64,000 bases of DNA from Actinomycetospora sp. NBRC 106375 (GTDB lineage: Bacteria; Actinomycetota; Actinomycetes; Mycobacteriales; Pseudonocardiaceae), in assembly GCF_030269665.1 (NCBI RefSeq), contig NZ_BSTS01000018.1, positions 1 through 64,000 of the forward strand. Reading direction: 5' to 3'. The position numbers and the translations under genes were made by a program. Position 1 is the stretch's first letter; every line of letters starts with the position of its first letter. This document shows positions 1 to 64,000 of this stretch, piece after piece. Below the pieces are notes generated by a model. That model worked only from the letters and a program-made list of their open reading frames with translations, was not told the DNA's origin and ran no database searches.

Positions 1-68
1 CCGGCACGAGCGAGATCCACGGCGCGACGCCGGAACTCCGGCGGGTGAGGTGCAGGCACGAACGACAT
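1..68 (-). CDS. IS3-family transposase OrfA, N-terminal fragment (cut by window edge)
   Basis: Reading leftward from an ATG at 68 gives a peptide starting MSFVPAPHPPEFRRRAVDLA, which resembles the start of IS3-type OrfA proteins (a small helix-turn-helix subunit of the transposase). A GGGAGG stretch lies directly against the ATG. Only about 22 residues are inside the window, so intactness cannot be judged. Confidence 0.5.
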   Translation of the reverse strand, partial: MSFVPAPHPPEFRRRAVDLARA

Positions 69-127
69 CCTCCCTGGCGGACCGGGTCCACCTCAGACGA
101 CGTGTCCGGTGTCAGGGGCCAACCTCA
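1..127 (-). mobile_element. end of an IS3-type insertion sequence, running off the left edge
   Basis: The minus strand shows an orfA-type start at base 68, and upstream of it the sequence ends in TGAGGTTGGCCCCTGACACC, read leftward from base 127. That segment begins with TG and looks like a terminal inverted repeat. The partner end lies outside the window, so the boundary at 127 is an inference from the repeat-like sequence. Confidence 0.5.
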
Positions 128-306
128 CTGCTCGATCACTGCGAGATGCGCAGACCACCTGCGAAGCTCCATACCGACTCGGGTAGTGCCCGGGCACCGC
201 GGCTCGCAGAGTCGGGTTGCTGTAGGTCGTCGGCGTTCAGATCGCCGAACACGTACTCCACGTCACGACGGGCGTCGGCCGGCCCGAGCCGCGGCGGCTG
301 CGAGGC

Positions 307-546
307 TCAGGGGTGCCGCCATGCCGTCCCCTCGTCGGGGCTGGGCGACCGGTCCTGAAGGCCGGAGGCCGCGGACCATGGACGGTCCAGACGCTCGGCC
401 AGCACCGTGTATCGGTGCCGCTCGAGGCATTCCAGGAGGACGTGCTCGATAGGTCCTTTGGCGCTCTTCAGCACGAACCGGTCCACGACCTCTGCAGGGG
501 AGGTGCATCCGGGACAGCCGACGATCTCGAGAGCCGATCGTGACAT
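307..546 (-). CDS. small cysteine-containing protein of unknown function
   Basis: 79 residues starting MSRSALEIVGCPGC. The start is set by a perfect AGGAGG five bases before the ATG. The protein has one CPGC pair near residue 11 and a single further Cys around residue 39, suggesting a small metal-binding or ribbon-like fold, but two pairs are not complete. The C-terminal half is proline- and serine-rich and low in complexity. It is the last gene of a leftward run that begins at 3538 and includes two alpha/beta hydrolases. I do not recognise a characterised family. Confidence 0.6.
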   Translation of the reverse strand: MSRSALEIVGCPGCTSPAEVVDRFVLKSAKGPIEHVLLECLERHRYTVLAERLDRPWSAASGLQDRSPSPDEGTAWRHP

Positions 547-608
547 GTCGTCCTCCTGATTGATGTGCGACGACGCGCTTCGTGGAAAGGCTGGCGCAGA
601 CGGTCGCG

Positions 609-1385
609 TCACGTGGTGGGAGCAGAGCTGCGTCCCTGTTCGGCGAGGAACTCCACCAGTGCCTCACCGGCCGGGCCCGGGTCCTCGAGCATGGCCGCGT
701 GCCCTCCGGGCATCTCGACCAGGCCTGCATGCGGAAGCGCCTGCACGAGTTCGTGGGAGTGTTCGGGCGCGACGAAGCGGTCACCGGTCGCCGACACGAC
801 GAGCGTCGGAACCGTGATCAGCGCGAGATCCTCCGCGACATCCACGAAGCGCGCCGCCGCGATCTGCGCCTCGACTCCTGGTCCGGAGACGGTTCCGAAG
901 GCGGTGACGATCGCCTCGCGCGCCTCGCGCGGCAGCGCCGCGAAGTAGGGCTCGGCGAAGGTGAGTCCCGCGAGGAAGGCGCCCGTCTCCGGGGCCCGTG
1001 CCGCGGCCAGGCCGGCCCACACGCGCAGGGCGAGATCCAAGGTCGGTCTCGGCCGGACGAAGCCGACGACGAGCGCCAGCGACCTCACCCGCTCGGGGTG
1101 TCGCGTCGCCGTTCGGACGGCGACCGCCGCCCCGAGGGACGTGCCTGCGAGCGCGAACTCGTCGATTCCCGCGTCGTGCGCTGCCGCCACGACGTGGTCG
1201 GCGAGCAGGTCGAGGTGCAGCGGGCCGTCGGGGAGCGGGGCGGACCCGGAGCCGGGAAGATCCGGCGCGAGGACGGTGAAGTGCTGCCGTAGAGCATCCA
1301 GCACGGGTCCCCAGCTGCCCAGCCCCGTGCTGCCGGTGCCGTGGACGAGCACCAGGCTTGGCCGGGCCGTCGTCGGATAGGTCAT
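609..1385 (-). CDS. alpha/beta-fold hydrolase
   Basis: 258-residue single-domain alpha/beta hydrolase. Visible elements are the oxyanion segment LVLVHGTGSTG near residue 10, the nucleophile elbow GTSLG (Ser about residue 86), an acid in SATGDRF, and the catalytic-type His in PGGHAAML. The start at 1385 has GGAGG nine bases upstream. An in-frame ATG at 1421 overlaps the previous stop (ATGA) and is a possible alternative. The substrate cannot be told. Position in an operon with a second, HSL-type hydrolase suggests ester or lactone turnover. No signal peptide. Confidence 0.8.
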   Translation of the reverse strand: MTYPTTARPSLVLVHGTGSTGLGSWGPVLDALRQHFTVLAPDLPGSGSAPLPDGPLHLDLLADHVVAAAHDAGIDEFALAGTSLGAAVAVRTATRHPERVRSLALVVGFVRPRPTLDLALRVWAGLAAARAPETGAFLAGLTFAEPYFAALPREAREAIVTAFGTVSGPGVEAQIAAARFVDVAEDLALITVPTLVVSATGDRFVAPEHSHELVQALPHAGLVEMPGGHAAMLEDPGPAGEALVEFLAEQGRSSAPTT

Positions 1386-1417
1386 CTCGTCACGCCTCCC
1401 TCCGGGGCGCTGCACCG

Positions 1418-2398
1418 TCATGCCTGCCGTCCGATCGTTCGCCGGATCCAGTTCACCCTGGCCGCTCGGGCGTCGCGCGAGAGCACCGCGGTGGGCGCGA
1501 CGGAGTCGAAGCCGTGGAAGCCGCCCGGCCAGACGTGGAGCTCGGCTTGACCGCCGGCGTGCCACAGCCGGGTCGCGTACTCGACGGCCTCGTCCCGGAA
1601 CGTCTCGACCGAGGCGGCGTCGACGTAGGCCGGCGGGAGCCCGGCGAGCGAGTCCGCCCGCGCGGGTGCTGCGTAGGACGGTACGTCGGGTCCGCCCGCG
1701 GCGGGCCCGAGCAGCGCGGACCAGCCGGTGGCGTTCGACGTGCGGTCCCAGAGACCCTCACCGTCGAGCTCGGTGCTCGAGGGGGTGCGGGCGCGGTCGT
1801 CGAGCATCGGGCAGATCAGCATCTGCGCCGCCGGTGGCGGGACGCCGCGGTCGCGTGCCATCAGCGAGAGCCCGGCGGCGAGGCCGCCTCCGGCGCTGCC
1901 TCCTTCGACGACGATCCGACCTGGGTCGATGCCCAGCTCGTCCGCGTGGTCGGCGAGCCAGGTGAACGCGGCGTAGCAGTCCTCGACTGGAGCGGGATGC
2001 GGATGCTCGGGCGCCAGCCGGTACTCCACCGACGCGACGACCATCGGGACGGCACCCATCCACTCGAGCGCCCAGTCGAGCCCCACCATGCGGTGTCCGG
2101 CGACCATGCCCCCGCCGTGGATGTGCAGCAGGCCCGCACGCGGCTCAGCGCGTCCGCTCTCCTCAGCACGGAGCACCGTGACGACGACATCGGGCGCACC
2201 GGTCGGGCCGGGCACGACGTGATCCTCGACAGCGACGTCGACAAGCGCGTCCCGGGCGAGGACGCCGTACTCGTTCGTGATGGTGCGCAGGTGCGCGATC
2301 CCGTCCGGAGTGATGGTCGGAGGGTTCACCTCGTGCACCGCCGCGAGAACGGCAGCCAGTTCGGGGTCGAACGGTGGGTGCGGCCTGATGCTCCTCAT
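1418..2398 (-). CDS. HSL-family (type IV) esterase/lipase
   Basis: 326 residues of the hormone-sensitive-lipase-like alpha/beta hydrolase family. It has the HGGG oxyanion motif in HIHGGGMVAG, the nucleophile elbow GGSAGGG, an acid region after AYVDAASVETFRDE, and the His in GGFHGFD. The ATG at 2398 overlaps the TGA of the preceding membrane-protein gene (ATGA), implying translational coupling. Such enzymes hydrolyse short-chain esters in the cytoplasm; the actual substrate is unknown. No truncation is seen. Confidence 0.85.
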   Translation of the reverse strand: MRSIRPHPPFDPELAAVLAAVHEVNPPTITPDGIAHLRTITNEYGVLARDALVDVAVEDHVVPGPTGAPDVVVTVLRAEESGRAEPRAGLLHIHGGGMVAGHRMVGLDWALEWMGAVPMVVASVEYRLAPEHPHPAPVEDCYAAFTWLADHADELGIDPGRIVVEGGSAGGGLAAGLSLMARDRGVPPPAAQMLICPMLDDRARTPSSTELDGEGLWDRTSNATGWSALLGPAAGGPDVPSYAAPARADSLAGLPPAYVDAASVETFRDEAVEYATRLWHAGGQAELHVWPGGFHGFDSVAPTAVLSRDARAARVNWIRRTIGRQA

Positions 2399-3042
2399 CG
2401 ACTCGACCGAGCGGGTCGGCCGGTGGCCGGGCGGCGCGCGCGCCAGGTCAGGAGCCCGGCCTGGATGACGAAGAACGCTCCGCCGGCGGCGGCGTACGCG
2501 ACCAGCGGGTCGAACGTGGGAGCGAGCGACGTGGCGGCGGTGACGTTGTAGACGATGCCCACCAGGGTCGAGAGGGCGCCGGCGATCAGCATCGGCCACT
2601 GGCCGCCGCTCTGCGGGCCACGCCGTCGGAGCGCGACGACGAGCTGGGCGATGCCCGACAGGGTGGCCCAGACCCCGAAGGCGGCGAGCACGGCGCGGCT
2701 CCCACCGGAGGTCGCGACGGCCACCGCCACCGCCACCGCGGCGAGAGCGCTGGTGACGGCGTTGCCGTACAGGACCCTGCGCTCGGAGCTGCGGTGCGGG
2801 CGACTCGCGTCCACGAGGACCGCCACCAGATCGATCAGGGGGTAGATCACGAGCAGGACCGCGGCCACGGGGGTGAGCGAGTCCGCCAACGCCATGAACG
2901 CGACCGCCCAGGCGATCGCGACCAGCCCGCGCACGAGGTAGAGCCGGCGCGGGGAGGTGCCGGCTGCGACCGTCGGCTCGGGGGCGGTGTCGGCCGGGGG
3001 TGAGTTGAGGGAGCGTTCCGCTCCCCCACGGGTGCCGGTCAT
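2395..3042 (-). CDS. DUF308/HdeD-like multi-pass membrane protein
   Basis: 215 residues. A hydrophilic N-terminus of about 30 residues is followed by roughly six hydrophobic helices arranged in pairs (for example LVAIAWAVAFMALADSL, VLLVIYPLIDLVAVLV, TSALAAVAVAVAVA, AYAAAGGAFFVIQAGLL). This pattern fits HdeD/DUF308-type proteins, whose function is poorly known. The C-terminus is basic. It sits between an SRPBCC gene and a coupled esterase gene in one leftward run. Assignment rests on topology rather than a catalytic motif. Confidence 0.65.
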   Translation of the reverse strand: MTGTRGGAERSLNSPPADTAPEPTVAAGTSPRRLYLVRGLVAIAWAVAFMALADSLTPVAAVLLVIYPLIDLVAVLVDASRPHRSSERRVLYGNAVTSALAAVAVAVAVATSGGSRAVLAAFGVWATLSGIAQLVVALRRRGPQSGGQWPMLIAGALSTLVGIVYNVTAATSLAPTFDPLVAYAAAGGAFFVIQAGLLTWRARRPATGRPARSSR

Positions 3043-3085
3043 GGTGGGGCCTCTCGTTCGGTCGGATCGGTGTCGTGGTCCGGGA

Positions 3086-3538
3086 TCAGGTCGCCAGGCC
3101 GCAACGGGCCTCGACGGTCCGGACGGTGTTCTGCAGGGCCTTGGAGAGGACGCCCTTCCCGACGGTGCCGAGGAGGGCTCCGACCACCCGCCCCTTGAGG
3201 TTCTTGCCGTCGCGCACCACGACGACGTCCACCGCGGTCGTCCCGTCGCTCTGCGGGGTGAGCGTGTAGGTGTGGCCCGACGCGCCGCCGAAGACGTTGG
3301 AGTCGGTGGTCGTCATGACGACACGGCGCGGGTCGGACCAGTCGTAGTTCAGGCGTTCCCAGATCCCGCCGGACCCTTCGGTGACGTCAGCGTGGTCGGG
3401 CCCCTTGTCGTGCACCTGCAGGTAGTCGTCGGCGCTGTTGCTGAAGAGCTCGGAGCGGCCCGGACCGAAGTCGGTCAGGCTCGCGACGAACTGCTCGGGC
3501 GTCGCCACGGTGCTCGTGGCGAGGTGGATCGTGGACAC
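3086..3538 (-). CDS. SRPBCC-fold (START/polyketide-cyclase-like) protein
   Basis: 150 residues. A GTG start at 3538 is chosen because AAGGAGG lies six bases upstream. The reading frame continues further but without a ribosome site. Sequence features (PEQFVASLTDFGPGR at the start, WERLNYDWSDPRRVVM, SGHTYTLTPQSDGTTAVDV) match SRPBCC hydrophobic-ligand-binding proteins common in actinobacteria. It heads the leftward operon 3538-307. The ligand is unknown. Confidence 0.7.
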   Translation of the reverse strand: MSTIHLATSTVATPEQFVASLTDFGPGRSELFSNSADDYLQVHDKGPDHADVTEGSGGIWERLNYDWSDPRRVVMTTTDSNVFGGASGHTYTLTPQSDGTTAVDVVVVRDGKNLKGRVVGALLGTVGKGVLSKALQNTVRTVEARCGLAT

Positions 3539-3757
3539 GGCGGGCCTCCTTGATCGGGTTCTGGCGCCATGTCCAGCCTGCGCAGCCGACGCCGCCCTCG
3601 CCCCCGTGGAAGACCCTGGTGGAGGCACGGGGCTCGGCGGTGGTGGCGAGTACCAGGGGGTTCACCAGGGACAACCCCTGGGGCGAGGTCCGGGCCGGCG
3701 GGTCGACGGTCGTCGTCGATGCCACACGGCAGGCGACGCACCCAGGAGGGGTTGACG

Positions 3758-4369
3758 ATGGACATCAGACTCGAGCTCGTGGTCCTGCCGGTCTCGGACG
3801 TGGACCGCGCTGCGGACTTCTACACCGGGCTCGGCTTCCGGAAGGACCTCGACCACGCCGGTGCGGAGGGATTCCGGATCGTGCACCTCACGCCGCCGGG
3901 CTCGCCGGCGTCCATCGTCATCGGTGACGGGGTCACCGACGCCGTCCCCGGCTCGGCGCGGGGCATCCACCTGGTCGTCGAGGACATCGTCGCGATGCGC
4001 AAGGAGCTCGTCGCGCGCGGCGTCGACGCGAGCGAGATCTTCCACGACGCGGGAGGGTTGTTCCACCACGCCGGGATGATCGACCGGGTCGCCGGACCTC
4101 ATCCCGACCGGCGGTCCTACGGCTCGTTCCTGTCGTTCGAGGACCCCGACGGCAACGGCTTCGTCGTCCAGGAGGTCACCGACCGCATCCCGGGCCGCAT
4201 CGACGCGGTGGTCTACCGCTCGGCCGACGACGTGGAGCGGGCGCTGCGGAACGCCGCGATCGCCCACGGCCGGCACGAGGCCGAGATCGGGCACGAGGAC
4301 CCGCAGTGGCCGGCCTGGTACGCCGCCCACATGACTCGCGCGGCCGGGCTCGAGCCGTCCCGGACCTGA
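3758..4369 (+). CDS. glyoxalase/VOC-family protein
   Basis: 203 residues. The start is fixed by AGGAGGG seven bases before ATG at 3758. The VOC pattern is clear: LPVSDVDRAADFYTGLGF at the start, then GIHLVVEDI in the middle and FLSFEDPDGNGFVVQEV near residue 140. A C-terminal extension of about 50 residues (ending near WYAAHMTRAAG) is extra to the core fold. It resembles the protein at 12873-13355, including the FHDAGG/FHDGGG and DRRSYGSF/GRRSYASF segments, so the two are paralogues. Role: binding or isomerisation/dioxygenation of a small molecule, substrate unknown. Confidence 0.8.
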   Translation: MDIRLELVVLPVSDVDRAADFYTGLGFRKDLDHAGAEGFRIVHLTPPGSPASIVIGDGVTDAVPGSARGIHLVVEDIVAMRKELVARGVDASEIFHDAGGLFHHAGMIDRVAGPHPDRRSYGSFLSFEDPDGNGFVVQEVTDRIPGRIDAVVYRSADDVERALRNAAIAHGRHEAEIGHEDPQWPAWYAAHMTRAAGLEPSRT

Positions 4370-4397
4370 GAGAACACGGGCGGAGGGATCGACAGCC

Positions 4398-4934
4398 ATG
4401 AGAAGCGATCGGGGCGCTGTCACGCCCCTCGGCGCCGTCGCGCGAGGTCTGGCTGCGGGAGCGGCCGGCACGCTCGCGATGGATCTGTACTGGTTCGCGC
4501 TCTACCGGCACGGCGGCGGGACGAGCGGCTTCCGGAGCTGGGATCTGTCGGCGGGCTTGGAGAGCTGGGGTGAGGCGCCGGCGCCGGCCCAGGTCGGCAG
4601 GCGGCTGGTCGAGGGCCTGTTCCGCCGCGAGCTCCCCGAGCGCCGGGCAGCTCTGGTCAACAACCTCATCCACTGGGGCTACGGCACGGTGACCGGGGCG
4701 CAGTACGGCCTCCTGGCCGGCTCGGTGCGCACGCCACGCACCTGGTTCGGGGTGCCGTTCGGTTCCGGGGTGTGGGGCCTGAGCTACACCGTCCTGCCCC
4801 CGACCGGGCTGTACGAACCGATCTGGCGCTACGACCGGCGGACCCTCGCTCGGGATCTGGGCGCCCACCTCGTGTACGGGCTCGGCACCGCGGCAGCGTT
4901 CCGGCTGCTGGCCGCGGCCGCGGTGCGGACATGA
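4398..4934 (+). CDS. conserved membrane protein of unknown function
   Basis: 178 residues with small-residue-rich hydrophobic helices (GAVARGLAAGAAGTLAMDLYW at the start, GYGTVTGAQYGLLAG, GLGTAAAFRLLAAAAV at the end). The layout resembles short actinobacterial membrane proteins annotated DUF1440/DUF6789-like, but I am not sure of the family. Its TGA overlaps the ATG of the TPP-oxidase gene at 4931, so the two are translationally coupled and may work together at the membrane. Confidence 0.6.
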   Translation: MRSDRGAVTPLGAVARGLAAGAAGTLAMDLYWFALYRHGGGTSGFRSWDLSAGLESWGEAPAPAQVGRRLVEGLFRRELPERRAALVNNLIHWGYGTVTGAQYGLLAGSVRTPRTWFGVPFGSGVWGLSYTVLPPTGLYEPIWRYDRRTLARDLGAHLVYGLGTAAAFRLLAAAAVRT

Positions 4935-6679
4935 GCCCCGCCCGCACGCTCGCCGACGTCGTGGTCGCCACCCTCGAGGCGTCGGGAGTCCGGCGCGTCC
5001 ACGGGCTTCCCGGCGACTCGCTCAACGGTCTGACCGACGCGCTGCGCCGCCATCCGGAGGTGGCCTGGCAGCACGTCCGGCACGAGGAGTCGGCGGCTCT
5101 CGCGGCGTCCGGTGAGGCCGCGATCACCGGTGAGCTGGCGGTGTGCGCGGCGAGCTGCGGGCCGGGGAACCTGCACCTGATCAACGGCCTGTTCGACGCC
5201 CAGCGCAGCCGCGTCCCCGTGCTGGCGCTGGCCGCCCACATCCCGCTATCCGAGGTCGGCAGCGGCTACTTCCAGGAGACCCACCCGCCCGAGCTCTTCC
5301 GCGAGTGCAGCGTGTACGCCGAGCTGGTCAGCAGCCCCGAGCAGCTGCCCCGTGTCCTGCACATCGCCATGCGCAGCGCGATCGAACGGCGCGGTGTGGC
5401 CGTCGTCGTGATCCCCGGCGAGCTCCTCCTGCATCGGGCGCCGGACGCGTCGACGCCGACCGTCGCCCGCCCGACCACGCCGATCGTCCGCCCGAGCGAG
5501 GACGAGATCGTCGCCGCGGCGCGGGTGCTCGACGCCGCCGGATCGGTGACGATCCTCGCCGGCGCCGGCTGCGAGGGCGCGCACCGCGAGCTGCTCGAGG
5601 TCGCCGGGAGACTCCGGGCCCCGGTGGTCCACACCCTGCGCGGCAAGGAGTTCGTCGAGCACGACAACCCCTACGACGTCGGCATGACCGGTCTCCTCGG
5701 CTTCGCCTCCGGCTACCGGGCGATGGAGCACTGCGACGCCCTGCTGATGCTCGGTACCGACTTCCCGTACCGACCCTTCTATCCGCCGGACGCGCGGATC
5801 GTGCAGGTCGACATCCGAGGCGAGAACATCGGTCGACGCGTGCCCGTCGACGTCGCCCTCGTCGGCACCGTCAAGGACACCGTCGAGGCCCTGATCCAGC
5901 ACCTACGCGCCGACCGGGACGACGAGCACCTCACCCGGATGACGGCCCACTACCGGCGAACCCGGGCCCGCTTCGCCGCACTCGCGGCCGCACAGGGAGG
6001 TCCGGGCCGGCTCCACCCCCAGCACGTCGTCACCGCGATCGACCACCACGCCGCCGACGATGTCGTCGTCGTTCCCGACGTCGGCACCCCGACGCTGTGG
6101 GCCGCCCGGTACATCGGCACGAACGGGCGCCGCCGGCTGATCGGCTCGTTCAACCACGGAACCATGGCCAACGCCCTCCCCCAGACCCTGGGCATCCAGG
6201 CCGCCCTCCCGGATCGGCAGGTCGTCGCCCTCTGCGGCGACGGTGGCCTGGCGATGCTGATGGGCGAGCTGCTCACCCTGCGCCAGCACCGACTGCCGGT
6301 GAAGGTGGTCGTCCTCGACAACGGTGCGCTCGCGTTCGTGGAGCTGGAGATGAAGGCGGCCGGCATCGTCAACCACGGCACCGATCTCGACAATCCCGAC
6401 TTCGCCGCGCTTGCCCGCGCCATCGGCCTCCACGGCATCCGCGTCGACCACCCGGACCAGCTCGACGACGCCCTGCGGGATGCCTTCGCCCACCCCGGCC
6501 CGGTCCTCGTGGACGTCGTCACCGCGCGGCACGAGCTCGCCGTCCCGCCGAGGGTCGGGCTCCACGAGGCGGGCGGCTTCGCCCTCTGGGCCACGCGCAG
6601 CGTCCTGAGCGGCGACGGCAGCACGGTGCTCGACGTGGCGGCGTCCAACCTGCACCAGCTCGCACTCGAGAAAGCCTGA
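4931..6679 (+). CDS. poxB: thiamine-diphosphate-dependent oxidase/decarboxylase, pyruvate oxidase (PoxB) type
   Basis: 582 residues, close to E. coli PoxB (572). The N-terminal PYR domain has VRHEESAALAASGEAAITG with the cofactor-activating Glu, a central domain follows, and the C-terminal PP domain has the GDGG...VLDN TPP/Mg motif near residues 435-465. Pyruvate:quinone oxidoreductase is the most likely activity (pyruvate to acetate plus CO2, electrons to quinone at the membrane), though related 2-oxo-acid decarboxylases cannot be excluded. ATG overlaps the upstream membrane-protein stop. A SnoaL-like gene follows after 20 bases. Confidence 0.8.
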   Translation: MSPARTLADVVVATLEASGVRRVHGLPGDSLNGLTDALRRHPEVAWQHVRHEESAALAASGEAAITGELAVCAASCGPGNLHLINGLFDAQRSRVPVLALAAHIPLSEVGSGYFQETHPPELFRECSVYAELVSSPEQLPRVLHIAMRSAIERRGVAVVVIPGELLLHRAPDASTPTVARPTTPIVRPSEDEIVAAARVLDAAGSVTILAGAGCEGAHRELLEVAGRLRAPVVHTLRGKEFVEHDNPYDVGMTGLLGFASGYRAMEHCDALLMLGTDFPYRPFYPPDARIVQVDIRGENIGRRVPVDVALVGTVKDTVEALIQHLRADRDDEHLTRMTAHYRRTRARFAALAAAQGGPGRLHPQHVVTAIDHHAADDVVVVPDVGTPTLWAARYIGTNGRRRLIGSFNHGTMANALPQTLGIQAALPDRQVVALCGDGGLAMLMGELLTLRQHRLPVKVVVLDNGALAFVELEMKAAGIVNHGTDLDNPDFAALARAIGLHGIRVDHPDQLDDALRDAFAHPGPVLVDVVTARHELAVPPRVGLHEAGGFALWATRSVLSGDGSTVLDVAASNLHQLALEKA

Positions 6680-6699
6680 CCGAGAGGAGATCAGAGCTC

Positions 6700-7074
6700 A
6701 TGAACGACAACGACACCCTTGTCCGGGACTTCGTGGCGGCCTTCACCACCAAGGACGCCGAGCGCCTCGGCGAGTACCTCCACCCCGATGTGGTCTTCAC
6801 CAGCTACGGCGACGACGAGGTACGGGGCCGCGACGCCGTCGTCCAGGTGTGGAAGAACGTGTTCAGCAGCTTCGAACGGGTCGAGTTCGAGACGATCCAC
6901 CAGGCGGTGAACGGAGACGTCGTCATCGCCGAGCAGGTTCACGGGCTCGCCCTACCCGGAGGACCACTCGCCCCGATCAGGAACATGGCCGTCTACGAGC
7001 TCCGCGACGGCAAGATCGCCGCGTGGCGCGACTACACGAACCCCACCTTCGCGTCCACTCTGCTTCAGGGGTGA
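6700..7074 (+). CDS. SnoaL-like/NTF2-fold protein
   Basis: 124 residues. It begins NDNDTLVRDFVAAFTTKDAE and contains the typical SnoaL-like core (DVVFTSYGDDEVRGRDAV, AVYELRDGKIAAWRDY). GAGAGGAGA lies upstream of the ATG, 20 bases after the TPP-oxidase stop, so it is probably in that operon. It is strikingly similar to the protein encoded at 20187-20567: both carry FETxHQAVNGDxVIAEQVHG and end WRDYTNPTxASxLLQ. Members of this fold act as cyclases, isomerases or limonene-epoxide-type hydrolases, or are non-catalytic. The substrate is unknown. Confidence 0.75.
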   Translation: MNDNDTLVRDFVAAFTTKDAERLGEYLHPDVVFTSYGDDEVRGRDAVVQVWKNVFSSFERVEFETIHQAVNGDVVIAEQVHGLALPGGPLAPIRNMAVYELRDGKIAAWRDYTNPTFASTLLQG

Positions 7075-9833
7075 CCGGTCCCTGCGGGGCCGAGCGCCGC
7101 GGGGAGCTCCTTGCGCCCGGTGACACCGAGCTTGGTGAACACCTTGCGCAGGTGCCATTCCACGGTCCGCGGGCTGAGGAGCAGGTGAGCGCCGATCTCG
7201 GGGTTGCTGTGCCCCGCACCGGCCAGTCGGGCGATCTCTGCCTCCTGGGCGGAGAGGGTGTCGGACGGCTGCACGTCGGGACGGGACACCTTCTCACCCA
7301 CCGCAGCCAGCTCGTGACGCGCGCGGTCGGCGAAGGCGTGCATCCCGATCGCGCCGAGCATCTCGTGGGCGGTGCGCAAGGGCGCCCGGGCGTCGGCACG
7401 GCGACCTTCGCGGCGGAGCCACTCGCCGTGCAGCAGGTGGGTACGGGCGAGCTCGGGGCGCACCCCCGTCCGCGACAACCTCGCGACCGCCTCCTGGTAG
7501 AGGCTCTCGGCCTCCCGGCCGGCGCCGAGCAGCGCGCGTGAGCGTGCCTGCATCCCGAGTGCCCAGTCGCTCCCCGATGCCTCGGTGGCCTCGACGAGCC
7601 GCTCGAGCCCGTCGTGGGCCCGATCGGGACGTCCGCACCTGACCGCGGCCTCGACGAGCTCGCTGACGCACCACGTCGACACGAACAGCTCCGGTGTGTC
7701 CTCGCTGGCATCCTGTGCCGCGACCAGCGCCTCGTCGTAGCGCCCGAGACCGTTGCCCAGGATCGCCTGCGACCACCGCGCGTACTGGACGGCGATGCCC
7801 TGCCCTCCGGCCGTGGCCTCCCGGACGGTGCCCTCGATCAGGGGCACGGCCTCGGCCTCCCGCCCCCTCATGCCGGCGACCAGCAGCGCGCCGTAGGGCG
7901 CGTGCCGGGTGCCCGTCGCCTCGGTGACCGCGCCGGCCTCGGCCGCCAGCGATGCCGCCCGTCGCAGGTCTCCACCCAGCGCCACCGCCTGCGCGAGGAC
8001 GTTGGTCCCGGACGCGAGCACGCTCAGCGCGCCCGTGCCGCGGGCGACCGCCACCTCGTGCGCCGTGATGGCGAGGCACCTGTCGTAGTCCCACACCATC
8101 ACGGCCGCCGCGGTCGCGAGCCATCCCCAGCGCAGCACCTCGTCGACGGTGGCCTCGCTGCTGTCGAAGCCCGCGACCGCTCGCGCCAGAACGGGTGCCG
8201 CGGCGCGCCGCCCGGCGGTGACGGCCAGGGAGAACCCCTCGAGCAGGAGGTCGGCGGGGCGAGGGGAACTAGCGGTCCGCGGTGCGGCCAGCGCCTGCCG
8301 CGAGATCTGCGAGAGGCTCACCTCGTGGGCGAGCGGTCCGGCGTAGAGCGCCGCCCCCCAGGCGTCGAGGTAGGTCTCGAGGGCGAGGCGCGGATGGAGC
8401 GGCTCCAGCGTCCCGGCCGCCCGGAGCAGCATCGCCGGCCCGTCACCGCCCCGACCCCGCAGGTAGGTCGCCTGCGCCCGCAGGACACCGGATCGCGCAC
8501 GCGCCAGCTCGTCGAGGGGTCCGGCCTCGGCCGTGGCCAGGAGCTCGACGGTCGCCTCGAAGGCCCCGGCCTGGACGCTGACCTCGGCGGCGATCAGTGC
8601 GCGCTCGGCACGACGCTCGGGGTCGCTGGTCAGGGCGGACGAGCGCTGCAGGAAGGCCGCGGCCGCAGCCAGCCCGCCTCGCGTCCGCGCCCGCTCCGCC
8701 GAACGCTCCAGTTCCGTGGCGATGTCGTCGTCGTGGCCGACCGTGGCCGCCGCGAGGTGCCACGCGCGGCGATCGGGGGCGGCGTCGCGGTCGGTGACCT
8801 CGGCCAGCGCGAGGTGCACCGCTCGACGTTCCGCCGCGTCCGCGGCTCGGTAGACGGCGGAGCGCACGAGGGGGTGACGGAACGTCACACGCTCGCCGAT
8901 CGTGAGCAGGCCGTCCGTCTCCGGGCTGTCGGCCGTCGACACCGCCAGGCCCAGCCGCTCGGCGGCCCGCCACAGCAGCAGGGGGTCGCCGAGGGGCTCG
9001 GCCGCCGCGATCAGCAGGAGCGAGCGCACGTCCGGAGAGAGCGGCTCGACGCTGCGACGGAAGCCCTCCTCGATCCGGCCGGCGACGCCGTGCGAGCCGG
9101 ACAGCCCGAAGCCGCCGGCCAGCTCGTCGAAGGTCACTCGCCGTGGCAGCTCGACGAGCGCCAGCGGGTTGCCGCGCGCCTCGGCCACGATGCGCTCGCG
9201 CACCCTCTCGTCCAGCGGACCGGTGAGGACGGACGCGAGCAGGGCTCTCGCATCGTCGTCGCGCAGGCCCTCGAGGATCAGCGCGGGCGAGCTCGCCAGG
9301 TACTGCTCGTCACTGGGCTCCCGCATCGCGACCAGCAGGAGGACGGCCTCGGCGGCGAGGCGACGGGCGACGAAGGCGAGCACCTCCGCCGAGGCCCGGT
9401 CCAGCCACTGCGCGTCGTCGACGACGCAGATCAACGGCCGCTCGGCCGCCACCTCGGAGAGCAGGGTCAGGACGGCGAGTCCGACGAGCAGGCGATCCGG
9501 GGTGTCGCCCGTCCGCAGTCCGAACGCGACCCCGAGCGCGTCCGCCTGGGGTTCCGGGAGCCGCGTGAGGCCGTCGAGGAACGGCGCACAGAGCTGGTGC
9601 AGACCGGCGAAGGGCAGCTCCATCTCCGACTCGACGCCCGCCACACGCGCGACCCGGCAGCCCGACGCGTGCCGACAGAGGTGGTCGAGCAGCGCTGTCT
9701 TGCCCATCCCCGGCGCCCCGCGCAGCACCAGGACCCCGCTCTGCCCGGCCCGGACCCCTGCGAGCAGGCGATCGAGGTGGTCGCGCTCGCGGCGCCGGCC
9801 ACGCAGCTCGGGAGGGGCGTCACCTCCCCGCAT
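7065..9833 (-). CDS. LAL-type LuxR transcriptional regulator 1
   Basis: 922 residues. An N-terminal AAA/STAND ATPase carries Walker A GAPGMGKT (residues 39-46) and Walker B LICVVDDAQWLD (about 140). A long helical repeat region of about 600 residues follows, then a C-terminal LuxR helix-turn-helix (LSAQEAEIARLAGAGHSNPE..SPRTVEWHLRKVF). Large ATP-binding LuxR regulators activate transcription after inducer and ATP binding. The stop overlaps the end of the convergent SnoaL-like gene. A second LAL of nearly the same length lies directly upstream on the same strand. Confidence 0.9.
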   Translation of the reverse strand: MRGGDAPPELRGRRRERDHLDRLLAGVRAGQSGVLVLRGAPGMGKTALLDHLCRHASGCRVARVAGVESEMELPFAGLHQLCAPFLDGLTRLPEPQADALGVAFGLRTGDTPDRLLVGLAVLTLLSEVAAERPLICVVDDAQWLDRASAEVLAFVARRLAAEAVLLLVAMREPSDEQYLASSPALILEGLRDDDARALLASVLTGPLDERVRERIVAEARGNPLALVELPRRVTFDELAGGFGLSGSHGVAGRIEEGFRRSVEPLSPDVRSLLLIAAAEPLGDPLLLWRAAERLGLAVSTADSPETDGLLTIGERVTFRHPLVRSAVYRAADAAERRAVHLALAEVTDRDAAPDRRAWHLAAATVGHDDDIATELERSAERARTRGGLAAAAAFLQRSSALTSDPERRAERALIAAEVSVQAGAFEATVELLATAEAGPLDELARARSGVLRAQATYLRGRGGDGPAMLLRAAGTLEPLHPRLALETYLDAWGAALYAGPLAHEVSLSQISRQALAAPRTASSPRPADLLLEGFSLAVTAGRRAAAPVLARAVAGFDSSEATVDEVLRWGWLATAAAVMVWDYDRCLAITAHEVAVARGTGALSVLASGTNVLAQAVALGGDLRRAASLAAEAGAVTEATGTRHAPYGALLVAGMRGREAEAVPLIEGTVREATAGGQGIAVQYARWSQAILGNGLGRYDEALVAAQDASEDTPELFVSTWCVSELVEAAVRCGRPDRAHDGLERLVEATEASGSDWALGMQARSRALLGAGREAESLYQEAVARLSRTGVRPELARTHLLHGEWLRREGRRADARAPLRTAHEMLGAIGMHAFADRARHELAAVGEKVSRPDVQPSDTLSAQEAEIARLAGAGHSNPEIGAHLLLSPRTVEWHLRKVFTKLGVTGRKELPAALGPAGTGHP

Positions 9834-9906
9834 GGCGGCAGGCTAGCGCGTCCGGGAGGGCCGTGACCGGTGCTCGCGCGTCCGTCGGTGACGGCGACGG
9901 CCCGGC

Positions 9907-12681
9907 TCAGCGGGCGGGGACGAGCGCTGCGGCATCGACCGCGTGGCGCAGCTCCCTCCGCGAGCCGACGCCGAGCTTGGAGAACACCTTGCGCAGGTGC
10001 CACTCCACGGTGCGAGGGCTGATGAACAGCTGGCCACCGATCTCCGGGTTCGTGTACCCGGCCACCGCGAGGCGAGCGATGTGCCGTTCCTGGTCGGTCA
10101 GCTCGGTGGTCGCCGCGACCGTCCGCTTGCGCACCGTCTCCCCCGTGGCCAGCAGTTCGTGACGGGCACGCTCGGCGAACGCCTCGGCGCCCATCGCGGC
10201 GAGCATCTCGTGGGCGAGGCGCAGTTCCCGCCGGGCGTCGACCCGTCGGTGCTCCCGCCGCAACCATTCGCCGTAGACGAGGTGGGCCCGAGCGAGCGCG
10301 GATCGGACCCGGGTACGTCCGAGGTGATCGATCGCCTTCCGGTAGGCACGCTCGGCCGCCTCTCCCTCCGCCAGCAGCGCGCGGGCCCGAGCCGCGGTCC
10401 CGAGCGCCCAATCGGTCGCGCAGGCGTCGGCCATCTGCGTGAGTCGACGCGCGGCACAGGCGGCACGTTCGGGCTTGCCGGTCCTGGCGGCGGCTTCGAC
10501 CAGCTCGACCATGGACCAGTTGGCCAGGCCGAGCTCCTCGGGATACTCGCTGCCGCGCTCTGCGGCTGCGAGCGCCGCTTCGTACTGGCCCGATCCGTTG
10601 TGCAGCAGTGCGGTCGCCCAGGCGACGGCCGTCAACCACTGCCCCTCGCCGCGCGCGGTGGTCTCAGGTGTCGCGGCAGCAGCGAGCTCCTCGGTCCTGG
10701 ACTTCTCGCCTCGCCACGCAGCGACGACGAGGGCGCCGTAGGGAGCGGAGGTGGCGCCCGTCGCCTCCGCGATGGCCTGACCCTCCTCGGCCATCGCGAC
10801 GGCGCTCGACACGTCACCGGCGAACAGCCGCTCCGCCAGGCGCAGGTTCAGGCCCACGGGCAGCACGCTGAACGTGCCGCGGTCGCGGGCCAGGTCCGTC
10901 AGCAACCGGGACAGCACGTGCCAGCTCTCGTCGTCCCACATGTCGTGGGACACCCGGCTGACCAGTGGGAGCCAGCGCAGGAGCATGTCGGTACGGACCT
11001 CGGTGTCCCGGAACGCGTGCAGCGCCGTGCGCAAGCTCGGCGCGCCGGCGGCGTAGCCGTCGCTGATCAGGCGCGCCAGGCCGTCGAGCAGAGGTGTGCA
11101 GGCGTCTGGCCGGCGCGTCGTCGGCGGCGCCGCTCCCACGGCAGCGGCCACGTCCCGCACCCGGCCCGACGACGCGAGCCGGCCGGCCCTCAGGGCGGAG
11201 TAGAAGGCGTCGCGGTAGGTCTCGCGAGCCAGGTCGACGTCCAGCGTCTGCAGGCGCTCGGCCGCGTGGAGGAGACCGGCCGCCCGGTCCGGGGCCGACG
11301 CGGTGGTGATGTGGGCCCGCAGGAGGTCCGCGCGTGCGGCGGCCGTCTCGTCCCGCGGACCCGCTTCGGCGATGGCGAGCAGCCGGAGGGCGCGGTCCGG
11401 TGCGCCCGCGTGGTACTTCGCCTGGGCGGCGGCGAGCGCCCGCGCGCTGCGCCGCGCCGGGTCGGGGGTGATCTCGGCGGCGCGCTCGCGGAAGGCCGCC
11501 GCCGCGGCCACGCCACCACGGGCTCGGGCACGGTCGGCCGACTGCTCGAGCTCGGCGGCGACGTCCTCGTCCAGTCCGAGGGTGGCCTGGGACCGGTGCC
11601 AGGCGCGGCGGTCGGGATCGTCAGGGTCGGTCGCGTCGGCCAGGGCCCGGTGGGCGTTGCGTCGTTCCTGCGGTGGCGCGGACCGGTAGGCCGTGGAGCG
11701 CGCGAGCGGGTGGCAGAAGCGCATGTCGCTGCCGGCTCCGATGAGCCCCTCGGCGGCGGCCGGTTCGGCGGCCTCCGGGGTGATGCCCCAGCGGTCGGCC
11801 GCCCGCCGGACGAGCGCGGCGTCCTGGCCCGACTCGGCAGCGGCGAGCAGCAGGAGACGTCTCGTCGCGGCGGGCAGGGTCTCCAGGCGGCGGCGAAGGC
11901 TCTCCACGATCCGCCCCGACACGGCGCGGGCCGGAGCGCCGGCCAGGCCGAGCCCCCCGGCCACCTGCTCCGGTGTCGACCCGCGCACCACCTCGAGCAG
12001 GGCCAGCGGATTGCCGCGCGTCTCGGCGACGATCCGGCTGCGCACCTGCTCGTCCAGCGGCCCGGTGACGACGCCGTCCAGCAGGGCACGCGCCTCCGTG
12101 TCGGACAGGCCGTCCACCACGATGTCGGGCAACCCGGCGAGCTCGGGTTCGTCGCTGGGCTCCCGCACCGCGAAGACGAGGGCAAGGGCGTCGGCGTCCA
12201 CCCGGCGTGCCGCGAAGGCGAGCGCCTGCAGCGACGCCCGGTCCAGCCACTGGGCGTCGTCGATCACGCAGATGAGCGACTGGTCGCCCGCCGCCTCGGC
12301 CAGCAGACTCAGTACGGCCAGCCCGATCAGGAAGCGGTCGGGCGGAGGACCGGCCAGCATCCCGAACGCGGTCCGGAGCGCATCTCGTTGGGGCCCGGGG
12401 AGGCGGTCGAGCCGGTCCAGATCCGGGGCGCAGAGCTGGTGCAGGCCGGCAAAGGCGATCTCCATCTCCGACTCGACGCCCGACGCCCGGGCGATGCGGC
12501 ATCCCGGTGCGCGCGCGGCGAGGTGCTGCAGCAGGGCGGTCTTGCCCACACCCGCCTCGCCGCGCACGACGAGCGCGGTGCTCCGCCCCTCGCGGAGGTG
12601 GCTCACGAGATCGTCGAGGGCATCGAGCTCCCGGCGACGGCCCACCAACCGGCCCCGCGACGGCTCCACCTCGTCGGGCAT
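9907..12681 (-). CDS. LAL-type LuxR transcriptional regulator 2
   Basis: 924 residues. Start ATG at 12681 (MPDEVEPSRGRLVGRRREL) with GGAG eight bases upstream. The open frame extends further but the added part is low-complexity. Walker A GEAGVGKT is at 41-48 and Walker B LICVIDDAQWLD near 140. The C-terminal LuxR HTH (LTDQERHIARLAVAGYTNPE..SPRTVEWHLRKVF) is almost the same as in the neighbour at 7065-9833. Tandem LAL paralogues usually reflect duplication; targets are not evident. 73 bases separate the two genes. Confidence 0.9.
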   Translation of the reverse strand: MPDEVEPSRGRLVGRRRELDALDDLVSHLREGRSTALVVRGEAGVGKTALLQHLAARAPGCRIARASGVESEMEIAFAGLHQLCAPDLDRLDRLPGPQRDALRTAFGMLAGPPPDRFLIGLAVLSLLAEAAGDQSLICVIDDAQWLDRASLQALAFAARRVDADALALVFAVREPSDEPELAGLPDIVVDGLSDTEARALLDGVVTGPLDEQVRSRIVAETRGNPLALLEVVRGSTPEQVAGGLGLAGAPARAVSGRIVESLRRRLETLPAATRRLLLLAAAESGQDAALVRRAADRWGITPEAAEPAAAEGLIGAGSDMRFCHPLARSTAYRSAPPQERRNAHRALADATDPDDPDRRAWHRSQATLGLDEDVAAELEQSADRARARGGVAAAAAFRERAAEITPDPARRSARALAAAQAKYHAGAPDRALRLLAIAEAGPRDETAAARADLLRAHITTASAPDRAAGLLHAAERLQTLDVDLARETYRDAFYSALRAGRLASSGRVRDVAAAVGAAPPTTRRPDACTPLLDGLARLISDGYAAGAPSLRTALHAFRDTEVRTDMLLRWLPLVSRVSHDMWDDESWHVLSRLLTDLARDRGTFSVLPVGLNLRLAERLFAGDVSSAVAMAEEGQAIAEATGATSAPYGALVVAAWRGEKSRTEELAAAATPETTARGEGQWLTAVAWATALLHNGSGQYEAALAAAERGSEYPEELGLANWSMVELVEAAARTGKPERAACAARRLTQMADACATDWALGTAARARALLAEGEAAERAYRKAIDHLGRTRVRSALARAHLVYGEWLRREHRRVDARRELRLAHEMLAAMGAEAFAERARHELLATGETVRKRTVAATTELTDQERHIARLAVAGYTNPEIGGQLFISPRTVEWHLRKVFSKLGVGSRRELRHAVDAAALVPAR

Positions 12682-12872
12682 CTCAGTCACTCCGCCCGCT
12701 CGCGACGGCGCCCACCGTCGGCTCGGCGACGTGCCCGCCGGTGCGACGACCCGTGGCGATGGTAGCCACCCGGGCGACCGTCGACCGTCGGTCGCCGCCG
12801 CGTGGTACGACGGGGCCCGCCGCGCGGCGGGCGGGGGCCGATCGCCCGATGACAGGGGCGGTGCCGCGCTGC

Positions 12873-13355
12873 TCATGGCGTCCTCCATCGTTCCTGTGGG
12901 GCTTCGTGCTGCAGAGCTGCCGCCGTAGGCCGGCTCGCGACCTCCTGCAGCAGCCAGCCGTTCCCGTCCGGATCGGCGAAGGAGGCGAAGGAGGCATAGC
13001 TTCGGCGGCCTGGATCCAGGCCGGGAACACGCTCCCGGTGCCCGCCGTGGTGGAAGACCCCGCCGCCGTCGTGGAACACCTCGCTGACCTCGGCCCCCCG
13101 CTCCTGCAGGTCGGCACGAGCGGCTTCGATGTCGACGACGACCAGGTGGAGGCCCTGGGCGGTGCCGGGGACGGCGGTGGTGATGCCGCTACCGAAGGCG
13201 ATCGAGCACCGGGACCCCGGCGGGGTGATCTGGACGAACCGCAGCTCGTCGCCGCTGGTGTCGCCGTCGAGCCGCCACCCCAGACGCGTGTAGAACGCCT
13301 TGGCCCGGTCTACATCGGTGACCGGCACGACGACGACCTCGAGCCCCATGTCCAT
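12873..13355 (-). CDS. glyoxalase/VOC-family protein (paralogue of 3758-4369)
   Basis: 160 residues starting MDMGLEVVVVPVTDVDRAKAF, with GGGAG upstream of ATG 13355. It has the standard VOC halves: LGLHLVV-like GLHLVVVDIEAARADL in the centre and SFADPDGNGWLLQEV near residue 135. FHDGGGVFHHGG parallels FHDAGGLFHHAG of the first copy. It lies 191 bases upstream of LAL regulator 2 and is transcribed the same way, so it could be in the same unit. Substrate unknown. Confidence 0.8.
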   Translation of the reverse strand: MDMGLEVVVVPVTDVDRAKAFYTRLGWRLDGDTSGDELRFVQITPPGSRCSIAFGSGITTAVPGTAQGLHLVVVDIEAARADLQERGAEVSEVFHDGGGVFHHGGHRERVPGLDPGRRSYASFASFADPDGNGWLLQEVASRPTAAALQHEAPQERWRTP

Positions 13356-13554
13356 CAGGTCAGCTCCCGACTGCGGCCCCGGTCCGCCCGGCCCGTCCCG
13401 AGCGATGTCGCGACGAGCATCGCGCCACCCGATGACCCTCGCGCCCGTGAGACACCCTGGCCTGCGTCGCGGACGCGTGTTCGGTGCCCACCAGGGACGG
13501 GGCCAGTGCGTTGTACTGGGGCGAGCGGCCTCCGCCGACATCACCGTCGACACC

Positions 13555-15585
13555 ATGACGAACGGCGGGACGGACAGCCTGACCCTGGCCTCGACGTGGC
13601 GAGCGGTCGTGGGCTCGACGATCGACGACGGGCTGCTGACCTGGCCGCCCGACGTGTTCGCCCTGACCGACGTCCTCCTGCACCGGTCGGAGGCGTTCCG
13701 CTTCACCCTCGGCCCACCGGGCGAGTGGCCTCCCGCGGGCAGCCCCGGCTGGGCCGAGGAGGTCGAGCGTGCGGCCACCCTGTGGCGAACGGCCGCGGAG
13801 CGATCCGACGCGCCCCCCGATCTCGTGGTCGAGGCGTGGCACCTCATCGCGCGACACGCCGACGTGCCCCTCGAGCACCTGGCCCAGGGACGCGAACCCG
13901 TGGTGTGCGAGGCGCTGCTGACGTTGCACGCCGTCGCCGACGAGGCGTGCGCCGGCCTCGGAGTCGCTCTGGACAGCAGCGACGCCGACGCCGGGGTGTA
14001 CCGGGCACGCGGGCGGGAGCTGCTGGTCAGAACGGGATCGATGGCTCGTCTCGACCCGCACCTGCTACGGGTGCTGCCCAAGGTGCGGACGCCCCCGACG
14101 GGGCGGGCGGCGCACTCCCGCTACGCCTGCGTGCAGGACGGGGTCCCCGACGCGTGCTGGCACAAGGTCCCGGCCCGTCACCGCGGCAGCGACGTGCGCT
14201 CCGAGTTCGCCCGGATCCTGCTGCTGCCCTGGCCGCTGCGTGTCCGGGCCTCCGACTTCCGGCCGGCCGACGGCGGCGTCCGGCGACCGGACCGGGAGCC
14301 CTACGCCTTCTTCGAGTTCGCACCCCGAGAGGCCCTCGACCTCGACCTCCTCGACCGGGTGCTCACTTCCGCCCGGGACGAGGCCGGCGGGGTGGACGTC
14401 GTCTACCTGCCCGAGAGCGCCGTCGATGCCACCGAGATCGCGGGCCTCGAGGCCCTGCTCCACCGCCACGGGGTCGTGTTCCTGCAGGCCGGGGTCCGTG
14501 AGCACTCCCCCGACCCGACTCGGTTCCCCGGCAGCGCGATCCACATCGGGATCAACCCGTTGCTCGAGAAGGGCGCCTCGCGCACCGACGAGCCGGCACC
14601 GCCCTGGTGGCACATCCGACAGGGCAAGCACCACCGCTGGTCACTCGACCGCGCCCAGATCGACCAGTACCACCTGGGAGGGCAGCTGCACCCCCAGGTG
14701 CGCTGGTGGGAGGCGGTCGACGTCCCACGCCAGGCGGTCCAGTTCGTGGAGGTCGCCGAGCTCACGCTCGCCTGCTTGGTCTGCGAGGACCTCGCCCAGA
14801 ACGACGACGTCGCCGAGCTCATCCGGGCGGTCGGCCCCACCATCGTCTTCCCCGCGTTGCTCGACGGACCCCAGCTGGGCTCGCGGTGGGCGTCGCGCTA
14901 CGCCAGCGGCCTGGCCGACGACCCCGGCTCGGCCGTGCTGACGCTGACGTCCTACGGCATGGTCGCGCGCTCCCGCCCCAACGACCGGGCCGTGGCACCC
15001 GTCGTCGCGTTGTGGAAGGACTCGACCGGCGGCTTCCACGAGATCCCCCTCGAGGCCGGCGCCCACGCCGTCCTCCTGACCGTGTGCATGGACCGCGCGA
15101 CCCGGCGCAGCGCCGACGGCCGAGCACCCGCGAACAACGGAACGGAGTGCTTCGCTGCCGCGATCCACCAGGTCCGGGCACGGGCCGCGGGAGCGGACTC
15201 GCGCCCGCCGGCGGCCGGCTCCGCCGCGTCGGCCGCCTCGGCCGCGCTCGACGTCCACGAGCTCACCGTCCTCACCTGCTGGGCCGAAGCGGTCGCCGAA
15301 GCCCTCGCCTACGCGCCGGAGCGCACCGCCGGGGTGGTGGCGGAGGCCCGCGCGGACGCCGCGTGGCGCAAGGAGCTCGGACTCGAGCCGCCCACGCCCC
15401 GGCTGGACGAGGCGATCACCGACATGGCCTCCCTCCTCGCGGAAGCGGCCGCCCGAGGCGAGCCGACACGTGGCGCGCTGATCGCCGTGGCCGAGCGCGC
15501 GCCGTCGGACACCTCGCCGATCGCGCGCCTGGTCCGGCGAGTCCTGATCGCCATGGTCGAGGAACGGTCCACCCGCCTGACCTGA
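13555..15585 (+). CDS. large nitrilase-superfamily (carbon-nitrogen hydrolase) protein with unknown N- and C-terminal regions
   Basis: 676 residues, about twice the usual nitrilase length. The first ~215 residues match nothing I recognise. From about 220 a C-N-hydrolase-like domain is visible with a plausible Glu-Lys-Cys triad: E287 in VVYLPESAV, K358 in IRQGKHHRW and C410 in ACLVCEDLAQ. A helical C-terminal tail of about 150 residues follows. The CEDL form of the nucleophile motif resembles the nitrilase domain fused to some defence reverse transcriptases, but no reverse transcriptase is here. The start at 13555 has no good ribosome site, so the N-terminus is uncertain. Reaction unknown (amide or nitrile C-N hydrolysis expected). 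Confidence 0.6.
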   Translation: MTNGGTDSLTLASTWRAVVGSTIDDGLLTWPPDVFALTDVLLHRSEAFRFTLGPPGEWPPAGSPGWAEEVERAATLWRTAAERSDAPPDLVVEAWHLIARHADVPLEHLAQGREPVVCEALLTLHAVADEACAGLGVALDSSDADAGVYRARGRELLVRTGSMARLDPHLLRVLPKVRTPPTGRAAHSRYACVQDGVPDACWHKVPARHRGSDVRSEFARILLLPWPLRVRASDFRPADGGVRRPDREPYAFFEFAPREALDLDLLDRVLTSARDEAGGVDVVYLPESAVDATEIAGLEALLHRHGVVFLQAGVREHSPDPTRFPGSAIHIGINPLLEKGASRTDEPAPPWWHIRQGKHHRWSLDRAQIDQYHLGGQLHPQVRWWEAVDVPRQAVQFVEVAELTLACLVCEDLAQNDDVAELIRAVGPTIVFPALLDGPQLGSRWASRYASGLADDPGSAVLTLTSYGMVARSRPNDRAVAPVVALWKDSTGGFHEIPLEAGAHAVLLTVCMDRATRRSADGRAPANNGTECFAAAIHQVRARAAGADSRPPAAGSAASAASAALDVHELTVLTCWAEAVAEALAYAPERTAGVVAEARADAAWRKELGLEPPTPRLDEAITDMASLLAEAAARGEPTRGALIAVAERAPSDTSPIARLVRRVLIAMVEERSTRLT

Positions 15586-15657
15586 AGCACACCAGACATA
15601 GGGCGAGTGACCGGCCACATCGCCCACCCCACCCACCAACCGGCAAGGAGAAGACCC

Positions 15658-16500
15658 ATGTCCTTCGTGACCGTCGGCCGCGAGAACGGCGCCGACATCT
15701 CTCTGCACTACAACGACCACGGCAGCGGCCACCCGATCGTGCTGATCCACGGCTACCCCCTCGACGGCAACTCCTGGGAACGCCAGGAACGCGCCCTGCT
15801 CGAGGCCGGCTACCGCTGCATCAGCTACGACCGCCGCGGCTTCGGGGCCTCCAGCCAGCCGACTGCGGGCTATGACTACGACACCTTCGCCGCCGACCTC
15901 AAGGCGCTGCTCGACCACCTCGCCCTCGACCAGGACGTGGTGCTGGCCGGCTTCTCGATGGGCACCGGCGAAGTCACCCGATATCTCGGCGCCTACGGCT
16001 CGTCCGGAGTGTCCAAAGCGATCATGCTCGGCGTGATCCCGCCGTTCCTGCTCCAGACCGGCGACAACCCCCGAGGCGTGCCCGGCGAGGTCTTCGACGG
16101 AATCAAGGCCGCCATTCTCGCCGACCGGTACGCCTACTTCGACGAGTTCTTCACCGACTTCTACAACACCGACGTCCTGGCCCCGAAGCGCATCGGCGAG
16201 GCGACGCTGCGCGCGAACTTCCAGACCGCGGCTCGGAGCGGCCCGTACGCGACCCTGGCCTGCGTCGACTCGTGGCTCAGCGACTTCCGCGCCGACCTGC
16301 CCCGCATCGACGTGCCGACCCTGGTCGTCCACGGGACCGCGGACCGGATCCTGCCGTTCGACGCGACCGCCGGCCGGCTCCGCGACGAGAAGCTGATCGC
16401 CGACCTGACCGTCGTCGAGATCCCCGACGGGCCCCACAACGTTGGCTGGACCTTCCCCGAGGAGGTCAACGCCGCGCTCCTCGACTTCCTCGCCCGCTGA
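15658..16500 (+). CDS. alpha/beta hydrolase, non-heme chloroperoxidase/arylesterase type
   Basis: 280 residues. Motifs are IVLIHGYPLDG, nucleophile elbow GFSMGTG (Ser about residue 101), acid in VVHGTADRILP and His in PDGPHNVGW near the C-terminus. The family includes cofactor-free haloperoxidases/perhydrolases and aryl esterases. AAGGAG sits seven bases before ATG 15658. It lies 72 bases after the nitrilase-like gene and 52 bases before the SDR gene, so the block 13555-18119 may be one transcript. Confidence 0.85.
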   Translation: MSFVTVGRENGADISLHYNDHGSGHPIVLIHGYPLDGNSWERQERALLEAGYRCISYDRRGFGASSQPTAGYDYDTFAADLKALLDHLALDQDVVLAGFSMGTGEVTRYLGAYGSSGVSKAIMLGVIPPFLLQTGDNPRGVPGEVFDGIKAAILADRYAYFDEFFTDFYNTDVLAPKRIGEATLRANFQTAARSGPYATLACVDSWLSDFRADLPRIDVPTLVVHGTADRILPFDATAGRLRDEKLIADLTVVEIPDGPHNVGWTFPEEVNAALLDFLAR

Positions 16501-16552
16501 GCGCACGTCGCGCGCCCGATCATATTTCGATTCTCGACATGAGGAGACGGAC

Positions 16553-17404
16553 GTGGATTTCCAACTGAGAGGCAAGCGGGCGCTCGTGACGGGGGCGAGC
16601 TCGGGGCTCGGCGCGGCCATCGCAACACTTCTCGCGCGTGAAGGCGCTGAGGTGGTCGTGCACGGGCGCAACGAGGAGAGGACCTCGCTGGTCGTCAAGG
16701 CCATCCGTGACGAGGAGGGAGCGGCCACCGCCGTCACCGGAAATCTGGACACCGATGAGGAGGCGGACGCCGTCGCCGGCGCCGCGCTCGCCGACGGACA
16801 CGTCGACATCCTGGTGAACAACGTGGGCTACTTCGAGCCACAACGAACCTGGAGCGATCTCACGTCGAGCGGCTGGGCCGACATCTACAACGTGAACGTC
16901 CTCTCGAGTGTTCGGTTGATCCGGCGTCTCGTGCCGCCCATGCGAGAGCGGCGGTGGGGTCGGGTCATCCAGATCAGCAGTGTGACCGGGCTGCTGCCGA
17001 CCGCGGCGCAGCCACACTACGGGGCGACGAACGCGGCCCGCGACTACCTGTCCCGATCGCTCTCGCGGGAACTGGGAGAAACCGGTGTCACCGCGAACAC
17101 CGTCGCACCGGGCGGAATACTCACCGACGCCGGCAAGGACACGCTCGTCGAGTTCGGACGAGCGAACACCATGGGCAACACCTGGGACGAGATGGAAACG
17201 GCAGTCGTCCACTCCCTCGCCCCCAACGACATCGGCCGCATCGCCCGTCTCGAAGAAGTCGGATCCGCCGTCGTCTACCTGGCGAGTCCGGTAGCGAACT
17301 ACCTGACTGGCACCACGATCAGGCTCGACGGCAACTGGTACCTGCCCGCCCGCCGAGCGACGCCGCTGCCGCTGCGCCCGCCGACGACCGTGGATACGCC
17401 ATGA
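16553..17404 (+). CDS. short-chain dehydrogenase/reductase with Asn in place of the catalytic Lys
   Basis: 283 residues. GTG start at 16553 preceded by GAGGAG. The Rossmann TGASSGLG motif is near residues 13-20, NNVG near 90 and ISS at 141-143. The active-site motif, however, reads Y156-GAT-N160 (tac ggg gcg acg aac), where SDRs normally have YxxxK. NAD(P)-dependent oxidoreductase activity is therefore doubtful or altered. The TGA overlaps the ATG of the next gene (ATGA), starting a coupled three-gene run. Confidence 0.8.
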   Translation: MDFQLRGKRALVTGASSGLGAAIATLLAREGAEVVVHGRNEERTSLVVKAIRDEEGAATAVTGNLDTDEEADAVAGAALADGHVDILVNNVGYFEPQRTWSDLTSSGWADIYNVNVLSSVRLIRRLVPPMRERRWGRVIQISSVTGLLPTAAQPHYGATNAARDYLSRSLSRELGETGVTANTVAPGGILTDAGKDTLVEFGRANTMGNTWDEMETAVVHSLAPNDIGRIARLEEVGSAVVYLASPVANYLTGTTIRLDGNWYLPARRATPLPLRPPTTVDTP

Positions 17405-17652
17405 ACGTCCGCACCACGCCGGTCATGATCGTCGCGAGCCGGACCGAGGCCGATCTCGTCGCCCGCTTCCTGCGTAGCCGGGGCATTCGGGCCGCCGTCG
17501 CTGCGGACGACGCCGGGGGCCAGGTGCCGCAACTGCAGCTGCAGGGGGTTCGCGTGCTCGTGGACCCGTCCGACGAAGAGAAGGCCCTCCGGCACCTTGC
17601 CGCTGCCGGCGCAGTGACAGGTACAACACGACCACGCCAGGAGACACCATGA
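17401..17652 (+). CDS. small DUF2007-like protein
   Basis: 83 residues: MNVRTTPVMIVASRTEADLV then FLRSRGIRAAVAADDAGG and VRVLVDPSDEEKALRHL. This alternation resembles DUF2007 (putative signal-transducing ferredoxin-like fold), which binds neither metal nor nucleotide as far as known. It overlaps the SDR stop and the next start by ATGA at both ends. Function unknown. Confidence 0.6.
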   Translation: MNVRTTPVMIVASRTEADLVARFLRSRGIRAAVAADDAGGQVPQLQLQGVRVLVDPSDEEKALRHLAAAGAVTGTTRPRQETP

Positions 17653-18119
17653 CACGGACACGCTCTGCGCGAGAGACCATCAGCGTCCACGCCGAGTACG
17701 AGGAGGCGCAGCACGACGTCGACACCCTGTCCGACGCGCTCTTCCCGGTCGATCGCACCAGTATCGTCGGTCGCGATCTGCGGCTGGACGAGACCGTCAC
17801 CGGACGGCTGACCGTCCCACGCGCAGCGGCCGCGGGCGCCGCGAGTGGCGCGTGGTTCGGCCTGCTGATCGGTGTGGTCTTCTTCCTCTTCACGCCGAAC
17901 TTTCTCCTCCCGGTCGCCGCCGGGATCGTCCTCGGCGCGATCTTCGGGGGGATCTTCGGGGCCGTCGCGCACGCGGCAACACGCGGGCGTCGCGACTTCG
18001 CCTCGGTGCGTCGACTGGAGGCGAGCAGCTACGAGGTGCAGGTCGACGCCGAGCTCGCCGGTCGAGCACGGGGCCTGCTGAACCCCCGTCCGCCCCTCGA
18101 GGTGATGGACGGTCCGTGA
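17649..18119 (+). CDS. general-stress-protein-17M/YflT-like membrane protein
   Basis: 156 residues. The N-terminal half (YEEAQHDVDTLSDALFPVDRTSIVGRDL) matches the YflT/general stress protein 17M-like domain. Then come two glycine-zipper-rich hydrophobic helices (AAGAASGAWFGLLIGVVFFLF and LLPVAAGIVLGAIFGGIFGAVA) and a short polar tail. Such proteins are induced by general stress in other Gram-positives; the molecular role is unknown. Coupled by ATGA to the DUF2007-like gene. Convergent with the esterase that ends at 18137. Confidence 0.7.
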   Translation: MTRTRSARETISVHAEYEEAQHDVDTLSDALFPVDRTSIVGRDLRLDETVTGRLTVPRAAAAGAASGAWFGLLIGVVFFLFTPNFLLPVAAGIVLGAIFGGIFGAVAHAATRGRRDFASVRRLEASSYEVQVDAELAGRARGLLNPRPPLEVMDGP

Positions 18120-18125
18120 ATGGTC

Positions 18126-18144
18126 CCCGCTGGTACCTAGCGGG
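18126..18144. terminator. possible bidirectional hairpin terminator
   Basis: Between convergent genes, CCCGCT and AGCGGG form a perfect 6-bp stem around a 7-base loop, seven bases after the stop at 18119 and spanning the stop of the opposite gene. No T-run follows, so it is only a candidate. Confidence 0.35.
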
Positions 18145-19087
18145 TGGCGTGCTCATGCAGGCCGCGGGATATGGCGTCGATGGAGTCGGCGACCATGCGG
18201 TTCGCGACCGCGGAAGGGAATAGGTGTGCGCCGTGAAAAGTCCCCGGGTAGTGCCGCAACTCGACATGCACACCGGCGTGGATCAATCGTTGTGCGTAGG
18301 CCAAGCCCTCATCACGTAACGGGTCGAACTCCGCCACGTAGATGTAGGTTCGGGGGAGCCTGGTCAGATCCGTGGCCCGCCACGCGGCCGCGTGAGGTGG
18401 GACGTCCTCGGTGCCGTAGAGGTCGCCGAGGTAGGACGACCAGGCAATCCGGACCTCGTTGCGCCACAGCAGCGGCGTATCGACGAACTGCACCGCGGAG
18501 CTGTGATCGAGAGTGTCGTCGAGAACCGGTACGCCGAGGTACTGGAAAGACAGAGATGGGCCACCACGGTCACGGGCCAGGATCGCCAGGCACGCACTCA
18601 GCCCGGCACCGGCGCTCTCGCCGCCCACGCCCAACCGGGTGGGGTCGATCCGCAGCTCCCCAGCCCGCTTCGTGACCCACTCCAACGCCGCATAGCAGTC
18701 CTCGATGGCCGCCGGGAAGCGGTGCTCAGGAGAGCGTCGGTATCCGACGGAGACCACGACAGCGCGAGCCTGGTCGGCGATCCGCCGGCAGTCGTTATCG
18801 AAGGCTTCGATATTGCCGGTGATCCAGCCACCGCCGTGAATGTACACCAACCCGGGCAGCGGGTTGGCGGAACCCTCCGGGGCAAAGATCCGTACACGGA
18901 CCTCAGGTGAACCGTCGGGTCCGGGAATCATGACGTCGCGCACTGCCAGGGGGCTGGCGGACTCGCACGCCGTCGCGCCGCTCATGAGGCTCTCGGAGAC
19001 CTCGCGGGCATACGCGTAGTCGGCGAGACTGTACTTGGGGACACTCCCGAGCAGTGGAGCCAGCTCGGAGTCGATAGGATACGACAC
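18137..19087 (-). CDS. HSL-family (type IV) esterase
   Basis: 316 residues. HGGGW oxyanion motif, nucleophile elbow GGESAGAG, acid in EFDPLRDEG, and His in GTFHGAH, all in the expected order for HSL-type esterases. It is the third gene of the leftward run SnoaL-like (20567-20187), quinone oxidoreductase (20131-19157), esterase, with a 69-base gap before it. The run is divergent from a TetR gene, which probably controls it. Ester substrate unknown. Confidence 0.85.
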   Translation of the reverse strand: MSYPIDSELAPLLGSVPKYSLADYAYAREVSESLMSGATACESASPLAVRDVMIPGPDGSPEVRVRIFAPEGSANPLPGLVYIHGGGWITGNIEAFDNDCRRIADQARAVVVSVGYRRSPEHRFPAAIEDCYAALEWVTKRAGELRIDPTRLGVGGESAGAGLSACLAILARDRGGPSLSFQYLGVPVLDDTLDHSSAVQFVDTPLLWRNEVRIAWSSYLGDLYGTEDVPPHAAAWRATDLTRLPRTYIYVAEFDPLRDEGLAYAQRLIHAGVHVELRHYPGTFHGAHLFPSAVANRMVADSIDAISRGLHEHATR

Positions 19088-19156
19088 GGCGGTCTCTTTT
19101 CCGGCGGTACGTGCGATGACCTATTGGCGCCGTAGGCGCGTCGATTCGGACCGCTG

Positions 19157-20131
19157 TCAGCGGGCCGTGTCGAGCAGCAGCTTGCCTGTCGTGGCTCGTG
19201 AGGTGAGAGCGATGTGGGATTGCTTTGCTTCACCCAACGGATAGCGGTGCGAGATATCGATATGTAGTTTGCCGTCTCGGATCTTCTCGAACAGATCGGT
19301 GGAGTGCTTCAACAGCAGCGAGCGAGTGCGGATGTGATCGGAGTAGACGGCGTAGGAGAGCCGGACGCTCTTGGGTAGTTCGAACATCGACACCGTCGGG
19401 ATCTCACCGATGAGGGGTCCGTACCAGACGTGCGTGCCGGCCACGGCGAGCGAGTTCAACGACGGCCAGAAGGTGCTCGCGCCTCCGCCGTCGAAGACCG
19501 CGTCGACGCCTTCGCCGTCGGTCAGGTCCTTGACCTGGTCGGCGAAATCACCGTCGGTGGAGATCAGCACCTCGTCCGCCCCCGCCGCCTTGGCGACCGG
19601 CACCTTCTCCTCACGTGAAACCAGGCCGACGACCCGGGCGCCCCGCAGCTTGAGCTGCTGGCTCACCATTCGGCCGACGCCGCCGGCTGCGGCGTGCACC
19701 AAGCCGGTCTGGCCCTCGGTGAGGGGGGCGATCTCGTTGACGAAGTGGTGCGAGCTGAGCCCCTGAATCATCGTCGCCGCGGCGACGTCGGTGGCGATGT
19801 AGTCGGGCAGCGGGATTGCCTGCTCGGCCGGGACGGCCAGACGCTCGGCGTAGCTGTCCCACACCGTCGCCCACGCGACACGGTCGCCGACCGCGAAGTC
19901 GGTGACGTCCCTACCCAGCTCGACGACTGTGCCGGCTGCCTCCACCCCGGGAATGAGGGGCAGGCGACCGTGAGGGGCACCCCAGCGACGCGCGGCGGTG
20001 TCCATGAAGTTGACACCCGCGAACTCGACATTTACCAGTAGATCCGACGGGCCGGGGATCGGGTCGGTCCAGTCGTCCTCGAGCTGGATCACATCGACGT
20101 CGCCAAGCTCTGCGATGACTACAGCACGCAC
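19157..20131 (-). CDS. quinone oxidoreductase/zinc-independent MDR-family dehydrogenase
   Basis: 324 residues. GroES-like N-terminal half (EFAGVNFMDTAARRWGAPHG, IPGVEAAGTVVELGRDV) and a Rossmann half with HAAAGGVGRMVSQQLKLRGA. No structural or catalytic zinc ligands are visible, as in NADPH:quinone oxidoreductases (QOR). It would reduce quinones or enones with NADPH in the cytoplasm. It lies between a SnoaL-like gene (55-base gap) and an esterase, which suggests a small catabolic or detoxification operon. Confidence 0.85.
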   Translation of the reverse strand: MRAVVIAELGDVDVIQLEDDWTDPIPGPSDLLVNVEFAGVNFMDTAARRWGAPHGRLPLIPGVEAAGTVVELGRDVTDFAVGDRVAWATVWDSYAERLAVPAEQAIPLPDYIATDVAAATMIQGLSSHHFVNEIAPLTEGQTGLVHAAAGGVGRMVSQQLKLRGARVVGLVSREEKVPVAKAAGADEVLISTDGDFADQVKDLTDGEGVDAVFDGGGASTFWPSLNSLAVAGTHVWYGPLIGEIPTVSMFELPKSVRLSYAVYSDHIRTRSLLLKHSTDLFEKIRDGKLHIDISHRYPLGEAKQSHIALTSRATTGKLLLDTAR

Positions 20132-20186
20132 GGCGCAGCGATCTCCAATTCAACAGGTGGGATAGTGATTTGACAGTGGGTGGGGA

Positions 20187-20567
20187 CTAGGCTTGCAGCA
20201 GCGAGCTTGCGTAGGTGGGGTTGGTGTAGTCGCGCCACACCGCGATCTTGCCGTCGCGGATCTCGTAGACGGCCACGTTCATGATGGGGGCGGGCGTGCC
20301 GCCGGGAAGACCGAGCCCGTGGACCTGTTCGGCGATCACGATGTCGCCGTTGACAGCCTGATGAACGGTCTCGAACTCGACCTGCTCGAAGTTGTTGAAG
20401 ACGCCGCGCCACAGCTCGACAACGGCGTCCTTGCCCCTGACTTCGCTGTCCCCGTAGGCGAGGAACGAGACGTCCTCGGTCAGGAACGAGCCCAAGGCGT
20501 CGGCGTTCTTGCTGCTGAAGGTCTCGACGAAGTCGCGGACCAGAGTGTCGTTGTCGTAGGCAGGCAC
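20187..20567 (-). CDS. SnoaL-like/NTF2-fold protein (paralogue of 6700-7074)
   Basis: 126 residues from a GTG at 20567 (VPAYDNDTLVRDFVETF). A purine-rich GAGAGAAG precedes it. Strong similarity to the SnoaL-like protein at 6700-7074 runs end to end, including HQAVNGDIVIAEQVHG and WRDYTNPTYASSLLQA. First gene of the operon with the quinone oxidoreductase and esterase. Possible isomerase, cyclase or epoxide hydrolase; the substrate is unknown. Confidence 0.75.
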   Translation of the reverse strand: MPAYDNDTLVRDFVETFSSKNADALGSFLTEDVSFLAYGDSEVRGKDAVVELWRGVFNNFEQVEFETVHQAVNGDIVIAEQVHGLGLPGGTPAPIMNVAVYEIRDGKIAVWRDYTNPTYASSLLQA

Positions 20568-20993
20568 TGGAGTGGCTTCTCTCGGGTTTGGGGCTCGATC
20601 GTCTGCGGTGTCACCGGACCGGTGAAGTGCGCCGGCAGCGGCGGACCCTCGACGCCGTTCTCGCTGACGTCGGGCCCTGCCGACCGTTCGCGTCGGCGAA
20701 GGTAGGGAGAATTTTTTGGACCCACAAGTCCAATCTTCGAGACCTGGGGTCGAGGGTCCCGCGCCGCTCGGCGGGTGCGTCGCTCTGCGGCCGGACTGCT
20801 CGGCGGCGCTGGTCTCGCCCGTGATCGGGGGTTCCCGGGCCGGCTCAGCGACACCACCCGCGGCGCTCGTCCAAGCAGTACGAGACACAGTCATCTAGTG
20901 CGCTCTGACGGTCGCGTCGCAGCGTCCGACGGCTGCGTCCCTCGGCGAGGCGCGAGGCTGGACCTTCCGGACCAGAACCGTGACACTGAAGTC
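20568..20993. other. divergent intergenic region between the SnoaL-like operon and tetR
   Basis: 426 bases without a convincing gene. It holds one strong palindrome at 20716-20733 and otherwise no feature I can support. Promoters for both directions must lie here. Confidence 0.6.
20716..20733. promoter_or_regulatory. operator-like palindrome between SnoaL-like operon and tetR
   Basis: TTGGAC, six spacer bases CCACAA, then GTCCAA: perfect 6-bp arms. Read as TGGACC-CACA-AGTCCA it has the same geometry as the TetR-associated sites in the 51-59 kb region. It lies between the divergent genes, as expected for an LmrA-type repressor. Confidence 0.6.
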
Positions 20994-21605
20994 GTGAAGC
21001 TCACGTCGAAAGGCAAGGCCACCCGCAATCGCATCATCAAGGGCGCAGCCACCCATCTACGTAGTGATGAGCCCGGGACCATGACCTTGGAGGACGTGCA
21101 GTCGATCACCGGCACCAGTCGGGGGCAGCTATTTCATTACTTCCCCGGCGGCAAAGAGGAGCTGCTCCTCGCGGTGGCCCGCCACGAAGCCGATCAAGTC
21201 CTCGATGACCAGCAACCACACCTCGGAGCACTACGGTCATGGTCGGCGTGGGAACGCTGGCGCGAATCAGTCCTCGCGCGTTACCGCCTCCAAGGCGCCA
21301 ATTGCCCGTTGGGAACGCTGATGGACGCCGTCGGAAATACTCCGGGCGCCGCCGAGGTCTCACAGTCCTTACTCGCCCGATGGCAGGGGTTCATCGCCGC
21401 GGGCGTGCGGGAGATGCAGGCCGCCGGGGAGATCACGAACGACGTCGACGCCGAACGGACGGCAATCGCCTTCATCACCGGCATTCAAGGCGGCGTGCAG
21501 ATGCTGCGGGTCACGGGATCGATCGACCATCTCGAAGCGATGTTCGACGTGCTCCTTGCCCACCTGCGCGGTACGAATCTTGCCCCTGTCACCTCACCCC
21601 TGTGA
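20994..21605 (+). CDS. TetR-family regulator, LmrA/YxaF type
   Basis: 203 residues from GTG 20994 (VKLTSKGKATRNRIIKGAA). The N-terminal HTH reads LEDVQSITGTSRGQLFHYFPGGKEELL. The ligand domain contains NCPLGTLMDAVG, a hallmark of the LmrA/YxaF subgroup shared with the regulators at 50516 and 51299 (HGCPLGSL). It is divergent from the SnoaL-like/quinone oxidoreductase/esterase operon and probably represses it through the palindrome at 20716-20733. The effector is likely an aromatic or quinone-like compound, by analogy only. Confidence 0.85.
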   Translation: MKLTSKGKATRNRIIKGAATHLRSDEPGTMTLEDVQSITGTSRGQLFHYFPGGKEELLLAVARHEADQVLDDQQPHLGALRSWSAWERWRESVLARYRLQGANCPLGTLMDAVGNTPGAAEVSQSLLARWQGFIAAGVREMQAAGEITNDVDAERTAIAFITGIQGGVQMLRVTGSIDHLEAMFDVLLAHLRGTNLAPVTSPL

Positions 21606-21739
21606 GCAGGACGAGCACTCCGCGAGAGAACACCGGACCACACGATCAGTGGCCCCGCCGTCGTCGACCGCATTGATTCCTCGTTCGAGTGACTCTCCGG
21701 AGACTCTTGCTGCTGAAGAGGAGCCTTTCTCCGACGATA

Positions 21740-22027
21740 GGGGATCGTGTCATGGCCGACATGCCGAGGCGTAGATCAGCGCCAGGGCGACCGGCACGAG
21801 CAGCGCCGCGGCGCACCCGGCGGAGCCCCGGCAGACCACGATCTCGGGCCGCCCGGTCCGCCAGCCAAACACCCAGCGAAGCGGTGGTGAACGCGACCAG
21901 CCCGATCGCCAAGGTCCGCGCCGGCCCCGGGCCTCGCGCAGTCGACCGCCGACCGGCAGCAGGACCGCGAGGGTGAGCAGGTAGATCCCGACCATCCACC
22001 ATGCGTTGCTGGCCCGAGCAGGTGGCC
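21740..22027 (-). pseudogene. MFS (DHA2-type) transporter N-terminal remnant with frameshifts
   Basis: Three short pieces in two frames line up with a DHA2-type MFS drug transporter: WWMVGIYLLTLAVLLPVGGR, then LAIGLVAFTTASLGVWLA in another frame, then AAALLVPVALALIYAS back in the first. At least two frameshifts are needed and the rest of the transporter is absent. It abuts an IS256 remnant, with the break near 22027. Confidence 0.6.
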
Positions 22028-22330
22028 ACCACCGAGGTCAGCCGCTTCGACGCGACGGCGGCGCTCGAGCAGCCAGTCCGGGAAGTACGAGCCCTGGCGC
22101 AGCTTCTCCGATCGCCACGTCCAGCGTGCCGGCGCGGGCGCCGAAGTCGCGAGGGCGTAGCCGTTGCGCTGATGGGCCCGCGCCTCGCTGCGCTCGCTGT
22201 GCGCAGCGCCGCGGAGCGCGTCCTCCTCGTCCGGCATCAGGGTGTCGATCATCGTCGTGAGCAGCGAGCCCAGCAGGGCTCTGGGCTCGCCCGGGCCGGG
22301 TGTTCGTGGACGAATCGGGCAGAGTCGATA
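22028..22330 (-). pseudogene. IS256-family transposase remnant
   Basis: Fragments typical of IS256-family transposases occur in different frames: TMIDTLMPDEEDAL, then PRDFGARAGTLDVAI in another frame, then KLRQGSYFPDWLLERRRR, then LTSVVATC. Frameshifts interrupt it and the catalytic DDE part is missing. It runs straight into an MFS remnant, so a deletion or recombination joined the two. Confidence 0.7.
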
Positions 22331-22469
22331 CTCGGGTGCGCGGCCATCGCGTCGATCTCCTCGACCATGAGCGGGAACTCATCTCGGAGGCTCATGCCGT
22401 GGTCCGCCACACATCATCGCCCCGCCCCACGCCGTGGTCAGCTCCTGCACCACCCCCGCCGCGGACAAT

Positions 22470-22554
22470 CGGCCACCACCTACACCTGGGCTACCCGAAG
22501 CTCGGTGTCACCTCCCGCGCCCAGCTCTCCCAGACGCTCTCCGACCCGGAATGA
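22470..22554 (+). pseudogene. LuxR-type HTH C-terminal remnant
   Basis: The frame ending at 22554 reads HLHLGYPKLGVTSRAQLSQT, similar to the recognition and final helices of LuxR-type domains (VDxHLRxxYRKLGVxSRxQL). Nothing upstream in this frame continues the gene. A short decayed end only. Confidence 0.4.
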
Positions 22555-22589
22555 CCCGGACCGGCCGACTCCGGCCCGACCGCTCGGCC

Positions 22590-22623
22590 GTCCGCTTAGC
22601 TGTCCGCTTAGCTGTCCGCTTAC
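22590..22623. repeat. short tandem repeat, 12-bp unit
   Basis: GTCCGCTTAGCT occurs twice in tandem at 22590-22613 and is followed by a third partial unit, GTCCGCTTAC. It marks the left part of interspersed repeat copy A. Confidence 0.6.
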
Positions 22624-22733
22624 GTCCGGCCACGACTGCGCCCGGCGGCCCACCGCTCATGATCGGCTCCGCGAGGACAGCGTTGCTGAGCAGCACAAAC
22701 GCACACCTCGAAGCACCGCCGGGTTTCTGACCC
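22615..22733. repeat. interspersed repeat, copy A
   Basis: About 120 bases, diverged but alignable to 26365-26483 (copy B) and 59252-59356 (copy C). Shared blocks are CCGCTTACGTC, ATGATCG, a CAGCAC-AACG block and CACC followed by a GTCACC-like end. Copy A is the most degenerate. Confidence 0.5.
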
Positions 22734-22810
22734 CTGTCCACTGGGTTCGGGGTTCGAGTCCCTGACTGCGCACCCTTCTCTGCTGGTCACAGCTCTACGG
22801 AGCGATCTTA
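22734..22810. repeat. tRNA 3'-end-like direct repeat, left copy
   Basis: About 77 bases nearly the same as 26484-26560. It includes a T-arm: stem CGGGG, loop TTCGAGT, stem CCCTG at 22748-22764, followed by an acceptor-like GCGCAC. No D-arm or anticodon arm precedes it, so this is not a whole tRNA. It looks like an attachment-site remnant. Confidence 0.6.
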
Positions 22811-22815
22811 GGTCC

Positions 22816-23230
22816 GATCGTGGATCCTTTCGCGGGACGTCGGCTCGGGTCTCCCCCGCAGCCATGAAGCCTCGATCGTCAACGACTGAACGTCGCTGTC
22901 CGCTCGACGAGCTGGGACATGACCGCGAGTCGGCTCCACAGGGAGCTGGCGTCGAGCATCGCCCGCCATCCGCCGACGCTCGCCACTGAGCCTCCTCGCC
23001 GGACTTACACGCGTGACGTCCATTGCAGCCCGACGCGGTCGGCGCCGTCCCGAGGAACCCCGAGGCGCGGCGAGGCCGTGTGGCCTGAGCCCCAGCTCTT
23101 CCCGAGAAGTTGGTCCGGCGACGACGGCGCACGCTCGGCCCGCCGGGCTGCACGCTCAGCCCTGCTGTCTCCTCCCGGTCTCGCCCAGAGTGCTCGTCGT
23201 GCAACCGCGAGCGTCGAGGAGCGCGAGGAC
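22816..23230. other. intergenic stretch, nothing recognised
   Basis: 415 bases between the left tRNA-like repeat and the hydrolase start. Open frames exist but show no coding pattern or homology that I recognise. The promoter of the hydrolase pair presumably lies here. Confidence 0.5.
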
Positions 23231-24076
23231 ATGGACTCCGAGCTGATGGAACACGACCAGGAATTGGTCGAGGAGGCGAACGCCTCCGGACGGCGTCCCG
23301 TGGTGTTCGTCCACGGGCTCTGGCTGCTGCCCTCGAGCTGGGATCGCTGGGCAACAGTGTTCCGCGAGGCCGGCTACGCACCACTGGCGCCGGGCTGGCC
23401 GGACGACCCCGAGACGGTGCCCGAGGCCAACGCCGACCCCGAGGTCTTCGCCGACAAGAGCATTGGCCAGGTCGTCGAGCACTACACCGCCCTGATCGAG
23501 CGCCTGGACCACACACCGGCCGTGATCGGACATTCTTTCGGTGGTCTGTTCGCCCAGATCCTCGCCGGACGAGGCCTCTCGTCCGCCACAGTGGCCATCG
23601 ACCCCGCACCATTTCGCGGAGTCCTCCCCCTGCCCCTCTCGGCGCTGAAGGCCGGAAGCCCGGTCCTCGCCCACCCGACGACGCGCCACCGAGCCGTGCC
23701 CCTCACCTACGACCAGTTCCGCTACGCCTTCGCCAACGCGGTGGACGAGCAGGAGGCCCGCGCGCTCTACGACGAGTTCGCCGTGCCGGCCCCGGGCCTG
23801 CCGCTATGGCAGGCGGCCACGGCCAACATCAACCCCCGCACCGAGGCCGCCGTCGACGCCGACAACCCCGACCGCGGCCCCTTGCTAATCATCTCCGGCG
23901 AGCGGGACAACACCGTGCCGTGGGCCCTGACCCACGCGGCGTACCAGCAGTACGCCGACAACCCGGCCACTACGGAGATCATCGAGATCCCGGGGCGAGG
24001 ACACGCCCTGACCATCGACCACGGCTGGCGCGAGGTCGCCGAGACCGCACTGACCTTCGTCCGGCGCTTCGTCTGA
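23231..24076 (+). CDS. alpha/beta-fold hydrolase
   Basis: 281 residues starting MDSELMEHDQEL, with GGAG about ten bases upstream. Motifs are VVFVHGLWLLPSSW, nucleophile elbow GHSFGG (Ser about residue 104), acid in ISGERDNTVP and His in GRGHALTID. Similar actinobacterial proteins are called lysophospholipase- or haloperoxidase-like. The substrate is not known. The next gene, another hydrolase, starts 26 bases later, so they are probably cotranscribed. Both lie inside the segment bounded by tRNA-like direct repeats. Confidence 0.8.
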   Translation: MDSELMEHDQELVEEANASGRRPVVFVHGLWLLPSSWDRWATVFREAGYAPLAPGWPDDPETVPEANADPEVFADKSIGQVVEHYTALIERLDHTPAVIGHSFGGLFAQILAGRGLSSATVAIDPAPFRGVLPLPLSALKAGSPVLAHPTTRHRAVPLTYDQFRYAFANAVDEQEARALYDEFAVPAPGLPLWQAATANINPRTEAAVDADNPDRGPLLIISGERDNTVPWALTHAAYQQYADNPATTEIIEIPGRGHALTIDHGWREVAETALTFVRRFV

Positions 24077-24102
24077 CCCCGACCGAGCCGAGGAGCCCAT
24101 CG

Positions 24103-25092
24103 ATGAGCACACCGACCACACCGACCACCTCTCCCGCCCCGGCCGTACCGGTTCTCGAACCGGCCGCCCAGGCCTTCGCCGACGCCACCGCGACACCGCC
24201 CTTCCTCTTCGAGCTGCCGCCCGAGGAAGGCCGGGCCGCGGTCGATGAGGTCCAGTCCGGCGAGATCGCCAAGCCCGCCGTCGATGATGAGTGGATCACC
24301 GTGACCGGCGGGCCCACCGGGACCGTGCCGACCCGCATCGTGCGACCCGCCGGATCGTCGGGCCCGTTACCCGTGATCATCTACATCCACGGCGCCGGAT
24401 GGGTGTTCGGCGACGCCGCCACCCATGACCGGCTGGTCCGCGAGCTCGCGGTCGGCGCCGGGGCCGCGGTCGTGTTCCCCGAGTACGACCGATCCCCCGA
24501 GGCGCGCTACCCCACCGCGCTCGAGCAGAGCTACGCGGTCGCGCGATGGGTGATCGCCGAGGGCACCGAACGAGGACTCGACCCGACCCGGATGGTGGTG
24601 GCCGGGGACTCGGTCGGCGGGAACATGGCCACCGCGCTCGCGCTGCTGGCCAAGGACCGCGGCGATGTCCCTCTCGCGGGTCAGGTGCTGTTCTATCCGG
24701 TGACCGACGCCGCGTTCGACACCGGCTCCTACGCGCAGTTCGCGACGGGCTACTTCTTGCAGCGTGAGGGCATGCGCTGGTTCTGGGACCAGTACACCAC
24801 CGACGAGGACCAGCGCCGGGAGATCACGGTGTCCCCGCTGCGCGCGAGCACCGAACAGCTCGCCGGGCTCCCCGAGACGCTGGTGATCACGGCCGAGGCC
24901 GACGTGCTGCGCGACGAGGGCGAGGCCTACGCGGCACACCTGCGCGCGGCCGGGGTCGCGGTCACGGCGACCCGCTACCTCGGGGTGATCCACGACTTCG
25001 TGATGCTCAACGCATTACGGGAGACGCACGCCGCCGATACGGCGATCGCCCAGGCCGTGGGCTTCCTCGCTGGCGCACTGTCCAGGTCCTAG
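24103..25092 (+). CDS. HSL-family (type IV) esterase
   Basis: 329 residues. The oxyanion motif reads HGAGW instead of HGGGW. Nucleophile elbow GDSVGG (Ser about residue 168), acid in EADVLRDEGE, His in GVIHDFVML. GAGG precedes ATG 24103. The gene ends in a TAG whose CTAG is shared with the stop of the convergent AraC gene (25089-25092). The AraC regulator may control it. Substrate unknown. Confidence 0.85.
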   Translation: MSTPTTPTTSPAPAVPVLEPAAQAFADATATPPFLFELPPEEGRAAVDEVQSGEIAKPAVDDEWITVTGGPTGTVPTRIVRPAGSSGPLPVIIYIHGAGWVFGDAATHDRLVRELAVGAGAAVVFPEYDRSPEARYPTALEQSYAVARWVIAEGTERGLDPTRMVVAGDSVGGNMATALALLAKDRGDVPLAGQVLFYPVTDAAFDTGSYAQFATGYFLQREGMRWFWDQYTTDEDQRREITVSPLRASTEQLAGLPETLVITAEADVLRDEGEAYAAHLRAAGVAVTATRYLGVIHDFVMLNALRETHAADTAIAQAVGFLAGALSRS

Positions 25093-26048
25093 GGGAGCCG
25101 TCGCCACTCACCCGGGGGCATCCCATGCACGGCGGCGAAGCGGCGCCGGAAGTGCCGTGGATCGACGAAACCCCAGCAGCGGGCAACATCGGCGACGGTG
25201 CGGTGTCGCGCGGCCGGGTCGCGCAGTTCCCGGGCTGCGCCGTGAAGACGTTGACGGAAGATCCACTCCATCAACGGCTCCTGTGCCGATCCCCAGACGG
25301 TGTAGAGCGTGCGCAGCGAGATGTGATGGACCGCCGCGACGCGCGTCGCCGTCAAGTCGGGTTCGGTGAGGTGGCATCGGATGTAGCTGACGATGCGAGA
25401 GCGCAACGTCTCGTGCAGCACCCCGCGGGCCTGGACATCGCCCGCGGCCGTGACCACCAGCGCACGGGTGAGGTCCTTGGTCGTCGCACTCAAGGCCCGC
25501 GCCAGGTGTGGTTCGGCCGCGACGTCGTCGATGCACGCGTTGAGCTCTCTGAGATGGCCCGCCACCAAGGAATAGAGCGGGCTCGCGCGCAGGCGCGGCA
25601 GCGCGGCCCGCACTGTGTCGACAGTCAGGCCGACTTCACTGTGGGGAACGTGCACGATGAGCGTCCCACCCTCGGGCCCGATCTGCGCGATGTCCGTCTC
25701 CCCCGTCAGGTCGTTGAGGTGGCAATCGTGCGCCCGGTGATGCTGGGTGACCCCGCAGGCCGTGTGAAGACTCTCGCTCAAGGCCAGCGAGAGCGCGAAG
25801 ATCTCGGGTGCACCGCCGCGGAGGTCACGTTCGGACCGTCGCAGACGGAGCGCCGTGCCCTTCGTACGCAGGACATGGGTGGGTCCCAGCTGCCAGGCCT
25901 CCATCCGTAGCCCCACGCTCGGCAGGTCACGGTCGAGGACGACCTGCGTCGGCACGCCCCGACGGCCGATGACCTCGTGCACGAGGTCGAGCCGATCGGA
26001 CGGCGGATGCTGAGCAGTGTCGAGAACGATGGCCACGACCCTCACCAC
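25089..26048 (-). CDS. AraC-family transcriptional regulator
   Basis: 319 residues. The N-terminal ~190 residues look like the AraC-binding-like domain 2 (LDTAQHPPSDRLDLVHEVI; IGPEGGTLIVHVPHSE). The C-terminal AraC HTH has LTATRVAAVHHISLRTLYTVW and FVDPRHFRRRFAAVHGMPPGEWR. It is convergent with the two hydrolase genes at 23231-25092 and shares a 4-base stop overlap with the second. It probably regulates them or its own locus. The start could be a few codons later. Confidence 0.85.
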   Translation of the reverse strand: MVRVVAIVLDTAQHPPSDRLDLVHEVIGRRGVPTQVVLDRDLPSVGLRMEAWQLGPTHVLRTKGTALRLRRSERDLRGGAPEIFALSLALSESLHTACGVTQHHRAHDCHLNDLTGETDIAQIGPEGGTLIVHVPHSEVGLTVDTVRAALPRLRASPLYSLVAGHLRELNACIDDVAAEPHLARALSATTKDLTRALVVTAAGDVQARGVLHETLRSRIVSYIRCHLTEPDLTATRVAAVHHISLRTLYTVWGSAQEPLMEWIFRQRLHGAARELRDPAARHRTVADVARCWGFVDPRHFRRRFAAVHGMPPGEWRRLP

Positions 26049-26188
26049 GAAGACTTTGGTGTACGGAATGGATCAATCAGACTCCTCGACCGGAGCCGTG
26101 TCGAGGCAGAACTCGCCGGCCGAGCCACGCAGCGCCGGCGCGCCCAGCGGGCACCCCCGAACGCGCCAGCCACCCGAGCCGCGGGTGA

Positions 26189-26410
26189 CAACATATCGGT
26201 GATCAAGAGGTCATTTGGCACTTCGGCGGGCGCGGCATCGCCGACGGCCCGGGTGGCCGCCGCCGAGTTCCCCCGCGGCCGTCCTTCCCCGAACGACTCC
26301 ACCTCAAGCTGGACGAACGGCGCAAGGCTCGGCAACGGCAGCGGCTGCGACAGCCCGCTCAGGGGACCGCTTACGTCACACCACGGCCGCCCTCGGGGGG
26401 TCACCGTTGA
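26189..26410 (+). pseudogene. unidentified gene 3' remnant
   Basis: A 73-codon open stretch without a start codon, beginning straight after a TGA and ending in tandem TGA stops at 26408-26413. It has the codon look of a real C-terminus (SFPERLHLKLDERRKARQRQ), basic and helical. I cannot name the family. Its last part overlaps interspersed repeat copy B, so it may be the tail of a lost mobile-element gene. Confidence 0.35.
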
Positions 26411-26483
26411 TGATCGACGCTCGCCGGCACGTCCACTGACCAGCACGAACGAGCACCGGACGTCACCATCACCGACGTGACTC
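26365..26483. repeat. interspersed repeat, copy B
   Basis: About 120 bases: GACCGCTTACGTCAC, TGATGATCG, GGCAC, ACTGACCAGCACGAACG, CACC and GACGTCACC blocks in order. The last four blocks are nearly the same in copy C at 59252-59356. As in copy A, a tRNA-like repeat follows directly. Confidence 0.6.
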
Positions 26484-26560
26484 CTGTCCATTGGGTTCGG
26501 GGTTCGAGTCCCTGACGGCGCACTCTTTTCGCTGGTCACAGCTCTGCGGAGCAATCTCTT
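26484..26560. repeat. tRNA 3'-end-like direct repeat, right copy
   Basis: Partner of 22734-22810, 3750 bases away in the same orientation, differing at roughly one base in ten. It contains CGGGG-TTCGAGT-CCCTG followed by ACGGCGCAC, which is a T-arm and acceptor 3' strand without a CCA. Confidence 0.6.
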
Positions 26561-26909
26561 CGAGGTGACTCCGGGCCTCTCCTACCGGCCCGCCGCCCTG
26601 GTCCCCGCCGCCGCCCGCGCCACCAGCACGAATGCCGGTGAGAGCCGGTGACCACCAGCCCGACCAGCGAGGCCCGCCGCTATCGAAGTCGCCGATGGTC
26701 CAGGGCCCGGGCAGGCAGGCGAACCGCAACCGCGAGGCCAGCCGGAGAGCCGCGTGCTGGCCGAGTCCAGCGACGCCCCACCGTGTCGGCGCAAGACCCG
26801 ACGCCCGGCCGGGGACGCCTCCCGCGCCGAAGATCTTCAGGTGGGCGGTGGCCTGCCCGTTGGCCGGGGCGTCGGGGTGGTCGAAACGCGTAGCGGACCC
26901 GACCCCGAC

Positions 26910-27170
26910 GTAACACCGGAGCTAACGCCAATCAAGCTCGTCCGCGACCTCGCGACGCTGCGCTTCCTCGACGACGCCGCCAATGTCCTGTTCGTCGGCC
27001 CACCCGGAGTCGGCAAGACCATGCTCGCCACCGCCCTGGCCCGCGGCACGGCCGAGGCCGGGGCGCGGGTCTACTTCACCACCGCCGCCGACCTCGCCGC
27101 CAAGCCACAAGGCCGCCCTGGAAGGGCCGGTGGAACACCTGCATGCGCTTCTTCGCCGGCCCCCGGCTTC
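26910..27170 (+). pseudogene. IS21-type istB remnant (AAA ATPase helper), frameshifted and truncated
   Basis: [20 protein letters not shown] and a Walker A GPPGVGKT are followed by [14 protein letters not shown], then HKAALEG and [11 protein letters not shown] in other frames. This order matches the first half of IS21 IstB proteins. At least two frameshifts are present. The Walker B that should follow GPRLLV is replaced by phosphoketolase sequence, an abrupt junction near 27170. Confidence 0.7.
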
Positions 27171-27700
27171 TCGTCCCGGGCTTCCTCGACCACGTGGTCA
27201 ACAAGAAGGCCGAGATCGTCCGGGTGTACCTGCCGCCGGACACCAACACCCTGCTCTCGACCATGGATCACTGCCTGCGGTCGCGGCACTACGTCAACGT
27301 CGTGGTGGCCGGCAAGCAGCCGCAGCTGACCTACCTGTCGATGGAGGAGGCGGTCGCGCACTGCACGCGAGGCCTGGGTATCTGGGAGTGGGCGGGAACC
27401 ACCGACGGCGAGCCGGACGTCGTGCTCGCCTGCTGCGGCGACGTCCCGACGCTCGAGACCCTCGCGGCGGCCAAGCTGCTGCGCGAGCACTGCCCGAGCT
27501 CAAGGTCCGCGTGATCAACGTCGTCGACCTCATGCGGCTGCAGCCCGGGCAGGAACACCCGCACGGGCTGTCGGACCAGGAGCTCGACGCGCTGTTCACC
27601 CCAGACAAGCCGGTGATCTTCGCCTTCCACGGCTACCCGTGGCTGATCCACCGGCTCACCTACTCGCGCCGCAACCACGCGAACCTGCACGTGCGCGGGT
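27171..27700 (+). pseudogene. phosphoketolase C-terminal remnant
   Basis: From [20 protein letters not shown] onward the sequence matches the C-terminal domain of xylulose-5-phosphate/fructose-6-phosphate phosphoketolase ([60 protein letters not shown]). A one-base shift at REHCPELKV (about 27495) moves it to another frame. After HVRG an internal stretch is missing and the text jumps to [10 protein letters not shown], which looks like the end of the enzyme. The catalytic N-terminal domains are absent, so no activity is expected. Confidence 0.75.
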
Positions 27701-28540
27701 CACGGCGAGGACGACCCGGAGATCGCGGGGCGAGTCCTGGTCGTCAACGCTGGCTCCTCGAGTCTCAAGCCCCGCCTGCTCGCGCCGGACGACACCGTCG
27801 AGCGCACAGCCGACGTCGCCCCCGGGGTCGACGTGGCCTCGGCGACCCCGGAATGGCCGACGCCGGACGCCGTGGGCCATCGGGTGGTGCACGGCGGGAC
27901 GCGGTTCCGTGACCCGGTGGTGGTCGACGACGGCGTGCCCGGCGCGCGGCGGATCGTGACTGCGCACCTCGGCGCCGGCGCCTCGCTGTGCGCCGTCGTG
28001 GAGGGCCGCAGCGTCGACACGACCATGGGCTTCACCCCGCTCGAGGGTCTGGTCATGGCCACGCGCTCCGGAACCGTCGACCCGGGCCTCGTGCTCTGGC
28101 TCTCCGAGCACGAGGGCCTCAGCCCGCACGAGGTCGCCGAGACGCTCGAGCAGCACTCCGGTCTGCTCGCCCTGGCCGGCACGGCCGACCTCCGTGCGAT
28201 CCTCGAGCGCGACGACGACGACGCCCGCCTGGCCGTCGCGGTCTACGTGCACCGCATCGCCGGCGGAATCGCCGCCATGGCGGCCTCGGCCGGCGGCATC
28301 GACGCGCTCGCCTTCACCGGCGGGGTCGGGGAGAACTCGGGACCGATCCGCGCCGCGGTGGCCGAGCGGACCGCCTTCCTCGGGGTCAGGATCGATCCGT
28401 CCGCGAACGCCACCACCGTCGACGGCGACATCAGCGCGCCCGGAGCGCCCATCCGGACCCTCGTCGTGCCCGCTCGAGAAGACCTGGAGATCGCTCGAGG
28501 GGTCCGCGCGGTCATTCCCCCATCGAGGGAGACCAGGTGA
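27701..28540 (+). pseudogene. ackA: acetate kinase remnant with internal deletion
   Basis: [16 protein letters not shown] and [12 protein letters not shown] at the N-terminal side are joined in frame to ARRIVTAHLGAGASLC, TTMGFTPLEGLVMATRSGT and GGVGENSG from the C-terminal side. About 100 residues expected between VVVDDGV and ARRIVTAHLG are missing, including regions with catalytic His and Arg. A start codon is also unclear, the frame being open from the phosphoketolase end. Acetate kinase next to phosphoketolase is the usual gene pair for acetyl-phosphate metabolism; here both are broken. Confidence 0.7.
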
Positions 28541-28600
28541 TCATCGGCGTCCGGCGAGGACTTGGTGTGAGAATCATGGTCGACGGAAACGGAGGGGCCG

Positions 28601-29233
28601 ATGAGCACACCCACGGTGGATCACGCACGGCACCGCCGGGTGCCCGTCGAGCACCGATGGTTCGGGATCGACCGCCGGACGCTGCCGTGGGCGGTTGTGG
28701 CCGCCGCGGTATGGGCCCTGTGGGTCCTCCTGGTCCCCGCCGTCAACGACGCGATCGCGTGGAGCGACCAGACCCGGCCCGGTGACGTCCTGCTCGTCGC
28801 GCGGGAAGGAGTCACGGTGGTACCTCCGGTGGGATGGGGCCTGCAGAGCGGTCTGCGGACCACTGACCGTCCTCGCGCGGCCGGCGGGACAGCACCCCCG
28901 ATCCTGCTGGGCCAGGAGGGCGTCCAGATCCTCGTCCGGTCCGCGGCCTGGTCAGGATCCACGGCCGATCTCCTCGACTCCGCGAGCGGCATCAGCGTGG
29001 GACAGGCCGGCGGCTCCCTGAGCCTGGGCGACCCCCAGAACTTCACGACCCTGGCCGGGCTCCCAGGCCTGGTCCGTTCGACGTCCTCACCGCGAGCCGA
29101 CGGTCTGCTCGCCGCGGTCGTGGTCGGCGGCACCGGTGTCGAGGTGACCGTGAAGGGGCCGCCGGATCAGGTCCGCGCCACAGCCGAGCCCGTGCGCCGC
29201 ATGCTCACCTCGATCTCCCGGAGCGGCTCGTGA
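28601..29233 (+). CDS. hypothetical membrane-anchored protein
   Basis: 210 residues, start fixed by GGAGG before ATG 28601. One transmembrane helix at about residues 30-48 (WAVVAAAVWALWVLLVPAV) is followed by a predicted extracytoplasmic region rich in Gly, Ser and Val. I do not recognise a family. Its TGA overlaps the GTG start of the PrsW-type protease gene (GTGA), so the two are coupled and the product may be a partner or substrate of the protease. Confidence 0.65.
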   Translation: MSTPTVDHARHRRVPVEHRWFGIDRRTLPWAVVAAAVWALWVLLVPAVNDAIAWSDQTRPGDVLLVAREGVTVVPPVGWGLQSGLRTTDRPRAAGGTAPPILLGQEGVQILVRSAAWSGSTADLLDSASGISVGQAGGSLSLGDPQNFTTLAGLPGLVRSTSSPRADGLLAAVVVGGTGVEVTVKGPPDQVRATAEPVRRMLTSISRSGS

Positions 29234-30444
29234 GCGCCACCCCCGACACCAGCCCCGGCGCCGGCGCCGGCCCCGACACCACCGCCGAGTCCTCCTACGA
29301 CGAGCTGCTGGCCGGGCGCGCCGCAGCGATCCGCGTCTCGGGGTGGGGCGCGCCGTTCCGGCTGTTCCAGCCGCACAACGCCTGCTTCTGGGTGGCGCTG
29401 GCGCTCATCGCCCTCGGCCTGTGGAACTTCGTCCCGAGCTACGTCAACACCTTCGGTGTCTTCGCCGCCGCCGACATCACCTCGCTGGTCACCAGCGGGC
29501 TGTTCGCGCTGGTCTTCCTCTACTTCCTGCACCGCTCCGACCGCTGGGAACGCACCCCCGGTCGCCTCGTCGCGTCCGCTTTCGTCCTCGGCGGGTTCGG
29601 TGCTGCGTTCGCCGTCGCCCTGCCCGGCAACGCCCCCCTCATGAGCATCTACACCAAACTGTTCGGGCAGGCCTGGGCTGTCGACTGGAAGGCGGGTCTG
29701 ACCGCCCCGTTCGTCGAGGAGAGCGCCAAGGGCATCTGCTTCCTGCTCCTGCTCGGCCTGGCCCCCGTGGTCATCCGCACCGCCTACGACGGCCTGATCG
29801 TGGGCGCCTATGTCGGCCTGGGCTTCCAGGTGCTCGAGGACGCCCTCTACGGCCAGAACAGCGCCCTGGAGAAGTTCGGCGCCGACCAGGTCGGCAACGT
29901 CGCAAGCACCTTCGTCCTGCGCGCGCTCACCGGCGTCGCCTCCCACGCGCTCTACACCGCGCTCTTCGCGGCCGGCCTGATCTATCTGATCGGCACGGTC
30001 GCCCAACCCCGACGGGTCGGGCGCGGGGTGGCGCTGGTCCTCGCCGCGGTGGTGATCCACGGCGTGTGGGACAGCTCCGGGGCGATCGCCGACGGCACCC
30101 CGCTCGTATCGGTCGTGCTGGTGCTCACCACCGTCGTCGCCGTCGTGGTGCTGTTCTGGGCGATCCGGGTCGGAGGGCGCCGCGAGAGCGAGTTCATGCG
30201 CGCGATCCTCGCCCCCGAACAGGCCCGCGGCACCATCAGTGACGTCGAGCTCGAGGCCGCCGCCGGACACCGCCGTGAACGCCGGACCTTCCTGCGCTCC
30301 GCGGGCGACCGCGCGACCCGACGCCGGCGCAAGCACATACTGCACGCCATCGGCGACCTCGCCGAAGACCTGTCGCGCTCCGGCGGGCACGACGACGAGG
30401 AGGTCCAGCACGCCCGCTCCGAGCTCCACCGCATCCGCGGCTGA
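29230..30444 (+). CDS. PrsW-family intramembrane metalloprotease
   Basis: 404 residues, multi-pass membrane protein with the PrsW hallmarks: an EE pair in FVEESAKG, GFQVLED, a His in GVASHALYTA and a second in IHGVWD. These form the glutamate/histidine site of CPBP/PrsW-type proteases. A charged cytoplasmic C-terminal tail of about 90 residues follows. PrsW cleaves an anti-sigma factor in Bacillus; the target here is unknown, though the coupled upstream membrane protein is a candidate. Confidence 0.8.
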   Translation: MSATPDTSPGAGAGPDTTAESSYDELLAGRAAAIRVSGWGAPFRLFQPHNACFWVALALIALGLWNFVPSYVNTFGVFAAADITSLVTSGLFALVFLYFLHRSDRWERTPGRLVASAFVLGGFGAAFAVALPGNAPLMSIYTKLFGQAWAVDWKAGLTAPFVEESAKGICFLLLLGLAPVVIRTAYDGLIVGAYVGLGFQVLEDALYGQNSALEKFGADQVGNVASTFVLRALTGVASHALYTALFAAGLIYLIGTVAQPRRVGRGVALVLAAVVIHGVWDSSGAIADGTPLVSVVLVLTTVVAVVVLFWAIRVGGRRESEFMRAILAPEQARGTISDVELEAAAGHRRERRTFLRSAGDRATRRRRKHILHAIGDLAEDLSRSGGHDDEEVQHARSELHRIRG

Positions 30445-30996
30445 CCCACGGAGCGTGCCCATCTACGCGCGCAGGCACCACCCACCGCGATCATCAGTCC
30501 TGCGCGCCTGACCAGCGGTCGAACTGAGCCGGTCAGTGCTGGCTGGCGACCGGCGAGGTTCCCGGACCTGGTGTCGGCAGCCATCCCACGGGAGGGTGGT
30601 CGTCGTGCCGGGCAACGCGGAAAGGTCAGAGACAAGATCCGGCAGCGCGCCAGGCGTACGGTCCACGAGTCCCGCGGGCGGAAGCGTTCTCGTCCGTCGA
30701 CGCCGATCCCAGGTCGGCCAGCCTGTGAAGACCGATCGGCAGTCCCGGTACGTGCCCGGCGGCGGCACCGAGGGCTGGGACTGGCACCGGCGGATGCTGT
30801 CGCGGGCGGGACGGGGCCTTCGGCGTCGGGGAGCGACGCCAACTCTGGCTCCCCGATGCTCGAGCCACCACACGGTGCAGCAGTGTGCGATCCGGCGCAC
30901 CGCCGGGCGACCTCACCTGGGATGCGAATCTTTGAGGCCTGACAGCAAGAGCGGGAGTCGATCCGTGAGGTAAGATCTTCAAGGAGGGCAACGTTC
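30445..30996. other. intergenic stretch, nothing recognised
   Basis: 552 bases after the protease gene. Open frames on both strands lack ribosome sites and homology I recognise. The last bases hold a TAAGAT, a possible -10 element, about 15 bases before the AAGGAGG that serves the leader at 30997. Confidence 0.5.
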
Positions 30997-31187
30997 GTGA
31001 TTCGCCGGGGGGACGATTGACGATACCGGCGATGTGCGGTCTCTGGCTGGTGGTCTCGCTGGCCTTCGCTCTGGTGATCGGGCGGGGTTTGCGACGCGTA
31101 CGCACGTCGTCCTCGGTTTCCCGGCATGTAGGGGCGCCCCGAGATCTCCGGACACCGCTTGGTTCACTTCCAGATCCTTCAGTGTGA
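30997..31187 (+). CDS. short leader plus small single-pass membrane protein
   Basis: AAGGAGG precedes a GTG at 30997 that opens a 7-residue frame ending in TGA at 31020. That TGA overlaps a TTG at 31017 opening a 56-residue frame with one hydrophobic helix (CGLWLVVSLAFALVIGRGLR) and a basic tail, ending at 31187. The coupled layout suggests a leader followed by a small membrane protein. An internal ATG at 31032 is an alternative start. Function unknown, and the gene is uncertain. Confidence 0.35.
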
Positions 31188-31441
31188 GGACTGGCCGATC
31201 GGATTCAGCAGTCTTTCGACGGCAACGTCACCCTCACCGGCGGGCCCGAACCGCCGGTGCCTACATCGCCGGTGCCTACATCAGGGTCCTCCTGCGACCT
31301 CGCTCGTAACCGCTCCGACGACGGCGAAGGCGCCGAAAACCCAACACACTGGCGACGTCTGCGTCGACGCCTTCCACACCCCCGAACGAGCCCCCGCGAC
31401 TGGTCGGCGGCCTCGTCCGACCGCGCCTTCGAGCAGAGATC

Positions 31442-31756
31442 TCACGCCTGCTCGACGGACGGCTCGTCGATGCCGAGGGCGTCCTCGACCTCGGTGAGGT
31501 CCTCGTACCGACGGTGGGGCACGCGGGCGAGCCGGTCACAGATGCGCGGGCTGATTCCGTACTCGTCGGCGGCGACGAGAAGCTGCCACCGTTCGAGGGG
31601 CCACTCGAGGCCGTCGAACACCGCGGCCCACACCGAACGGGGCGTGGCGTCGCCCCGGGAAGGATGATGGGCGACCGCCACACGACGGTCTGCAGGCTCG
31701 GACAACCGCGGCACCTGGTCGAGCATGGACGCAGCATGAAACGGCGAGTTCACCAC
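31442..31756 (-). CDS. hypothetical protein
   Basis: 104 residues from a GTG at 31756; an internal ATG (MLDQVPRL) is an alternative. The C-terminal half (WQLLVAADEYGISPRICDRLARVPHRRYEDLTEVEDALG) looks like a small helical domain of the DUF2795 kind, but I cannot confirm this. It follows the P-type ATPase gene on the same strand after 60 bases and could be cotranscribed. Confidence 0.5.
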   Translation of the reverse strand: MVNSPFHAASMLDQVPRLSEPADRRVAVAHHPSRGDATPRSVWAAVFDGLEWPLERWQLLVAADEYGISPRICDRLARVPHRRYEDLTEVEDALGIDEPSVEQA

Positions 31757-31816
31757 GGGATGAACAAGTCCGGCGATGGAGGAACTGCGTCGGGCCCACC
31801 GCCGCCGTGGTCGATC

Positions 31817-33766
31817 TCATCGCTGCAGACCGCCGGTTTCCCGGCACGTGTCCGCCGGCCATGCGCTGCGCCGGAGCAGCCGCAGACCGTTGAGGGCGAC
31901 GAGGATCGTCGAGCCCTCGTGGCCCGCGACGCCGAGCGGGAGCGGCAGGTGCCCAACGACGTCCCACATCACGAGCCCCACGACGACGGCGGCCGCGGCG
32001 ACGAGGTTGGCCCGCACGAGCCGGTGGGCACGGCGTGCGAGCGCGAGCGTGGCGGGGACGGCGTCCAGATCGTCCCCGACGATGACGACGTCCGCGCTGC
32101 GCAGCGTCACGGCGGTGTCCGGGGAGCTGCCGCGATGGCTGACGGCGATCCCGACGTCCGCGGCGGCGAGGGCCGGGGCGTCGTTGACGCCGTCGCCGAC
32201 CGCGAGGACGACGTCCCCGACCCGGCGGAGATCGTCGATGGCCGCCACCTTGTCCTCCGGCAACATCCCGGCGTGGGCCTGCGCGATGTCCACGGCATCG
32301 GCGACGCGCCGTGCCGCCTGCGGCTGGTCGCCCGTGAGGAGCACCGGCGCCCGCCCGACGAGGGAGCGCAACCGGGCGACGGCGCGCACCGCGCTCGGCC
32401 GGGGATGGTCGGAGAGAACGACGACGCCGACCGTCCGTCCGTCGGCGACGACCGCGACGACGGTGTCGCCGAGGGCTTCCGCCTCGGCGACGGCACGCCT
32501 CGCCCACCCGTCGTCGGACTCGTCGTCCCCCCGGTCCGCGAGAACGCGGTCGGGACGACCGATCACGACCTCGACGCCGCGGACCGATGCGGAGGCACCC
32601 GTGCCCGGTACGGCTCGGAAACCGGTGGGCGTGGCGAGAGCGGCCTCCGGGACGGCCGCGAGGATGGCCCCGGCGAGCGGGTGCTCGCTCCCGGACTCGA
32701 CGGCCGCCGCGAGGGCGAGGACGTCGTCCCGCGACCAGCCGGGCGCACCGTGGACGGCCGTGATCTCCGGCGCGCCCGTGGTGAGCGTGCCGGTCTTGTC
32801 GACGACGACCACGGTGGTCGACGCGAGCCGTTCCATCACCTCGGCCGAGCGGACGAGCACGCCGTGACGGCTCGCGGTGGCGATGGCGGCGAGCAGCGGC
32901 GGCATGGTGGCGAGCACGAGGGCGCAGGGCGAGGCGACGATCATGAACGTCATCGCCCGCAAGAGGGCGTCCACGAGCAGCTCGCCGGACAGCAGGGGCG
33001 CCACGAACAGCACCACCGTCGCGGTCACCACCACGACCGAGTAGCGCTGCTCGATCCGCTCGATCGATCGTTGCGTCGGCGCCGTCGTCGACGACGCCTC
33101 CTCCACCTGGGCCGCGATGCGCGCGACCACCGAGCCGCTCGCCTCGCGGGACACCGTGACACGGAGCAACCCCGAACCGTTGACCGTGGCCGCGTAGACC
33201 TCGTCGCCGACGCCCGTGGGCGCGGGCAGTGATTCACCGGTCACGGTCGCCTGGTCGGTCTCGCTCGCACCCGCGGCGACGACACCATCCGCTGGGACGC
33301 GCTCACCGGGCCGGACGACGATCACATCGCCGACGGCGAGGTCGTCGACCTCGACGATCTCTTCCCCGTGGCCCGGAGCGACGCGGACGGCGCGCGAGGG
33401 CGTCAGGTCCAGCAGCCCCCGAACGGAATCCGCCGTGCGTGCCGTCGCCCAACCCTCGAGCGCGGCCGACGTCGCGAAGATGACGATGAGCAGGCCCCCG
33501 TCGAACGCCTGGCCGATGGCGGCCGCACCGAGCGCCGCCACGACCATGAGCAGGTCGACGTCGAGCGAGCGCGCCCGGAGCGCCGCGACGCCGTCGCGCG
33601 CGGAACGCCATCCGCCGGTGAGATAGCAGGCCGCGAGAGGCGGCCCCCACAGCACCGCCGGAGCTCCCGCGAGGTGGAGCGCTGCGGCGAGAAGAAACCC
33701 GGCGAGAGACCCGGCCGCCCAACGAACCTCCGGGAGGAGGAGCATCCGTCGCACGATAGCCAGCAT
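31817..33766 (-). CDS. ctpJ: P1B-4-type metal-exporting ATPase (CtpJ/CoaT-like)
   Basis: 649 residues from ATG 33766; ATG 33745 is possible. P-type ATPase motifs: TGES actuator loop, the transmembrane SPC motif (IVASPCALVLATM), phosphorylation site DKTGT and hinge GDGVNDAP. The last helix carries HEGST. SPC plus HEGST marks the P1B-4 subgroup that exports cobalt, nickel or iron. No N-terminal metal-binding domain is present, as usual for this subgroup. It is divergent from an NmtR-like sensor with a palindrome between, the same arrangement as Rv3743c (ctpJ)/Rv3744 (nmtR) in Mycobacterium tuberculosis. Confidence 0.9.
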   Translation of the reverse strand: MLAIVRRMLLLPEVRWAAGSLAGFLLAAALHLAGAPAVLWGPPLAACYLTGGWRSARDGVAALRARSLDVDLLMVVAALGAAAIGQAFDGGLLIVIFATSAALEGWATARTADSVRGLLDLTPSRAVRVAPGHGEEIVEVDDLAVGDVIVVRPGERVPADGVVAAGASETDQATVTGESLPAPTGVGDEVYAATVNGSGLLRVTVSREASGSVVARIAAQVEEASSTTAPTQRSIERIEQRYSVVVVTATVVLFVAPLLSGELLVDALLRAMTFMIVASPCALVLATMPPLLAAIATASRHGVLVRSAEVMERLASTTVVVVDKTGTLTTGAPEITAVHGAPGWSRDDVLALAAAVESGSEHPLAGAILAAVPEAALATPTGFRAVPGTGASASVRGVEVVIGRPDRVLADRGDDESDDGWARRAVAEAEALGDTVVAVVADGRTVGVVVLSDHPRPSAVRAVARLRSLVGRAPVLLTGDQPQAARRVADAVDIAQAHAGMLPEDKVAAIDDLRRVGDVVLAVGDGVNDAPALAAADVGIAVSHRGSSPDTAVTLRSADVVIVGDDLDAVPATLALARRAHRLVRANLVAAAAVVVGLVMWDVVGHLPLPLGVAGHEGSTILVALNGLRLLRRSAWPADTCRETGGLQR

Positions 33767-33771
33767 ACCCG

Positions 33772-33795
33772 TACATGTGAACACTCCGACATGTA
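33772..33795. promoter_or_regulatory. NmtR-type operator between ctpJ and nmtR
   Basis: TACATGT, ten bases, ACATGTA: perfect 7-bp arms centred between the divergent genes. It lies six bases upstream of the ctpJ ATG at 33766, so repressor binding would block that promoter or start directly. Confidence 0.7.
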
Positions 33796-33833
33796 TGTAA
33801 TCGGGCCTCCGGCCCATCGATTACGCTGGCCGC

Positions 33834-34247
33834 ATGGGTCACGGGGTGTCGGCGACGGGGCCACCGGTCGCGCGCCTGGACCCCCAGGCCGTGGACGCCG
33901 TCGCGCAGACCTTGCAAGCGCTCGCGACGCCGAGCCGGCTGCGGATCCTCCTGCGGCTCCGCGAAGGTGCGGCCACCGTCGGGGAGCTCGCCTCGGCCGT
34001 GGCGATGGAGCAATCGGCCGTGTCCCACCAGCTGCGCGTCCTGCGCCACCTGGGCCTCGTGACGGGGACCCGTGCGGGGCGGTCGATCTCCTACGAGCTG
34101 CACGACGGTCACGTGGCCCAACTGCTCGACGAGGCGATCTACCACGTGGAGCACCTCCGGCTGCCCGGTGAGGTGTCGTCAGCCGGTCGTGCCGGGGCGG
34201 CGGCCGGGTCCGAGAACGCAGTCGGCGCAGGTGGTCGCTCCCGGTAG
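33834..34247 (+). CDS. nmtR: ArsR/SmtB-family nickel/cobalt sensor NmtR
   Basis: 137 residues closely resembling M. tuberculosis NmtR: MGHGV at the start, TLQALATPSRLRIL, EQSAVSHQLRVLRHLGLV recognition helix and LLDEAIYH. The described NmtR ligands D91, H93, H104 and H107 are all present at the same numbers, and His3 of the N-terminal MGHG is also kept. The C-terminal tail lacks the His116 equivalent. It represses the divergent exporter ctpJ and releases on Ni(II) or Co(II) binding. Confidence 0.92.
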   Translation: MGHGVSATGPPVARLDPQAVDAVAQTLQALATPSRLRILLRLREGAATVGELASAVAMEQSAVSHQLRVLRHLGLVTGTRAGRSISYELHDGHVAQLLDEAIYHVEHLRLPGEVSSAGRAGAAAGSENAVGAGGRSR

Positions 34248-34895
34248 TCGCCACACGAGGCAGCACGTCCGGCGCGCCACCGTCGCACCCGTCGGCGAGA
34301 CGAGGACCCGACCCGTCCCGGCCCAGGGCGGTCGCGCAAGCAGCTCCTCGGCGCAGCTCACGGCCCGGTCGCGCGCGGAGGACCGCTCGCGGGAGATCAC
34401 TCGCAGCACCCCGCCCACGGCAGCGACCGCGTTCCCCCACAGGAGCCGTTGCGAGATCGAGCACTCCGCCCGCACGGCCGCAACGAGCGCGCCGAGGGGC
34501 TCGACGAGAGCCTCGTGGAGACGATCGTCGCCCATGGGGACGGATGCGGGGTCGGCCATCCACAACGGCATCAGTCCGCCGTCCCACGCGCGCCAGTGCA
34601 GGGTGTCCGGGAGAGCCACCAGGAGGCGGTCGTGGAGCACGGCGACGGCGAGCACCGGCGCGACGACCCGAGCGGCGAGACCGCTGAACAGCACCGACGC
34701 AGCGACCCGCCGGTCGGTCACACCCAGGCGGTCCACCAGCGCCCCGAGCGCCCGACCCAGCACCGCGGGGTCGGCCGACAGGGCGGTGAGCGGACGCCAC
34801 CCCGCCAGTTCGGCCTCGTGCCGCGGCCCCGTCTCGACGGCGAAGGCCCGCCCCAGGTGGGCGACGTCGGTGAGCAGGGCCCGCCCTCCGATCAC
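34179..34895 (-). CDS. FhuF-like (2Fe-2S) protein
   Basis: 238 residues from a GTG at 34895 that overlaps the TGA of the preceding gene (GTGA). The C-terminus has CC-x10-C-x2-C (TCCLVWRLPGATTCADC), the exact cysteine spacing of the FhuF ferric-siderophore reductase family. The rest (WDGGLMPLWM, LLWGNAVAAVGGVLR) also fits. It would carry electrons in the cytoplasm to a bound metal chelate. It is last in the run with the NicO-type permease, and its 3' end overlaps that of nmtR on the other strand by 69 bases. Confidence 0.75.
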   Translation of the reverse strand: MIGGRALLTDVAHLGRAFAVETGPRHEAELAGWRPLTALSADPAVLGRALGALVDRLGVTDRRVAASVLFSGLAARVVAPVLAVAVLHDRLLVALPDTLHWRAWDGGLMPLWMADPASVPMGDDRLHEALVEPLGALVAAVRAECSISQRLLWGNAVAAVGGVLRVISRERSSARDRAVSCAEELLARPPWAGTGRVLVSPTGATVARRTCCLVWRLPGATTCADCVLGPGRRPGTTG

Positions 34896-35389
34896 AGGCG
34901 GATGCCCGCCGCGCACCACTGCTCGGTGCTCCGATGGCGGCCGAGGCCGAGCATCACGAACTCGTCGGCCCCGGCGACGGCTTGGACCCCGAGGTAGCGC
35001 AGGGCCTCGCAGAACGGGCTGCTCCCGTCGTCGGGAAACCGCTCGGTCGGCACGAGCAGGCGCGGTCCGTAGACGACCTGACAGTCCAGCCACACCGCCG
35101 CGGTCTGCCGGCCCACGTCGCCGCGGTAGTCGGCTTCCAGGTAGACCACCACGCCGTGCCGGGACGCCGCGGTGATCATGGCTGCCACACCCGAGGACAG
35201 TCGGTCGAAACCGCTCTCGGGATCCACCCGGAAGCCGGCGAGGTCGATCGAGCCGTAGAGCTCCTCACACAGCGGCACCATGGCGAGATCGGCACCGTCG
35301 AGCAGGACGGCCCGCGCATGCCGGCACTGCTCGACGATGGGTCCGAGCGCCTCGGGACCAGCGATGATGGCGTGCAGCTCGTACCGCAT
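34892..35389 (-). CDS. conserved hypothetical protein in the nickel/cobalt operon
   Basis: 165 residues starting MRYELHAIIAGPEAL; the ATG lies within TGATG at the end of the sigma-like gene, so it is translationally coupled. The sequence is soluble, with no signal peptide or membrane segment. It contains blocks such as CRHARAVLLDGADLAMVPL and ITAASRHGVVVYLEADYRG. I do not recognise a family. It is also coupled to the FhuF-like gene downstream. Confidence 0.6.
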   Translation of the reverse strand: MRYELHAIIAGPEALGPIVEQCRHARAVLLDGADLAMVPLCEELYGSIDLAGFRVDPESGFDRLSSGVAAMITAASRHGVVVYLEADYRGDVGRQTAAVWLDCQVVYGPRLLVPTERFPDDGSSPFCEALRYLGVQAVAGADEFVMLGLGRHRSTEQWCAAGIRL

Positions 35390-35856
35390 CACCGACGGCC
35401 CACATCGGCCCCGACGAGGGCGCGCAGCCGCGCGACGGTGCGTTCACGGTGCACCCCGGCCTCGGACTCGCCGCAGCCCAGCGCCGCGGCCAGCTCGGCG
35501 TCGCTCCATCCGTCGACACAGATCCACACGAGCACCTGCTGAACGTCCGCGGGCAGGGCCTCCAGCTCACGGCGCAGCGCGGGCCAGGGCGGCGGGCTCA
35601 GGGTGCCGGTGCCGACCGCCGCGATGGCCTCCTCCGCGAGCCGCGCGATCCGGCCCGAGAACGGCAGGCCCCAGTACCGGAACACGGCCGGGCGCGCGAC
35701 GAGCCCGGCGACGACGTGGGCCGCAACCGCCTCCCCCGCCGCCGCGTCGCCGAGACGCACGCGGCAGGTGTAGGCGACCGCGTCGTGAGTGGTCGCGACC
35801 CGCCGCACCCACTCGGCGAACGGCGTGGTGGCCTCCGGGGAGACCGGCCCCGACAC
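35389..35856 (-). CDS. sigma-70 region-4-like protein
   Basis: 155 residues from a GTG at 35856, immediately after the TGA of the permease gene. The C-terminal part (LEALPADVQQVLVWICVDGWSDAELAAALGC..VHRERTVARLRAL) resembles region 4 of ECF sigma factors, with the helix-turn-helix. The N-terminal part is short and lacks a clear region 2. It could be a divergent sigma factor or a DNA-binding adaptor for the metal genes. The link is by context only. Confidence 0.55.
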   Translation of the reverse strand: MSGPVSPEATTPFAEWVRRVATTHDAVAYTCRVRLGDAAAGEAVAAHVVAGLVARPAVFRYWGLPFSGRIARLAEEAIAAVGTGTLSPPPWPALRRELEALPADVQQVLVWICVDGWSDAELAAALGCGESEAGVHRERTVARLRALVGADVGRR

Positions 35857-36993
35857 TCAGGCCTCCGCCGCAGCTGTCCCCGGAGGAGACGTCGCCGGGG
35901 CGTCATGCGGGGCCTCGACCACGGCGACGGCGGCGTGCCGGTCCTCGAAACGACCGAGCCGCCAGATCAGGGCGGCCCCACCCCAGACCACGACGAAGAA
36001 CCCGACGATGACGTAGCCGAGGAGCTCGAAGTCGTCCGCGAGACCCGCGTAGCCCTCCAGCCACGCCACGCCGAGGTCGTCGGCGAGCACACCGGCGAGG
36101 TAGACGCTGGAGACGAACCCCGCCACCGTCACCGTCGCCGCGGTGGTGGCGATGTTGTAGAAGAGCCGCCGCGCCGGGTTGCGGTTCGACCAGGAGTAGG
36201 CCACGGACATGATCAGCCCGTCGGCGGTGTCGAAGGCGCTCATGCCCGCGGCGAACAGCAGCGGCAACGTCAGCGCGGCGACCAGCCCCGTCCCGCCCGC
36301 ACCGGCCGTGGCGGTCGAGGCCGACAAGGTCAGCAGCGTGACCTCCGACGCGGTCTCCAGCCCGAGACCGAACAGGAAGCCCAGGGGGTACATGTGCCAC
36401 GAGTGCTTGATCAGCGTCCGCGCCCGGCCGCCGAGGATCCGGTTCACCAGACCGCGGTTGAGCAGCTGGCGCTCGAGCTCGTCACGGTCGAGCCGCCCGG
36501 CGCGCAACTGCCGCCACGACCCGACGATGCCGACGAGCACCATCAGGTTGAGCACCGCCACCAGCGCGAGGAACACCATGGCCACGACCGTCGACACGGT
36601 CCCGCCGATCTCACGGAAGCCGTCGATCTGCGACGTGGTCGCGACGCCGGCCGCCGCGGCGACGACCAGGGACAGGAGCACGACGACCGACGAGTGGCCC
36701 ATCGCGAAGAAGAAGCCGACGCCGACCGGCCGCCGTCCGCGCTGCACCATGAGTCGGGTGGTGTCGTCGATCGCGGCGATGTGGTCGGCGTCGAAGGCGT
36801 GCCGGATGCCGAGCACGTACGCCAGCACCCCGGCGCCCGCGAACGCTCCGGCGCCCACAGGACCGGACGTCAACGACAGGTAGAGCGTCCACCCCACGAT
36901 GTGGAGCAGGGCGATGGCGGCGACGATCGCGGAGAGCTGGACGCGCTGGGAGCGCGTCCAGGCGGCTCCGGGAACCGCGGCGAGAGTGGTCAT
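35857..36993 (-). CDS. NicO/HoxN-family nickel/cobalt permease
   Basis: 378 residues, about eight transmembrane helices. The signature HAFDADHIAAIDDTTR (HX4DH) is in helix 2, with later conserved segments FFFAMGHSSVVV, LGLETASEV and AGMSAFDTADG. This is the NiCoT family (HoxN, NixA, NhlF), which imports Ni(II) and/or Co(II). It opens a run of four overlapping or adjoining genes (permease, sigma-like, unknown, FhuF-like). In Rhodococcus the homologue NhlF supplies cobalt for nitrile hydratase. Here the neighbour is an amidase locus and no hydratase is in the window. Confidence 0.9.
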   Translation of the reverse strand: MTTLAAVPGAAWTRSQRVQLSAIVAAIALLHIVGWTLYLSLTSGPVGAGAFAGAGVLAYVLGIRHAFDADHIAAIDDTTRLMVQRGRRPVGVGFFFAMGHSSVVVLLSLVVAAAAGVATTSQIDGFREIGGTVSTVVAMVFLALVAVLNLMVLVGIVGSWRQLRAGRLDRDELERQLLNRGLVNRILGGRARTLIKHSWHMYPLGFLFGLGLETASEVTLLTLSASTATAGAGGTGLVAALTLPLLFAAGMSAFDTADGLIMSVAYSWSNRNPARRLFYNIATTAATVTVAGFVSSVYLAGVLADDLGVAWLEGYAGLADDFELLGYVIVGFFVVVWGGAALIWRLGRFEDRHAAVAVVEAPHDAPATSPPGTAAAEA

Positions 36994-37105
36994 CGCGTCC
37001 TCCCGGTCGGGATCGGTCGGATCGGAGGACGGGCGAGCCGGGCGCGACGACGGTCATCCCGCCGCCGCCGCGCCCGGCGCCGATCCCGATCCAGGGGCGG
37101 CATTC

Positions 37106-38761
37106 TCAGGGAGTCGGCACCACGGTCTGGACCATCGGCGCAATGTGGGCGCCCTGGACCTCGGTGATATCCGAAGACGCGGGCGCGTCACCCCGGATCG
37201 CCGCGTGCGGCACGACGACCCAGCACGCGCAGCCCCAGATGCACTCCCCCGCCATGCCGTCGAAGCGGATCGACTGCTCGGAGAGGATCACCCCGAGGTC
37301 GAGCAGCCACGAGTGCATCATCAGCTTCGTGTCCCAGTCCTCGATCTGGTCGTACGCGTCCCGCGCCGCGTAGAAGGCGGTGAGGTCCGTCTTCGCCACC
37401 CCGGGGATGATGATGTTGGAGTAGCAGGTGAGCTCGTCGAAGAACTCGCCGTTGGTCGTCACGAGCGTGCCGTCGTCGCCGTCGAGCAGGTACTCGCCCA
37501 GCACCGACTCCAGCTTCTTCTGGAGCGTGTCGTTCCACATCTCGCGCGGCCCGACCGTGTTGACCTCGATGTAGTCGGTCTTGAAGCCCTCCTTGATCCC
37601 GGAGAACGTCGGGATGTAGCCGATCCACTTGCTGACCACCTCGCGCCACTTGCCGCGCGGCTCGCCGGGCAGGACCTCGACCCCGGGATGGGTGTACTTG
37701 GCGACGTCGTAGATCGTCCAGGCCCGGTCCCCGGAGATGTTGCGCTCGTGCGGGGCCCCGGTGAAGCCGGCCGGGCGCAGCATCTTGAACAGCAGGCGCC
37801 CGTAGTCCTGCACGACGAAGCGGGTGAACGAGTCGTCGACGAACTTGCGGGTGACGCCCTTGCGCAGCGCGTCGCGGATCGCCGGCACCCCGGTCTTGGT
37901 GTACTGGCCCAGGCGCTGCCACGAGTGCTCCTGGGGCAGGGCCATGAAGCCGCCGGTGAAGGGGTTCTTGTACAGATCGCCCCAGACCGCCATGACGCCC
38001 TGGTTCTTCTCGTCGTCGAGCATGCAGTCGATCTCGTTGATCGTCGGGTACAGCGCCGCGGCACCGCCCGCGTGCTCCTCGTCGCCGGAGAAGGGCATGA
38101 CGCCGATGCCGACCACCGGGATGCGCCGCCCGAGCTTGACGTTCGAGAGGTGGCGCACCATGTCGACGACCATGCCCGATCCGGTACCCCCGGCCATCGA
38201 GAAGAAGACCAGCACCATCGAGGGCAGCTTGGTCTTGTTGATGGAGTCGACGAAGAGGTCGAGCTCCTTCTCCAGCACCTTGTCGCCGCCGTAGTAGTAG
38301 TGCCCGTAGATCGCCTTCGCGATGGCGCGCGGGCACGTCTCGCCCGGCTTCGGCATCTCCATGTCGGCGGGCAGCCACGGCTCGTAGTTCGGGTTCCAGT
38401 AGTAGCGCGGGTACTCCATCTTCAGGTACTCGCGCCACCGGTTGAGGCTCGTTCGCAGCTCCTCCGAGCTCGGGGTCTCGAGCGCGACCGTGCGCACCTG
38501 ATGGCGGTCGGTAGGGATCTCCCGCTCCTCGAGCCGCTGCGTGAAGCCGCCCGCGTACTCCTTGAGCTCGTGCATGTCCTGCTCGCCGATGTCGATGGCC
38601 AGGCCGGTGAAGCGGGCCCGGGGGTCGTCGAGCTGGTCCTCGATCTCCCCGGTGCGCAGGAGCGCCTCGACCATGTAGGCGCCGGTCTTGCCGATGCCCA
38701 CGGCGTGGATGCAGTGCGGGGACTGGCTGCCGGTCGCGGAGTGGTAGAGCGACATTCCCAT
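37106..38761 (-). CDS. tubulin/FtsZ-superfamily-like protein A
   Basis: 551 residues. A nucleotide-binding T1-like loop GIGKTG (22-27) follows a hydrophobic strand. The tubulin/FtsZ T4 signature is seen as FSMAGGTGSGM (Gly-rich loop 190-197), with LAIDIG near 55 as a T3-like loop. The layout recalls the poorly studied bacterial Tubulin_2-like group rather than FtsZ. A C-terminal segment ECIWGCACWVVVPHAAIRG places Cys at 507, 511 and 513. AGGAAGG precedes ATG 38761. It is third in the run 40707-37106 and paralogous to the protein at 39145-40707. GTP binding is inferred. Role unknown. Confidence 0.65.
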   Translation of the reverse strand: MGMSLYHSATGSQSPHCIHAVGIGKTGAYMVEALLRTGEIEDQLDDPRARFTGLAIDIGEQDMHELKEYAGGFTQRLEEREIPTDRHQVRTVALETPSSEELRTSLNRWREYLKMEYPRYYWNPNYEPWLPADMEMPKPGETCPRAIAKAIYGHYYYGGDKVLEKELDLFVDSINKTKLPSMVLVFFSMAGGTGSGMVVDMVRHLSNVKLGRRIPVVGIGVMPFSGDEEHAGGAAALYPTINEIDCMLDDEKNQGVMAVWGDLYKNPFTGGFMALPQEHSWQRLGQYTKTGVPAIRDALRKGVTRKFVDDSFTRFVVQDYGRLLFKMLRPAGFTGAPHERNISGDRAWTIYDVAKYTHPGVEVLPGEPRGKWREVVSKWIGYIPTFSGIKEGFKTDYIEVNTVGPREMWNDTLQKKLESVLGEYLLDGDDGTLVTTNGEFFDELTCYSNIIIPGVAKTDLTAFYAARDAYDQIEDWDTKLMMHSWLLDLGVILSEQSIRFDGMAGECIWGCACWVVVPHAAIRGDAPASSDITEVQGAHIAPMVQTVVPTP

Positions 38762-38836
38762 GACGGAACCTTCCTGATGAGGACGTGCGGGACCGCGCGC
38801 ACGGCCGACGGCCGAGCGCGCGACTCCCTGGTGCGG

Positions 38837-39136
38837 TCAGTCGAGGTAGCCGAGGTCCTTGAGGACGGTGGCGGCCGTCGTCGGCCGCTCGTCGGCGATG
38901 AAGGTGCGGTAGTGGTCGATGACCGACGCGTAGTCGCGGGTCATCCGGCCCTCGTCGAGCAGCGTCATCGCCTTCTCGATGTAGGCCCGGGTCAGCTTGT
39001 CGGTCCAGAGCCGGTGCGCGACGTAGATGTACTCGTCGTCGGCGCCCGTGACCTGCAGGGTGCGGGCGCCGGGCATCGAGGGCAGCGATGCCCCGTCCTT
39101 GTAGCGCTCGACGATCTCGCTCCAGGCGATGGCCAC
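38837..39136 (-). CDS. small protein of unknown function, paralogue of 43750-44070
   Basis: 99 residues from a GTG at 39136 with GGGGGAG upstream. It begins VAIAWSEIVERYKDGASL and ends TAATVLKDLGYLD. The pattern W..(I/V).RY..GA.L at the start, LW.D...R in the middle and VL(K/R)DLGYL at the end is shared with the small protein at 43750-44070 on the other side of the amidase genes. It lies 8 bases after the stop of tubulin-like B and 75 bases before tubulin-like A. I recognise no known family. Confidence 0.65.
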   Translation of the reverse strand: MAIAWSEIVERYKDGASLPSMPGARTLQVTGADDEYIYVAHRLWTDKLTRAYIEKAMTLLDEGRMTRDYASVIDHYRTFIADERPTTAATVLKDLGYLD

Positions 39137-39144
39137 GGCTCCCC

Positions 39145-40707
39145 CTAGCCGGTCGCGAACGGGGCGACGGGTTCGCTGGCGGCCAAGGCGTCCGTGACTG
39201 CGGCGGCCGGCTTCACGGGGTCCTCTCCGCGGATCGCCGCATGCGGCACGACCACCCAGCAGGCGCAGCCCCAAATGCACTCGCCCCCCATGCCGTCGAA
39301 CCGGATGGACGGCTCGCAGAGCATCACTCCCAGGTCGAGCAGCCACGAATGGATGAGCAGCTTGTCGTCCCACTCGAGGGTGTCGTAGTAGTCGCGAGCG
39401 GGGACGAACGCGGCGAGATCGGTCTTGCTCGCCCGCGGCAGGACCACGCTGACCTGGTCGTCGGAGCCGTCCACGGCGAGGGCGACAGGGTCGACGCGGC
39501 TCGAGACGATCGACCCCACCGCGGAGGCGACCTTCGGGAGGTCGCTGTCGGAGCCCCCGCTCAGCCTGGCCTCCACGTACTCGGTCTCGAATCCCTTCAC
39601 CAGGCCGGCGGCCCCGAGGGAGTCGAGGTCCGCCAGCGACCGCGTGGTGAGCACGTTGACCCACCGGTCGCCCTGTTCCCCGCGGATCGCCGGGTGCCAG
39701 GCGTCCGCGGGCACGGCCAGCCAGTTGAGCGCCTTGAGGGTCTCGTAGAGGTCGACGCCCGCGTTGCGCGCCAGGAACGACCCGACGCCCCGGTCGACGT
39801 ACTCGTGGGTGGCGGCGAGGTCCCCGGTCAGCTCCTGCACGTCGGCCTGATCGACGAGGAAGAAGCCGCCCGTGAAGGGGTTCTTGTACAGATCCCCCCA
39901 GACCGCCATGACCCCCTTGTTCTTCTCGGTGTCGATCATGCAGTCGAGCTCGTTGATCACCGGGAAGAGGCGGCCGTCGGCGTACTCGGGAAGATCGGCC
40001 GGATTCGGCATGATCCCGAGGCCGACCACCCAGGGCCGACGTCCCAGCTTGATCGACGACAGGTGCCGGGCGATCTCGACGACGATGCCGCTGCCCACCC
40101 CGCCGACCATCGAGAACGCCACGACGACGAGAGGCGTGGCCTCGCTCGCCATCACGTTCGCGGCGAACGTGTCGAGAGCGGTGGCGATCTCCTTGTTCTG
40201 GTAGTACTCGGCGCCGTAGACGGCCTTCGCCACAGCTCGGGAGAAGTGCCCGTCCGAGGGGGCGATCTCGACGTCGGCGGGCAGCCACGGCTCGTAGTTC
40301 GGGTTCCAGTAGTACCGCGGGTACTCCATCTTGAGGAACTCGCGGTAGCGGTTGAGCGCATAGGACAGGTCGGCCTGCGACGGGACCGGCATCGCCACGG
40401 TGTTCACGAACGTCTTCTCGGCGGGCATCGACGCTGCCGTGTCCCGCACCTGCGCGAGATCCTCGTCCCCGATGTCGACGGCGAGTGCCCCGAATCGCGT
40501 CCCGTCCTCGGTGAGGAAGCCTTCGGGCGGGTTCTGCAGGATCGACGTGATCAGGTCGGCACCGGTCTTGCCGAGCCCGAGCACGTGGAGGGAGAAGGGC
40601 CCCTCGTGGTCCCCGGCGCGGTGCACGCCCTCGGAGCTCAGGGCCTCGATACGTGCCATGTCGTCGGTCGTGCCGTGGTCATGGTCGTGGTCATGGTCGG
40701 CGGCCAT
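39145..40707 (-). CDS. tubulin/FtsZ-superfamily-like protein B with His-rich N-terminus
   Basis: 520 residues; start fixed by AGGAGGT before ATG 40707. The N-terminus MAADHDHDHDHG puts His at 5, 7, 9 and 11, a likely metal-binding arm. T1-like loop GLGKTG is at 44-49, and the T4-like loop reads VGGVGSG (201-207), with Val where tubulins have Thr. Blocks shared with protein A include MEYPRYYWNPNYEPWLPAD, VMAVWGDLYKNPFTGGF and the C-terminal ECIWGCACWVVVPHAAIRG (Cys 477, 481, 483). It lies 140 bases after amiE on the same strand. Function unknown. Confidence 0.65.
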   Translation of the reverse strand: MAADHDHDHDHGTTDDMARIEALSSEGVHRAGDHEGPFSLHVLGLGKTGADLITSILQNPPEGFLTEDGTRFGALAVDIGDEDLAQVRDTAASMPAEKTFVNTVAMPVPSQADLSYALNRYREFLKMEYPRYYWNPNYEPWLPADVEIAPSDGHFSRAVAKAVYGAEYYQNKEIATALDTFAANVMASEATPLVVVAFSMVGGVGSGIVVEIARHLSSIKLGRRPWVVGLGIMPNPADLPEYADGRLFPVINELDCMIDTEKNKGVMAVWGDLYKNPFTGGFFLVDQADVQELTGDLAATHEYVDRGVGSFLARNAGVDLYETLKALNWLAVPADAWHPAIRGEQGDRWVNVLTTRSLADLDSLGAAGLVKGFETEYVEARLSGGSDSDLPKVASAVGSIVSSRVDPVALAVDGSDDQVSVVLPRASKTDLAAFVPARDYYDTLEWDDKLLIHSWLLDLGVMLCEPSIRFDGMGGECIWGCACWVVVPHAAIRGEDPVKPAAAVTDALAASEPVAPFATG

Positions 40708-40847
40708 GTGGGGACCTCCTGCGTACGGTTCGTCGGAGCTGGGGAGCGGGCGGGAGCCCGCAGACGCGCGGCACCCACGACGGGGGCCGCCGGCGGCCGC
40801 TCCGTCGAGGCGCGCGGTGATGAGGAATTCGGCGGTGGGCCGGGGTC

Positions 40848-41882
40848 TCAGACGGGGGTGTCCTGGTTCGGCAGCCCGTCGATCGGCGCCTCGCGGGTGC
40901 CGATGGTCTCGCGGGTCATCTCCTCGACCTGCTTCTGCGCGAGGGCGGGGTCGTTGACCCAGGTCTTGTAGAAATCGAACGGGCACTCCGCGACACCCTT
41001 GACGCCGTCCCCGGACTGGTGGACCCCGGTGTAGCCGCGGTGCAGCAGCTTGAACAGGTGGTTCTGCGACTGCCAGTTCGCGCGGGCGTCACGGATCATC
41101 GACAGCGACAGTTCCGCGTACTGCACGCCCATCTCCTCGGTGCCGCACTCGCCCAGGGTGCGACCGTCGAAGCCGACGATGGATGAGTGCCCGAAGTAGG
41201 AGTAGACGCCGTCGAAACCGGTGGCGTTCGCGACGGCGACGTAGCAGTTGTTCGCCCACGCCATCGACTTGGCCATCATGATCTGCTGTTCCTTGGCCGG
41301 GTACATGTAGCCCTGCGGCCGGACGACGAGCTCGGCGCCCTTCATGACGCAGTCGCGCCAGATCTCGGGGTAGTTCCCGTCGTCGCAGATGATCAGCGCG
41401 ATCTTGAGGCCCTTGGGGCCCTCGACCACGGTGGTGTGCTCGCCGGGGTACCAGCCCTCGATCGGCACCCACGGCAGGATCTTGCGGTACTTGTTGACGA
41501 TCTCGCCGTCGGAGTTGATCAGCACGAGGGTGTTGTAGGGGTTCTTGTCGGGGTGGTCCTCGTGGCGCTCACCGGTGAGCGAGAAGACGCCCCACACCCC
41601 GGCCTCGCGGCAGGCCCTCCCGAAGATCTCCGTCTCGAAGCCGGGGCACGACGCGGCGTTCGCGAACATCTCGTCGCGGTCGTACATGATCCCGTGGCTC
41701 GAGTACTCCGGGAACACGATCAGGTCCATGCCGGGGAAGCCCTGCTTGATGCCTCCGATCATGGACGCGATCTGCTCGCAGTTCGCCCTGATGCCCGCCT
41801 CGTCGTGCAGCCGGGGCATCGTGTAATTGACGACGGCGACGCCGACTCCGTCCGCGCTGCTGCTGATGTCCCCGTGTCGCAT
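40848..41882 (-). CDS. amiE: aliphatic amidase (AmiE type)
   Basis: 344 residues (Pseudomonas aeruginosa AmiE has 346). Nitrilase-superfamily catalytic residues fall at the Pseudomonas numbers: E59 in IVFPEYSS, K134 in YRKILPW, E142 in IEGWYPGE and C166 in ICDDGNYPE. It hydrolyses short aliphatic amides (acetamide, propionamide, acrylamide) to acid plus ammonia in the cytoplasm. AGGAGGG precedes ATG 41882. It heads the leftward run amiE, tubulin-like B, small protein, tubulin-like A, and lies downstream of a MarR gene and an AmiC-like gene pair. Confidence 0.93.
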
Positions 41883-41951
41883 GGCACCCCTCCTGCTCCG
41901 GCCCCGAGCCGTACGTGTGTCCGGCGCCACCCGACGGTACGACCAGCCACT

Positions 41952-41969
41952 CGGAAGACAATATTTCCG
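41952..41969. promoter_or_regulatory. possible operator upstream of amiE
   Basis: CGGAA, eight bases, TTCCG, in the 131-base gap before amiE. The same pentamers in the reverse order (TTCCG-ATC-CGGAA) lie before the permease gene at 44166. Weak on its own. Confidence 0.3.
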
Positions 41970-42013
41970 GAGCAGAAGTAATCAGGCCGAAACACCGCCC
42001 CCGGGCCGGACCC

Positions 42014-42496
42014 TCAGGGGGTGCGCGCGCGCTCCGCTGAGCCCGCGGCCGCGCCGAGACGGTCGAGCAGACCGAGCAGGTCGAGCCGGTCGGTCCCCGG
42101 CAGGTCGGAGAGGACCGTCCCGAAGGCCTCGTCGAGCTCGGCAGCCGCACGCGTGACGACGGCATGCCCTTCGGTCGAGATGTGGACGAGCACCCGCCGG
42201 CGGTCCCACGGATCGCTGCGACGGAAGGCGAGTCCGTCGGCCACGAGCTTGTCGACCATCCGCGTCGCGGTCGGCGCCGGCACGGCGGCCCGGAGCGCGA
42301 TCTCACCCATGGTGTGGCCCGGGGAGTCGGTGCCGTCGGGCGCCGTGCCCTCGTCGAGGAGCATCAGCGCACGCCACTGCTCCCGGGACAGGCCCTCGGA
42401 GACGGTGATCTGTGCGAGGCAGGCACCGACGGTGCGGTCCGCCAGGTCGAGCATGTCGACGATCCGCATGCGGCTCGGACGGGGAGGGTCGGACAT
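42014..42496 (-). CDS. MarR-family regulator
   Basis: 160 residues from ATG 42496 with GGGGAG upstream. A winged-helix core is visible: EQWRALMLLDEG, IALRAAVPAPTATRMVDKLVADGLAFRRSDPWDRRRVLVHIS, the typical MarR recognition helix and DxRxxxV wing. It is transcribed toward amiE and divergent from the AmiC-like gene. In Mycobacterium smegmatis the acetamidase operon is also controlled by a MarR-type protein (AmiA) together with AmiC, so a similar inducible control is likely here. Confidence 0.85.
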   Translation of the reverse strand: MSDPPRPSRMRIVDMLDLADRTVGACLAQITVSEGLSREQWRALMLLDEGTAPDGTDSPGHTMGEIALRAAVPAPTATRMVDKLVADGLAFRRSDPWDRRRVLVHISTEGHAVVTRAAAELDEAFGTVLSDLPGTDRLDLLGLLDRLGAAAGSAERARTP

Positions 42497-42622
42497 GGTC
42501 AGCGCTCCCCTCTCTCCACCCGCCCACGTCGCGCGACGGAACGACGGCCTCTCGGCCGAGGGTCGCGCATCAGCGAGGTAGAGCGCCATACTGGCCGATC
42601 TGATCGTAGCCGAGGGATTCGC

Positions 42623-43744
42623 ATGGCGAACGGACTGGACCGATCGCCCCTCGTGTGTGAGGGACCATCTACGACGGACGACGCGGTCCGAGTCGCCCTG
42701 GTGACCCCGTGGCAGGGGTCGGCCGGTGTGTTCGGGCTGTCCTGTCGCATGGCGTCCGAGCTCGCGGTCTCCGAGATCAACGACGGGGGCGGGCTGCTGC
42801 ACCGTCGCGTCGCCCTGCACCACGTCGACGGCGGCGCCGACCCGGCCTCGGTCGCCGACGAGGTCCAGCGACTGGTGCGCGCCGGCCACGTCGACGCCGT
42901 CGTCGGCTGGCACATCTCGGCGGTGCGGCGGCGCATCGCGCCGCGGATCGCCGGCCACGTCCCCTACGTCTACACCGCGCTCTACGAGGGCGGCGAGCGC
43001 ACGCCCGGCGTGATCGTCACGGGCGAGACACCGAAGAACCAGCTCGGTCCTGCGCTGGGCTGGATGCGCGAGGCGCTGCGTGTCCGCCGGTGGGCGATCG
43101 TCGGCAACGACTACGTCTGGCCCCGTGCGTCCGCAGCAGCCGCCCATCGCTGGGCGCGCCGGCACCACGCCGAGATCACGACCGACCTGTTCGTCCCGCT
43201 GGGGACGCGGGACTTCTCGTCGGTCCTGCGCGATCTCGCGCGGTCGGGGGCCGACGGGGTCCTCATGCTGCTCGTCGGCGAGGACGCCGTGCACTTCAAC
43301 CGGGCCTTCGCCGCCGCCGGGATGGATCTCTTCCAGACCAGGCTCACCACGTTGATGGACGAGAACATGCTGCTCGCGTCCGGGACACGGGCCACGCATT
43401 CGCTCTACGTCGCGGCGGGGTTCTTCGAGGATCTCACGACCGCGGCCGCGCTCGACTTCACAGGACGGTGGGCACGGCGCTACGGGGTGAACTCGCCGAC
43501 GCCGTCGAGCCTCGGGGAGTCGTGCTACGAGGGCCTGAACCTCTACACCGCGATGGTCCGCCGGGCCGGGACCGTCGCGCGGGAGGACCTCCTCGCGGTC
43601 AGTGAGGGACTGCACTACGACGGTCCGCGCGGGGAGGTGTACGTCGAGCGGGGCCACACGGTCCAGGACGTCTACATCGCCGAGGCCCGGGGCGTGGAGT
43701 TCGACGTCGTGGCCCGCTTGTCGTCGGGGTTCGTGGAGAGCTGA
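42623..43744 (+). CDS. amiC: AmiC-like amide-binding protein (type I periplasmic-binding fold, no signal peptide)
   Basis: 373 residues. The fold of branched-chain-amino-acid/urea-binding proteins is evident (VALVTPWQGSAGVFG, ASELAVSEINDGGGLLHRRV, GETPKNQLGPALGWM, SCYEGLNLYTAMVRRAG). There is no signal peptide or lipobox, so it should stay in the cytoplasm, as AmiC of P. aeruginosa does when it senses amides. It is divergent from the MarR gene and faces the amidase block. It is probably the inducer sensor for amiE. No AmiR antiterminator gene is seen. Confidence 0.8.
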   Translation: MANGLDRSPLVCEGPSTTDDAVRVALVTPWQGSAGVFGLSCRMASELAVSEINDGGGLLHRRVALHHVDGGADPASVADEVQRLVRAGHVDAVVGWHISAVRRRIAPRIAGHVPYVYTALYEGGERTPGVIVTGETPKNQLGPALGWMREALRVRRWAIVGNDYVWPRASAAAAHRWARRHHAEITTDLFVPLGTRDFSSVLRDLARSGADGVLMLLVGEDAVHFNRAFAAAGMDLFQTRLTTLMDENMLLASGTRATHSLYVAAGFFEDLTTAAALDFTGRWARRYGVNSPTPSSLGESCYEGLNLYTAMVRRAGTVAREDLLAVSEGLHYDGPRGEVYVERGHTVQDVYIAEARGVEFDVVARLSSGFVES

Positions 43745-43749
43745 GACCG

Positions 43750-44070
43750 TCAGCTCGCGAGGTAGCCGAGGTCGCGCAGGACGATCGCCGTGAGGTTCGG
43801 GCCGCGGGTGCAGCCGGTGTCGACGTGGGCACGTCGGCGGCGAAGAGCCTCGGCGAAGGCCACCGGCTCCGTGGCGATCTCGCCGGTGTTGAGCAGCACC
43901 ACAGCGGCCTCGAGCTCACTGCGCGCGACGCAGTCGCGCCACAGGCTCTGGCTCAGGCAGATCCGATCGTCGTCGATCTCGACGACCCGGACCGGCGCCG
44001 AGCCGGTGAGCGACCACAGCTGCGCGCCGCCCTCGTAGCGCTGACGTACCCAGTCCCAGTCCAGCGGCAT
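43750..44070 (-). CDS. small protein of unknown function, paralogue of 38837-39136
   Basis: 106 residues from ATG 44070, with GGAGG five bases upstream. It begins MPLDWDWVRQRYEGGAQL, has LWRDCVARSELEAAVVLLNTGE in the middle and ends LTAIVLRDLGYLAS, matching the small protein between the tubulin-like genes. Convergent with the AmiC-like gene (stops 5 bases apart) and divergent from the permease gene. A co-factor or adaptor for the same system is inferred from this duplication. Confidence 0.65.
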   Translation of the reverse strand: MPLDWDWVRQRYEGGAQLWSLTGSAPVRVVEIDDDRICLSQSLWRDCVARSELEAAVVLLNTGEIATEPVAFAEALRRRRAHVDTGCTRGPNLTAIVLRDLGYLAS

Positions 44071-44165
44071 CCCGGCCTCCTCGGTCGTCGCGGGCGACGG
44101 GGCGCCGGCACGGCGGTCGCCCCACGGACGCAACACCGTTGTCACGACCGGAGCCTACCTTTTGC

Positions 44166-44178
44166 TTCCGATCCGGAA
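44166..44178. promoter_or_regulatory. possible operator upstream of the permease gene
   Basis: TTCCG-ATC-CGGAA, a perfect 5-bp inverted repeat 44 bases before ATG 44222, in the divergent gap to the small-protein gene. Flanking ACCTTT/AGGT extends the symmetry partly. Confidence 0.35.
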
Positions 44179-44221
44179 AGGTCCTCGACGGGCCGACCAC
44201 CACCACCGGAAGGCCAGCACC

Positions 44222-45949
44222 ATGAGCGCGGAGACCAGCGCCCCGTCCGGGGCTCCATCGCCGAACCACGACCAGGCGATGGCGGGAGGCGGCTCGAGTC
44301 GACTGCGACGCTGGGCCTCGAGCGAGGGCATCGAGGACTACTCGCTGCGCTACGCGCCCAAGAAGTTCCGGCGTTGGTCCCCGCTACTGGTGGCCGGCGC
44401 CGCGCTCGGAGGCATCGCCTACCTGGCCGACTACGCCATCGGCGCGTCGGTCGTTCTGACCAACGGCACCCCGTCCGGCGTCCTGGGCATCCTGGTCGCC
44501 GCTGTGATCATCTTCTTGACCGGGATCCCGATCTCGGTGTACTCCGCGCGCTACGGCATCGACATGGATCTCCTGACCCGGGGCGCCGGATTCGGCTACC
44601 TCGGGTCCACGATCACGTCGTTGATCTACGCGAGCTTCACCTTCATCTTCTTCGCTCTCGAGGGCTCGATCATGGCCCAGGCGCTCGACCTCGGACTCGG
44701 CATCCCGCTGCCGATCGGCTACCTGATCACGGCCGTGGTGGTGCTGCCCCTGGTGATCTACGGGATGTCGGCGCTCGCTCGCTTCCAGGCCTGGACCCAG
44801 CCGCTGTGGCTGCTCGTCCTCGTGTTGCCGATCATCGCCCTCCTCGTCGCGGCGCCGGAGGCGTTCGGGGAGTTCGCCTCCTACACCGGTGACGCCGGGC
44901 CCGGCGTCCAGCTGCTCGGTACCGGGCTCGCCGCCGGCGTCGCGCTCTCGCTGATCGCCCAGATCGGAGAGCAGGTCGACTACCTGCGCTTCATGCCGCC
45001 GGAGTCGGAGGTCGGGCGACTGCGGTGGTGGACCGCGGTGCTCGCCGCCGGCCCGGGCTGGGTGATCCTCGGCGCCATCAAGCAGATCTGCGGTGGCCTG
45101 CTCGCGGTCTACGTCCTGGCGGCCGTCGGGGAGACCGTCGCCGAGGAGCCGATCACCCAGTTCGTGCGCTCCCTCGGACTGATCGTGCCGGGCTGGGCGG
45201 CGATCCTGCTTGCGGTGATCTTCGTGGTCGTCTCCCAGTTGAAGATCAACGTGACGAACGCCTACTCCGGCTCGCTGTCCTGGTCCAACTTCTTCTCCCG
45301 CGTGCTGCACGCCCATCCCGGACGCGTCTGGTGGATCTTCCTCAACGTCGGCGTCGCCCTGGTGCTGATGGAGGTCGGCGTGTTCGGCTTCCTCAACGCG
45401 GTGCTGGCGTTCTACTCCAATGTCGCGATCGCCTGGATCGGCGCCGTCGTCGCCGATCTCGTGATCAACAAGCCGATCCTCAAGCTCTCCCCGAGCTACA
45501 TCGAGTTCAAGCGCGCCCATCTGCGCTCGGTGAACCCGGTGGGCTTCGGCTCCATGGCCGTCGCCTCGGTGGTGTCGATCGTCGCCTACTTCGGTCTGCT
45601 CGGTGACTTCCTCGCCGCGTGGTCCCCGATCCTGGCGATCGTCATCGCGTTCGTGCTCTCGCCCGTGATCTGCCTCGCGACCCGCGGCCGCTACTACCTC
45701 GCTCGGCCCGACGACCTCGAGCCTCCGCTCGTGCGGCCCGACGGCACCCTCGAGACCGCGGAGCAGATCTGCGGGGCCTGCGGACAGAGCTTCGAGCGCC
45801 CGGACCTCGCCTCCTGCCCTTACCACGCGAGCACCGGGGTCGTGTGCTCCCTGTGCTGCACCCTCGAGAAGCACTGCGGCGAGATGTGCAAACCGGCCGG
45901 CACCGCCGCCGATCTGCCCATGCCGACGGCCAGGCACGCCGCAACCTGA
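44222..45949 (+). CDS. NCS1/purine-cytosine-permease-type transporter with cysteine-rich C-terminal tail
   Basis: 575 residues. About twelve hydrophobic helices with NCS1-like features (GIEDYSLRYAPKKFRRWSP at the start, GSTITSLIYASFTFIFFALEG, INVTNAYSGSLSWSNFF). NCS1 carriers import nucleobases, allantoin, hydantoins or amide-like compounds with H+ or Na+. Unusually, the last ~75 residues carry ICGACGQSFERPDLASC, a further CSLCC and CGEMC, about ten cysteines, like a zinc or iron-sulfur module. Context suggests it imports the amide or a related nitrogen compound. GAAGG precedes the ATG. Confidence 0.8.
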   Translation: MSAETSAPSGAPSPNHDQAMAGGGSSRLRRWASSEGIEDYSLRYAPKKFRRWSPLLVAGAALGGIAYLADYAIGASVVLTNGTPSGVLGILVAAVIIFLTGIPISVYSARYGIDMDLLTRGAGFGYLGSTITSLIYASFTFIFFALEGSIMAQALDLGLGIPLPIGYLITAVVVLPLVIYGMSALARFQAWTQPLWLLVLVLPIIALLVAAPEAFGEFASYTGDAGPGVQLLGTGLAAGVALSLIAQIGEQVDYLRFMPPESEVGRLRWWTAVLAAGPGWVILGAIKQICGGLLAVYVLAAVGETVAEEPITQFVRSLGLIVPGWAAILLAVIFVVVSQLKINVTNAYSGSLSWSNFFSRVLHAHPGRVWWIFLNVGVALVLMEVGVFGFLNAVLAFYSNVAIAWIGAVVADLVINKPILKLSPSYIEFKRAHLRSVNPVGFGSMAVASVVSIVAYFGLLGDFLAAWSPILAIVIAFVLSPVICLATRGRYYLARPDDLEPPLVRPDGTLETAEQICGACGQSFERPDLASCPYHASTGVVCSLCCTLEKHCGEMCKPAGTAADLPMPTARHAAT

Positions 45950-46029
45950 TCAGCAGAACCGAACCGAGGAGACGCCCTCGGCGAAGCACCAACAGTTCAC
46001 CATCACACCCAAGACACCCTGGGGGAACC

Positions 46030-46449
46030 ATGCCGGACAGTCTCTACGAGCGGCTCGGGGGCACGTACGCCATCGCGGGAGCCGTCGATGTCCTGGTCGA
46101 CCGGCTGTTCGAGAACGCCGGTGTCAACGCGAACGCCGCCGTCCACGAGCACCACGGGAACCCCGCCAACGGGCCTGGTTACAAGTTCCTCGTCACCGCG
46201 TGGTCGATCGAGGCCGCGGGCGGGCCGAAGTGCTACCCCGGCGAAGACATGATCGCCGCGCACACGTCGTTGAAGATCAATGACGAACAGTTCGACGCGG
46301 TCTACTTCGAGATCGAGGCCACCCTGCGTTTTCTCGGCGTCCCCCAGGCCGAGACTGCGGAGTTCATGACGATCATCGAGCACTACCGCCCCGAGGTGGT
46401 TCAGCAGAAGAAGGTCGAACAAGCCGGAACCCTCGCCCCGGCGAGCTGA
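46030..46449 (+). CDS. group I truncated haemoglobin
   Basis: 139 residues. It starts YERLGGTYAIAGAVDVLVDRLF and has the proximal-His segment MIAAHTSLKINDEQFDAV, both typical of trHbN-type globins, which bind O2/NO. GGGGGA precedes ATG 46030, 80 bases after the permease gene, so it may be cotranscribed. The distal-pocket part is less standard (GPGYKFLVTAW), and an insertion HEHHGNPANGPGY adds His residues. Its link with amide uptake is unclear. Confidence 0.75.
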   Translation: MPDSLYERLGGTYAIAGAVDVLVDRLFENAGVNANAAVHEHHGNPANGPGYKFLVTAWSIEAAGGPKCYPGEDMIAAHTSLKINDEQFDAVYFEIEATLRFLGVPQAETAEFMTIIEHYRPEVVQQKKVEQAGTLAPAS

Positions 46450-46736
46450 ACGCCGCCCCACGACCTGCGGCCCAGCGTCTCGTCCAGCCAGTCGGAGTGT
46501 CGCCGGTGGTGCAGGGAGCGGGCCCGCATCTCCCCGCGGTCGCCTGCACCCTCGCCGGCGGTGAAGGGGACCAGATCCGCCGGCAAGGCCACGACCCGAG
46601 TCGAGGCCGTCGCGCCCGCCCCGTCACTCGCGCGGTGTCAGTGGGGATCGCTACCGTCCTCCCCTGACCGCCGCCGCCCGCGACCAGCCGAAGCGCATCC
46701 GCTGGCCCGGGGCGAATCGCCGGCCACCGTCCGCCA

Positions 46737-47089
46737 ATGGCTGATCCCCCGCGACGCGGCGCGGAACTCGCCACCGGCGAGCCCTCCCCCGACGACGAGC
46801 CTCTCGACGTCACCATCACCAAGGCCGGCCCATGGTGGGTGTACGTCGTCGAGACCGTCGGCGAAGATGTCGACGACTCGATCGCCGCGCTCCCACCCGA
46901 TCTCCAAGCCGCCTTCGCCGAGCTGCTGGCTGCCCTCGAGATCTCACCGCGGACCGTCACGCCACTCGTCCCGTCCGACCCCACCGCCTACGCGTGGCCA
47001 CCATCGGCGCCAGCAGCGCGCGCATGGTCATCTACTACGTCCTCGAACGGGACCGGCGCGTCGCGATCGTCCAATTCAGCTTCATCTGA
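46737..47089 (+). pseudogene. RelE-like toxin gene with a frameshift
   Basis: The first frame gives PWWVYVVETVGEDVDDSIAA, then LQAAFAELLAALEISPRTVT and DPTAY. The second frame continues RVATIGASSARMVIYYVLER and RRVAIVQFSFI then stops. Together they resemble a RelE/ParE-type mRNA-interferase fold. A single indel near 47005 splits them, so the gene is either inactive or the base calls are wrong there. No antitoxin gene is seen. Confidence 0.5.
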
Positions 47090-47162
47090 GCCGAGGTGGT
47101 GAACCACAGCGGTCTACCGCGCGCCGACGTTCGACATTGAGGTGAGCAGGACTCGCATCCGG

Positions 47163-47355
47163 TCACCCGGGCTCGGCGCGACGCTCGAGCGCTCGGTCGA
47201 CGTCGTCGGCGATGCCCTCCCACTCCCGGACCAGGACCTCCTCGACGTCGCCAAAGGCGCGGCGACTGTGGAGGATCGACGACCTGCAGGGCGCGGACCG
47301 GGACCACCGGATCCCCGACGGATGGGACCGTGGGCACGGGGGTGGCAGTGCTCAT
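47163..47355 (-). pseudogene. small gene downstream of the DUF4383-like gene, apparently frameshifted
   Basis: An ATG at 47355 overlaps the stop of the membrane-protein gene (ATGA) and reads MSTATPVPTVPSVGDPVVPV. The natural-looking C-terminus, RRAFGDVEEVLVREWEGIAD then DVDRALERRAEPG, with stop at 47163, is in another frame. One indel around 47260 would join them. Family unknown. Confidence 0.4.
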
Positions 47356-48005
47356 CGCGCGCTCCCCGTCGAGGCCGGCACGGCGGCGAGAGAGGCGTGC
47401 AGGCGCTCGTCGTGCGTGCGGTACGCGGACGCGGCGAACACCTGGGCGGCCTGCTCGGCGGTGGCGACGTGACGGACCATCGCACGCTCGGCCTCGGCCA
47501 GTGCCCGCTCGTCCTCGGGGAGGGCGGCGCGCCCGGCCACCGGCGCCACAGGCCCGGGGTAGCGGGCGTAGGGGCTGTCCGACGGCAGCGCGCCGCTGAA
47601 CCTCCCGTACGATCCGAGAACCAGCAGGATCGCCCCGACGACGAGGCTGAACAGCACGTTGACCGGGGCGAACGCGAGCATGTTCATGGCCGAACCGAGG
47701 ATCATCGCGTTGACCAGGCCCGACAGAAGGAACAGTCCGCCGGCGGCCACCGAGATCGTGGAGGCCACCGGGCCGCTGCGCACGGCCGCGAAGATCAGTG
47801 CGGCCCCCATCAACAGCGACAGGGTGGCGAGCAGCCCGTTGGTGAACAGGCCCAGGACCTCCGGCCCGGACGTCGAGAAGAAGCGCGGTGCCTGCAACGA
47901 GCCGAGGACTCCGAAGGCCACCAGGAACAGACCCGTCGACGCGGCGGCGAGGCGGTGGATCGTATGGACGCGATGTGCTTCCGGAGTCGGGCTGAACATT
48001 CCCAT
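47352..48005 (-). CDS. DUF4383-like four-helix membrane protein
   Basis: 217 residues. Four hydrophobic helices (AAASTGLFLVAFGVLGSL, GLLATLSLLMGAALIFAAV, STISVAAGGLFLLSGLV, VLFSLVVGAILLVLGSYG) are followed by a polar C-terminal tail of about 80 residues. The start HTIHRLAAASTGLFL fits DUF4383 proteins of actinobacteria, of unknown role. GGGAG precedes ATG 48005. Confidence 0.65.
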   Translation of the reverse strand: MGMFSPTPEAHRVHTIHRLAAASTGLFLVAFGVLGSLQAPRFFSTSGPEVLGLFTNGLLATLSLLMGAALIFAAVRSGPVASTISVAAGGLFLLSGLVNAMILGSAMNMLAFAPVNVLFSLVVGAILLVLGSYGRFSGALPSDSPYARYPGPVAPVAGRAALPEDERALAEAERAMVRHVATAEQAAQVFAASAYRTHDERLHASLAAVPASTGSAR

Positions 48006-48175
48006 CGCGCGGACTCCCGTCAGATTGTTCCGACCGTCTGACCGGTCGGTGTGTGCCGCCCACGATGCTCTGAACTTTCTGGTCGAGGACGCTTCGTCAG
48101 GGAATCGTCATGATTCCGACCGAGATGCATCACCGTTCCGTCGGGCAAGGGCCGCGGCCGGGAACGACGGTGGGA

Positions 48176-49213
48176 TCAGGCGGTGACGGCGTCGTGGGGT
48201 GCGAGCCCGGCGAGTGGAAGGCTCAATGTGACGCAGCATCCGGGGCCGCTGTTGACGATCCCGATCCGACCGCCGTGCGCCTCGATCAGGGCCCGGGCGA
48301 TGGCCAGCCCCAGTCCGGCGCCGGATCCCGGATCGGGCGTACGGGCCGCGGTCCCTCGGAACCCGACGTCGAAGACCCGGCCGAGGTCGTCGTCGGGAAT
48401 CCCTCCGCAGGCGTCCTGCACACCCAGCCACGCCTGTCCGTCCCGGACGCCGGCCGACACTTCGACGGTCCCCCCGGCAGGAGTGTGGCGCACGGCGTTG
48501 GTGAGCAGGTTGCGGACCACCCGCGTCAGCTCGGTGTCGCTCCCGCGCACCGTCGGCCACGACTGCGGGTCGTGGGCGGTGACGGCGACGTGGGCGTGAC
48601 GGGCCGCCGCCGCGTCCGCCGCCACGGCGTCCGAGACGACTTCTCCCAGGGCCAGCGGTGCCACCTCGAGCCGGAGGGCGGCCGAGGTGGCGCGGGAGAG
48701 CTGGAAGAGATCCTCCACCATCGCCGTCATCCGGTCGGTCTCGCGCCCGATCCGGTGCAGGTAGTCGGTGACGTCGTCGGGGCGTCGCACAACACCGTCG
48801 ATCAGGGCGTCGGTCATCCCGCGAATGCCGGCCAGCGGCGAGCGCAAATCATGACTCATCCCGCCGACCAGCTCGCGGCGCGCCGTCTCGGCCCGCCGCT
48901 CGGCCTCGCGCGCATCGTGCTGCCAGAGCGCCTCGCGGGCGAACGCGCGCCCCAATAGCAGAGCGGCCGGCACGGTCACGACCGCGACCACAGCGGCGAC
49001 GACGACGGTCCCGGCGAGAACGGGGGTGTACATGAAGCCACTGACCGCGACCACCCCGGAGACCGCGGCCCCCAGGGGGATCAGCGCGAGGGTCGTCATC
49101 GCCGCCGTCAACGACCGGCCCCGCATCCGGTGCAGGATCACGGCCCCCAGGCCCGCGGCGACGATCGTGACCACCAGCGCCACCGGGGCGACGCGCACGA
49201 CCTCGGTGATCAC
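48176..49213 (-). CDS. sensor histidine kinase
   Basis: 345 residues. Four N-terminal hydrophobic helices leave almost no sensor loop. Then come the H-box [17 protein letters not shown]-box [17 protein letters not shown], a D-box-like [10 protein letters not shown] and G-box [15 protein letters not shown]. The protein autophosphorylates on the His of the H-box and passes phosphate to the coupled response regulator. Its GTG start overlaps that gene's TGA (GTGA). Confidence 0.9.
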
Positions 49214-49893
49214 AGCGCCACCCGGTCGTACCGGTACCCGGTCCCCCAGATCGTGGCCAGCCGCCGGGGCTGGGTCGGGTCGTGCTCGATCTTCTCCCGC
49301 AACCGGCGGACATGGACTGTCACGGTGGACTGGTCACCGAAGCTCCACCCCCACACCTCGGCCAGCAGCTCGACCCTGGTGAACGCGCGACCGGGATGAG
49401 CGAGCAGGAAGGCGAGCAGGTCGAACTCACGCGTCGTCAACGCGAGCTCCTCCTCGCCGAGGAACGCCCGGCGCGACGCGCGGTCGACCCGCAAGTCGCC
49501 GTCAGCCAGCGATCCGGCGGTCGAGGGCACCGACCGGCGCAGGACCGAGCCGACACGTAGCACCAGCTCGCGAGGGCTGAAGGGCTTGGTCACGTAGTCG
49601 TCGGCACCGAGTTCCAGCCCAAGCACCCGATCGACCTCCTCGCCCCTCGCGGTCAGCATGACGATGGCCGGTGGGCTCTCCCGCATCCGCAGGGCACGGC
49701 ACACCTCCAGCCCGGACAAGCCCGGCAACATGAGGTCGAGAACGACCGCGTCGGGATCGCCGCGGGTCGCGGCGTCCAGGGCGCTCCGCCCGTCCCCCGC
49801 CACGTCCACGGCGTATCCCGCGTCGCCCAGATACCGAGCCACGACGTCGCGCACGGTCGCGTCGTCGTCGACGACGAGAACCAGGGCGGACAT
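49210..49893 (-). CDS. OmpR/PhoB-family response regulator
   Basis: 227 residues from ATG 49893. The receiver has the acidic pair DDD near 9-11, the phospho-acceptor Asp in [11 protein letters not shown] (about 53) and the Lys in [11 protein letters not shown]. The C-terminal winged helix has [24 protein letters not shown] and [14 protein letters not shown]. No clear ribosome site, so translation may be leaderless. Pairs with the histidine kinase downstream. Target genes unknown. Confidence 0.9.
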
Positions 49894-50515
49894 GGCGTCG
49901 AGCGTAGGTCGACGCGGAACACCCACACTGAATCGTCCCGGATCGGTAAGACATGGCGGCCACATCGAGACCCCGGAACTTCGCGGAAGCACGGCCCAGG
50001 GCCTCGTTCGGGAACACCGCGGCACGGGTCGACTGCCGGCCGGGCCGGTCAGGGGTCAAGCCCAGGGCGTCGTGTGACCGCAGCTGCCGGTGCTCGGCTC
50101 GGTCTCTGCTCTGGCCACCCAGGCGGGGACATCGACGAGCCCCCGGTGCCGGTACGCGTGATCAGCGCCGCGGCACTGGGAGGATCGGGTGCAGCCAGCT
50201 CCGACCGGCCGGGCGCGAGACATCGGGCCGCCCGGTGCGGACGAGGCGCCCATGCTGCCCACGGTGCTGATGGGCGGGGCGGCCGATCGCGCCGCGATCA
50301 CCGAGGCGTCAGCGGCGACGCCGAGGTCTTACCGATCAAGGATCCCGCGGTGACGATGCGCTGGTCGGCCGCCGCCCACGCACAGCGCGCGGGCACGATG
50401 GCTGGGCAAGTCCGTATTACTGACCGTCCATCGATGCGGGAGAACGCACACCGCGCCCTCGCACGCGCCGCTGACTGGTCCGGACACAGCGAAGACATCG
50501 TGGAGGGAGCTCCCA
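49894..50515. other. intergenic region upstream of tetR, no gene assigned
   Basis: 622 bases between the response-regulator start and the TetR start at 50516. A frame ending at 50526 (with VLPIKDPAVTMRWSAAAHAQ) and another around 50250 (MLPTVLMGGAADRAAITEAS) could be pieces of one decayed gene, but neither has a recognisable family or a strong codon pattern. Confidence 0.4.
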
Positions 50516-51148
50516 TTGCCGGATGAACAGGCCCTGCAGCACGGCCGCCCTACAGCGGGCGAGGACCGGTCCGTGCGCAGGAAGATCATCGACACGTCGG
50601 CCGACCTGATGTACCGCCAGGGCGTCGGGCCGACGACCCTCGACGATGTCGTCACGGCGAGCGGCACCACCCGCGGACTACTTGATCGTCACTTCGAGGA
50701 CAAGAACGCTCTCGTCGCCCAGGTGGTCGCCACCCAGATCCGACGAGTCATCGACGAGCAGATCTCAGACATCGGGCGGCTGAGCTCGTTGGACGACCTG
50801 CGGACGTGGCGTGACCGCGTGGTCGCGGACACCAGGCGCCGTCACGGCGCCCACGGCTGTCCGTTGGGATCACTGGCCATGGAGCTCGCCGAGCACTCCG
50901 AACCGAGCCGACGAGCCCTGGCCGCCGCATTCGAGGTGTGGGAATCCGAGTTCGGCGCCTGCCTGCGACGCATGCGAGGGCGGGGCCTCCTCGACGTCGA
51001 CGCCGACGTCGACGCGCTCGCGGTCGGCCTCATGGCCGCCCTGCAGGGCGGCCTCATCGTTGCTCGGGTCACGCGCGACGCGGACGACCTCGCGCTGTCC
51101 CTCGATGCCGCCCTGAGCCGCATCCAGGCCCACTCGGCCACGAGCTGA
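50516..51148 (+). CDS. TetR-family regulator, LmrA/YxaF type
   Basis: 210 residues from a TTG at 50516, preceded by GGAGGGAG. HTH region TTLDDVVTASGTTRGLLDRHFEDKNALV. Ligand domain with AHGCPLGSLAMELAE and GLMAALQGGLIVARVTRDADDLALSLD. It is a close paralogue of the next gene (51299-51991), which has the same blocks, and a more distant one of 20994-21605. Its targets may include the palindromic sites downstream, but the next gene is the equally likely candidate. Confidence 0.85.
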   Translation: MPDEQALQHGRPTAGEDRSVRRKIIDTSADLMYRQGVGPTTLDDVVTASGTTRGLLDRHFEDKNALVAQVVATQIRRVIDEQISDIGRLSSLDDLRTWRDRVVADTRRRHGAHGCPLGSLAMELAEHSEPSRRALAAAFEVWESEFGACLRRMRGRGLLDVDADVDALAVGLMAALQGGLIVARVTRDADDLALSLDAALSRIQAHSATS

Positions 51149-51214
51149 CGTCCGAGACGACACCGGTGGAGCGCGACCGCTCCGGTTGCGGCGTGGCCCC
51201 ACTCACCGCGGTAC

Positions 51215-51230
51215 TGGACTGATGAGTTCA
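51215..51230. promoter_or_regulatory. TetR-type operator in front of the tetR at 51299
   Basis: TGGACT-GATG-AGTTCA: 6-bp arms with one mismatch and a 4-base spacer. It sits 69 bases before the GTG start, in the right place for autoregulation. Same geometry as the TGTACY-N4-RGTACA sites further right and as 20717-20732. Confidence 0.5.
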
Positions 51231-51298
51231 TCCGCAACGCGTTGAGCGTGTAAATTCACGGCGAACAGGGTCTCCGTGACGCAGCGAGGGAGCAGGTC

Positions 51299-51991
51299 GT
51301 GGCCAGCGCTCAGTCGACGACGTCGAAGCGCCGCCTGACCGCCAAGGGCGCCCTGACCCGAGAGCGGATCGTGTCGACGGCCAGCGATCTCATGTACGTG
51401 CAGGGTGTGGAGCGCACGAGTCTCGACGACGTCATCGAAGCCAGTGGCACCGGCAAATCCCAGATGTACCACTACTTCGCCGACAAGTCCGAACTCGTCG
51501 GCGAGGTCGTCCACACCCAGATCGAACGGGTCATCGCGAACCAGGACCCCTTGCTGAGGCGCCTCGACTCGATGCGAGGACTCGAGCGCTGGCGGGACGC
51601 GGTGGTGGCCGGCAATCGCAGCCGACGTGGGGCTCACGGCTGCCCGCTCGGCTCCCTGTCCAGCGAGCTCGCCGATTACTCCGAACCCGCTCGCACCGCA
51701 CTGTCGACCGGGTTCGACGCGTGGGAATCGCTGTTCGCCGACGGGCTCGGACGCATGCAGGAGAAGGGCGAGCTCGACGACGACGCCGACCCTGCCGCCC
51801 TCGCCAGAGGACTCATGGCTGCCCTTCAGGGCGGGCTCCTGCTGGCGCAGGCCAAGCGCGACGCCGACAGCCTCGCCATCGCCTTGGACATGGCGTTGGC
51901 CCACATTCGTGCGCGCACGACGCCGAGTGCCTCGCGACCTCGCGCATCTCGGTCCGACGGCGAGAACGTTCCCGACACCACCGATCACTGA
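51299..51991 (+). CDS. TetR-family regulator, LmrA/YxaF type
   Basis: 230 residues from GTG 51299, with GAGGGAG upstream. HTH TSLDDVIEASGTGKSQMYHYFADKSELV. Ligand domain with GAHGCPLGSLSSELADYSEPAR and GLMAALQGGLLLAQAKRDADSLAIALDMAL. It stands at the edge of the redox block 52-59 kb and carries its own operator-like site. I infer that it represses that block through the recurrent TGTACY-N4-RGTACA palindrome, releasing when a thiol-reactive or quinone-like ligand binds. Confidence 0.85.
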   Translation: MASAQSTTSKRRLTAKGALTRERIVSTASDLMYVQGVERTSLDDVIEASGTGKSQMYHYFADKSELVGEVVHTQIERVIANQDPLLRRLDSMRGLERWRDAVVAGNRSRRGAHGCPLGSLSSELADYSEPARTALSTGFDAWESLFADGLGRMQEKGELDDDADPAALARGLMAALQGGLLLAQAKRDADSLAIALDMALAHIRARTTPSASRPRASRSDGENVPDTTDH

Positions 51992-51996
51992 CTGAC

Positions 51997-52014
51997 ATGT
52001 ACCAACCGGTACAT
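51997..52014. promoter_or_regulatory. perfect palindrome ATGTACC-AACC-GGTACAT
   Basis: 18 bases, 7-bp perfect arms. Member of the recurrent motif, but lying between the convergent stops of tetR (51991) and mtr (52017) rather than at a promoter. Confidence 0.55.
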
Positions 52015-52016
52015 TC

Positions 52017-53372
52017 TCAGGCCTCGAGGAGGGCCTGCTCGACGACTTCGGTGAGGGCAGGGTGGATGTAGAGGACCTGGTGGGCGAGCTCGTCCACGGT
52101 CTGGCCGAGCATCATCCCCTGCACCAGGGGCTGCAGGAGGATCGCGGCCGACGGGCCCATGATGTGGGCCCCGAGCAGCGTGCGACGCTCCGGATCGAGG
52201 ACGAGCTTGACGAAACTGGTGGTGTCCTCGAGGGCCCACCCATAGGCGGCGCCCCCGTAGTCACGCACGACGACGACAGGCTCGAACCCGTTCCGGCGGG
52301 CCTGAGCCTCGGTGAATCCGGCCCCGGCGATCTGCGGGTCGGCGAACACGGCATGAGGCACGACGTCGTGGCGCAACTCCCGGGGCCGGTCGGGATGGGC
52401 GACGTTGTGGGCCACGATCCGCGCCTCGGCGTTGGCCATGTGCTTGAGCTGGAAGTGGTTCGCGTCGTCGCCGAACGCCCACACGCCCGGAACCGCTGTG
52501 CGATAGGCGTCGTCGGTGACGACGTGTCCGTGCTCGTCGATCTCGAGGCCGCCGGCGACCACATCGAGCAGGTCGGTGTTGGGCCGCCGTCCGGTGGCCA
52601 CCAGCAGCGCGGCCGCTTCCACGACCTCGACCTGCCCGTCGCGCTCGAGGGTGACCGCGACGCCGGTGGCGCTGGGGGCGACCGCCGCGACCGCGGTGTG
52701 GAGGCGCACGTCGAGGTGGCGCCGGGCGAGCTCGGTGAAACGGGACGAGATCTGCTCGTCCTCGGCCGCGAGCAGGCGGGGGCCGCGCTCCACCAGCGTG
52801 ATCCGAGCGCCGAAGGCCCCGAAGACGTGGCCCATCTCAGCCGCGATGAAGCCGCCCCCCACGACGATCATCGAGGACGGCACCTCGTCCACCCGCATGA
52901 TCGTGTCCGAGGTGTGGAACGGAACCGAGTCGAGCCCGGGGATCGGTGGGACCACCGGCCGCGACCCCGCGGCGACGACGATGCGCTCGGCGCCGATCTT
53001 CTCGCCGGCAACCTCGAGCACCTTCGGTGACAGGAAGCGGGCCGGCTCGGTGTAGACGTCGATCCCGTTCGCCCGGCGGTACTCGACCGCCTGGTCGTGC
53101 AGCGGGTCGATCCGTCCGAACACCCGCTCGCGGATGGCGGGCCAGTCCACCCGGTTCAGCGTGGCGTGCACCCCCAGACGGCGGGAGTCCGCAACGGAGC
53201 GGGCTGCGTCGGCCGCGACGACGAACATCTTCGACGGGATGCATCCCCGATTGAGGCAGGTGCCCCCGAACCGGCTCGACTCGACGATGGCGCTGCGCCA
53301 GCCGTCGAGCTCCGGCCCGAAGAGCATGTTGCCGCTGCCAGCCCCGATACAGATCAGGTCGTAACTCTTCAT
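52017..53372 (-). CDS. mtr: mycothione reductase
   Basis: 451 residues. FAD-binding GAGSGNM at the N-terminus and redox-active pair in GGTCLNRGCIPSKM (C39 and C44). NADPH-binding VVGGGFIAAEMG is near 170 and VPGVWAFGDD near 300. The C-terminal dimerisation domain has the catalytic-type YIHPALTEVVEQAL. It reduces mycothiol disulfide with NADPH in the cytoplasm. M. tuberculosis Mtr (459) is similar in length. It is last in the run 55424-52017 and 49 bases after the lipoprotein gene. Confidence 0.92.
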   Translation of the reverse strand: MKSYDLICIGAGSGNMLFGPELDGWRSAIVESSRFGGTCLNRGCIPSKMFVVAADAARSVADSRRLGVHATLNRVDWPAIRERVFGRIDPLHDQAVEYRRANGIDVYTEPARFLSPKVLEVAGEKIGAERIVVAAGSRPVVPPIPGLDSVPFHTSDTIMRVDEVPSSMIVVGGGFIAAEMGHVFGAFGARITLVERGPRLLAAEDEQISSRFTELARRHLDVRLHTAVAAVAPSATGVAVTLERDGQVEVVEAAALLVATGRRPNTDLLDVVAGGLEIDEHGHVVTDDAYRTAVPGVWAFGDDANHFQLKHMANAEARIVAHNVAHPDRPRELRHDVVPHAVFADPQIAGAGFTEAQARRNGFEPVVVVRDYGGAAYGWALEDTTSFVKLVLDPERRTLLGAHIMGPSAAILLQPLVQGMMLGQTVDELAHQVLYIHPALTEVVEQALLEA

Positions 53373-53420
53373 GGGGACTCCGTCTCGCTCTGGGTTGGGG
53401 TCTACGGAGGGTCCGGCCGA

Positions 53421-54731
53421 TCACCCGATGGCCACGACGTCGCCGCCGCGGTCGCCCACGATCAGGACGCCGTCGGCGGTCAACGCCGGATAGGAGTCGA
53501 CCGGGTCGCCGACGGCGACGTCGAACAGCACCCGCCCGTCCGGGCCGGCACCGAGCACGTGGCCGTCCTGGGTCGCGAAGTACAGCCGGTGCGCCCGGTC
53601 CACGGCCACCGAGCTCCAGATCTGCTCGGGCGAGGAGAGCTGGTAGCCGGCCACCTCCGCACCGTCGGCGATGTCGAGGACGCGCACGCGTCCGGAGTGG
53701 TCGGCCACGTAGGCCAGGCCGTCCGCCGTCACCGCAGGAGACGAATAGGTGATCACTCGGGCTGTGTTCCAGCGTGGGCTGCCGTCGCGTCGATAGGCCC
53801 ATTCGCGGGATCCGTTGGTTCCGAGCAGCGCGGTGCCGTCCGGGGCGAGGCCGGCCGAGACCTCGGTGATGTCGTCGCGGGGTTCCACGCGCCATGCGAC
53901 CCCCGCCGTCGCCCCGCGGTCGTCGAGCGCGATCAGCGCCGAGTCGGCGGTGGTGTAGATGCGCCCGGATCCGTCAGTGACCACCGACCCGTACGACGTC
54001 GTGCCCACCGCGACCGTCCACGCCACGCGAGGTCCCCTGTCCACGTCGAGCGCGGTGACGTGCCCCCCAGTGTCGCCCACGTAGAGGCGGTGCCCGTCCA
54101 CGCTCGCCGGTGAGGTCGGGCGACCGGGCAACGGTCGGGTCCAGAGCAGCGACCCGGCCGAGGACAGCCCGACCAGCTCGGACCGCCCAGGCGGGCCCCA
54201 GACCACTGTGCCGTTGGGCATCACCAGCGCCGAGGTCGACAGATCGCTGCCACCCCGCCGGCCCGAGGCGTAGGTCCAGCGGTCGGCCCCGGTGGAGGGG
54301 TCGAGGGCGTGGAGCACTCCGAGGTTGGAGGCCGTGTAGACGGTGCCGTCGCGACCCACCACCGGCCCACCGGTGGCCGCACCGCCGAGGCGTCGCCGCC
54401 ACCGCACGGTGCCCGTCGTCGGGCCGTCGCCGCTGCTTGCCGAGCTGTGCCGTGCGTCGTGCAGCGCCGCAGGCCACGGCGACCAGGTCGCCGTACCCGC
54501 GGCCGCAGCGGGGACCGGGTCGAGGGGCGGCCCACCGAGCAGCCGGCCGCCCGCGGGCGGGGCCGCCGCGGGCAGCGTCGACGACGGTGGGACGGGGGTG
54601 GGCGGAGATGACGGGGCGCCGCAGCCGACCAGGACCACGGCGGCCAGTCCAACGGCCAGGAGCACCCGCCCGACCGCACGGCGACCGGTCGCGCGCTCCG
54701 GGTGCATCCCGGACGCGCGCTCCGGCGTCAT
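53421..54731 (-). CDS. PQQ-like beta-propeller lipoprotein
   Basis: 436 residues. ATG 54731 overlaps the stop of the small upstream gene (ATGA); a GTG six bases earlier is less likely. The signal peptide VGRVLLAVGLAAVVLVGCG has a lipobox with the Cys at about residue 37. A Pro/Ala-rich linker leads to seven or so PQQ/WD-like repeats with recurring DGTVYTASNLGVLHALD, GHRLYVGDTGGHVTALD and ADGLAYVADHSGRVRVLD units. It should sit on the outer face of the membrane. No PQQ ligands are certain, so a scaffold role is as likely as a dehydrogenase. Confidence 0.75.
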   Translation of the reverse strand: MTPERASGMHPERATGRRAVGRVLLAVGLAAVVLVGCGAPSSPPTPVPPSSTLPAAAPPAGGRLLGGPPLDPVPAAAAGTATWSPWPAALHDARHSSASSGDGPTTGTVRWRRRLGGAATGGPVVGRDGTVYTASNLGVLHALDPSTGADRWTYASGRRGGSDLSTSALVMPNGTVVWGPPGRSELVGLSSAGSLLWTRPLPGRPTSPASVDGHRLYVGDTGGHVTALDVDRGPRVAWTVAVGTTSYGSVVTDGSGRIYTTADSALIALDDRGATAGVAWRVEPRDDITEVSAGLAPDGTALLGTNGSREWAYRRDGSPRWNTARVITYSSPAVTADGLAYVADHSGRVRVLDIADGAEVAGYQLSSPEQIWSSVAVDRAHRLYFATQDGHVLGAGPDGRVLFDVAVGDPVDSYPALTADGVLIVGDRGGDVVAIG

Positions 54732-54898
54732 CGACACGACGGGCCGACGGCGAGCAGGGCTTCGTCGGCGACCTCGGCGCGGTCAGCGCCGAGCGCGCGA
54801 TGCTCGGCCTCGCGCCATCGTTCGAATGCGCGCCGAACCTCCGGATGGGCCGGTAGTCGGCGCATCCCGTCGGCGACGTCCCTGCCGAGCAGGCTCAT
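54728..54898 (-). CDS. small hypothetical protein
   Basis: 56 residues, MSLLGRDVADGMRRLPAHPE onward, helical and charged, no membrane segment. An AGGTGA-like site precedes ATG 54898, and the stop is fused to the ATG of the lipoprotein gene (ATGA). It lies 47 bases after the peroxidase-like gene. Family not recognised. Confidence 0.45.
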   Translation of the reverse strand: MSLLGRDVADGMRRLPAHPEVRRAFERWREAEHRALGADRAEVADEALLAVGPSCR

Positions 54899-54944
54899 CG
54901 TCACCTGTCCGCACGGGTCAGCAGCACCCGGGCGGCCTCGAGCT

Positions 54945-55424
54945 TCACGACTGCGCCTGGATGTGGCGCACCAGGCCGGCCACGTCGTCGGCGACCAGCC
55001 GGCCAATGGCGCCGCTGGAGTAGACCGCGGTCACCACGGCGCCCTCCGGTGTCAGCACGAACCCGGTCGGCTGCAGGTAGGGCGGGTCGTCGTTGGTGTA
55101 GGCGCCTACCAGCGCGGACACCTTCGCGGCGTCGGCGCTGTGCCCGACAGGGAACTCGAGACGGCGCTTCTCGGCCAGGGCCGCGCTGGTCTCCTCATCG
55201 TCGACCGACAGAGCCGCGACCTTGATGTCGAGCTCGGCGAAGGTCTTGGAGGCCCGGGCGAACCGGCCCAGCTGGGCGTTGCAGTACGGACACCACGACC
55301 CGCGGTAGAGGAGTACCACCCCCCACGACCCGGCCAGCGCCGCGGGAAGCAGGAGCCTTCCACCACCCACCGCCGGGACCTCGAGCTCCGGGAGCACCTC
55401 ACCGTTCTGCAGCACCGCCACCAC
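54945..55424 (-). CDS. thioredoxin-fold peroxidase/AhpC-TSA-type redoxin
   Basis: 159 residues from a GTG at 55424. It has LYRGSWCPYCNAQLGRF, with a CPYC pair near residues 45-48, then the AhpC/TSA-like strand IKVAALSVDDEETS and DPPYLQPTGFVLTPEGAVV. Likely a thiol-dependent peroxidase or disulfide-reducing protein in the cytoplasm. It is the first gene of the run ending with mycothione reductase, and the palindrome at 55476-55491 lies about 50 bases upstream of it, so it is probably under that operator. Confidence 0.75.
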   Translation of the reverse strand: MVAVLQNGEVLPELEVPAVGGGRLLLPAALAGSWGVVLLYRGSWCPYCNAQLGRFARASKTFAELDIKVAALSVDDEETSAALAEKRRLEFPVGHSADAAKVSALVGAYTNDDPPYLQPTGFVLTPEGAVVTAVYSSGAIGRLVADDVAGLVRHIQAQS

Positions 55425-55475
55425 CTGGCTCGAGTCGAGTACGACCTCGCCCGACTAGCGTCGCTGGGAGAATTA

Positions 55476-55491
55476 TGTACTGTCAAGTACA
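55476..55491. promoter_or_regulatory. perfect palindrome TGTACT-GTCA-AGTACA
   Basis: 16 bases, 6-bp perfect arms, in the divergent gap between the peroxidase-like gene (start 55424, leftward) and the leader and FMN-protein genes (55512 and 55586, rightward). Best-placed member of the motif for controlling two promoters at once. Confidence 0.7.
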
Positions 55492-55511
55492 AACCAGGGT
55501 GAGGGGTCTCG

Positions 55512-55589
55512 ATGACACCGAACGACCAGCCCCTCGGGCTCGAGGCGCGTACGGTCGGCCGCACCGTCAGCCGGGCGGTCGCGGCGTGA
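55512..55589 (+). CDS. 25-residue leader open frame coupled to the next gene
   Basis: ATG 55512 has GAGGGG five bases upstream and opens MTPNDQPLGLEARTVGRTVS then RAVAA, ending at TGA 55587-55589. This overlaps the GTG start at 55586 (GTGA). The good ribosome site and the overlap suggest a translated leader, but a peptide function is not shown. The downstream gene has no separate site of its own. Confidence 0.4.
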   Translation: MTPNDQPLGLEARTVGRTVSRAVAA

Positions 55590-57226
55590 GTGCCCTCGCG
55601 TTCCGACAGGGCGTCCGACGGTGGATCGCTCGCGCCACGACCCTTCGGTACGTGGCGGCACTGACCCTCGTGACACTCGCCGCCGCGGCGGTGCTGGGCG
55701 CCCTGCTCGCCGGCCCATGGTGGTGGCTCGTCGCGGTGCCGTTCGCCGCAATCGCCGCTCTCGCCGTGGCTGACCTGTCCCAGCGCCGCCACTCGGTGCT
55801 GCGCAACTACCCCGTACTGGGACACCTGCGATTCCTCGCCGAGGCGATCCGACCGGAGCTGCAGCAGTACTTCGTCGAGCTCGACTACGACGGGCGGCCC
55901 TTCGACCGGGACACCCGCACCACGGTGTACGAACGGTCCAAGGGGAACAGGGGCCACGAGCCGTTCGGCAGCGGACGCGACGTCTACGCGACCGGCGCCG
56001 AGTCGTTCGTCCACTCGATGACCCCGGCCCGGGTTCCGCCGACACCGCCGCGGGTGCGCGTCGGTGGGCCGGAGTGCACGGTCCCCTACGACATGGCGTT
56101 GCTGAACATCTCCGCCATGAGCTTCGGCTCGCTGTCGGCCAACGCGGTGCTGGCGATGGCGAGAGGTGCCGCGGCCGGCGGGTTCGCGATGGACACCGGG
56201 GAGGGCGGCCTCTCCGAGTACCACCTGCGTCACGGCGCCGACCTGATCTGGGAGCTCGGTACCGGCTACTTCGGCGCCCGGAGCGCCGACGGCGGGTTCG
56301 ACCCCGCCGCCTTCGCCGACCAGGCGGCCCACCCCACGGTGCGCGCCGTGGAGCTCAAGCTGTCCCAGGGCGCCAAGCCGGGACTCGGTGGCGTCCTCCC
56401 CGGCGTCAAGGTCACCGCCGAGATCGCCGCCGCCCGAGGTGTGCCCGCCCGGCAGACCGTGGTGTCCCCACCCTTCCATCGCGTGTTCTCCACCCCGCGG
56501 GAGCTGGTGACGTTCCTGGCCCGCATGCGCGATCTCGCCGGCGGCAAGCCGGTCGGGATCAAGCTGTGCGTGGGATCCCGGCGCGACGTGCTCGCGATCG
56601 TCAAGGCGTGGCGGGCCGAGGGCGTAGGCCCGGACTTCGTCGTCGTCGACGGATCCGAGGGCGGGACCGGGGCGGCGCCGCTGGAGTTCCTCGACCATGT
56701 CGGGACCCCGCTCACGGAAGGCCTGATCACCGTGAACAACGCCCTGGTCGGAGCTGGGCTGCGGGAGCAGGTCCGCGTCGGGGCCTCTGGCAAGGTCGCC
56801 ACCGGGGCCGACGTGGTCAAGCGTCTGGTCCAAGGCGCCGACTACACGAACGCGGCGCGAGCGATGATGTTCGCCGTGGGCTGCATCCAGGCCCAACGCT
56901 GTCACACCAACACCTGCCCCACCGGCGTGGCCACCCAGGACCCGCGCCGGGCGCGCGCCCTGCACGTACCCGACAAGGCCACGCGCGTCCGGCAGCTCCA
57001 GGCCGGCACCGTCGCCTCGGCGATGGAGATCATCGCGGCGATGGGGGTGCGACACCCCGAGCAGCTGCACCCCGCGATGCTGCGTCGGCGTACCGAGCCC
57101 GGCGTCATGCGAACCTACGCCGAGATCTACGACTGGCTGGCCCCCGGAGAGCTCCTGTGCGAGCCGCCCGCGGCCTGGGCCGCCGATTGGGCCGCCGCGG
57201 ATCCCGACGCGTTCGCCCTCGCCTGA
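55586..57226 (+). CDS. membrane-anchored FMN/3Fe-4S glutamate-synthase-like oxidoreductase
   Basis: 546 residues from GTG 55586. Two N-terminal transmembrane helices (LRYVAALTLVTLAAAAVLGALL and WWWLVAVPFAAIAALAV) precede an FMN-binding glutamate-synthase (GltB central) type domain. Visible are NISAMSFGSLSANAV, the segment DTGEGGLSEYH, VVDGSEGGTGAAP and the cluster CIQAQRCHTNTCPTG, whose C-x5-C-x4-C spacing is that of a 3Fe-4S cluster. The amidotransferase and NADPH parts of real glutamate synthase are absent. The role is probably another FMN-linked redox step. Under the palindrome at 55476. Confidence 0.8.
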   Translation: MSALAFRQGVRRWIARATTLRYVAALTLVTLAAAAVLGALLAGPWWWLVAVPFAAIAALAVADLSQRRHSVLRNYPVLGHLRFLAEAIRPELQQYFVELDYDGRPFDRDTRTTVYERSKGNRGHEPFGSGRDVYATGAESFVHSMTPARVPPTPPRVRVGGPECTVPYDMALLNISAMSFGSLSANAVLAMARGAAAGGFAMDTGEGGLSEYHLRHGADLIWELGTGYFGARSADGGFDPAAFADQAAHPTVRAVELKLSQGAKPGLGGVLPGVKVTAEIAAARGVPARQTVVSPPFHRVFSTPRELVTFLARMRDLAGGKPVGIKLCVGSRRDVLAIVKAWRAEGVGPDFVVVDGSEGGTGAAPLEFLDHVGTPLTEGLITVNNALVGAGLREQVRVGASGKVATGADVVKRLVQGADYTNAARAMMFAVGCIQAQRCHTNTCPTGVATQDPRRARALHVPDKATRVRQLQAGTVASAMEIIAAMGVRHPEQLHPAMLRRRTEPGVMRTYAEIYDWLAPGELLCEPPAAWAADWAAADPDAFALA

Positions 57227-57270
57227 TCGCATCGCGCGGAGACTCGGAGGCCGACAGAGCGAGCGGTTTC

Positions 57271-57286
57271 TGTACCGTTCGGTACC
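57271..57286. promoter_or_regulatory. near-perfect palindrome TGTACC-GTTC-GGTACC
   Basis: 5-bp arms are perfect and the sixth base mismatches. It lies in the gap between the stops of the FMN protein (57226) and the patatin gene (57347), so like 51997 it is not at an obvious promoter. Confidence 0.45.
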
Positions 57287-57346
57287 CCTTAGGACGAGGC
57301 GGATTGAGTCCAGAAACCGACTGCGACTCCGTGGCCGTGAGACGGG

Positions 57347-58228
57347 TCAGGAGTCCGCAACGGGTTGCCGAGTGATCGAGCCGCCCGCGTGGGGGTGCGG
57401 GAGCATCGCGGTCGCGACCTCGGGCGGGCATCCCCGTGCGAGCCAGGTCCGGGTCGAGGTGCGGGCGCTGTCGATGAGCTCGTCGGCTCGGGAGAAATCA
57501 GCCGGGGAGACCGACAGGGGACACAGCGACGGCACGACCCGCAGGTCTACCTGGTCGCGATAGCGCTCGAGGTCTGGGGCCAGTCGTTGGTGGACGAGCA
57601 GGGTCAACCCGTGCAGAGCCATCCCGGTCGCGGTCGTCGGCAGCGCCGGCACCGCGCACGGGTAGCCGGCGGGCAACACCCAGACCGTGTCGGCGCCCAG
57701 GCCGACCGCATGACTGATCGAGCAGTTGTCGACCACCCCACCGTCGATGAACCACCGGTCCCCGATCGCCACCGGAGCGAAGACGCCGGGAATGGCCGCA
57801 CTGGCCAGGACGGCGTCCACCGCCGAGCCGGTCGAGAGCAGGGTGCTCTGCCCGCTCTGAGCGTCGACGGCCACCACGTGCAGCGGTGTCGTGGCGTCCT
57901 CGATCCGCTCGAACCGCACGTGCTCGTCGAGCAGCGAGCGCAACCTGTGCTGGGACACCAGGCCGCTGCGCCGACCCGACGCAGCGAGCAGACCCCACCA
58001 CGGGCTGGACGGGAAGATGTCCGCCCGGCGCAGCCCGCGCCAGACGCCGGCCAGCCGTTCGACGCCCGCGAGCCCCGGATCCCCGGCGATCCACGCCGCG
58101 TTGATCGCTCCCACGCTGGTCCCGATGACCACGTCGAACGCGACGCCGGCCTCGGCCAGTCCCGCGAGCATCCCGACCTGCACCGCTCCGAGGCTGCCGC
58201 CGCCCGAGAGCACGAGCACGGTACTCAC
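57347..58228 (-). CDS. patatin-like phospholipase
   Basis: 293 residues from GTG 58228. Patatin signatures are VLSGGGSLGAVQVGML (oxyanion Gly-rich loop), nucleophile GTSVG (Ser about residue 38) and the Asp in the DGG motif of RWFIDGGVVDN, giving the Ser-Asp dyad. It would hydrolyse phospholipids or acylglycerols in the cytoplasm. Eight bases after the nitroreductase-like gene, so clearly cotranscribed with it. Confidence 0.85.
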   Translation of the reverse strand: MSTVLVLSGGGSLGAVQVGMLAGLAEAGVAFDVVIGTSVGAINAAWIAGDPGLAGVERLAGVWRGLRRADIFPSSPWWGLLAASGRRSGLVSQHRLRSLLDEHVRFERIEDATTPLHVVAVDAQSGQSTLLSTGSAVDAVLASAAIPGVFAPVAIGDRWFIDGGVVDNCSISHAVGLGADTVWVLPAGYPCAVPALPTTATGMALHGLTLLVHQRLAPDLERYRDQVDLRVVPSLCPLSVSPADFSRADELIDSARTSTRTWLARGCPPEVATAMLPHPHAGGSITRQPVADS

Positions 58229-58236
58229 GCCCGCCC

Positions 58237-58965
58237 TCAGTGATGCTGGCGCCGGCTGCCGCCGTGCCAGTCCTCGGACAGCCCGACCTGGTCCTCGGTC
58301 ACCCCGAACGAGGGCAGCTGCGGCCGCTCACGCAGGCTGCGCTTGAGCTCGGAGAACCCTGCGAAGCGCGCCAGTCCGATCACGTGGTCCCACAGCTCGC
58401 CGGCCTGCGTGTCGGTGGGCATCCGGCTGATCACCGGCCCGAAGAAGGCGACGCCGTCGGGGGGCTCGAATTGCAGGATCGGCGTCCCGACGTCCTTGCC
58501 GGTCAGGGCCAGCGCCTCGTCGGTCTCGGCCTGGATGATGCTGTCCCAGGTGGCCTCGTCGAGCGCGTCGGCCAACTCGGCCGGCAACCCGGCCTGCTCG
58601 AGGATCGGCGCGACGAACGCCCGGGTCCCCCGCCGGCCGCCGTCCCCGGAGCCGTCCGTCGGGAGCGGACGCTCGAAGACGTGGTCGCCCATGGCCGCGT
58701 AGAGGTCGTCGAGGGCGTCACTGCCGTGCTCGGCGCGGGTGCGCGCGGCGACCCGCAGCAGCCGCAGGCCCGCGGTGTGACCGGCCTCGTAGTCCGGCGG
58801 GAACTGAGCGTCGTAGTCGACATGAGCGTTGAGCAGCCGCAGCGAGATGAAGCGCCAGTTCACCGCGTGGGCCCGCTGGGCTCGGACCTGACGCACCCAT
58901 TTGCTCGTCATCCAGCAGAACGGGCAGACCGGGTCGAAGTAGAAGTCGATGTCGCCGAGAGGCAT
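58237..58965 (-). CDS. DsbA-fold mycothiol-dependent nitroreductase-like protein (Rv2466c type)
   Basis: 242 residues from ATG 58965 (or GTG 58968). The thioredoxin-fold start FYFDPVCPFCWMTSKWV has a CPFC active pair (Rv2466c has CPWC). Further Rv2466c-like parts are SLRLLN, LDDLYAAMGDHVF, GKDVGTPIL, GVAFFGPVISRMP and FSELKRS. Such enzymes reduce nitro compounds or disulfides using mycothiol, which fits the nearby mycothione reductase. The palindrome-like site 59008-59025 lies about 45 bases upstream. Confidence 0.85.
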   Translation of the reverse strand: MPLGDIDFYFDPVCPFCWMTSKWVRQVRAQRAHAVNWRFISLRLLNAHVDYDAQFPPDYEAGHTAGLRLLRVAARTRAEHGSDALDDLYAAMGDHVFERPLPTDGSGDGGRRGTRAFVAPILEQAGLPAELADALDEATWDSIIQAETDEALALTGKDVGTPILQFEPPDGVAFFGPVISRMPTDTQAGELWDHVIGLARFAGFSELKRSLRERPQLPSFGVTEDQVGLSEDWHGGSRRQHH

Positions 58966-59007
58966 CACCGCAGCCTAGTGGCCGAGGCGCTCACGGCAAC
59001 CAGAAAA

Positions 59008-59025
59008 ATGTACCCTCTAGGACAT
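59008..59025. promoter_or_regulatory. imperfect palindrome ATGTACC-CTCT-AGGACAT
   Basis: Five of seven arm positions match. It lies 43 bases upstream of the nitroreductase-like start and is the weaker of two sites in this gap. Confidence 0.5.
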
Positions 59026-59109
59026 CTACCCGGTCAGCGACCTCAGGACGAAGATGCCGCCTGAGCGCGCCTGACCCAGGTACGCCACGACGATCGCGAC
59101 GTCCATCTG

Positions 59110-59127
59110 ATGTACTGGTGAGTACAT
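59110..59127. promoter_or_regulatory. perfect palindrome ATGTACT-GGTG-AGTACAT
   Basis: 18 bases with perfect 7-bp arms, 145 bases upstream of the nitroreductase-like gene and 85 bases from the weaker site. Together they may form a two-site operator. Confidence 0.65.
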
Positions 59128-59251
59128 CTGCGAGTCCGGCGCGATCCGACAACACAGGACGACCCGTCGACCAGTAGATGCGCTACGACCGAACCCAGCC
59201 ACCCCTGCCTCAGCGGTCAGGACTGGTGATCTTCTCAGCGGCACGGATTGC

Positions 59252-59356
59252 GGACCGCTTAGGCCACGCTCCGGGCTGTCACAGCGCACCACAGATGATG
59301 ATCGCCAGCCTTGGGCACCACTACTGACCAGCACGAACGTCCACCAGACGTCACCG
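59252..59356. repeat. interspersed repeat, copy C
   Basis: GGACCGCTTA, TGATGATCG, GGCAC, ACTGACCAGCACGAACG, CACC and GACGTCACC appear in the same order as in copy B. Its right end touches the truncated 3' end of the chimeric gene at 59351, so its arrival may have cut that gene. Confidence 0.6.
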
Positions 59357-59641
59357 TGGCACGTTGTGCGGGACGCCGTCGACGCGGACGAGCTCGAGAT
59401 CGCCCAGGAAGTCCTTGAGCCGGTCGGCGGTGGCCCCGATCGGCAGGTTGACGTCCTCGGTGCCGTGGATCACGAGCACCGGGACGTCGACGTCCGGGAG
59501 CTCGTACCCGTCGGGCATCGTCCGGGCCGTCACGGACACGTCGGCGCCGAGCTCACGGAGCCGTTCGGCCACGGCTCGACCCGCTCCCTTCGATCCCCCG
59601 GTGACCAGGGCTCGACGTCCGTCGAGGCTCTCGCGATCCAT
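59351..59641 (-). pseudogene. chimeric remnant: SDR N-terminus fused in frame to alpha/beta-hydrolase C-terminus
   Basis: 96 residues. Residues 1-41 are an SDR Rossmann start (ALVTGGSKGAGRAVAERLRE then LGADVSVTART). Then, without a stop, from about residue 52 VPVLVIHGTEDVNLPIGATA, DRLKDFLGDL and VDGVPHNVPR follow, the acid and His end of an alpha/beta hydrolase. Neither half is complete: the NAD fold lacks its active site and the hydrolase lacks its nucleophile. The frame ends inside repeat copy C. It probably arose by deletion between two neighbouring genes. Confidence 0.65.
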
Positions 59642-59687
59642 GTTCCCGATCTCTGCTCCTTCGTCGTCGTCCGCGGGTTCGGGGCTG

Positions 59688-60041
59688 TCACGGTGCGATG
59701 ACGAGCTCCGCGATGGAGTCGCCGTCCATCGCGAAGCGGTAGAGGAGGTCGACGACGCCGCCGGGGAAGTCGCCCTCGAGGTGCTTGGTGGCGACCCAGT
59801 GCGTGTCGTCGGCGCGCTGCGCGCTGACGAGGGTGCTGGTGACGGTGAACTCGGCTCCGGCCTCGATCAGGAAGCCGCGGATCTCCTCGGTCCCGCGGTA
59901 GGTCTCGCCGTCGTCGACGACCACGGCGGTGGGCGTGAAGGCGCGCAGCGCGGTGTCCGTGTCGCCGGCGTCGTGCGCGGCGAGGTAGCCGCGGATCGTG
60001 GCCGGGAGCTGGTCGGGCTGGATGGTGTGCGAGGTGGTCAT
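59688..60041 (-). CDS. NTF2/SnoaL-like protein
   Basis: 117 residues, MTTSHTIQPDQLPATIRGYL, then HDAGDTDTALRAFTPTAVVVDDG, FLIEAGAEFTVTSTL and YRFAMDGDSIAELVIAP. This is the compact cone fold of NTF2-like proteins. Not closely related to the two SnoaL-like proteins elsewhere in the window. Divergent from a MerR gene with two dyads between, so it is probably MerR-controlled. Substrate unknown. Confidence 0.75.
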   Translation of the reverse strand: MTTSHTIQPDQLPATIRGYLAAHDAGDTDTALRAFTPTAVVVDDGETYRGTEEIRGFLIEAGAEFTVTSTLVSAQRADDTHWVATKHLEGDFPGGVVDLLYRFAMDGDSIAELVIAP

Positions 60042-60057
60042 GGACCCACCGTGCGAT

Positions 60058-60072
60058 CTCCCGGACCGGGAG
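60058..60072. promoter_or_regulatory. dyad upstream of the NTF2-like gene
   Basis: CTCCCGG-A-CCGGGAG, perfect 7-bp arms. On the minus strand a TTGACC lies directly before it, resembling the -35 plus internal dyad layout of MerR-controlled promoters. Confidence 0.5.
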
Positions 60073-60085
60073 GGTCAAGCGCTGG

Positions 60086-60106
60086 ACCCTCCCCCTGGGG
60101 GAGGGT
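60086..60106. promoter_or_regulatory. perfect dyad in front of merR
   Basis: ACCCTCCCCC and GGGGGAGGGT flank a single T: 10-bp perfect arms, 13 bases before the GTG start at 60120. Typical of MerR-type operators, here probably for autoregulation. Confidence 0.6.
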
Positions 60107-60119
60107 GCATCGTGGCGCC

Positions 60120-60917
60120 GTGCTGACGATCGGTGAGTTCTCCCGGCTGAGCCACCTGAGCGTGCGGACGCTGCGCCGCTACCACGATGCGGGCCTGCTC
60201 GAGCCCGCGACCGTGGACGAGGCGACCGGGTACCGCCACTACGGCGTCGACCAGATCCCGACCGCCCAGGTGATCCACCGGTTGCGGGAGCTCGACGTCC
60301 CCTTGTCCGACGTGCAGCGCATCCTGCGCTCCGGCGACCCGCAGACCCGCGCCATGCTGGTGGCGGACCACTTGCGGCGGCTCGAGTCCGAGCTCGAGCG
60401 CACCCGCGGCGCGGTGGCGTCCCTGCGCCGGCTGCTGGCGCCGGAGCCACCACCGCTGGACGTCGAGCTGCGCGTGGTCCCGGCGACGACGGTGGCCGCG
60501 GTCGAGGACGACGTGGCGGTCGACGAGGTGCTCGCCTGGTACGCCGGCGCCATGGCCGAGCTGGACGCGGCGGTCGACGACCCGACCGGCGCGCCGGGAG
60601 GGCTCTTCGACAACGAGCTGTTCGAGGACGGGCGCGGGCACGCCCTCCTGTACCGGCCGACGGCGCGGCCGCCGCGCAGCGGCCGGGTGCACCCGGTGAC
60701 CCTGCCCGCGGTCGAGCTCGCCGTCACCACCCACGCCGGCGAGCACGACGACATCGAGGTCGCCTACGGCGAACTGGGCATCTGGGTGGTGACCAACGCG
60801 CTCGCCGTGGCCGGCCCGGTGCGGGAGACCTACCTGGTCGGCCCCCGTGACACCACCGACCCGTCGGCCTGGCGGACCGAGATCGGCTGGCCGGTCTTCC
60901 GCGTGGCCCCGCACTGA
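60120..60917 (+). CDS. MerR-family regulator with GyrI-like effector domain
   Basis: 265 residues from GTG 60120. The winged helix LTIGEFSRLSHLSVRTLRRY, then DAGLLEPATVDEATGYRHYG, with a coiled-coil at 75-115 (ADHLRRLESELERTRGAVAS) is standard MerR. The ~130-residue C-terminal part (LRVVPATTVAAVED, ELAVTTHAGEHDDIEVAYGE, RTEIGWPVF) looks like a GyrI/SOUL-type ligand-binding domain as in BmrR/BltR-type multidrug sensors. Divergent from the NTF2-like gene. Confidence 0.85.
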   Translation: MLTIGEFSRLSHLSVRTLRRYHDAGLLEPATVDEATGYRHYGVDQIPTAQVIHRLRELDVPLSDVQRILRSGDPQTRAMLVADHLRRLESELERTRGAVASLRRLLAPEPPPLDVELRVVPATTVAAVEDDVAVDEVLAWYAGAMAELDAAVDDPTGAPGGLFDNELFEDGRGHALLYRPTARPPRSGRVHPVTLPAVELAVTTHAGEHDDIEVAYGELGIWVVTNALAVAGPVRETYLVGPRDTTDPSAWRTEIGWPVFRVAPH

Positions 60918-60930
60918 CGGTCCCCGCCGG

Positions 60931-61992
60931 TCACCGCTGGCCCTGAACGGTGTCCGGGAGGCGGTCGCCGGCGTGTCCGGGTTCGCGAAGCGCCGGCAGC
61001 ACCTCGGTCGCGAGCAGATGGTCCGATCGCTCCCGCACGGTGTGGTCGACGTCGCGGGAGGCGCCGACGAACACCAGGTGCGACAGGCCCAGCCCGATCA
61101 GCTCGTGCAGCCGTGCGATGCAGTCGTCCGGCGTGCCGATGACGCAGAACCTGCGCAGGAAGTCGTCGGGGAGCGTCGCGGCCTGTGTCGCGTGTTCGAG
61201 ACCGTGGTGATAGAGGTCGTAATCGCCCGACACCCTGTCGACGGCGGCCGTGTCCCCCCGCGACAACGACGCGGTGACGTTGCGCTGGAAGTGCGCCGAG
61301 ATGCTGGCGTTGCCGCGCGCGAGCGCGTCGAGGGCCGCCTCGTCGGTGCCCACGCACACGACCAGGAAGGCGCCGACCCGCAGGGTCGCCGGGTTGCCTC
61401 CCGCGGCGGCACGCGCGTCCCGCGCCGCGCGGATCGCCCAGTCGACGCGCTCGGGCTCGGCGCCGACGGTGGCGGTGACCCGGTCGCCGATCCGCGCGCC
61501 CGCGTCGATCACGTGGGGTCCGGAGCCGAACACGTCGACCGGCACCTTCGTCTCGTCGGGAAGCGGCAGCCAGGTGATGTGGCTGGCGAAACCGTCGGCG
61601 TCGACCGTCTCCCCGCGCAGGTAGGTCTGCAGCGTGCTGAGCTGACCTTCGAACGTGTGGGCCGACGGGGGCTTGACGCCGATCAGCTCCAGCGCCGTGT
61701 CACCGCGCCCGATACCGATGTGCGCCCGGCCGCCGCTGACGTGGTGCAGGGTGGCGATGGTCGAGGCGACCACCGCGGGATGGCGGCTGGTCAGGTTGGT
61801 GACCGCCGTGCCGAGCTTGAGCCGCGAGGTGGCCGCCGCCGCGAGGTAGAGCGACCCGTACACGTCCATGCTGAGGTTCTGGGTGTCGGTGAACAGGAGT
61901 CCGTCCCAGCCGTCCTCCTCCACCGCCGCCGCGTGCGCCGCCATGCCGTCGGGGATCGGGTAGGACCTCAGGAAGATCTCCGGCTGGGGCAT
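60931..61992 (-). CDS. LLM-class (F420/flavin-dependent) oxidoreductase
   Basis: 353 residues. TIM-barrel LLM features are FLRSYPIPDG, DGLLFTDTQNLSMDVYGSL, RLKLGTAVTNLTSRHPAVVA and GRAHIGIGRGDTALELIG. This family uses F420 or FMN; the sequence resembles F420-dependent reductases/dehydrogenases of actinobacteria. GGAGG five bases before ATG 61992 supports the start. It ends 13 bases from the convergent MerR stop. Substrate unknown. Confidence 0.85.
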   Translation of the reverse strand: MPQPEIFLRSYPIPDGMAAHAAAVEEDGWDGLLFTDTQNLSMDVYGSLYLAAAATSRLKLGTAVTNLTSRHPAVVASTIATLHHVSGGRAHIGIGRGDTALELIGVKPPSAHTFEGQLSTLQTYLRGETVDADGFASHITWLPLPDETKVPVDVFGSGPHVIDAGARIGDRVTATVGAEPERVDWAIRAARDARAAAGGNPATLRVGAFLVVCVGTDEAALDALARGNASISAHFQRNVTASLSRGDTAAVDRVSGDYDLYHHGLEHATQAATLPDDFLRRFCVIGTPDDCIARLHELIGLGLSHLVFVGASRDVDHTVRERSDHLLATEVLPALREPGHAGDRLPDTVQGQR

Positions 61993-62149
61993 GTCGACCT
62001 CCGCTCGTTCCCGACGGCACCGTGCGCAGCATGATGGCGGAGCGCCGTGATCCGCCGCCAGACGCGGACCTCACCCGTTCAATGGCGGCCGGGTCTTCAG
62101 CGAGGCTTCAGTTCAGGCCACGGGCGGGCGGCGGCACCGGGCGCGCACC

Positions 62150-62800
62150 ATGGATCGACGCGGCCGCGAGGGCGCGGACCCGCCGCCAGGTTCCCCGGAG
62201 CGCCCGTCCCCGTGTCCCTCACCGCCCGCGCCCGCCGGATTCCCGCGAGAGAAGTGGCTCGAGGACTTCGACTACGACGCCAACCCCACCATCAACCCGG
62301 CCACCATCCACACCCTCGCCGGCGGCGACTGGGTCCGAGCGGGGCACCCGCTCTGCCTGATCGGAGACTCCGGCACCGCCAAGTCCCACCTACTCATCGG
62401 CCTCGGGACCGCCGCCGCCCAACAGGGCTGGCGCGTCCGCTACACACTGGCGACGAAGCTGGTCGACGACCTCGTCGAAGCCGCCCATGAGAAGCAGCTC
62501 GCCACGACCATCGCGCGCTACGGGCGGGTCGACCTGCTCCGCATCGAGGAGCTCGGATACAGGCAACTCGACCGCCGCGGCGCCGAGATGCTCTTCCAGG
62601 TCCTCACCGAGCGCGAGGAGACCAACTCCATCGCCATCGCCTCCAACCGGGCCTTCTCCGGCTGGACCAACACCTTCACCGACCCCAGACTCTGCGCCGC
62701 GATCATCGACCGACTCACCTTCGCTGGACTGATCATCGAAACCGGCACCCAGTCCTACCGACTCGCCCACGCCAAGGCTCAACGCGGAACTGCGCCTTGA
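62150..62800 (+). pseudogene. istB: IS21-type istB, N-terminally truncated and with altered Walker motifs
   Basis: 216 residues, of which those from FPREKWLEDFDYDANP onward match IstB. About 60-70 residues of a normal N-terminus are missing and replaced by low-complexity Pro/Arg sequence. Walker A reads GDSGTAKS (normally GDSGTGKS) and Walker B reads LLRIEELGY (normally DELGY). Otherwise the frame is open to the end (FTDPRLCAAIIDRL, SYRLAHAKAQ). IstB is the ATPase helper of IS21 transposition; no istA lies next to it. Probably inactive. Confidence 0.7.
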
Positions 62801-62828
62801 GCCGGACGATTCCGGGCCCGCCGATCGC

Positions 62829-63689
62829 TCAAGAGCCGGCTGCCGAGATGGCCGCGGCGAAGGTGTCCGGAGCTTCGACGGGGACGAAGTGGCCGACCCC
62901 ATCAACGGGCTGGACCCTGACCTGGGCGAAGAACTCCCCCACCCGGTCCGACCAGGCACGAAGGAACAGCGGATCGTGCTCGGGCCACAGGAACGTGGTC
63001 GGCACCGTGATCTTCTGGGTCGGGGTCGTCTCGGCCAGCGAGCGAGCGACGATGCTTCCAGCCGCGCGGTAGTAGGCGATCGAGGCGATGAACGCACCGG
63101 CAGGTCCATAGACCGACGTCAGGTGCTCCAGGCGGGTGGCGTCGGCAGCGAAGTCGGGCCCGGACCAGTGGGACCAGAAGTACTCGAGGTAGTCGCGGAT
63201 TGCGGCCGGCTTGCCGTCGAGAAGTCTCTCAGCGAGGTCGAGGTGGTGGAACGACTGATACCAGAACTCGCGGATCGGGCCCTCGGCCAGAATGCGCGAT
63301 CCCACCCCCGGAGCCGGCGGAGTGATCACCATGGCCCTCAGCAGCTCCGGTCGGTCTCTCGCGAGTTGCTGTCCGACGCGGCTGCCGATGTCGTAACCCC
63401 CGAGCACGACCTCTGGCAGTCCGAGCTCTTCGATTAACGCCGCGACGCTGCGGGCTTGCGCGATCAGACCGTAGTACTCGCTGGGCTCACCGGAATGCTT
63501 GTCCGATCCACCGAAGCCGCGCATGTCGGGCACCAACACGTCGTGCTCACCGGCCAGCCTCTCGGCCACCGCCGTCATGTCAGTGCGATCTCCGGGCCAG
63601 CCATGCAGCAGGACGACAGCTGGTTGCCCCTGCGACCCGAAGCGGTCATAGCTCAGAGTGAAGCCATCAACGGGGGCTCCGGTCCGCAT
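62829..63689 (-). CDS. epoxide-hydrolase/dehalogenase-like alpha/beta hydrolase
   Basis: 286 residues from the ATG of MRTGAPVDGF. An upstream frame to 63875 runs into an inverted repeat and is not used. The oxyanion motif HGWPGD and the nucleophile elbow LGGYDIGSRVG put an Asp, not Ser, at the nucleophile (about residue 100), as in epoxide hydrolases and haloalkane/fluoroacetate dehalogenases. DMRGFGGSDKH and the C-terminal GHFVPVEAP (His) agree. Probably acts on epoxides or halogenated acids in the cytoplasm. Confidence 0.85.
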   Translation of the reverse strand: MRTGAPVDGFTLSYDRFGSQGQPAVVLLHGWPGDRTDMTAVAERLAGEHDVLVPDMRGFGGSDKHSGEPSEYYGLIAQARSVAALIEELGLPEVVLGGYDIGSRVGQQLARDRPELLRAMVITPPAPGVGSRILAEGPIREFWYQSFHHLDLAERLLDGKPAAIRDYLEYFWSHWSGPDFAADATRLEHLTSVYGPAGAFIASIAYYRAAGSIVARSLAETTPTQKITVPTTFLWPEHDPLFLRAWSDRVGEFFAQVRVQPVDGVGHFVPVEAPDTFAAAISAAGS

Positions 63690-63814
63690 CGGCACGCTCT
63701 CCTCAGTCTCCAACGGCGGCGTCCAGTCGGTCACCTCAGCCGACCCCAGTCCAACCCGCACGCACAGTTGATGATCACAGAGCATCCCGGCACAGCTCCA
63801 GCCCAGGACGAGAC

Positions 63815-63875
63815 GTGAACCGCCCCGGCGTGTCCGGAGAGCCCGTAGCTCTCCGGACACGCCAGGGCGGTTCAC
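63815..63875. repeat. long inverted repeat, 28-bp arms, 5-base loop
   Basis: The left arm (63815-63842, starting GTGAACCGCCCC) and the right arm (63848-63875) pair with one mismatch around CCGTA. The arm resembles terminal inverted repeats of actinobacterial IS elements. Two IS ends tail-to-tail or an IS-carried terminator would both give this. Confidence 0.65.
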
Positions 63876-64000
63876 AGCGCGGTGCGGGCGTGGTCGCGCA
63901 GCGCGAGCCTCAGGACGTCCTTGACCCTGGCAGCTGCACCAGGTTCGCCGATCGATCAGGCCGTGGAAGGTGCTCTAGTGCCACGGCGCGGCGACGGCTT
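63872..64000 (-). mobile_element. fragment next to the inverted repeat at the right edge (likely IS)
   Basis: Reading leftward, a frame ends GEPGAAARVKDVLRLALRDH then ARTAL, with its stop codon inside the right arm of the inverted repeat, a common arrangement at IS 3' ends. An in-frame stop about 27 codons earlier means the piece is broken or shifted. The transposase family cannot be told. Confidence 0.35.

Follow-up and report, generated by a model that had tools for sequence, protein, structure and literature searches.

Since 2007, the acetonitrile hydratase (ANHase) of Rhodococcus jostii RHA1 has stood out among nitrile hydratases for its unusual metals, Co, Cu and Zn, and published work gives the order of its genes as alpha, AnhE, beta, with AnhE acting as a cobalt metallochaperone. 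A second point of reference is provided by the ami operons of Pseudomonas and Mycobacterium, which also combine an AmiE amidase with an AmiC-like binding protein. The locus described here differs from ami operons in that a MarR-family protein takes the place of AmiR and the amidase would carry out the second step in the breakdown of nitriles. It lies in a window of 64,000 nucleotides (the whole stretch of DNA analysed) from Actinomycetospora sp. NBRC 106375, and its parts are listed in Table 1. The original prediction for this DNA described two paralogous proteins, here called T1 and T2, beside an AmiE-type amidase. This observation is confirmed, with the addition of a 99-residue gene, S1, which the prediction did not include and which sits between the two.

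Table 1. Features of the locus, with positions in the window.
Feature	Position	Strand	Remarks
T2: predicted tubulin-fold subunit, probable ANHase alpha (AnhA), 520 aa, GECIWGCACWVVVP motif	39145..40707	-	alpha by published order
T1: predicted tubulin-fold subunit, probable ANHase beta (AnhB), 551 aa, GGTGSG loop, GECIWGCACWVVVP motif	37106..38761	-	
S1: 99 aa, 11.3 kDa, GTG start; probably AnhE, the cobalt chaperone of the hydratase	38837..39136	-	
AmiE-type aliphatic amidase, pathway step 2	40848..41882	-	NF009802 661 bits, PF00795 165 bits
MarR-family regulator	42014..42496	-	PF12802 41.8 bits
AmiC/UrtA-like ligand-binding protein, probable amide/nitrile sensor partner	42623..43744	+	PF13458 266 bits
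S2: AnhE paralog with CTRGPN motif	43750..44070	-	
NicO/NixA-type nickel-cobalt permease, probable cobalt supply	35857..36993	-	PF03824 236.8 bits
Sigma-70 region 4-like protein	35389..35856	-	PF08281 27.1 bits, cut-off 25.7
NCS1-like membrane transporter	44222..45949	+	named by reading of the sequence; without Pfam match
Truncated haemoglobin	46030..46449	+	PF01152 30.6 bits

Similarity to the probable ANHase genes of RHA1

Plasmid pRHL2 of R. jostii RHA1 carries genes for MarR, an AmiC-like protein, an aliphatic amidase, T2, a 99-aa protein, T1, an HTH protein and a nickel transporter. Common to this set and the window are the gene order, the paralogous large subunits and the 99-aa middle protein, as well as the amidase, the MarR and AmiC-like proteins and a NicO-type permease. 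The two loci differ in that their products are 55% (T2), 62% (S1; RHA1_RS41535) and 57% (T1) identical, and the window adds S2, the NCS1-like transporter and the globin. The middle protein of pRHL2 has a mass of 11.1 kDa and a single histidine, both of which are also reported for AnhE. The anh gene name is on none of the pRHL2 records examined, and it is from gene order and size that we assume the T2, 99-aa and T1 genes of pRHL2 to be the anh genes. Going by the published gene order, T2 is probably the alpha subunit of ANHase. The idea that the locus represents an undescribed system is therefore not supported, since the same set, including an AnhE-like middle gene, is present on pRHL2 and matches the published ANHase order.

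Given this resemblance to RHA1, we consider it very likely that the operon serves nitrile utilisation through an ANHase-type hydratase, the parts being T2, T1, AnhE (S1), the amidase and the cobalt permease. A different scenario is that T1 and T2 are metal-storage or cobalt-homeostasis proteins and that the true nitrile hydratase is encoded elsewhere. Cobalt genes do adjoin T1 and T2, and there is a gene for a classical nitrile hydratase (NHase) alpha subunit on a different contig of the same genome (252.6 bits). Nevertheless, we find this scenario highly improbable: the model that matches the latter gene found no classical NHase alpha on pRHL2, and the published ANHase structural genes flank AnhE, the position that T2 and T1 occupy here.

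Conservation of the gene set

Relatives of the gene set span five phyla (Actinomycetota, Cyanobacteriota, Pseudomonadota, Myxococcota and Bacillota), and the order T2-small-T1 is kept at 50 of 52 loci. The association of the pair with an amidase, on which the original prediction was built, extends to other genomes: an amidase is present at 41/52 loci and was not seen at the other 11 within the locus DNA examined. AmiC-like tblastn matches were obtained at 35/52 loci, many of them only 22-29% identical. More than one AnhE-like gene occurs at 20/52 loci; the window contains S1 and S2 and no third AnhE-like copy.

Genes for metal supply are also frequent companions. A Co/Ni transporter is encoded at 23/52 loci, as compared to approximately 0.4 expected from the 53 transporter genes counted across 21 related genomes, and the NicO permease of the window is the sole NicO match in the NBRC 106375 genome. 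Either a transporter or a CobW-type metal chaperone is found at 38/52 loci, with the qualification that not all CobW-family chaperones serve cobalt. At 13/52 loci no transporter, CobW or DUF1636 gene was found within the locus DNA examined; as eight of these loci are near full length, the missing metal genes are not a consequence of incomplete loci only.

It is also possible that T2 and T1 form an ANHase-family metalloenzyme with another main substrate, such as cyanide, isonitrile or thiocyanate, a scenario that differs from the one we favor by substrate alone. At some loci T2-S1-T1 is accompanied by FmdA, or by a CN-hydrolase only 40-48% like AmiE, which suggests that the product handled may vary by lineage, and the identity of the window's T2 and T1 to those of RHA1 (55-57%) leaves room for such a change. 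Against this, the amidase in the window is clearly aliphatic, as it is in RHA1, and we regard a different main substrate as unlikely here.

Predicted fold of T1 and T2

The original prediction linked both paralogs to tubulin and FtsZ by motif, and structure prediction bears the link out. The models of T1 and T2 show a whole tubulin fold with high confidence, comprising the tubulin GTPase and intermediate domains. Both proteins are thus predicted with high confidence to belong with the tubulin/FtsZ superfamily (CetZ, FtsZ, TubZ, tubulin; Tubulin_2), a kinship that covers the whole predicted fold and extends beyond motifs such as the GxGxxG and GGTGSG-type loops that they share with its members. 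On a tree, the two proteins fall apart on one fully supported branch.

We base the fold assignment on the structure models because profile-profile alignment to FtsZ, taken alone, supports the register of the motifs and not homology. Against 23 actinobacterial FtsZ pieces, T1 gave a short local match at the T4 loop (probability 9%) and T2 a short local match at the T1 loop (probability 2%); global-mode alignment to the same pieces gave nothing useful. In Pfam searches T1 scored 31.2 bits with Tubulin_2 (cut-off 27) and 30.5 bits with Tubulin (cut-off 33), and T2 scored 17.6 bits with Tubulin_2, which is below the cut-off of 27. Sequence searches of the PDB revealed no close solved relative of the ANHase subunits, the matches being one pelota and marginal ones of the FtsZ/tubulin type (best E 0.049 for T1 alone, 0.037 for a T1 profile and 0.0032 for a T2 profile). 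For S1 the PDB held no convincing relative, the single match being an epimerase (E 0.02).

With classical Co/Fe NHases (PF02979) the pair shares a cysteine claw and, probably, the type of reaction. Neither T1 nor T2 has an NHase Pfam match (PF02979/PF02211) at E<=1, and NHase structures are absent from the 50 structures listed for the T1 model and the 50 listed for the T2 model.

Nucleotide loops and cysteine motif

N-x-D-x-x-[DE] is the T7 catalytic signature of the cytomotive GTPases of the FtsZ/tubulin type. Allowing it anywhere in the protein, the pattern occurs in one of 48 T1 rows and five of 50 T2 rows; the count left out T1 and T2 of the window, which were inspected by eye and in which no such pattern was seen. 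The place expected for T7 in T2 follows a long helix (298-332), as judged by secondary structure alone. The GTGSG loop is kept in 47/48 T1 rows and in only 25 of the 48 T2 rows that cover the region. Apart from nearly always lacking T7, T2 and T1 differ from other members of the superfamily in their Cys-x3-Cys-x-Cys motif, their cobalt context and a YYWNPNYEPW stretch, which is located between S3 and H3 by secondary structure (43/48 T2 rows, 34/48 T1 rows).

At least one subunit carries Cys-x3-Cys-x-Cys in all 48 pairs scored. The motif is lost from ten T1 and three T2 proteins among the 48 related pairs, so that 0.6 double losses (10 x 3 / 48) would be expected by chance; the observed 0/48 fits the idea that every pair keeps the motif in one subunit but is not significant. 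One locus (L044), whose T2 is without the motif and whose T1 sequence ends before the motif's place, could be an exception. The window has the motif in both T2 and T1, whereas RHA1 has it in T2 only. In T2 and T1 the claw takes the form C-x-x-x-C-A-C, in contrast to the C-x-[TS]-L-C-S-C type motif, absent here, which one paper (PMC7329996) ascribes to all known NHase alpha subunits.

These features bear on the proposal that T1 and T2 form cytomotive filaments powered by GTP, on which the amidase or an associated enzyme would be organised. Although the predicted tubulin fold, the near-constant GTGSG loop of T1 and the frequent presence of an amidase would suit such a role, the rarity of T7 and the frequent lack of GTGSG in T2 speak against it, it leaves the cobalt genes and the AnhE-like chaperone unexplained, and the RHA1 gene set matches a known enzyme. 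We therefore hold filaments of this kind to be very unlikely. The neighbouring cobalt genes, together with the Cys-x3-Cys-x-Cys motif and the lack of a T7 signature, favor instead a metalloenzyme acting one step ahead of the amidase.

A working model for nitrile utilisation

The scenario that we favor for such a metalloenzyme is as follows: (i) T2 and T1 would form a heterodimer (AnhA-AnhB) laid out like alpha/beta tubulin, in which the glycine loops T1 and T4 form a nucleotide pocket, retained or modified, and the signature of the GTP-hydrolysis loop (T7) has been lost; (ii) T2 would hold a cobalt ion close to its C-terminus, in the claw formed by Cys-x3-Cys-x-Cys, and, because both subunits of the window carry the motif, there may be a second cobalt site in T1; (iii) the adjacent permease would import cobalt, and the chaperone S1 (AnhE) would load the claw; (iv) metal-activated water would attack a small aliphatic nitrile to give an amide, which AmiE would convert to acid and ammonia; and (v) detection of the substrate or the amide would fall to MarR and the AmiC-like protein. 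We can also imagine, more speculatively, that ANHase is the first metalloenzyme heterodimer of the tubulin superfamily and that its glycine-rich nucleotide pocket is still functional. One subunit would then bind GTP, and this would either power the assembly of heterodimers or of protofilament-like structures or control how cobalt is loaded from AnhE, so that catalysis would take place at the tubulin-type interface between the subunits. We consider this extension of the model rather doubtful.

To our knowledge, the tubulin superfamily is otherwise made up only of cytomotive or scaffold GTPases. If the subunits do have a tubulin fold, the superfamily would have a cobalt hydratase among its members, and the hydration of nitriles by means of a cysteine claw would have arisen on two unrelated folds. 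Furthermore, database genes labelled 'tubulin-like' or 'hypothetical' next to amidases would probably encode nitrile-degradation enzymes, which have uses in biocatalysis and clean-up. In the open-licence literature, covered mostly by titles and the start of abstracts, no published link was found between nitrile hydratase or nitriles and tubulin or FtsZ. Relative to that literature, ANHase as a tubulin-superfamily pair appears unreported, ANHase itself being known.

Accessory genes

Some of the other genes in Table 1 also recur. Homologs of the sigma-70 region 4-like protein are found at 27/52 loci, mostly downstream of T1, and NCS1-like transporter homologs adjoin four cyanobacterial clusters. 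The truncated haemoglobin is encoded at two Actinomycetospora loci (L005 and L006) as well.

Probable identity of the gene set as acetonitrile hydratase

On the minus strand the cluster runs MarR, AmiE-type amidase, T2, S1, T1 and then the NicO permease (see table). T1 and T2 share 42% identity. The source is an actinomycete close to Actinomycetospora: T1 matches its counterpart in Actinomycetospora sp. TBRC 11914 at 96% identity. AnhE, the small protein associated with the acetonitrile hydratase (ANHase) of Rhodococcus jostii RHA1, is reportedly 11.1 kDa with a sole histidine, its gene lying between anhA and anhB. The RHA1 plasmid pRHL2 carries genes for MarR, an AmiC-like protein, an aliphatic amidase, a T2 of 514 aa bearing the annotation 'tubulin-like doman-containing protein', a 99-aa protein and a 568-aa T1 (both labelled hypothetical), followed by an HTH protein and then a nickel transporter. 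It is highly probable that the pRHL2 set, and with it that of the window, is ANHase, because: (i) passages on RHA1 ANHase give the gene order as <alpha><AnhE><beta> (PMC3511329, PMC3680314, PMC7193024); (ii) the 99-aa pRHL2 protein has a computed mass of 11.1 kDa and one histidine; (iii) a classical nitrile hydratase (NHase) alpha model, which does detect a gene in the window's own genome, found no match on pRHL2, the part of RHA1 searched; and (iv) window and pRHL2 proteins are 55% (T2), 62% (S1) and 57% (T1) identical. The contexts on R. rhodochrous ATCC BAA-870 pNit and R. qingshengii pCP1, where the set lies alongside an amidase and a cobalt transporter of the CbiMNQO type, agree with this identification. 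The BAA-870 set seems to be a second one that was overlooked, since the genome paper lists a single nitrile hydratase for the plasmid and does not use the word 'tubulin'.

The system as a whole is most likely a further member of the known ANHase kind. In the strain, the cobalt permease and AnhE (S1) would load the hydratase with cobalt, T2/T1 would convert nitrile to amide and AmiE would convert amide to acid and ammonia, with MarR and the AmiC-like protein sensing. Passages in the literature describe AnhE as a cobalt metallochaperone (PMC3511329, PMC3680314); in contrast, PMC7329996 names ANHase as one of the enzymes whose maturation proceeds by self-subunit swapping. What deserves specialist attention is the predicted tubulin fold of ANHase: no paper linking nitrile hydratase to tubulin or FtsZ was found among the open-licence papers searched. 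Judging by labels like 'tubulin-like' in databases, earlier annotation picked up the fold signal and missed the function.

The window's own genome additionally encodes a classical NHase alpha subunit (252.6 bits; locus L075), so two unrelated nitrile hydratases may coexist there.

Features of the window and of compared loci
Feature	Position	Strand	Remark
P-type metal ATPase and adjoining ArsR-type regulator	31817-34247	minus; plus
FhuF-like frame	34179-35093	minus
NicO nickel/cobalt permease	35857-36993	minus	after T1
T1	37106-38761	minus
S1	38837-39136	minus	99 codons
T2	39145-40707	minus
AmiE-type aliphatic amidase	40848-41882	minus	661 bits to NF009802
MarR	42014-42496	minus
AmiC/UrtA-like binding protein	42623-43744	plus
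S2	43750-44070	minus	S1 paralog, 32% identity
NCS1-like transporter	44222-45949	plus	575-aa membrane protein; named by sequence reading
Truncated haemoglobin	46030-46449	plus
Third tubulin-like copies	L029:14248-15474; L030:14265-15500; L035:14674-15972; L042:14230-15540; L074:16919-17764
Classical NHase alpha	G000:C38:6794-7348
Cyanobacterial NCS1-like homolog	L024:366-3305
Metagenome-bin T2	L023:1056-2566

Distribution and neighbouring genes

T1 was used to scan a collection of species genomes described as covering 84,980 species, and 49 loci were obtained; with T1 as the query, any locus having only T2 or S1 would escape. Three of 15 plasmid records were added, making 52 loci; in Rhodococcus the system is plasmid-borne. 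The order T2-S1-T1 holds at 50, the others being a contig end and a fragment. By their labels, hosts are Actinomycetota, Cyanobacteriota, Pseudomonadota, Myxococcota and Bacillota. Distribution in the window's family is patchy: 12 of 150 sampled genomes match, and as one match is weak and partial (E 3.1e-4), 11 carry the system. In a tree of 46 T1, 46 T2 and five third copies, a branch with full support (SH-aLRT 100) sets T2 apart from the rest, the third copies fall inside T1, and the two halves show matching groups, as judged by eye. One metagenome-bin T2 lies in pieces across different frames.

An amidase (AmiE-like or FmdA) occurs at 41/52 loci, a count depending on a 48% CN-hydrolase at L007 and L047 and a 37% FmdA match at L036; AmiE at 60% identity or more occurs at 32. 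A Co/Ni transporter (NicO, CbtA or CbiM) is found at 23 loci and a CobW-family chaperone at 21; one or the other is present at 38, or 39 with DUF1636 counted, and none of these was found at eight near full-length loci, several others being cut short. Related genomes (21, roughly 117 Mb) hold 53 NicO/CbiM/CbtA matches over cut-off, about 0.45 per Mb, so that about 0.4 transporter loci would be expected in the 0.91 Mb of the 52 loci, a background that covers the transporters and was drawn from window relatives by Pfam models, with loci counted by tblastn.

Proposed metal site and nucleotide loops

Both window subunits carry GECIWGCACWVVVP close to the C-terminus. Over the 48 loci with both C-termini, C-x3-C-x-C is present in both subunits at 35, in T2 only at 10 (RHA1 included), in T1 only at three and in neither at none; L044, L046, L049 and L052 were not countable, L044 having a T2 without the motif and a T1 cut off. 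The motif ends in C-A-C, which is similar to C-S-C in classical NHase, whose motif PMC7329996 calls universal. We infer that C-x3-C-x-C is a cobalt claw arisen by convergence. ANHase metals are given as Co, Cu and Zn in PMC7193024, and as one Co, two Cu and one Zn per functional enzyme in PMC3766881; if each heterodimer had one working site, this would agree with the single cobalt reported for RHA1.

The nucleotide-loop motifs quoted in the original prediction are present in T1 and T2 as stated. GTGSG is kept in 47/48 T1 rows and in 25/48 T2 rows covering that position. GTP-driven polymerisation is not indicated, as the N-x-D-x-x-[DE] pattern of the GTP-hydrolysing T7 loop occurs anywhere in sequence in only 1/48 T1 and 5/50 T2 rows. 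In place of the tubulin/FtsZ T7 loop there are invariant His-containing stretches after the long central helix (T2 H339-x-A341-x-R343; T1 A336-P-H338-E339). The nucleotide pocket may be retained for assembly or metal loading.

Third copies and accessory proteins

At five Pseudomonadota loci there is a third tubulin-like protein, which lacks the Cys motif. CbbQ-type AAA genes lie at four of these (L029, L030, L035, L074), and the annotation of L074 and of a Shinella plasmid includes VWA genes; together they perhaps form a MoxR-type metal-insertion system.

The tail of the NCS1-like protein is rich in cysteine, and the protein matches nothing in Pfam at E<=1. Because its cyanobacterial homolog lies within a 980-aa frame ending in histidine-kinase domains, the protein may be a transporter-like sensor.

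S2 is AnhE-like, with C-[ST]-R-x-P-N close to its C-terminal end; many Pseudonocardiaceae loci have relatives of S2 that make up a separate type, and a third type lies downstream of T1 at such loci. The P-type ATPase, ArsR-type and FhuF-like genes make up a metal-handling patch close to the cobalt permease. Two Actinomycetospora relatives (L005, L006; 85%) likewise have a truncated haemoglobin close to the cluster.
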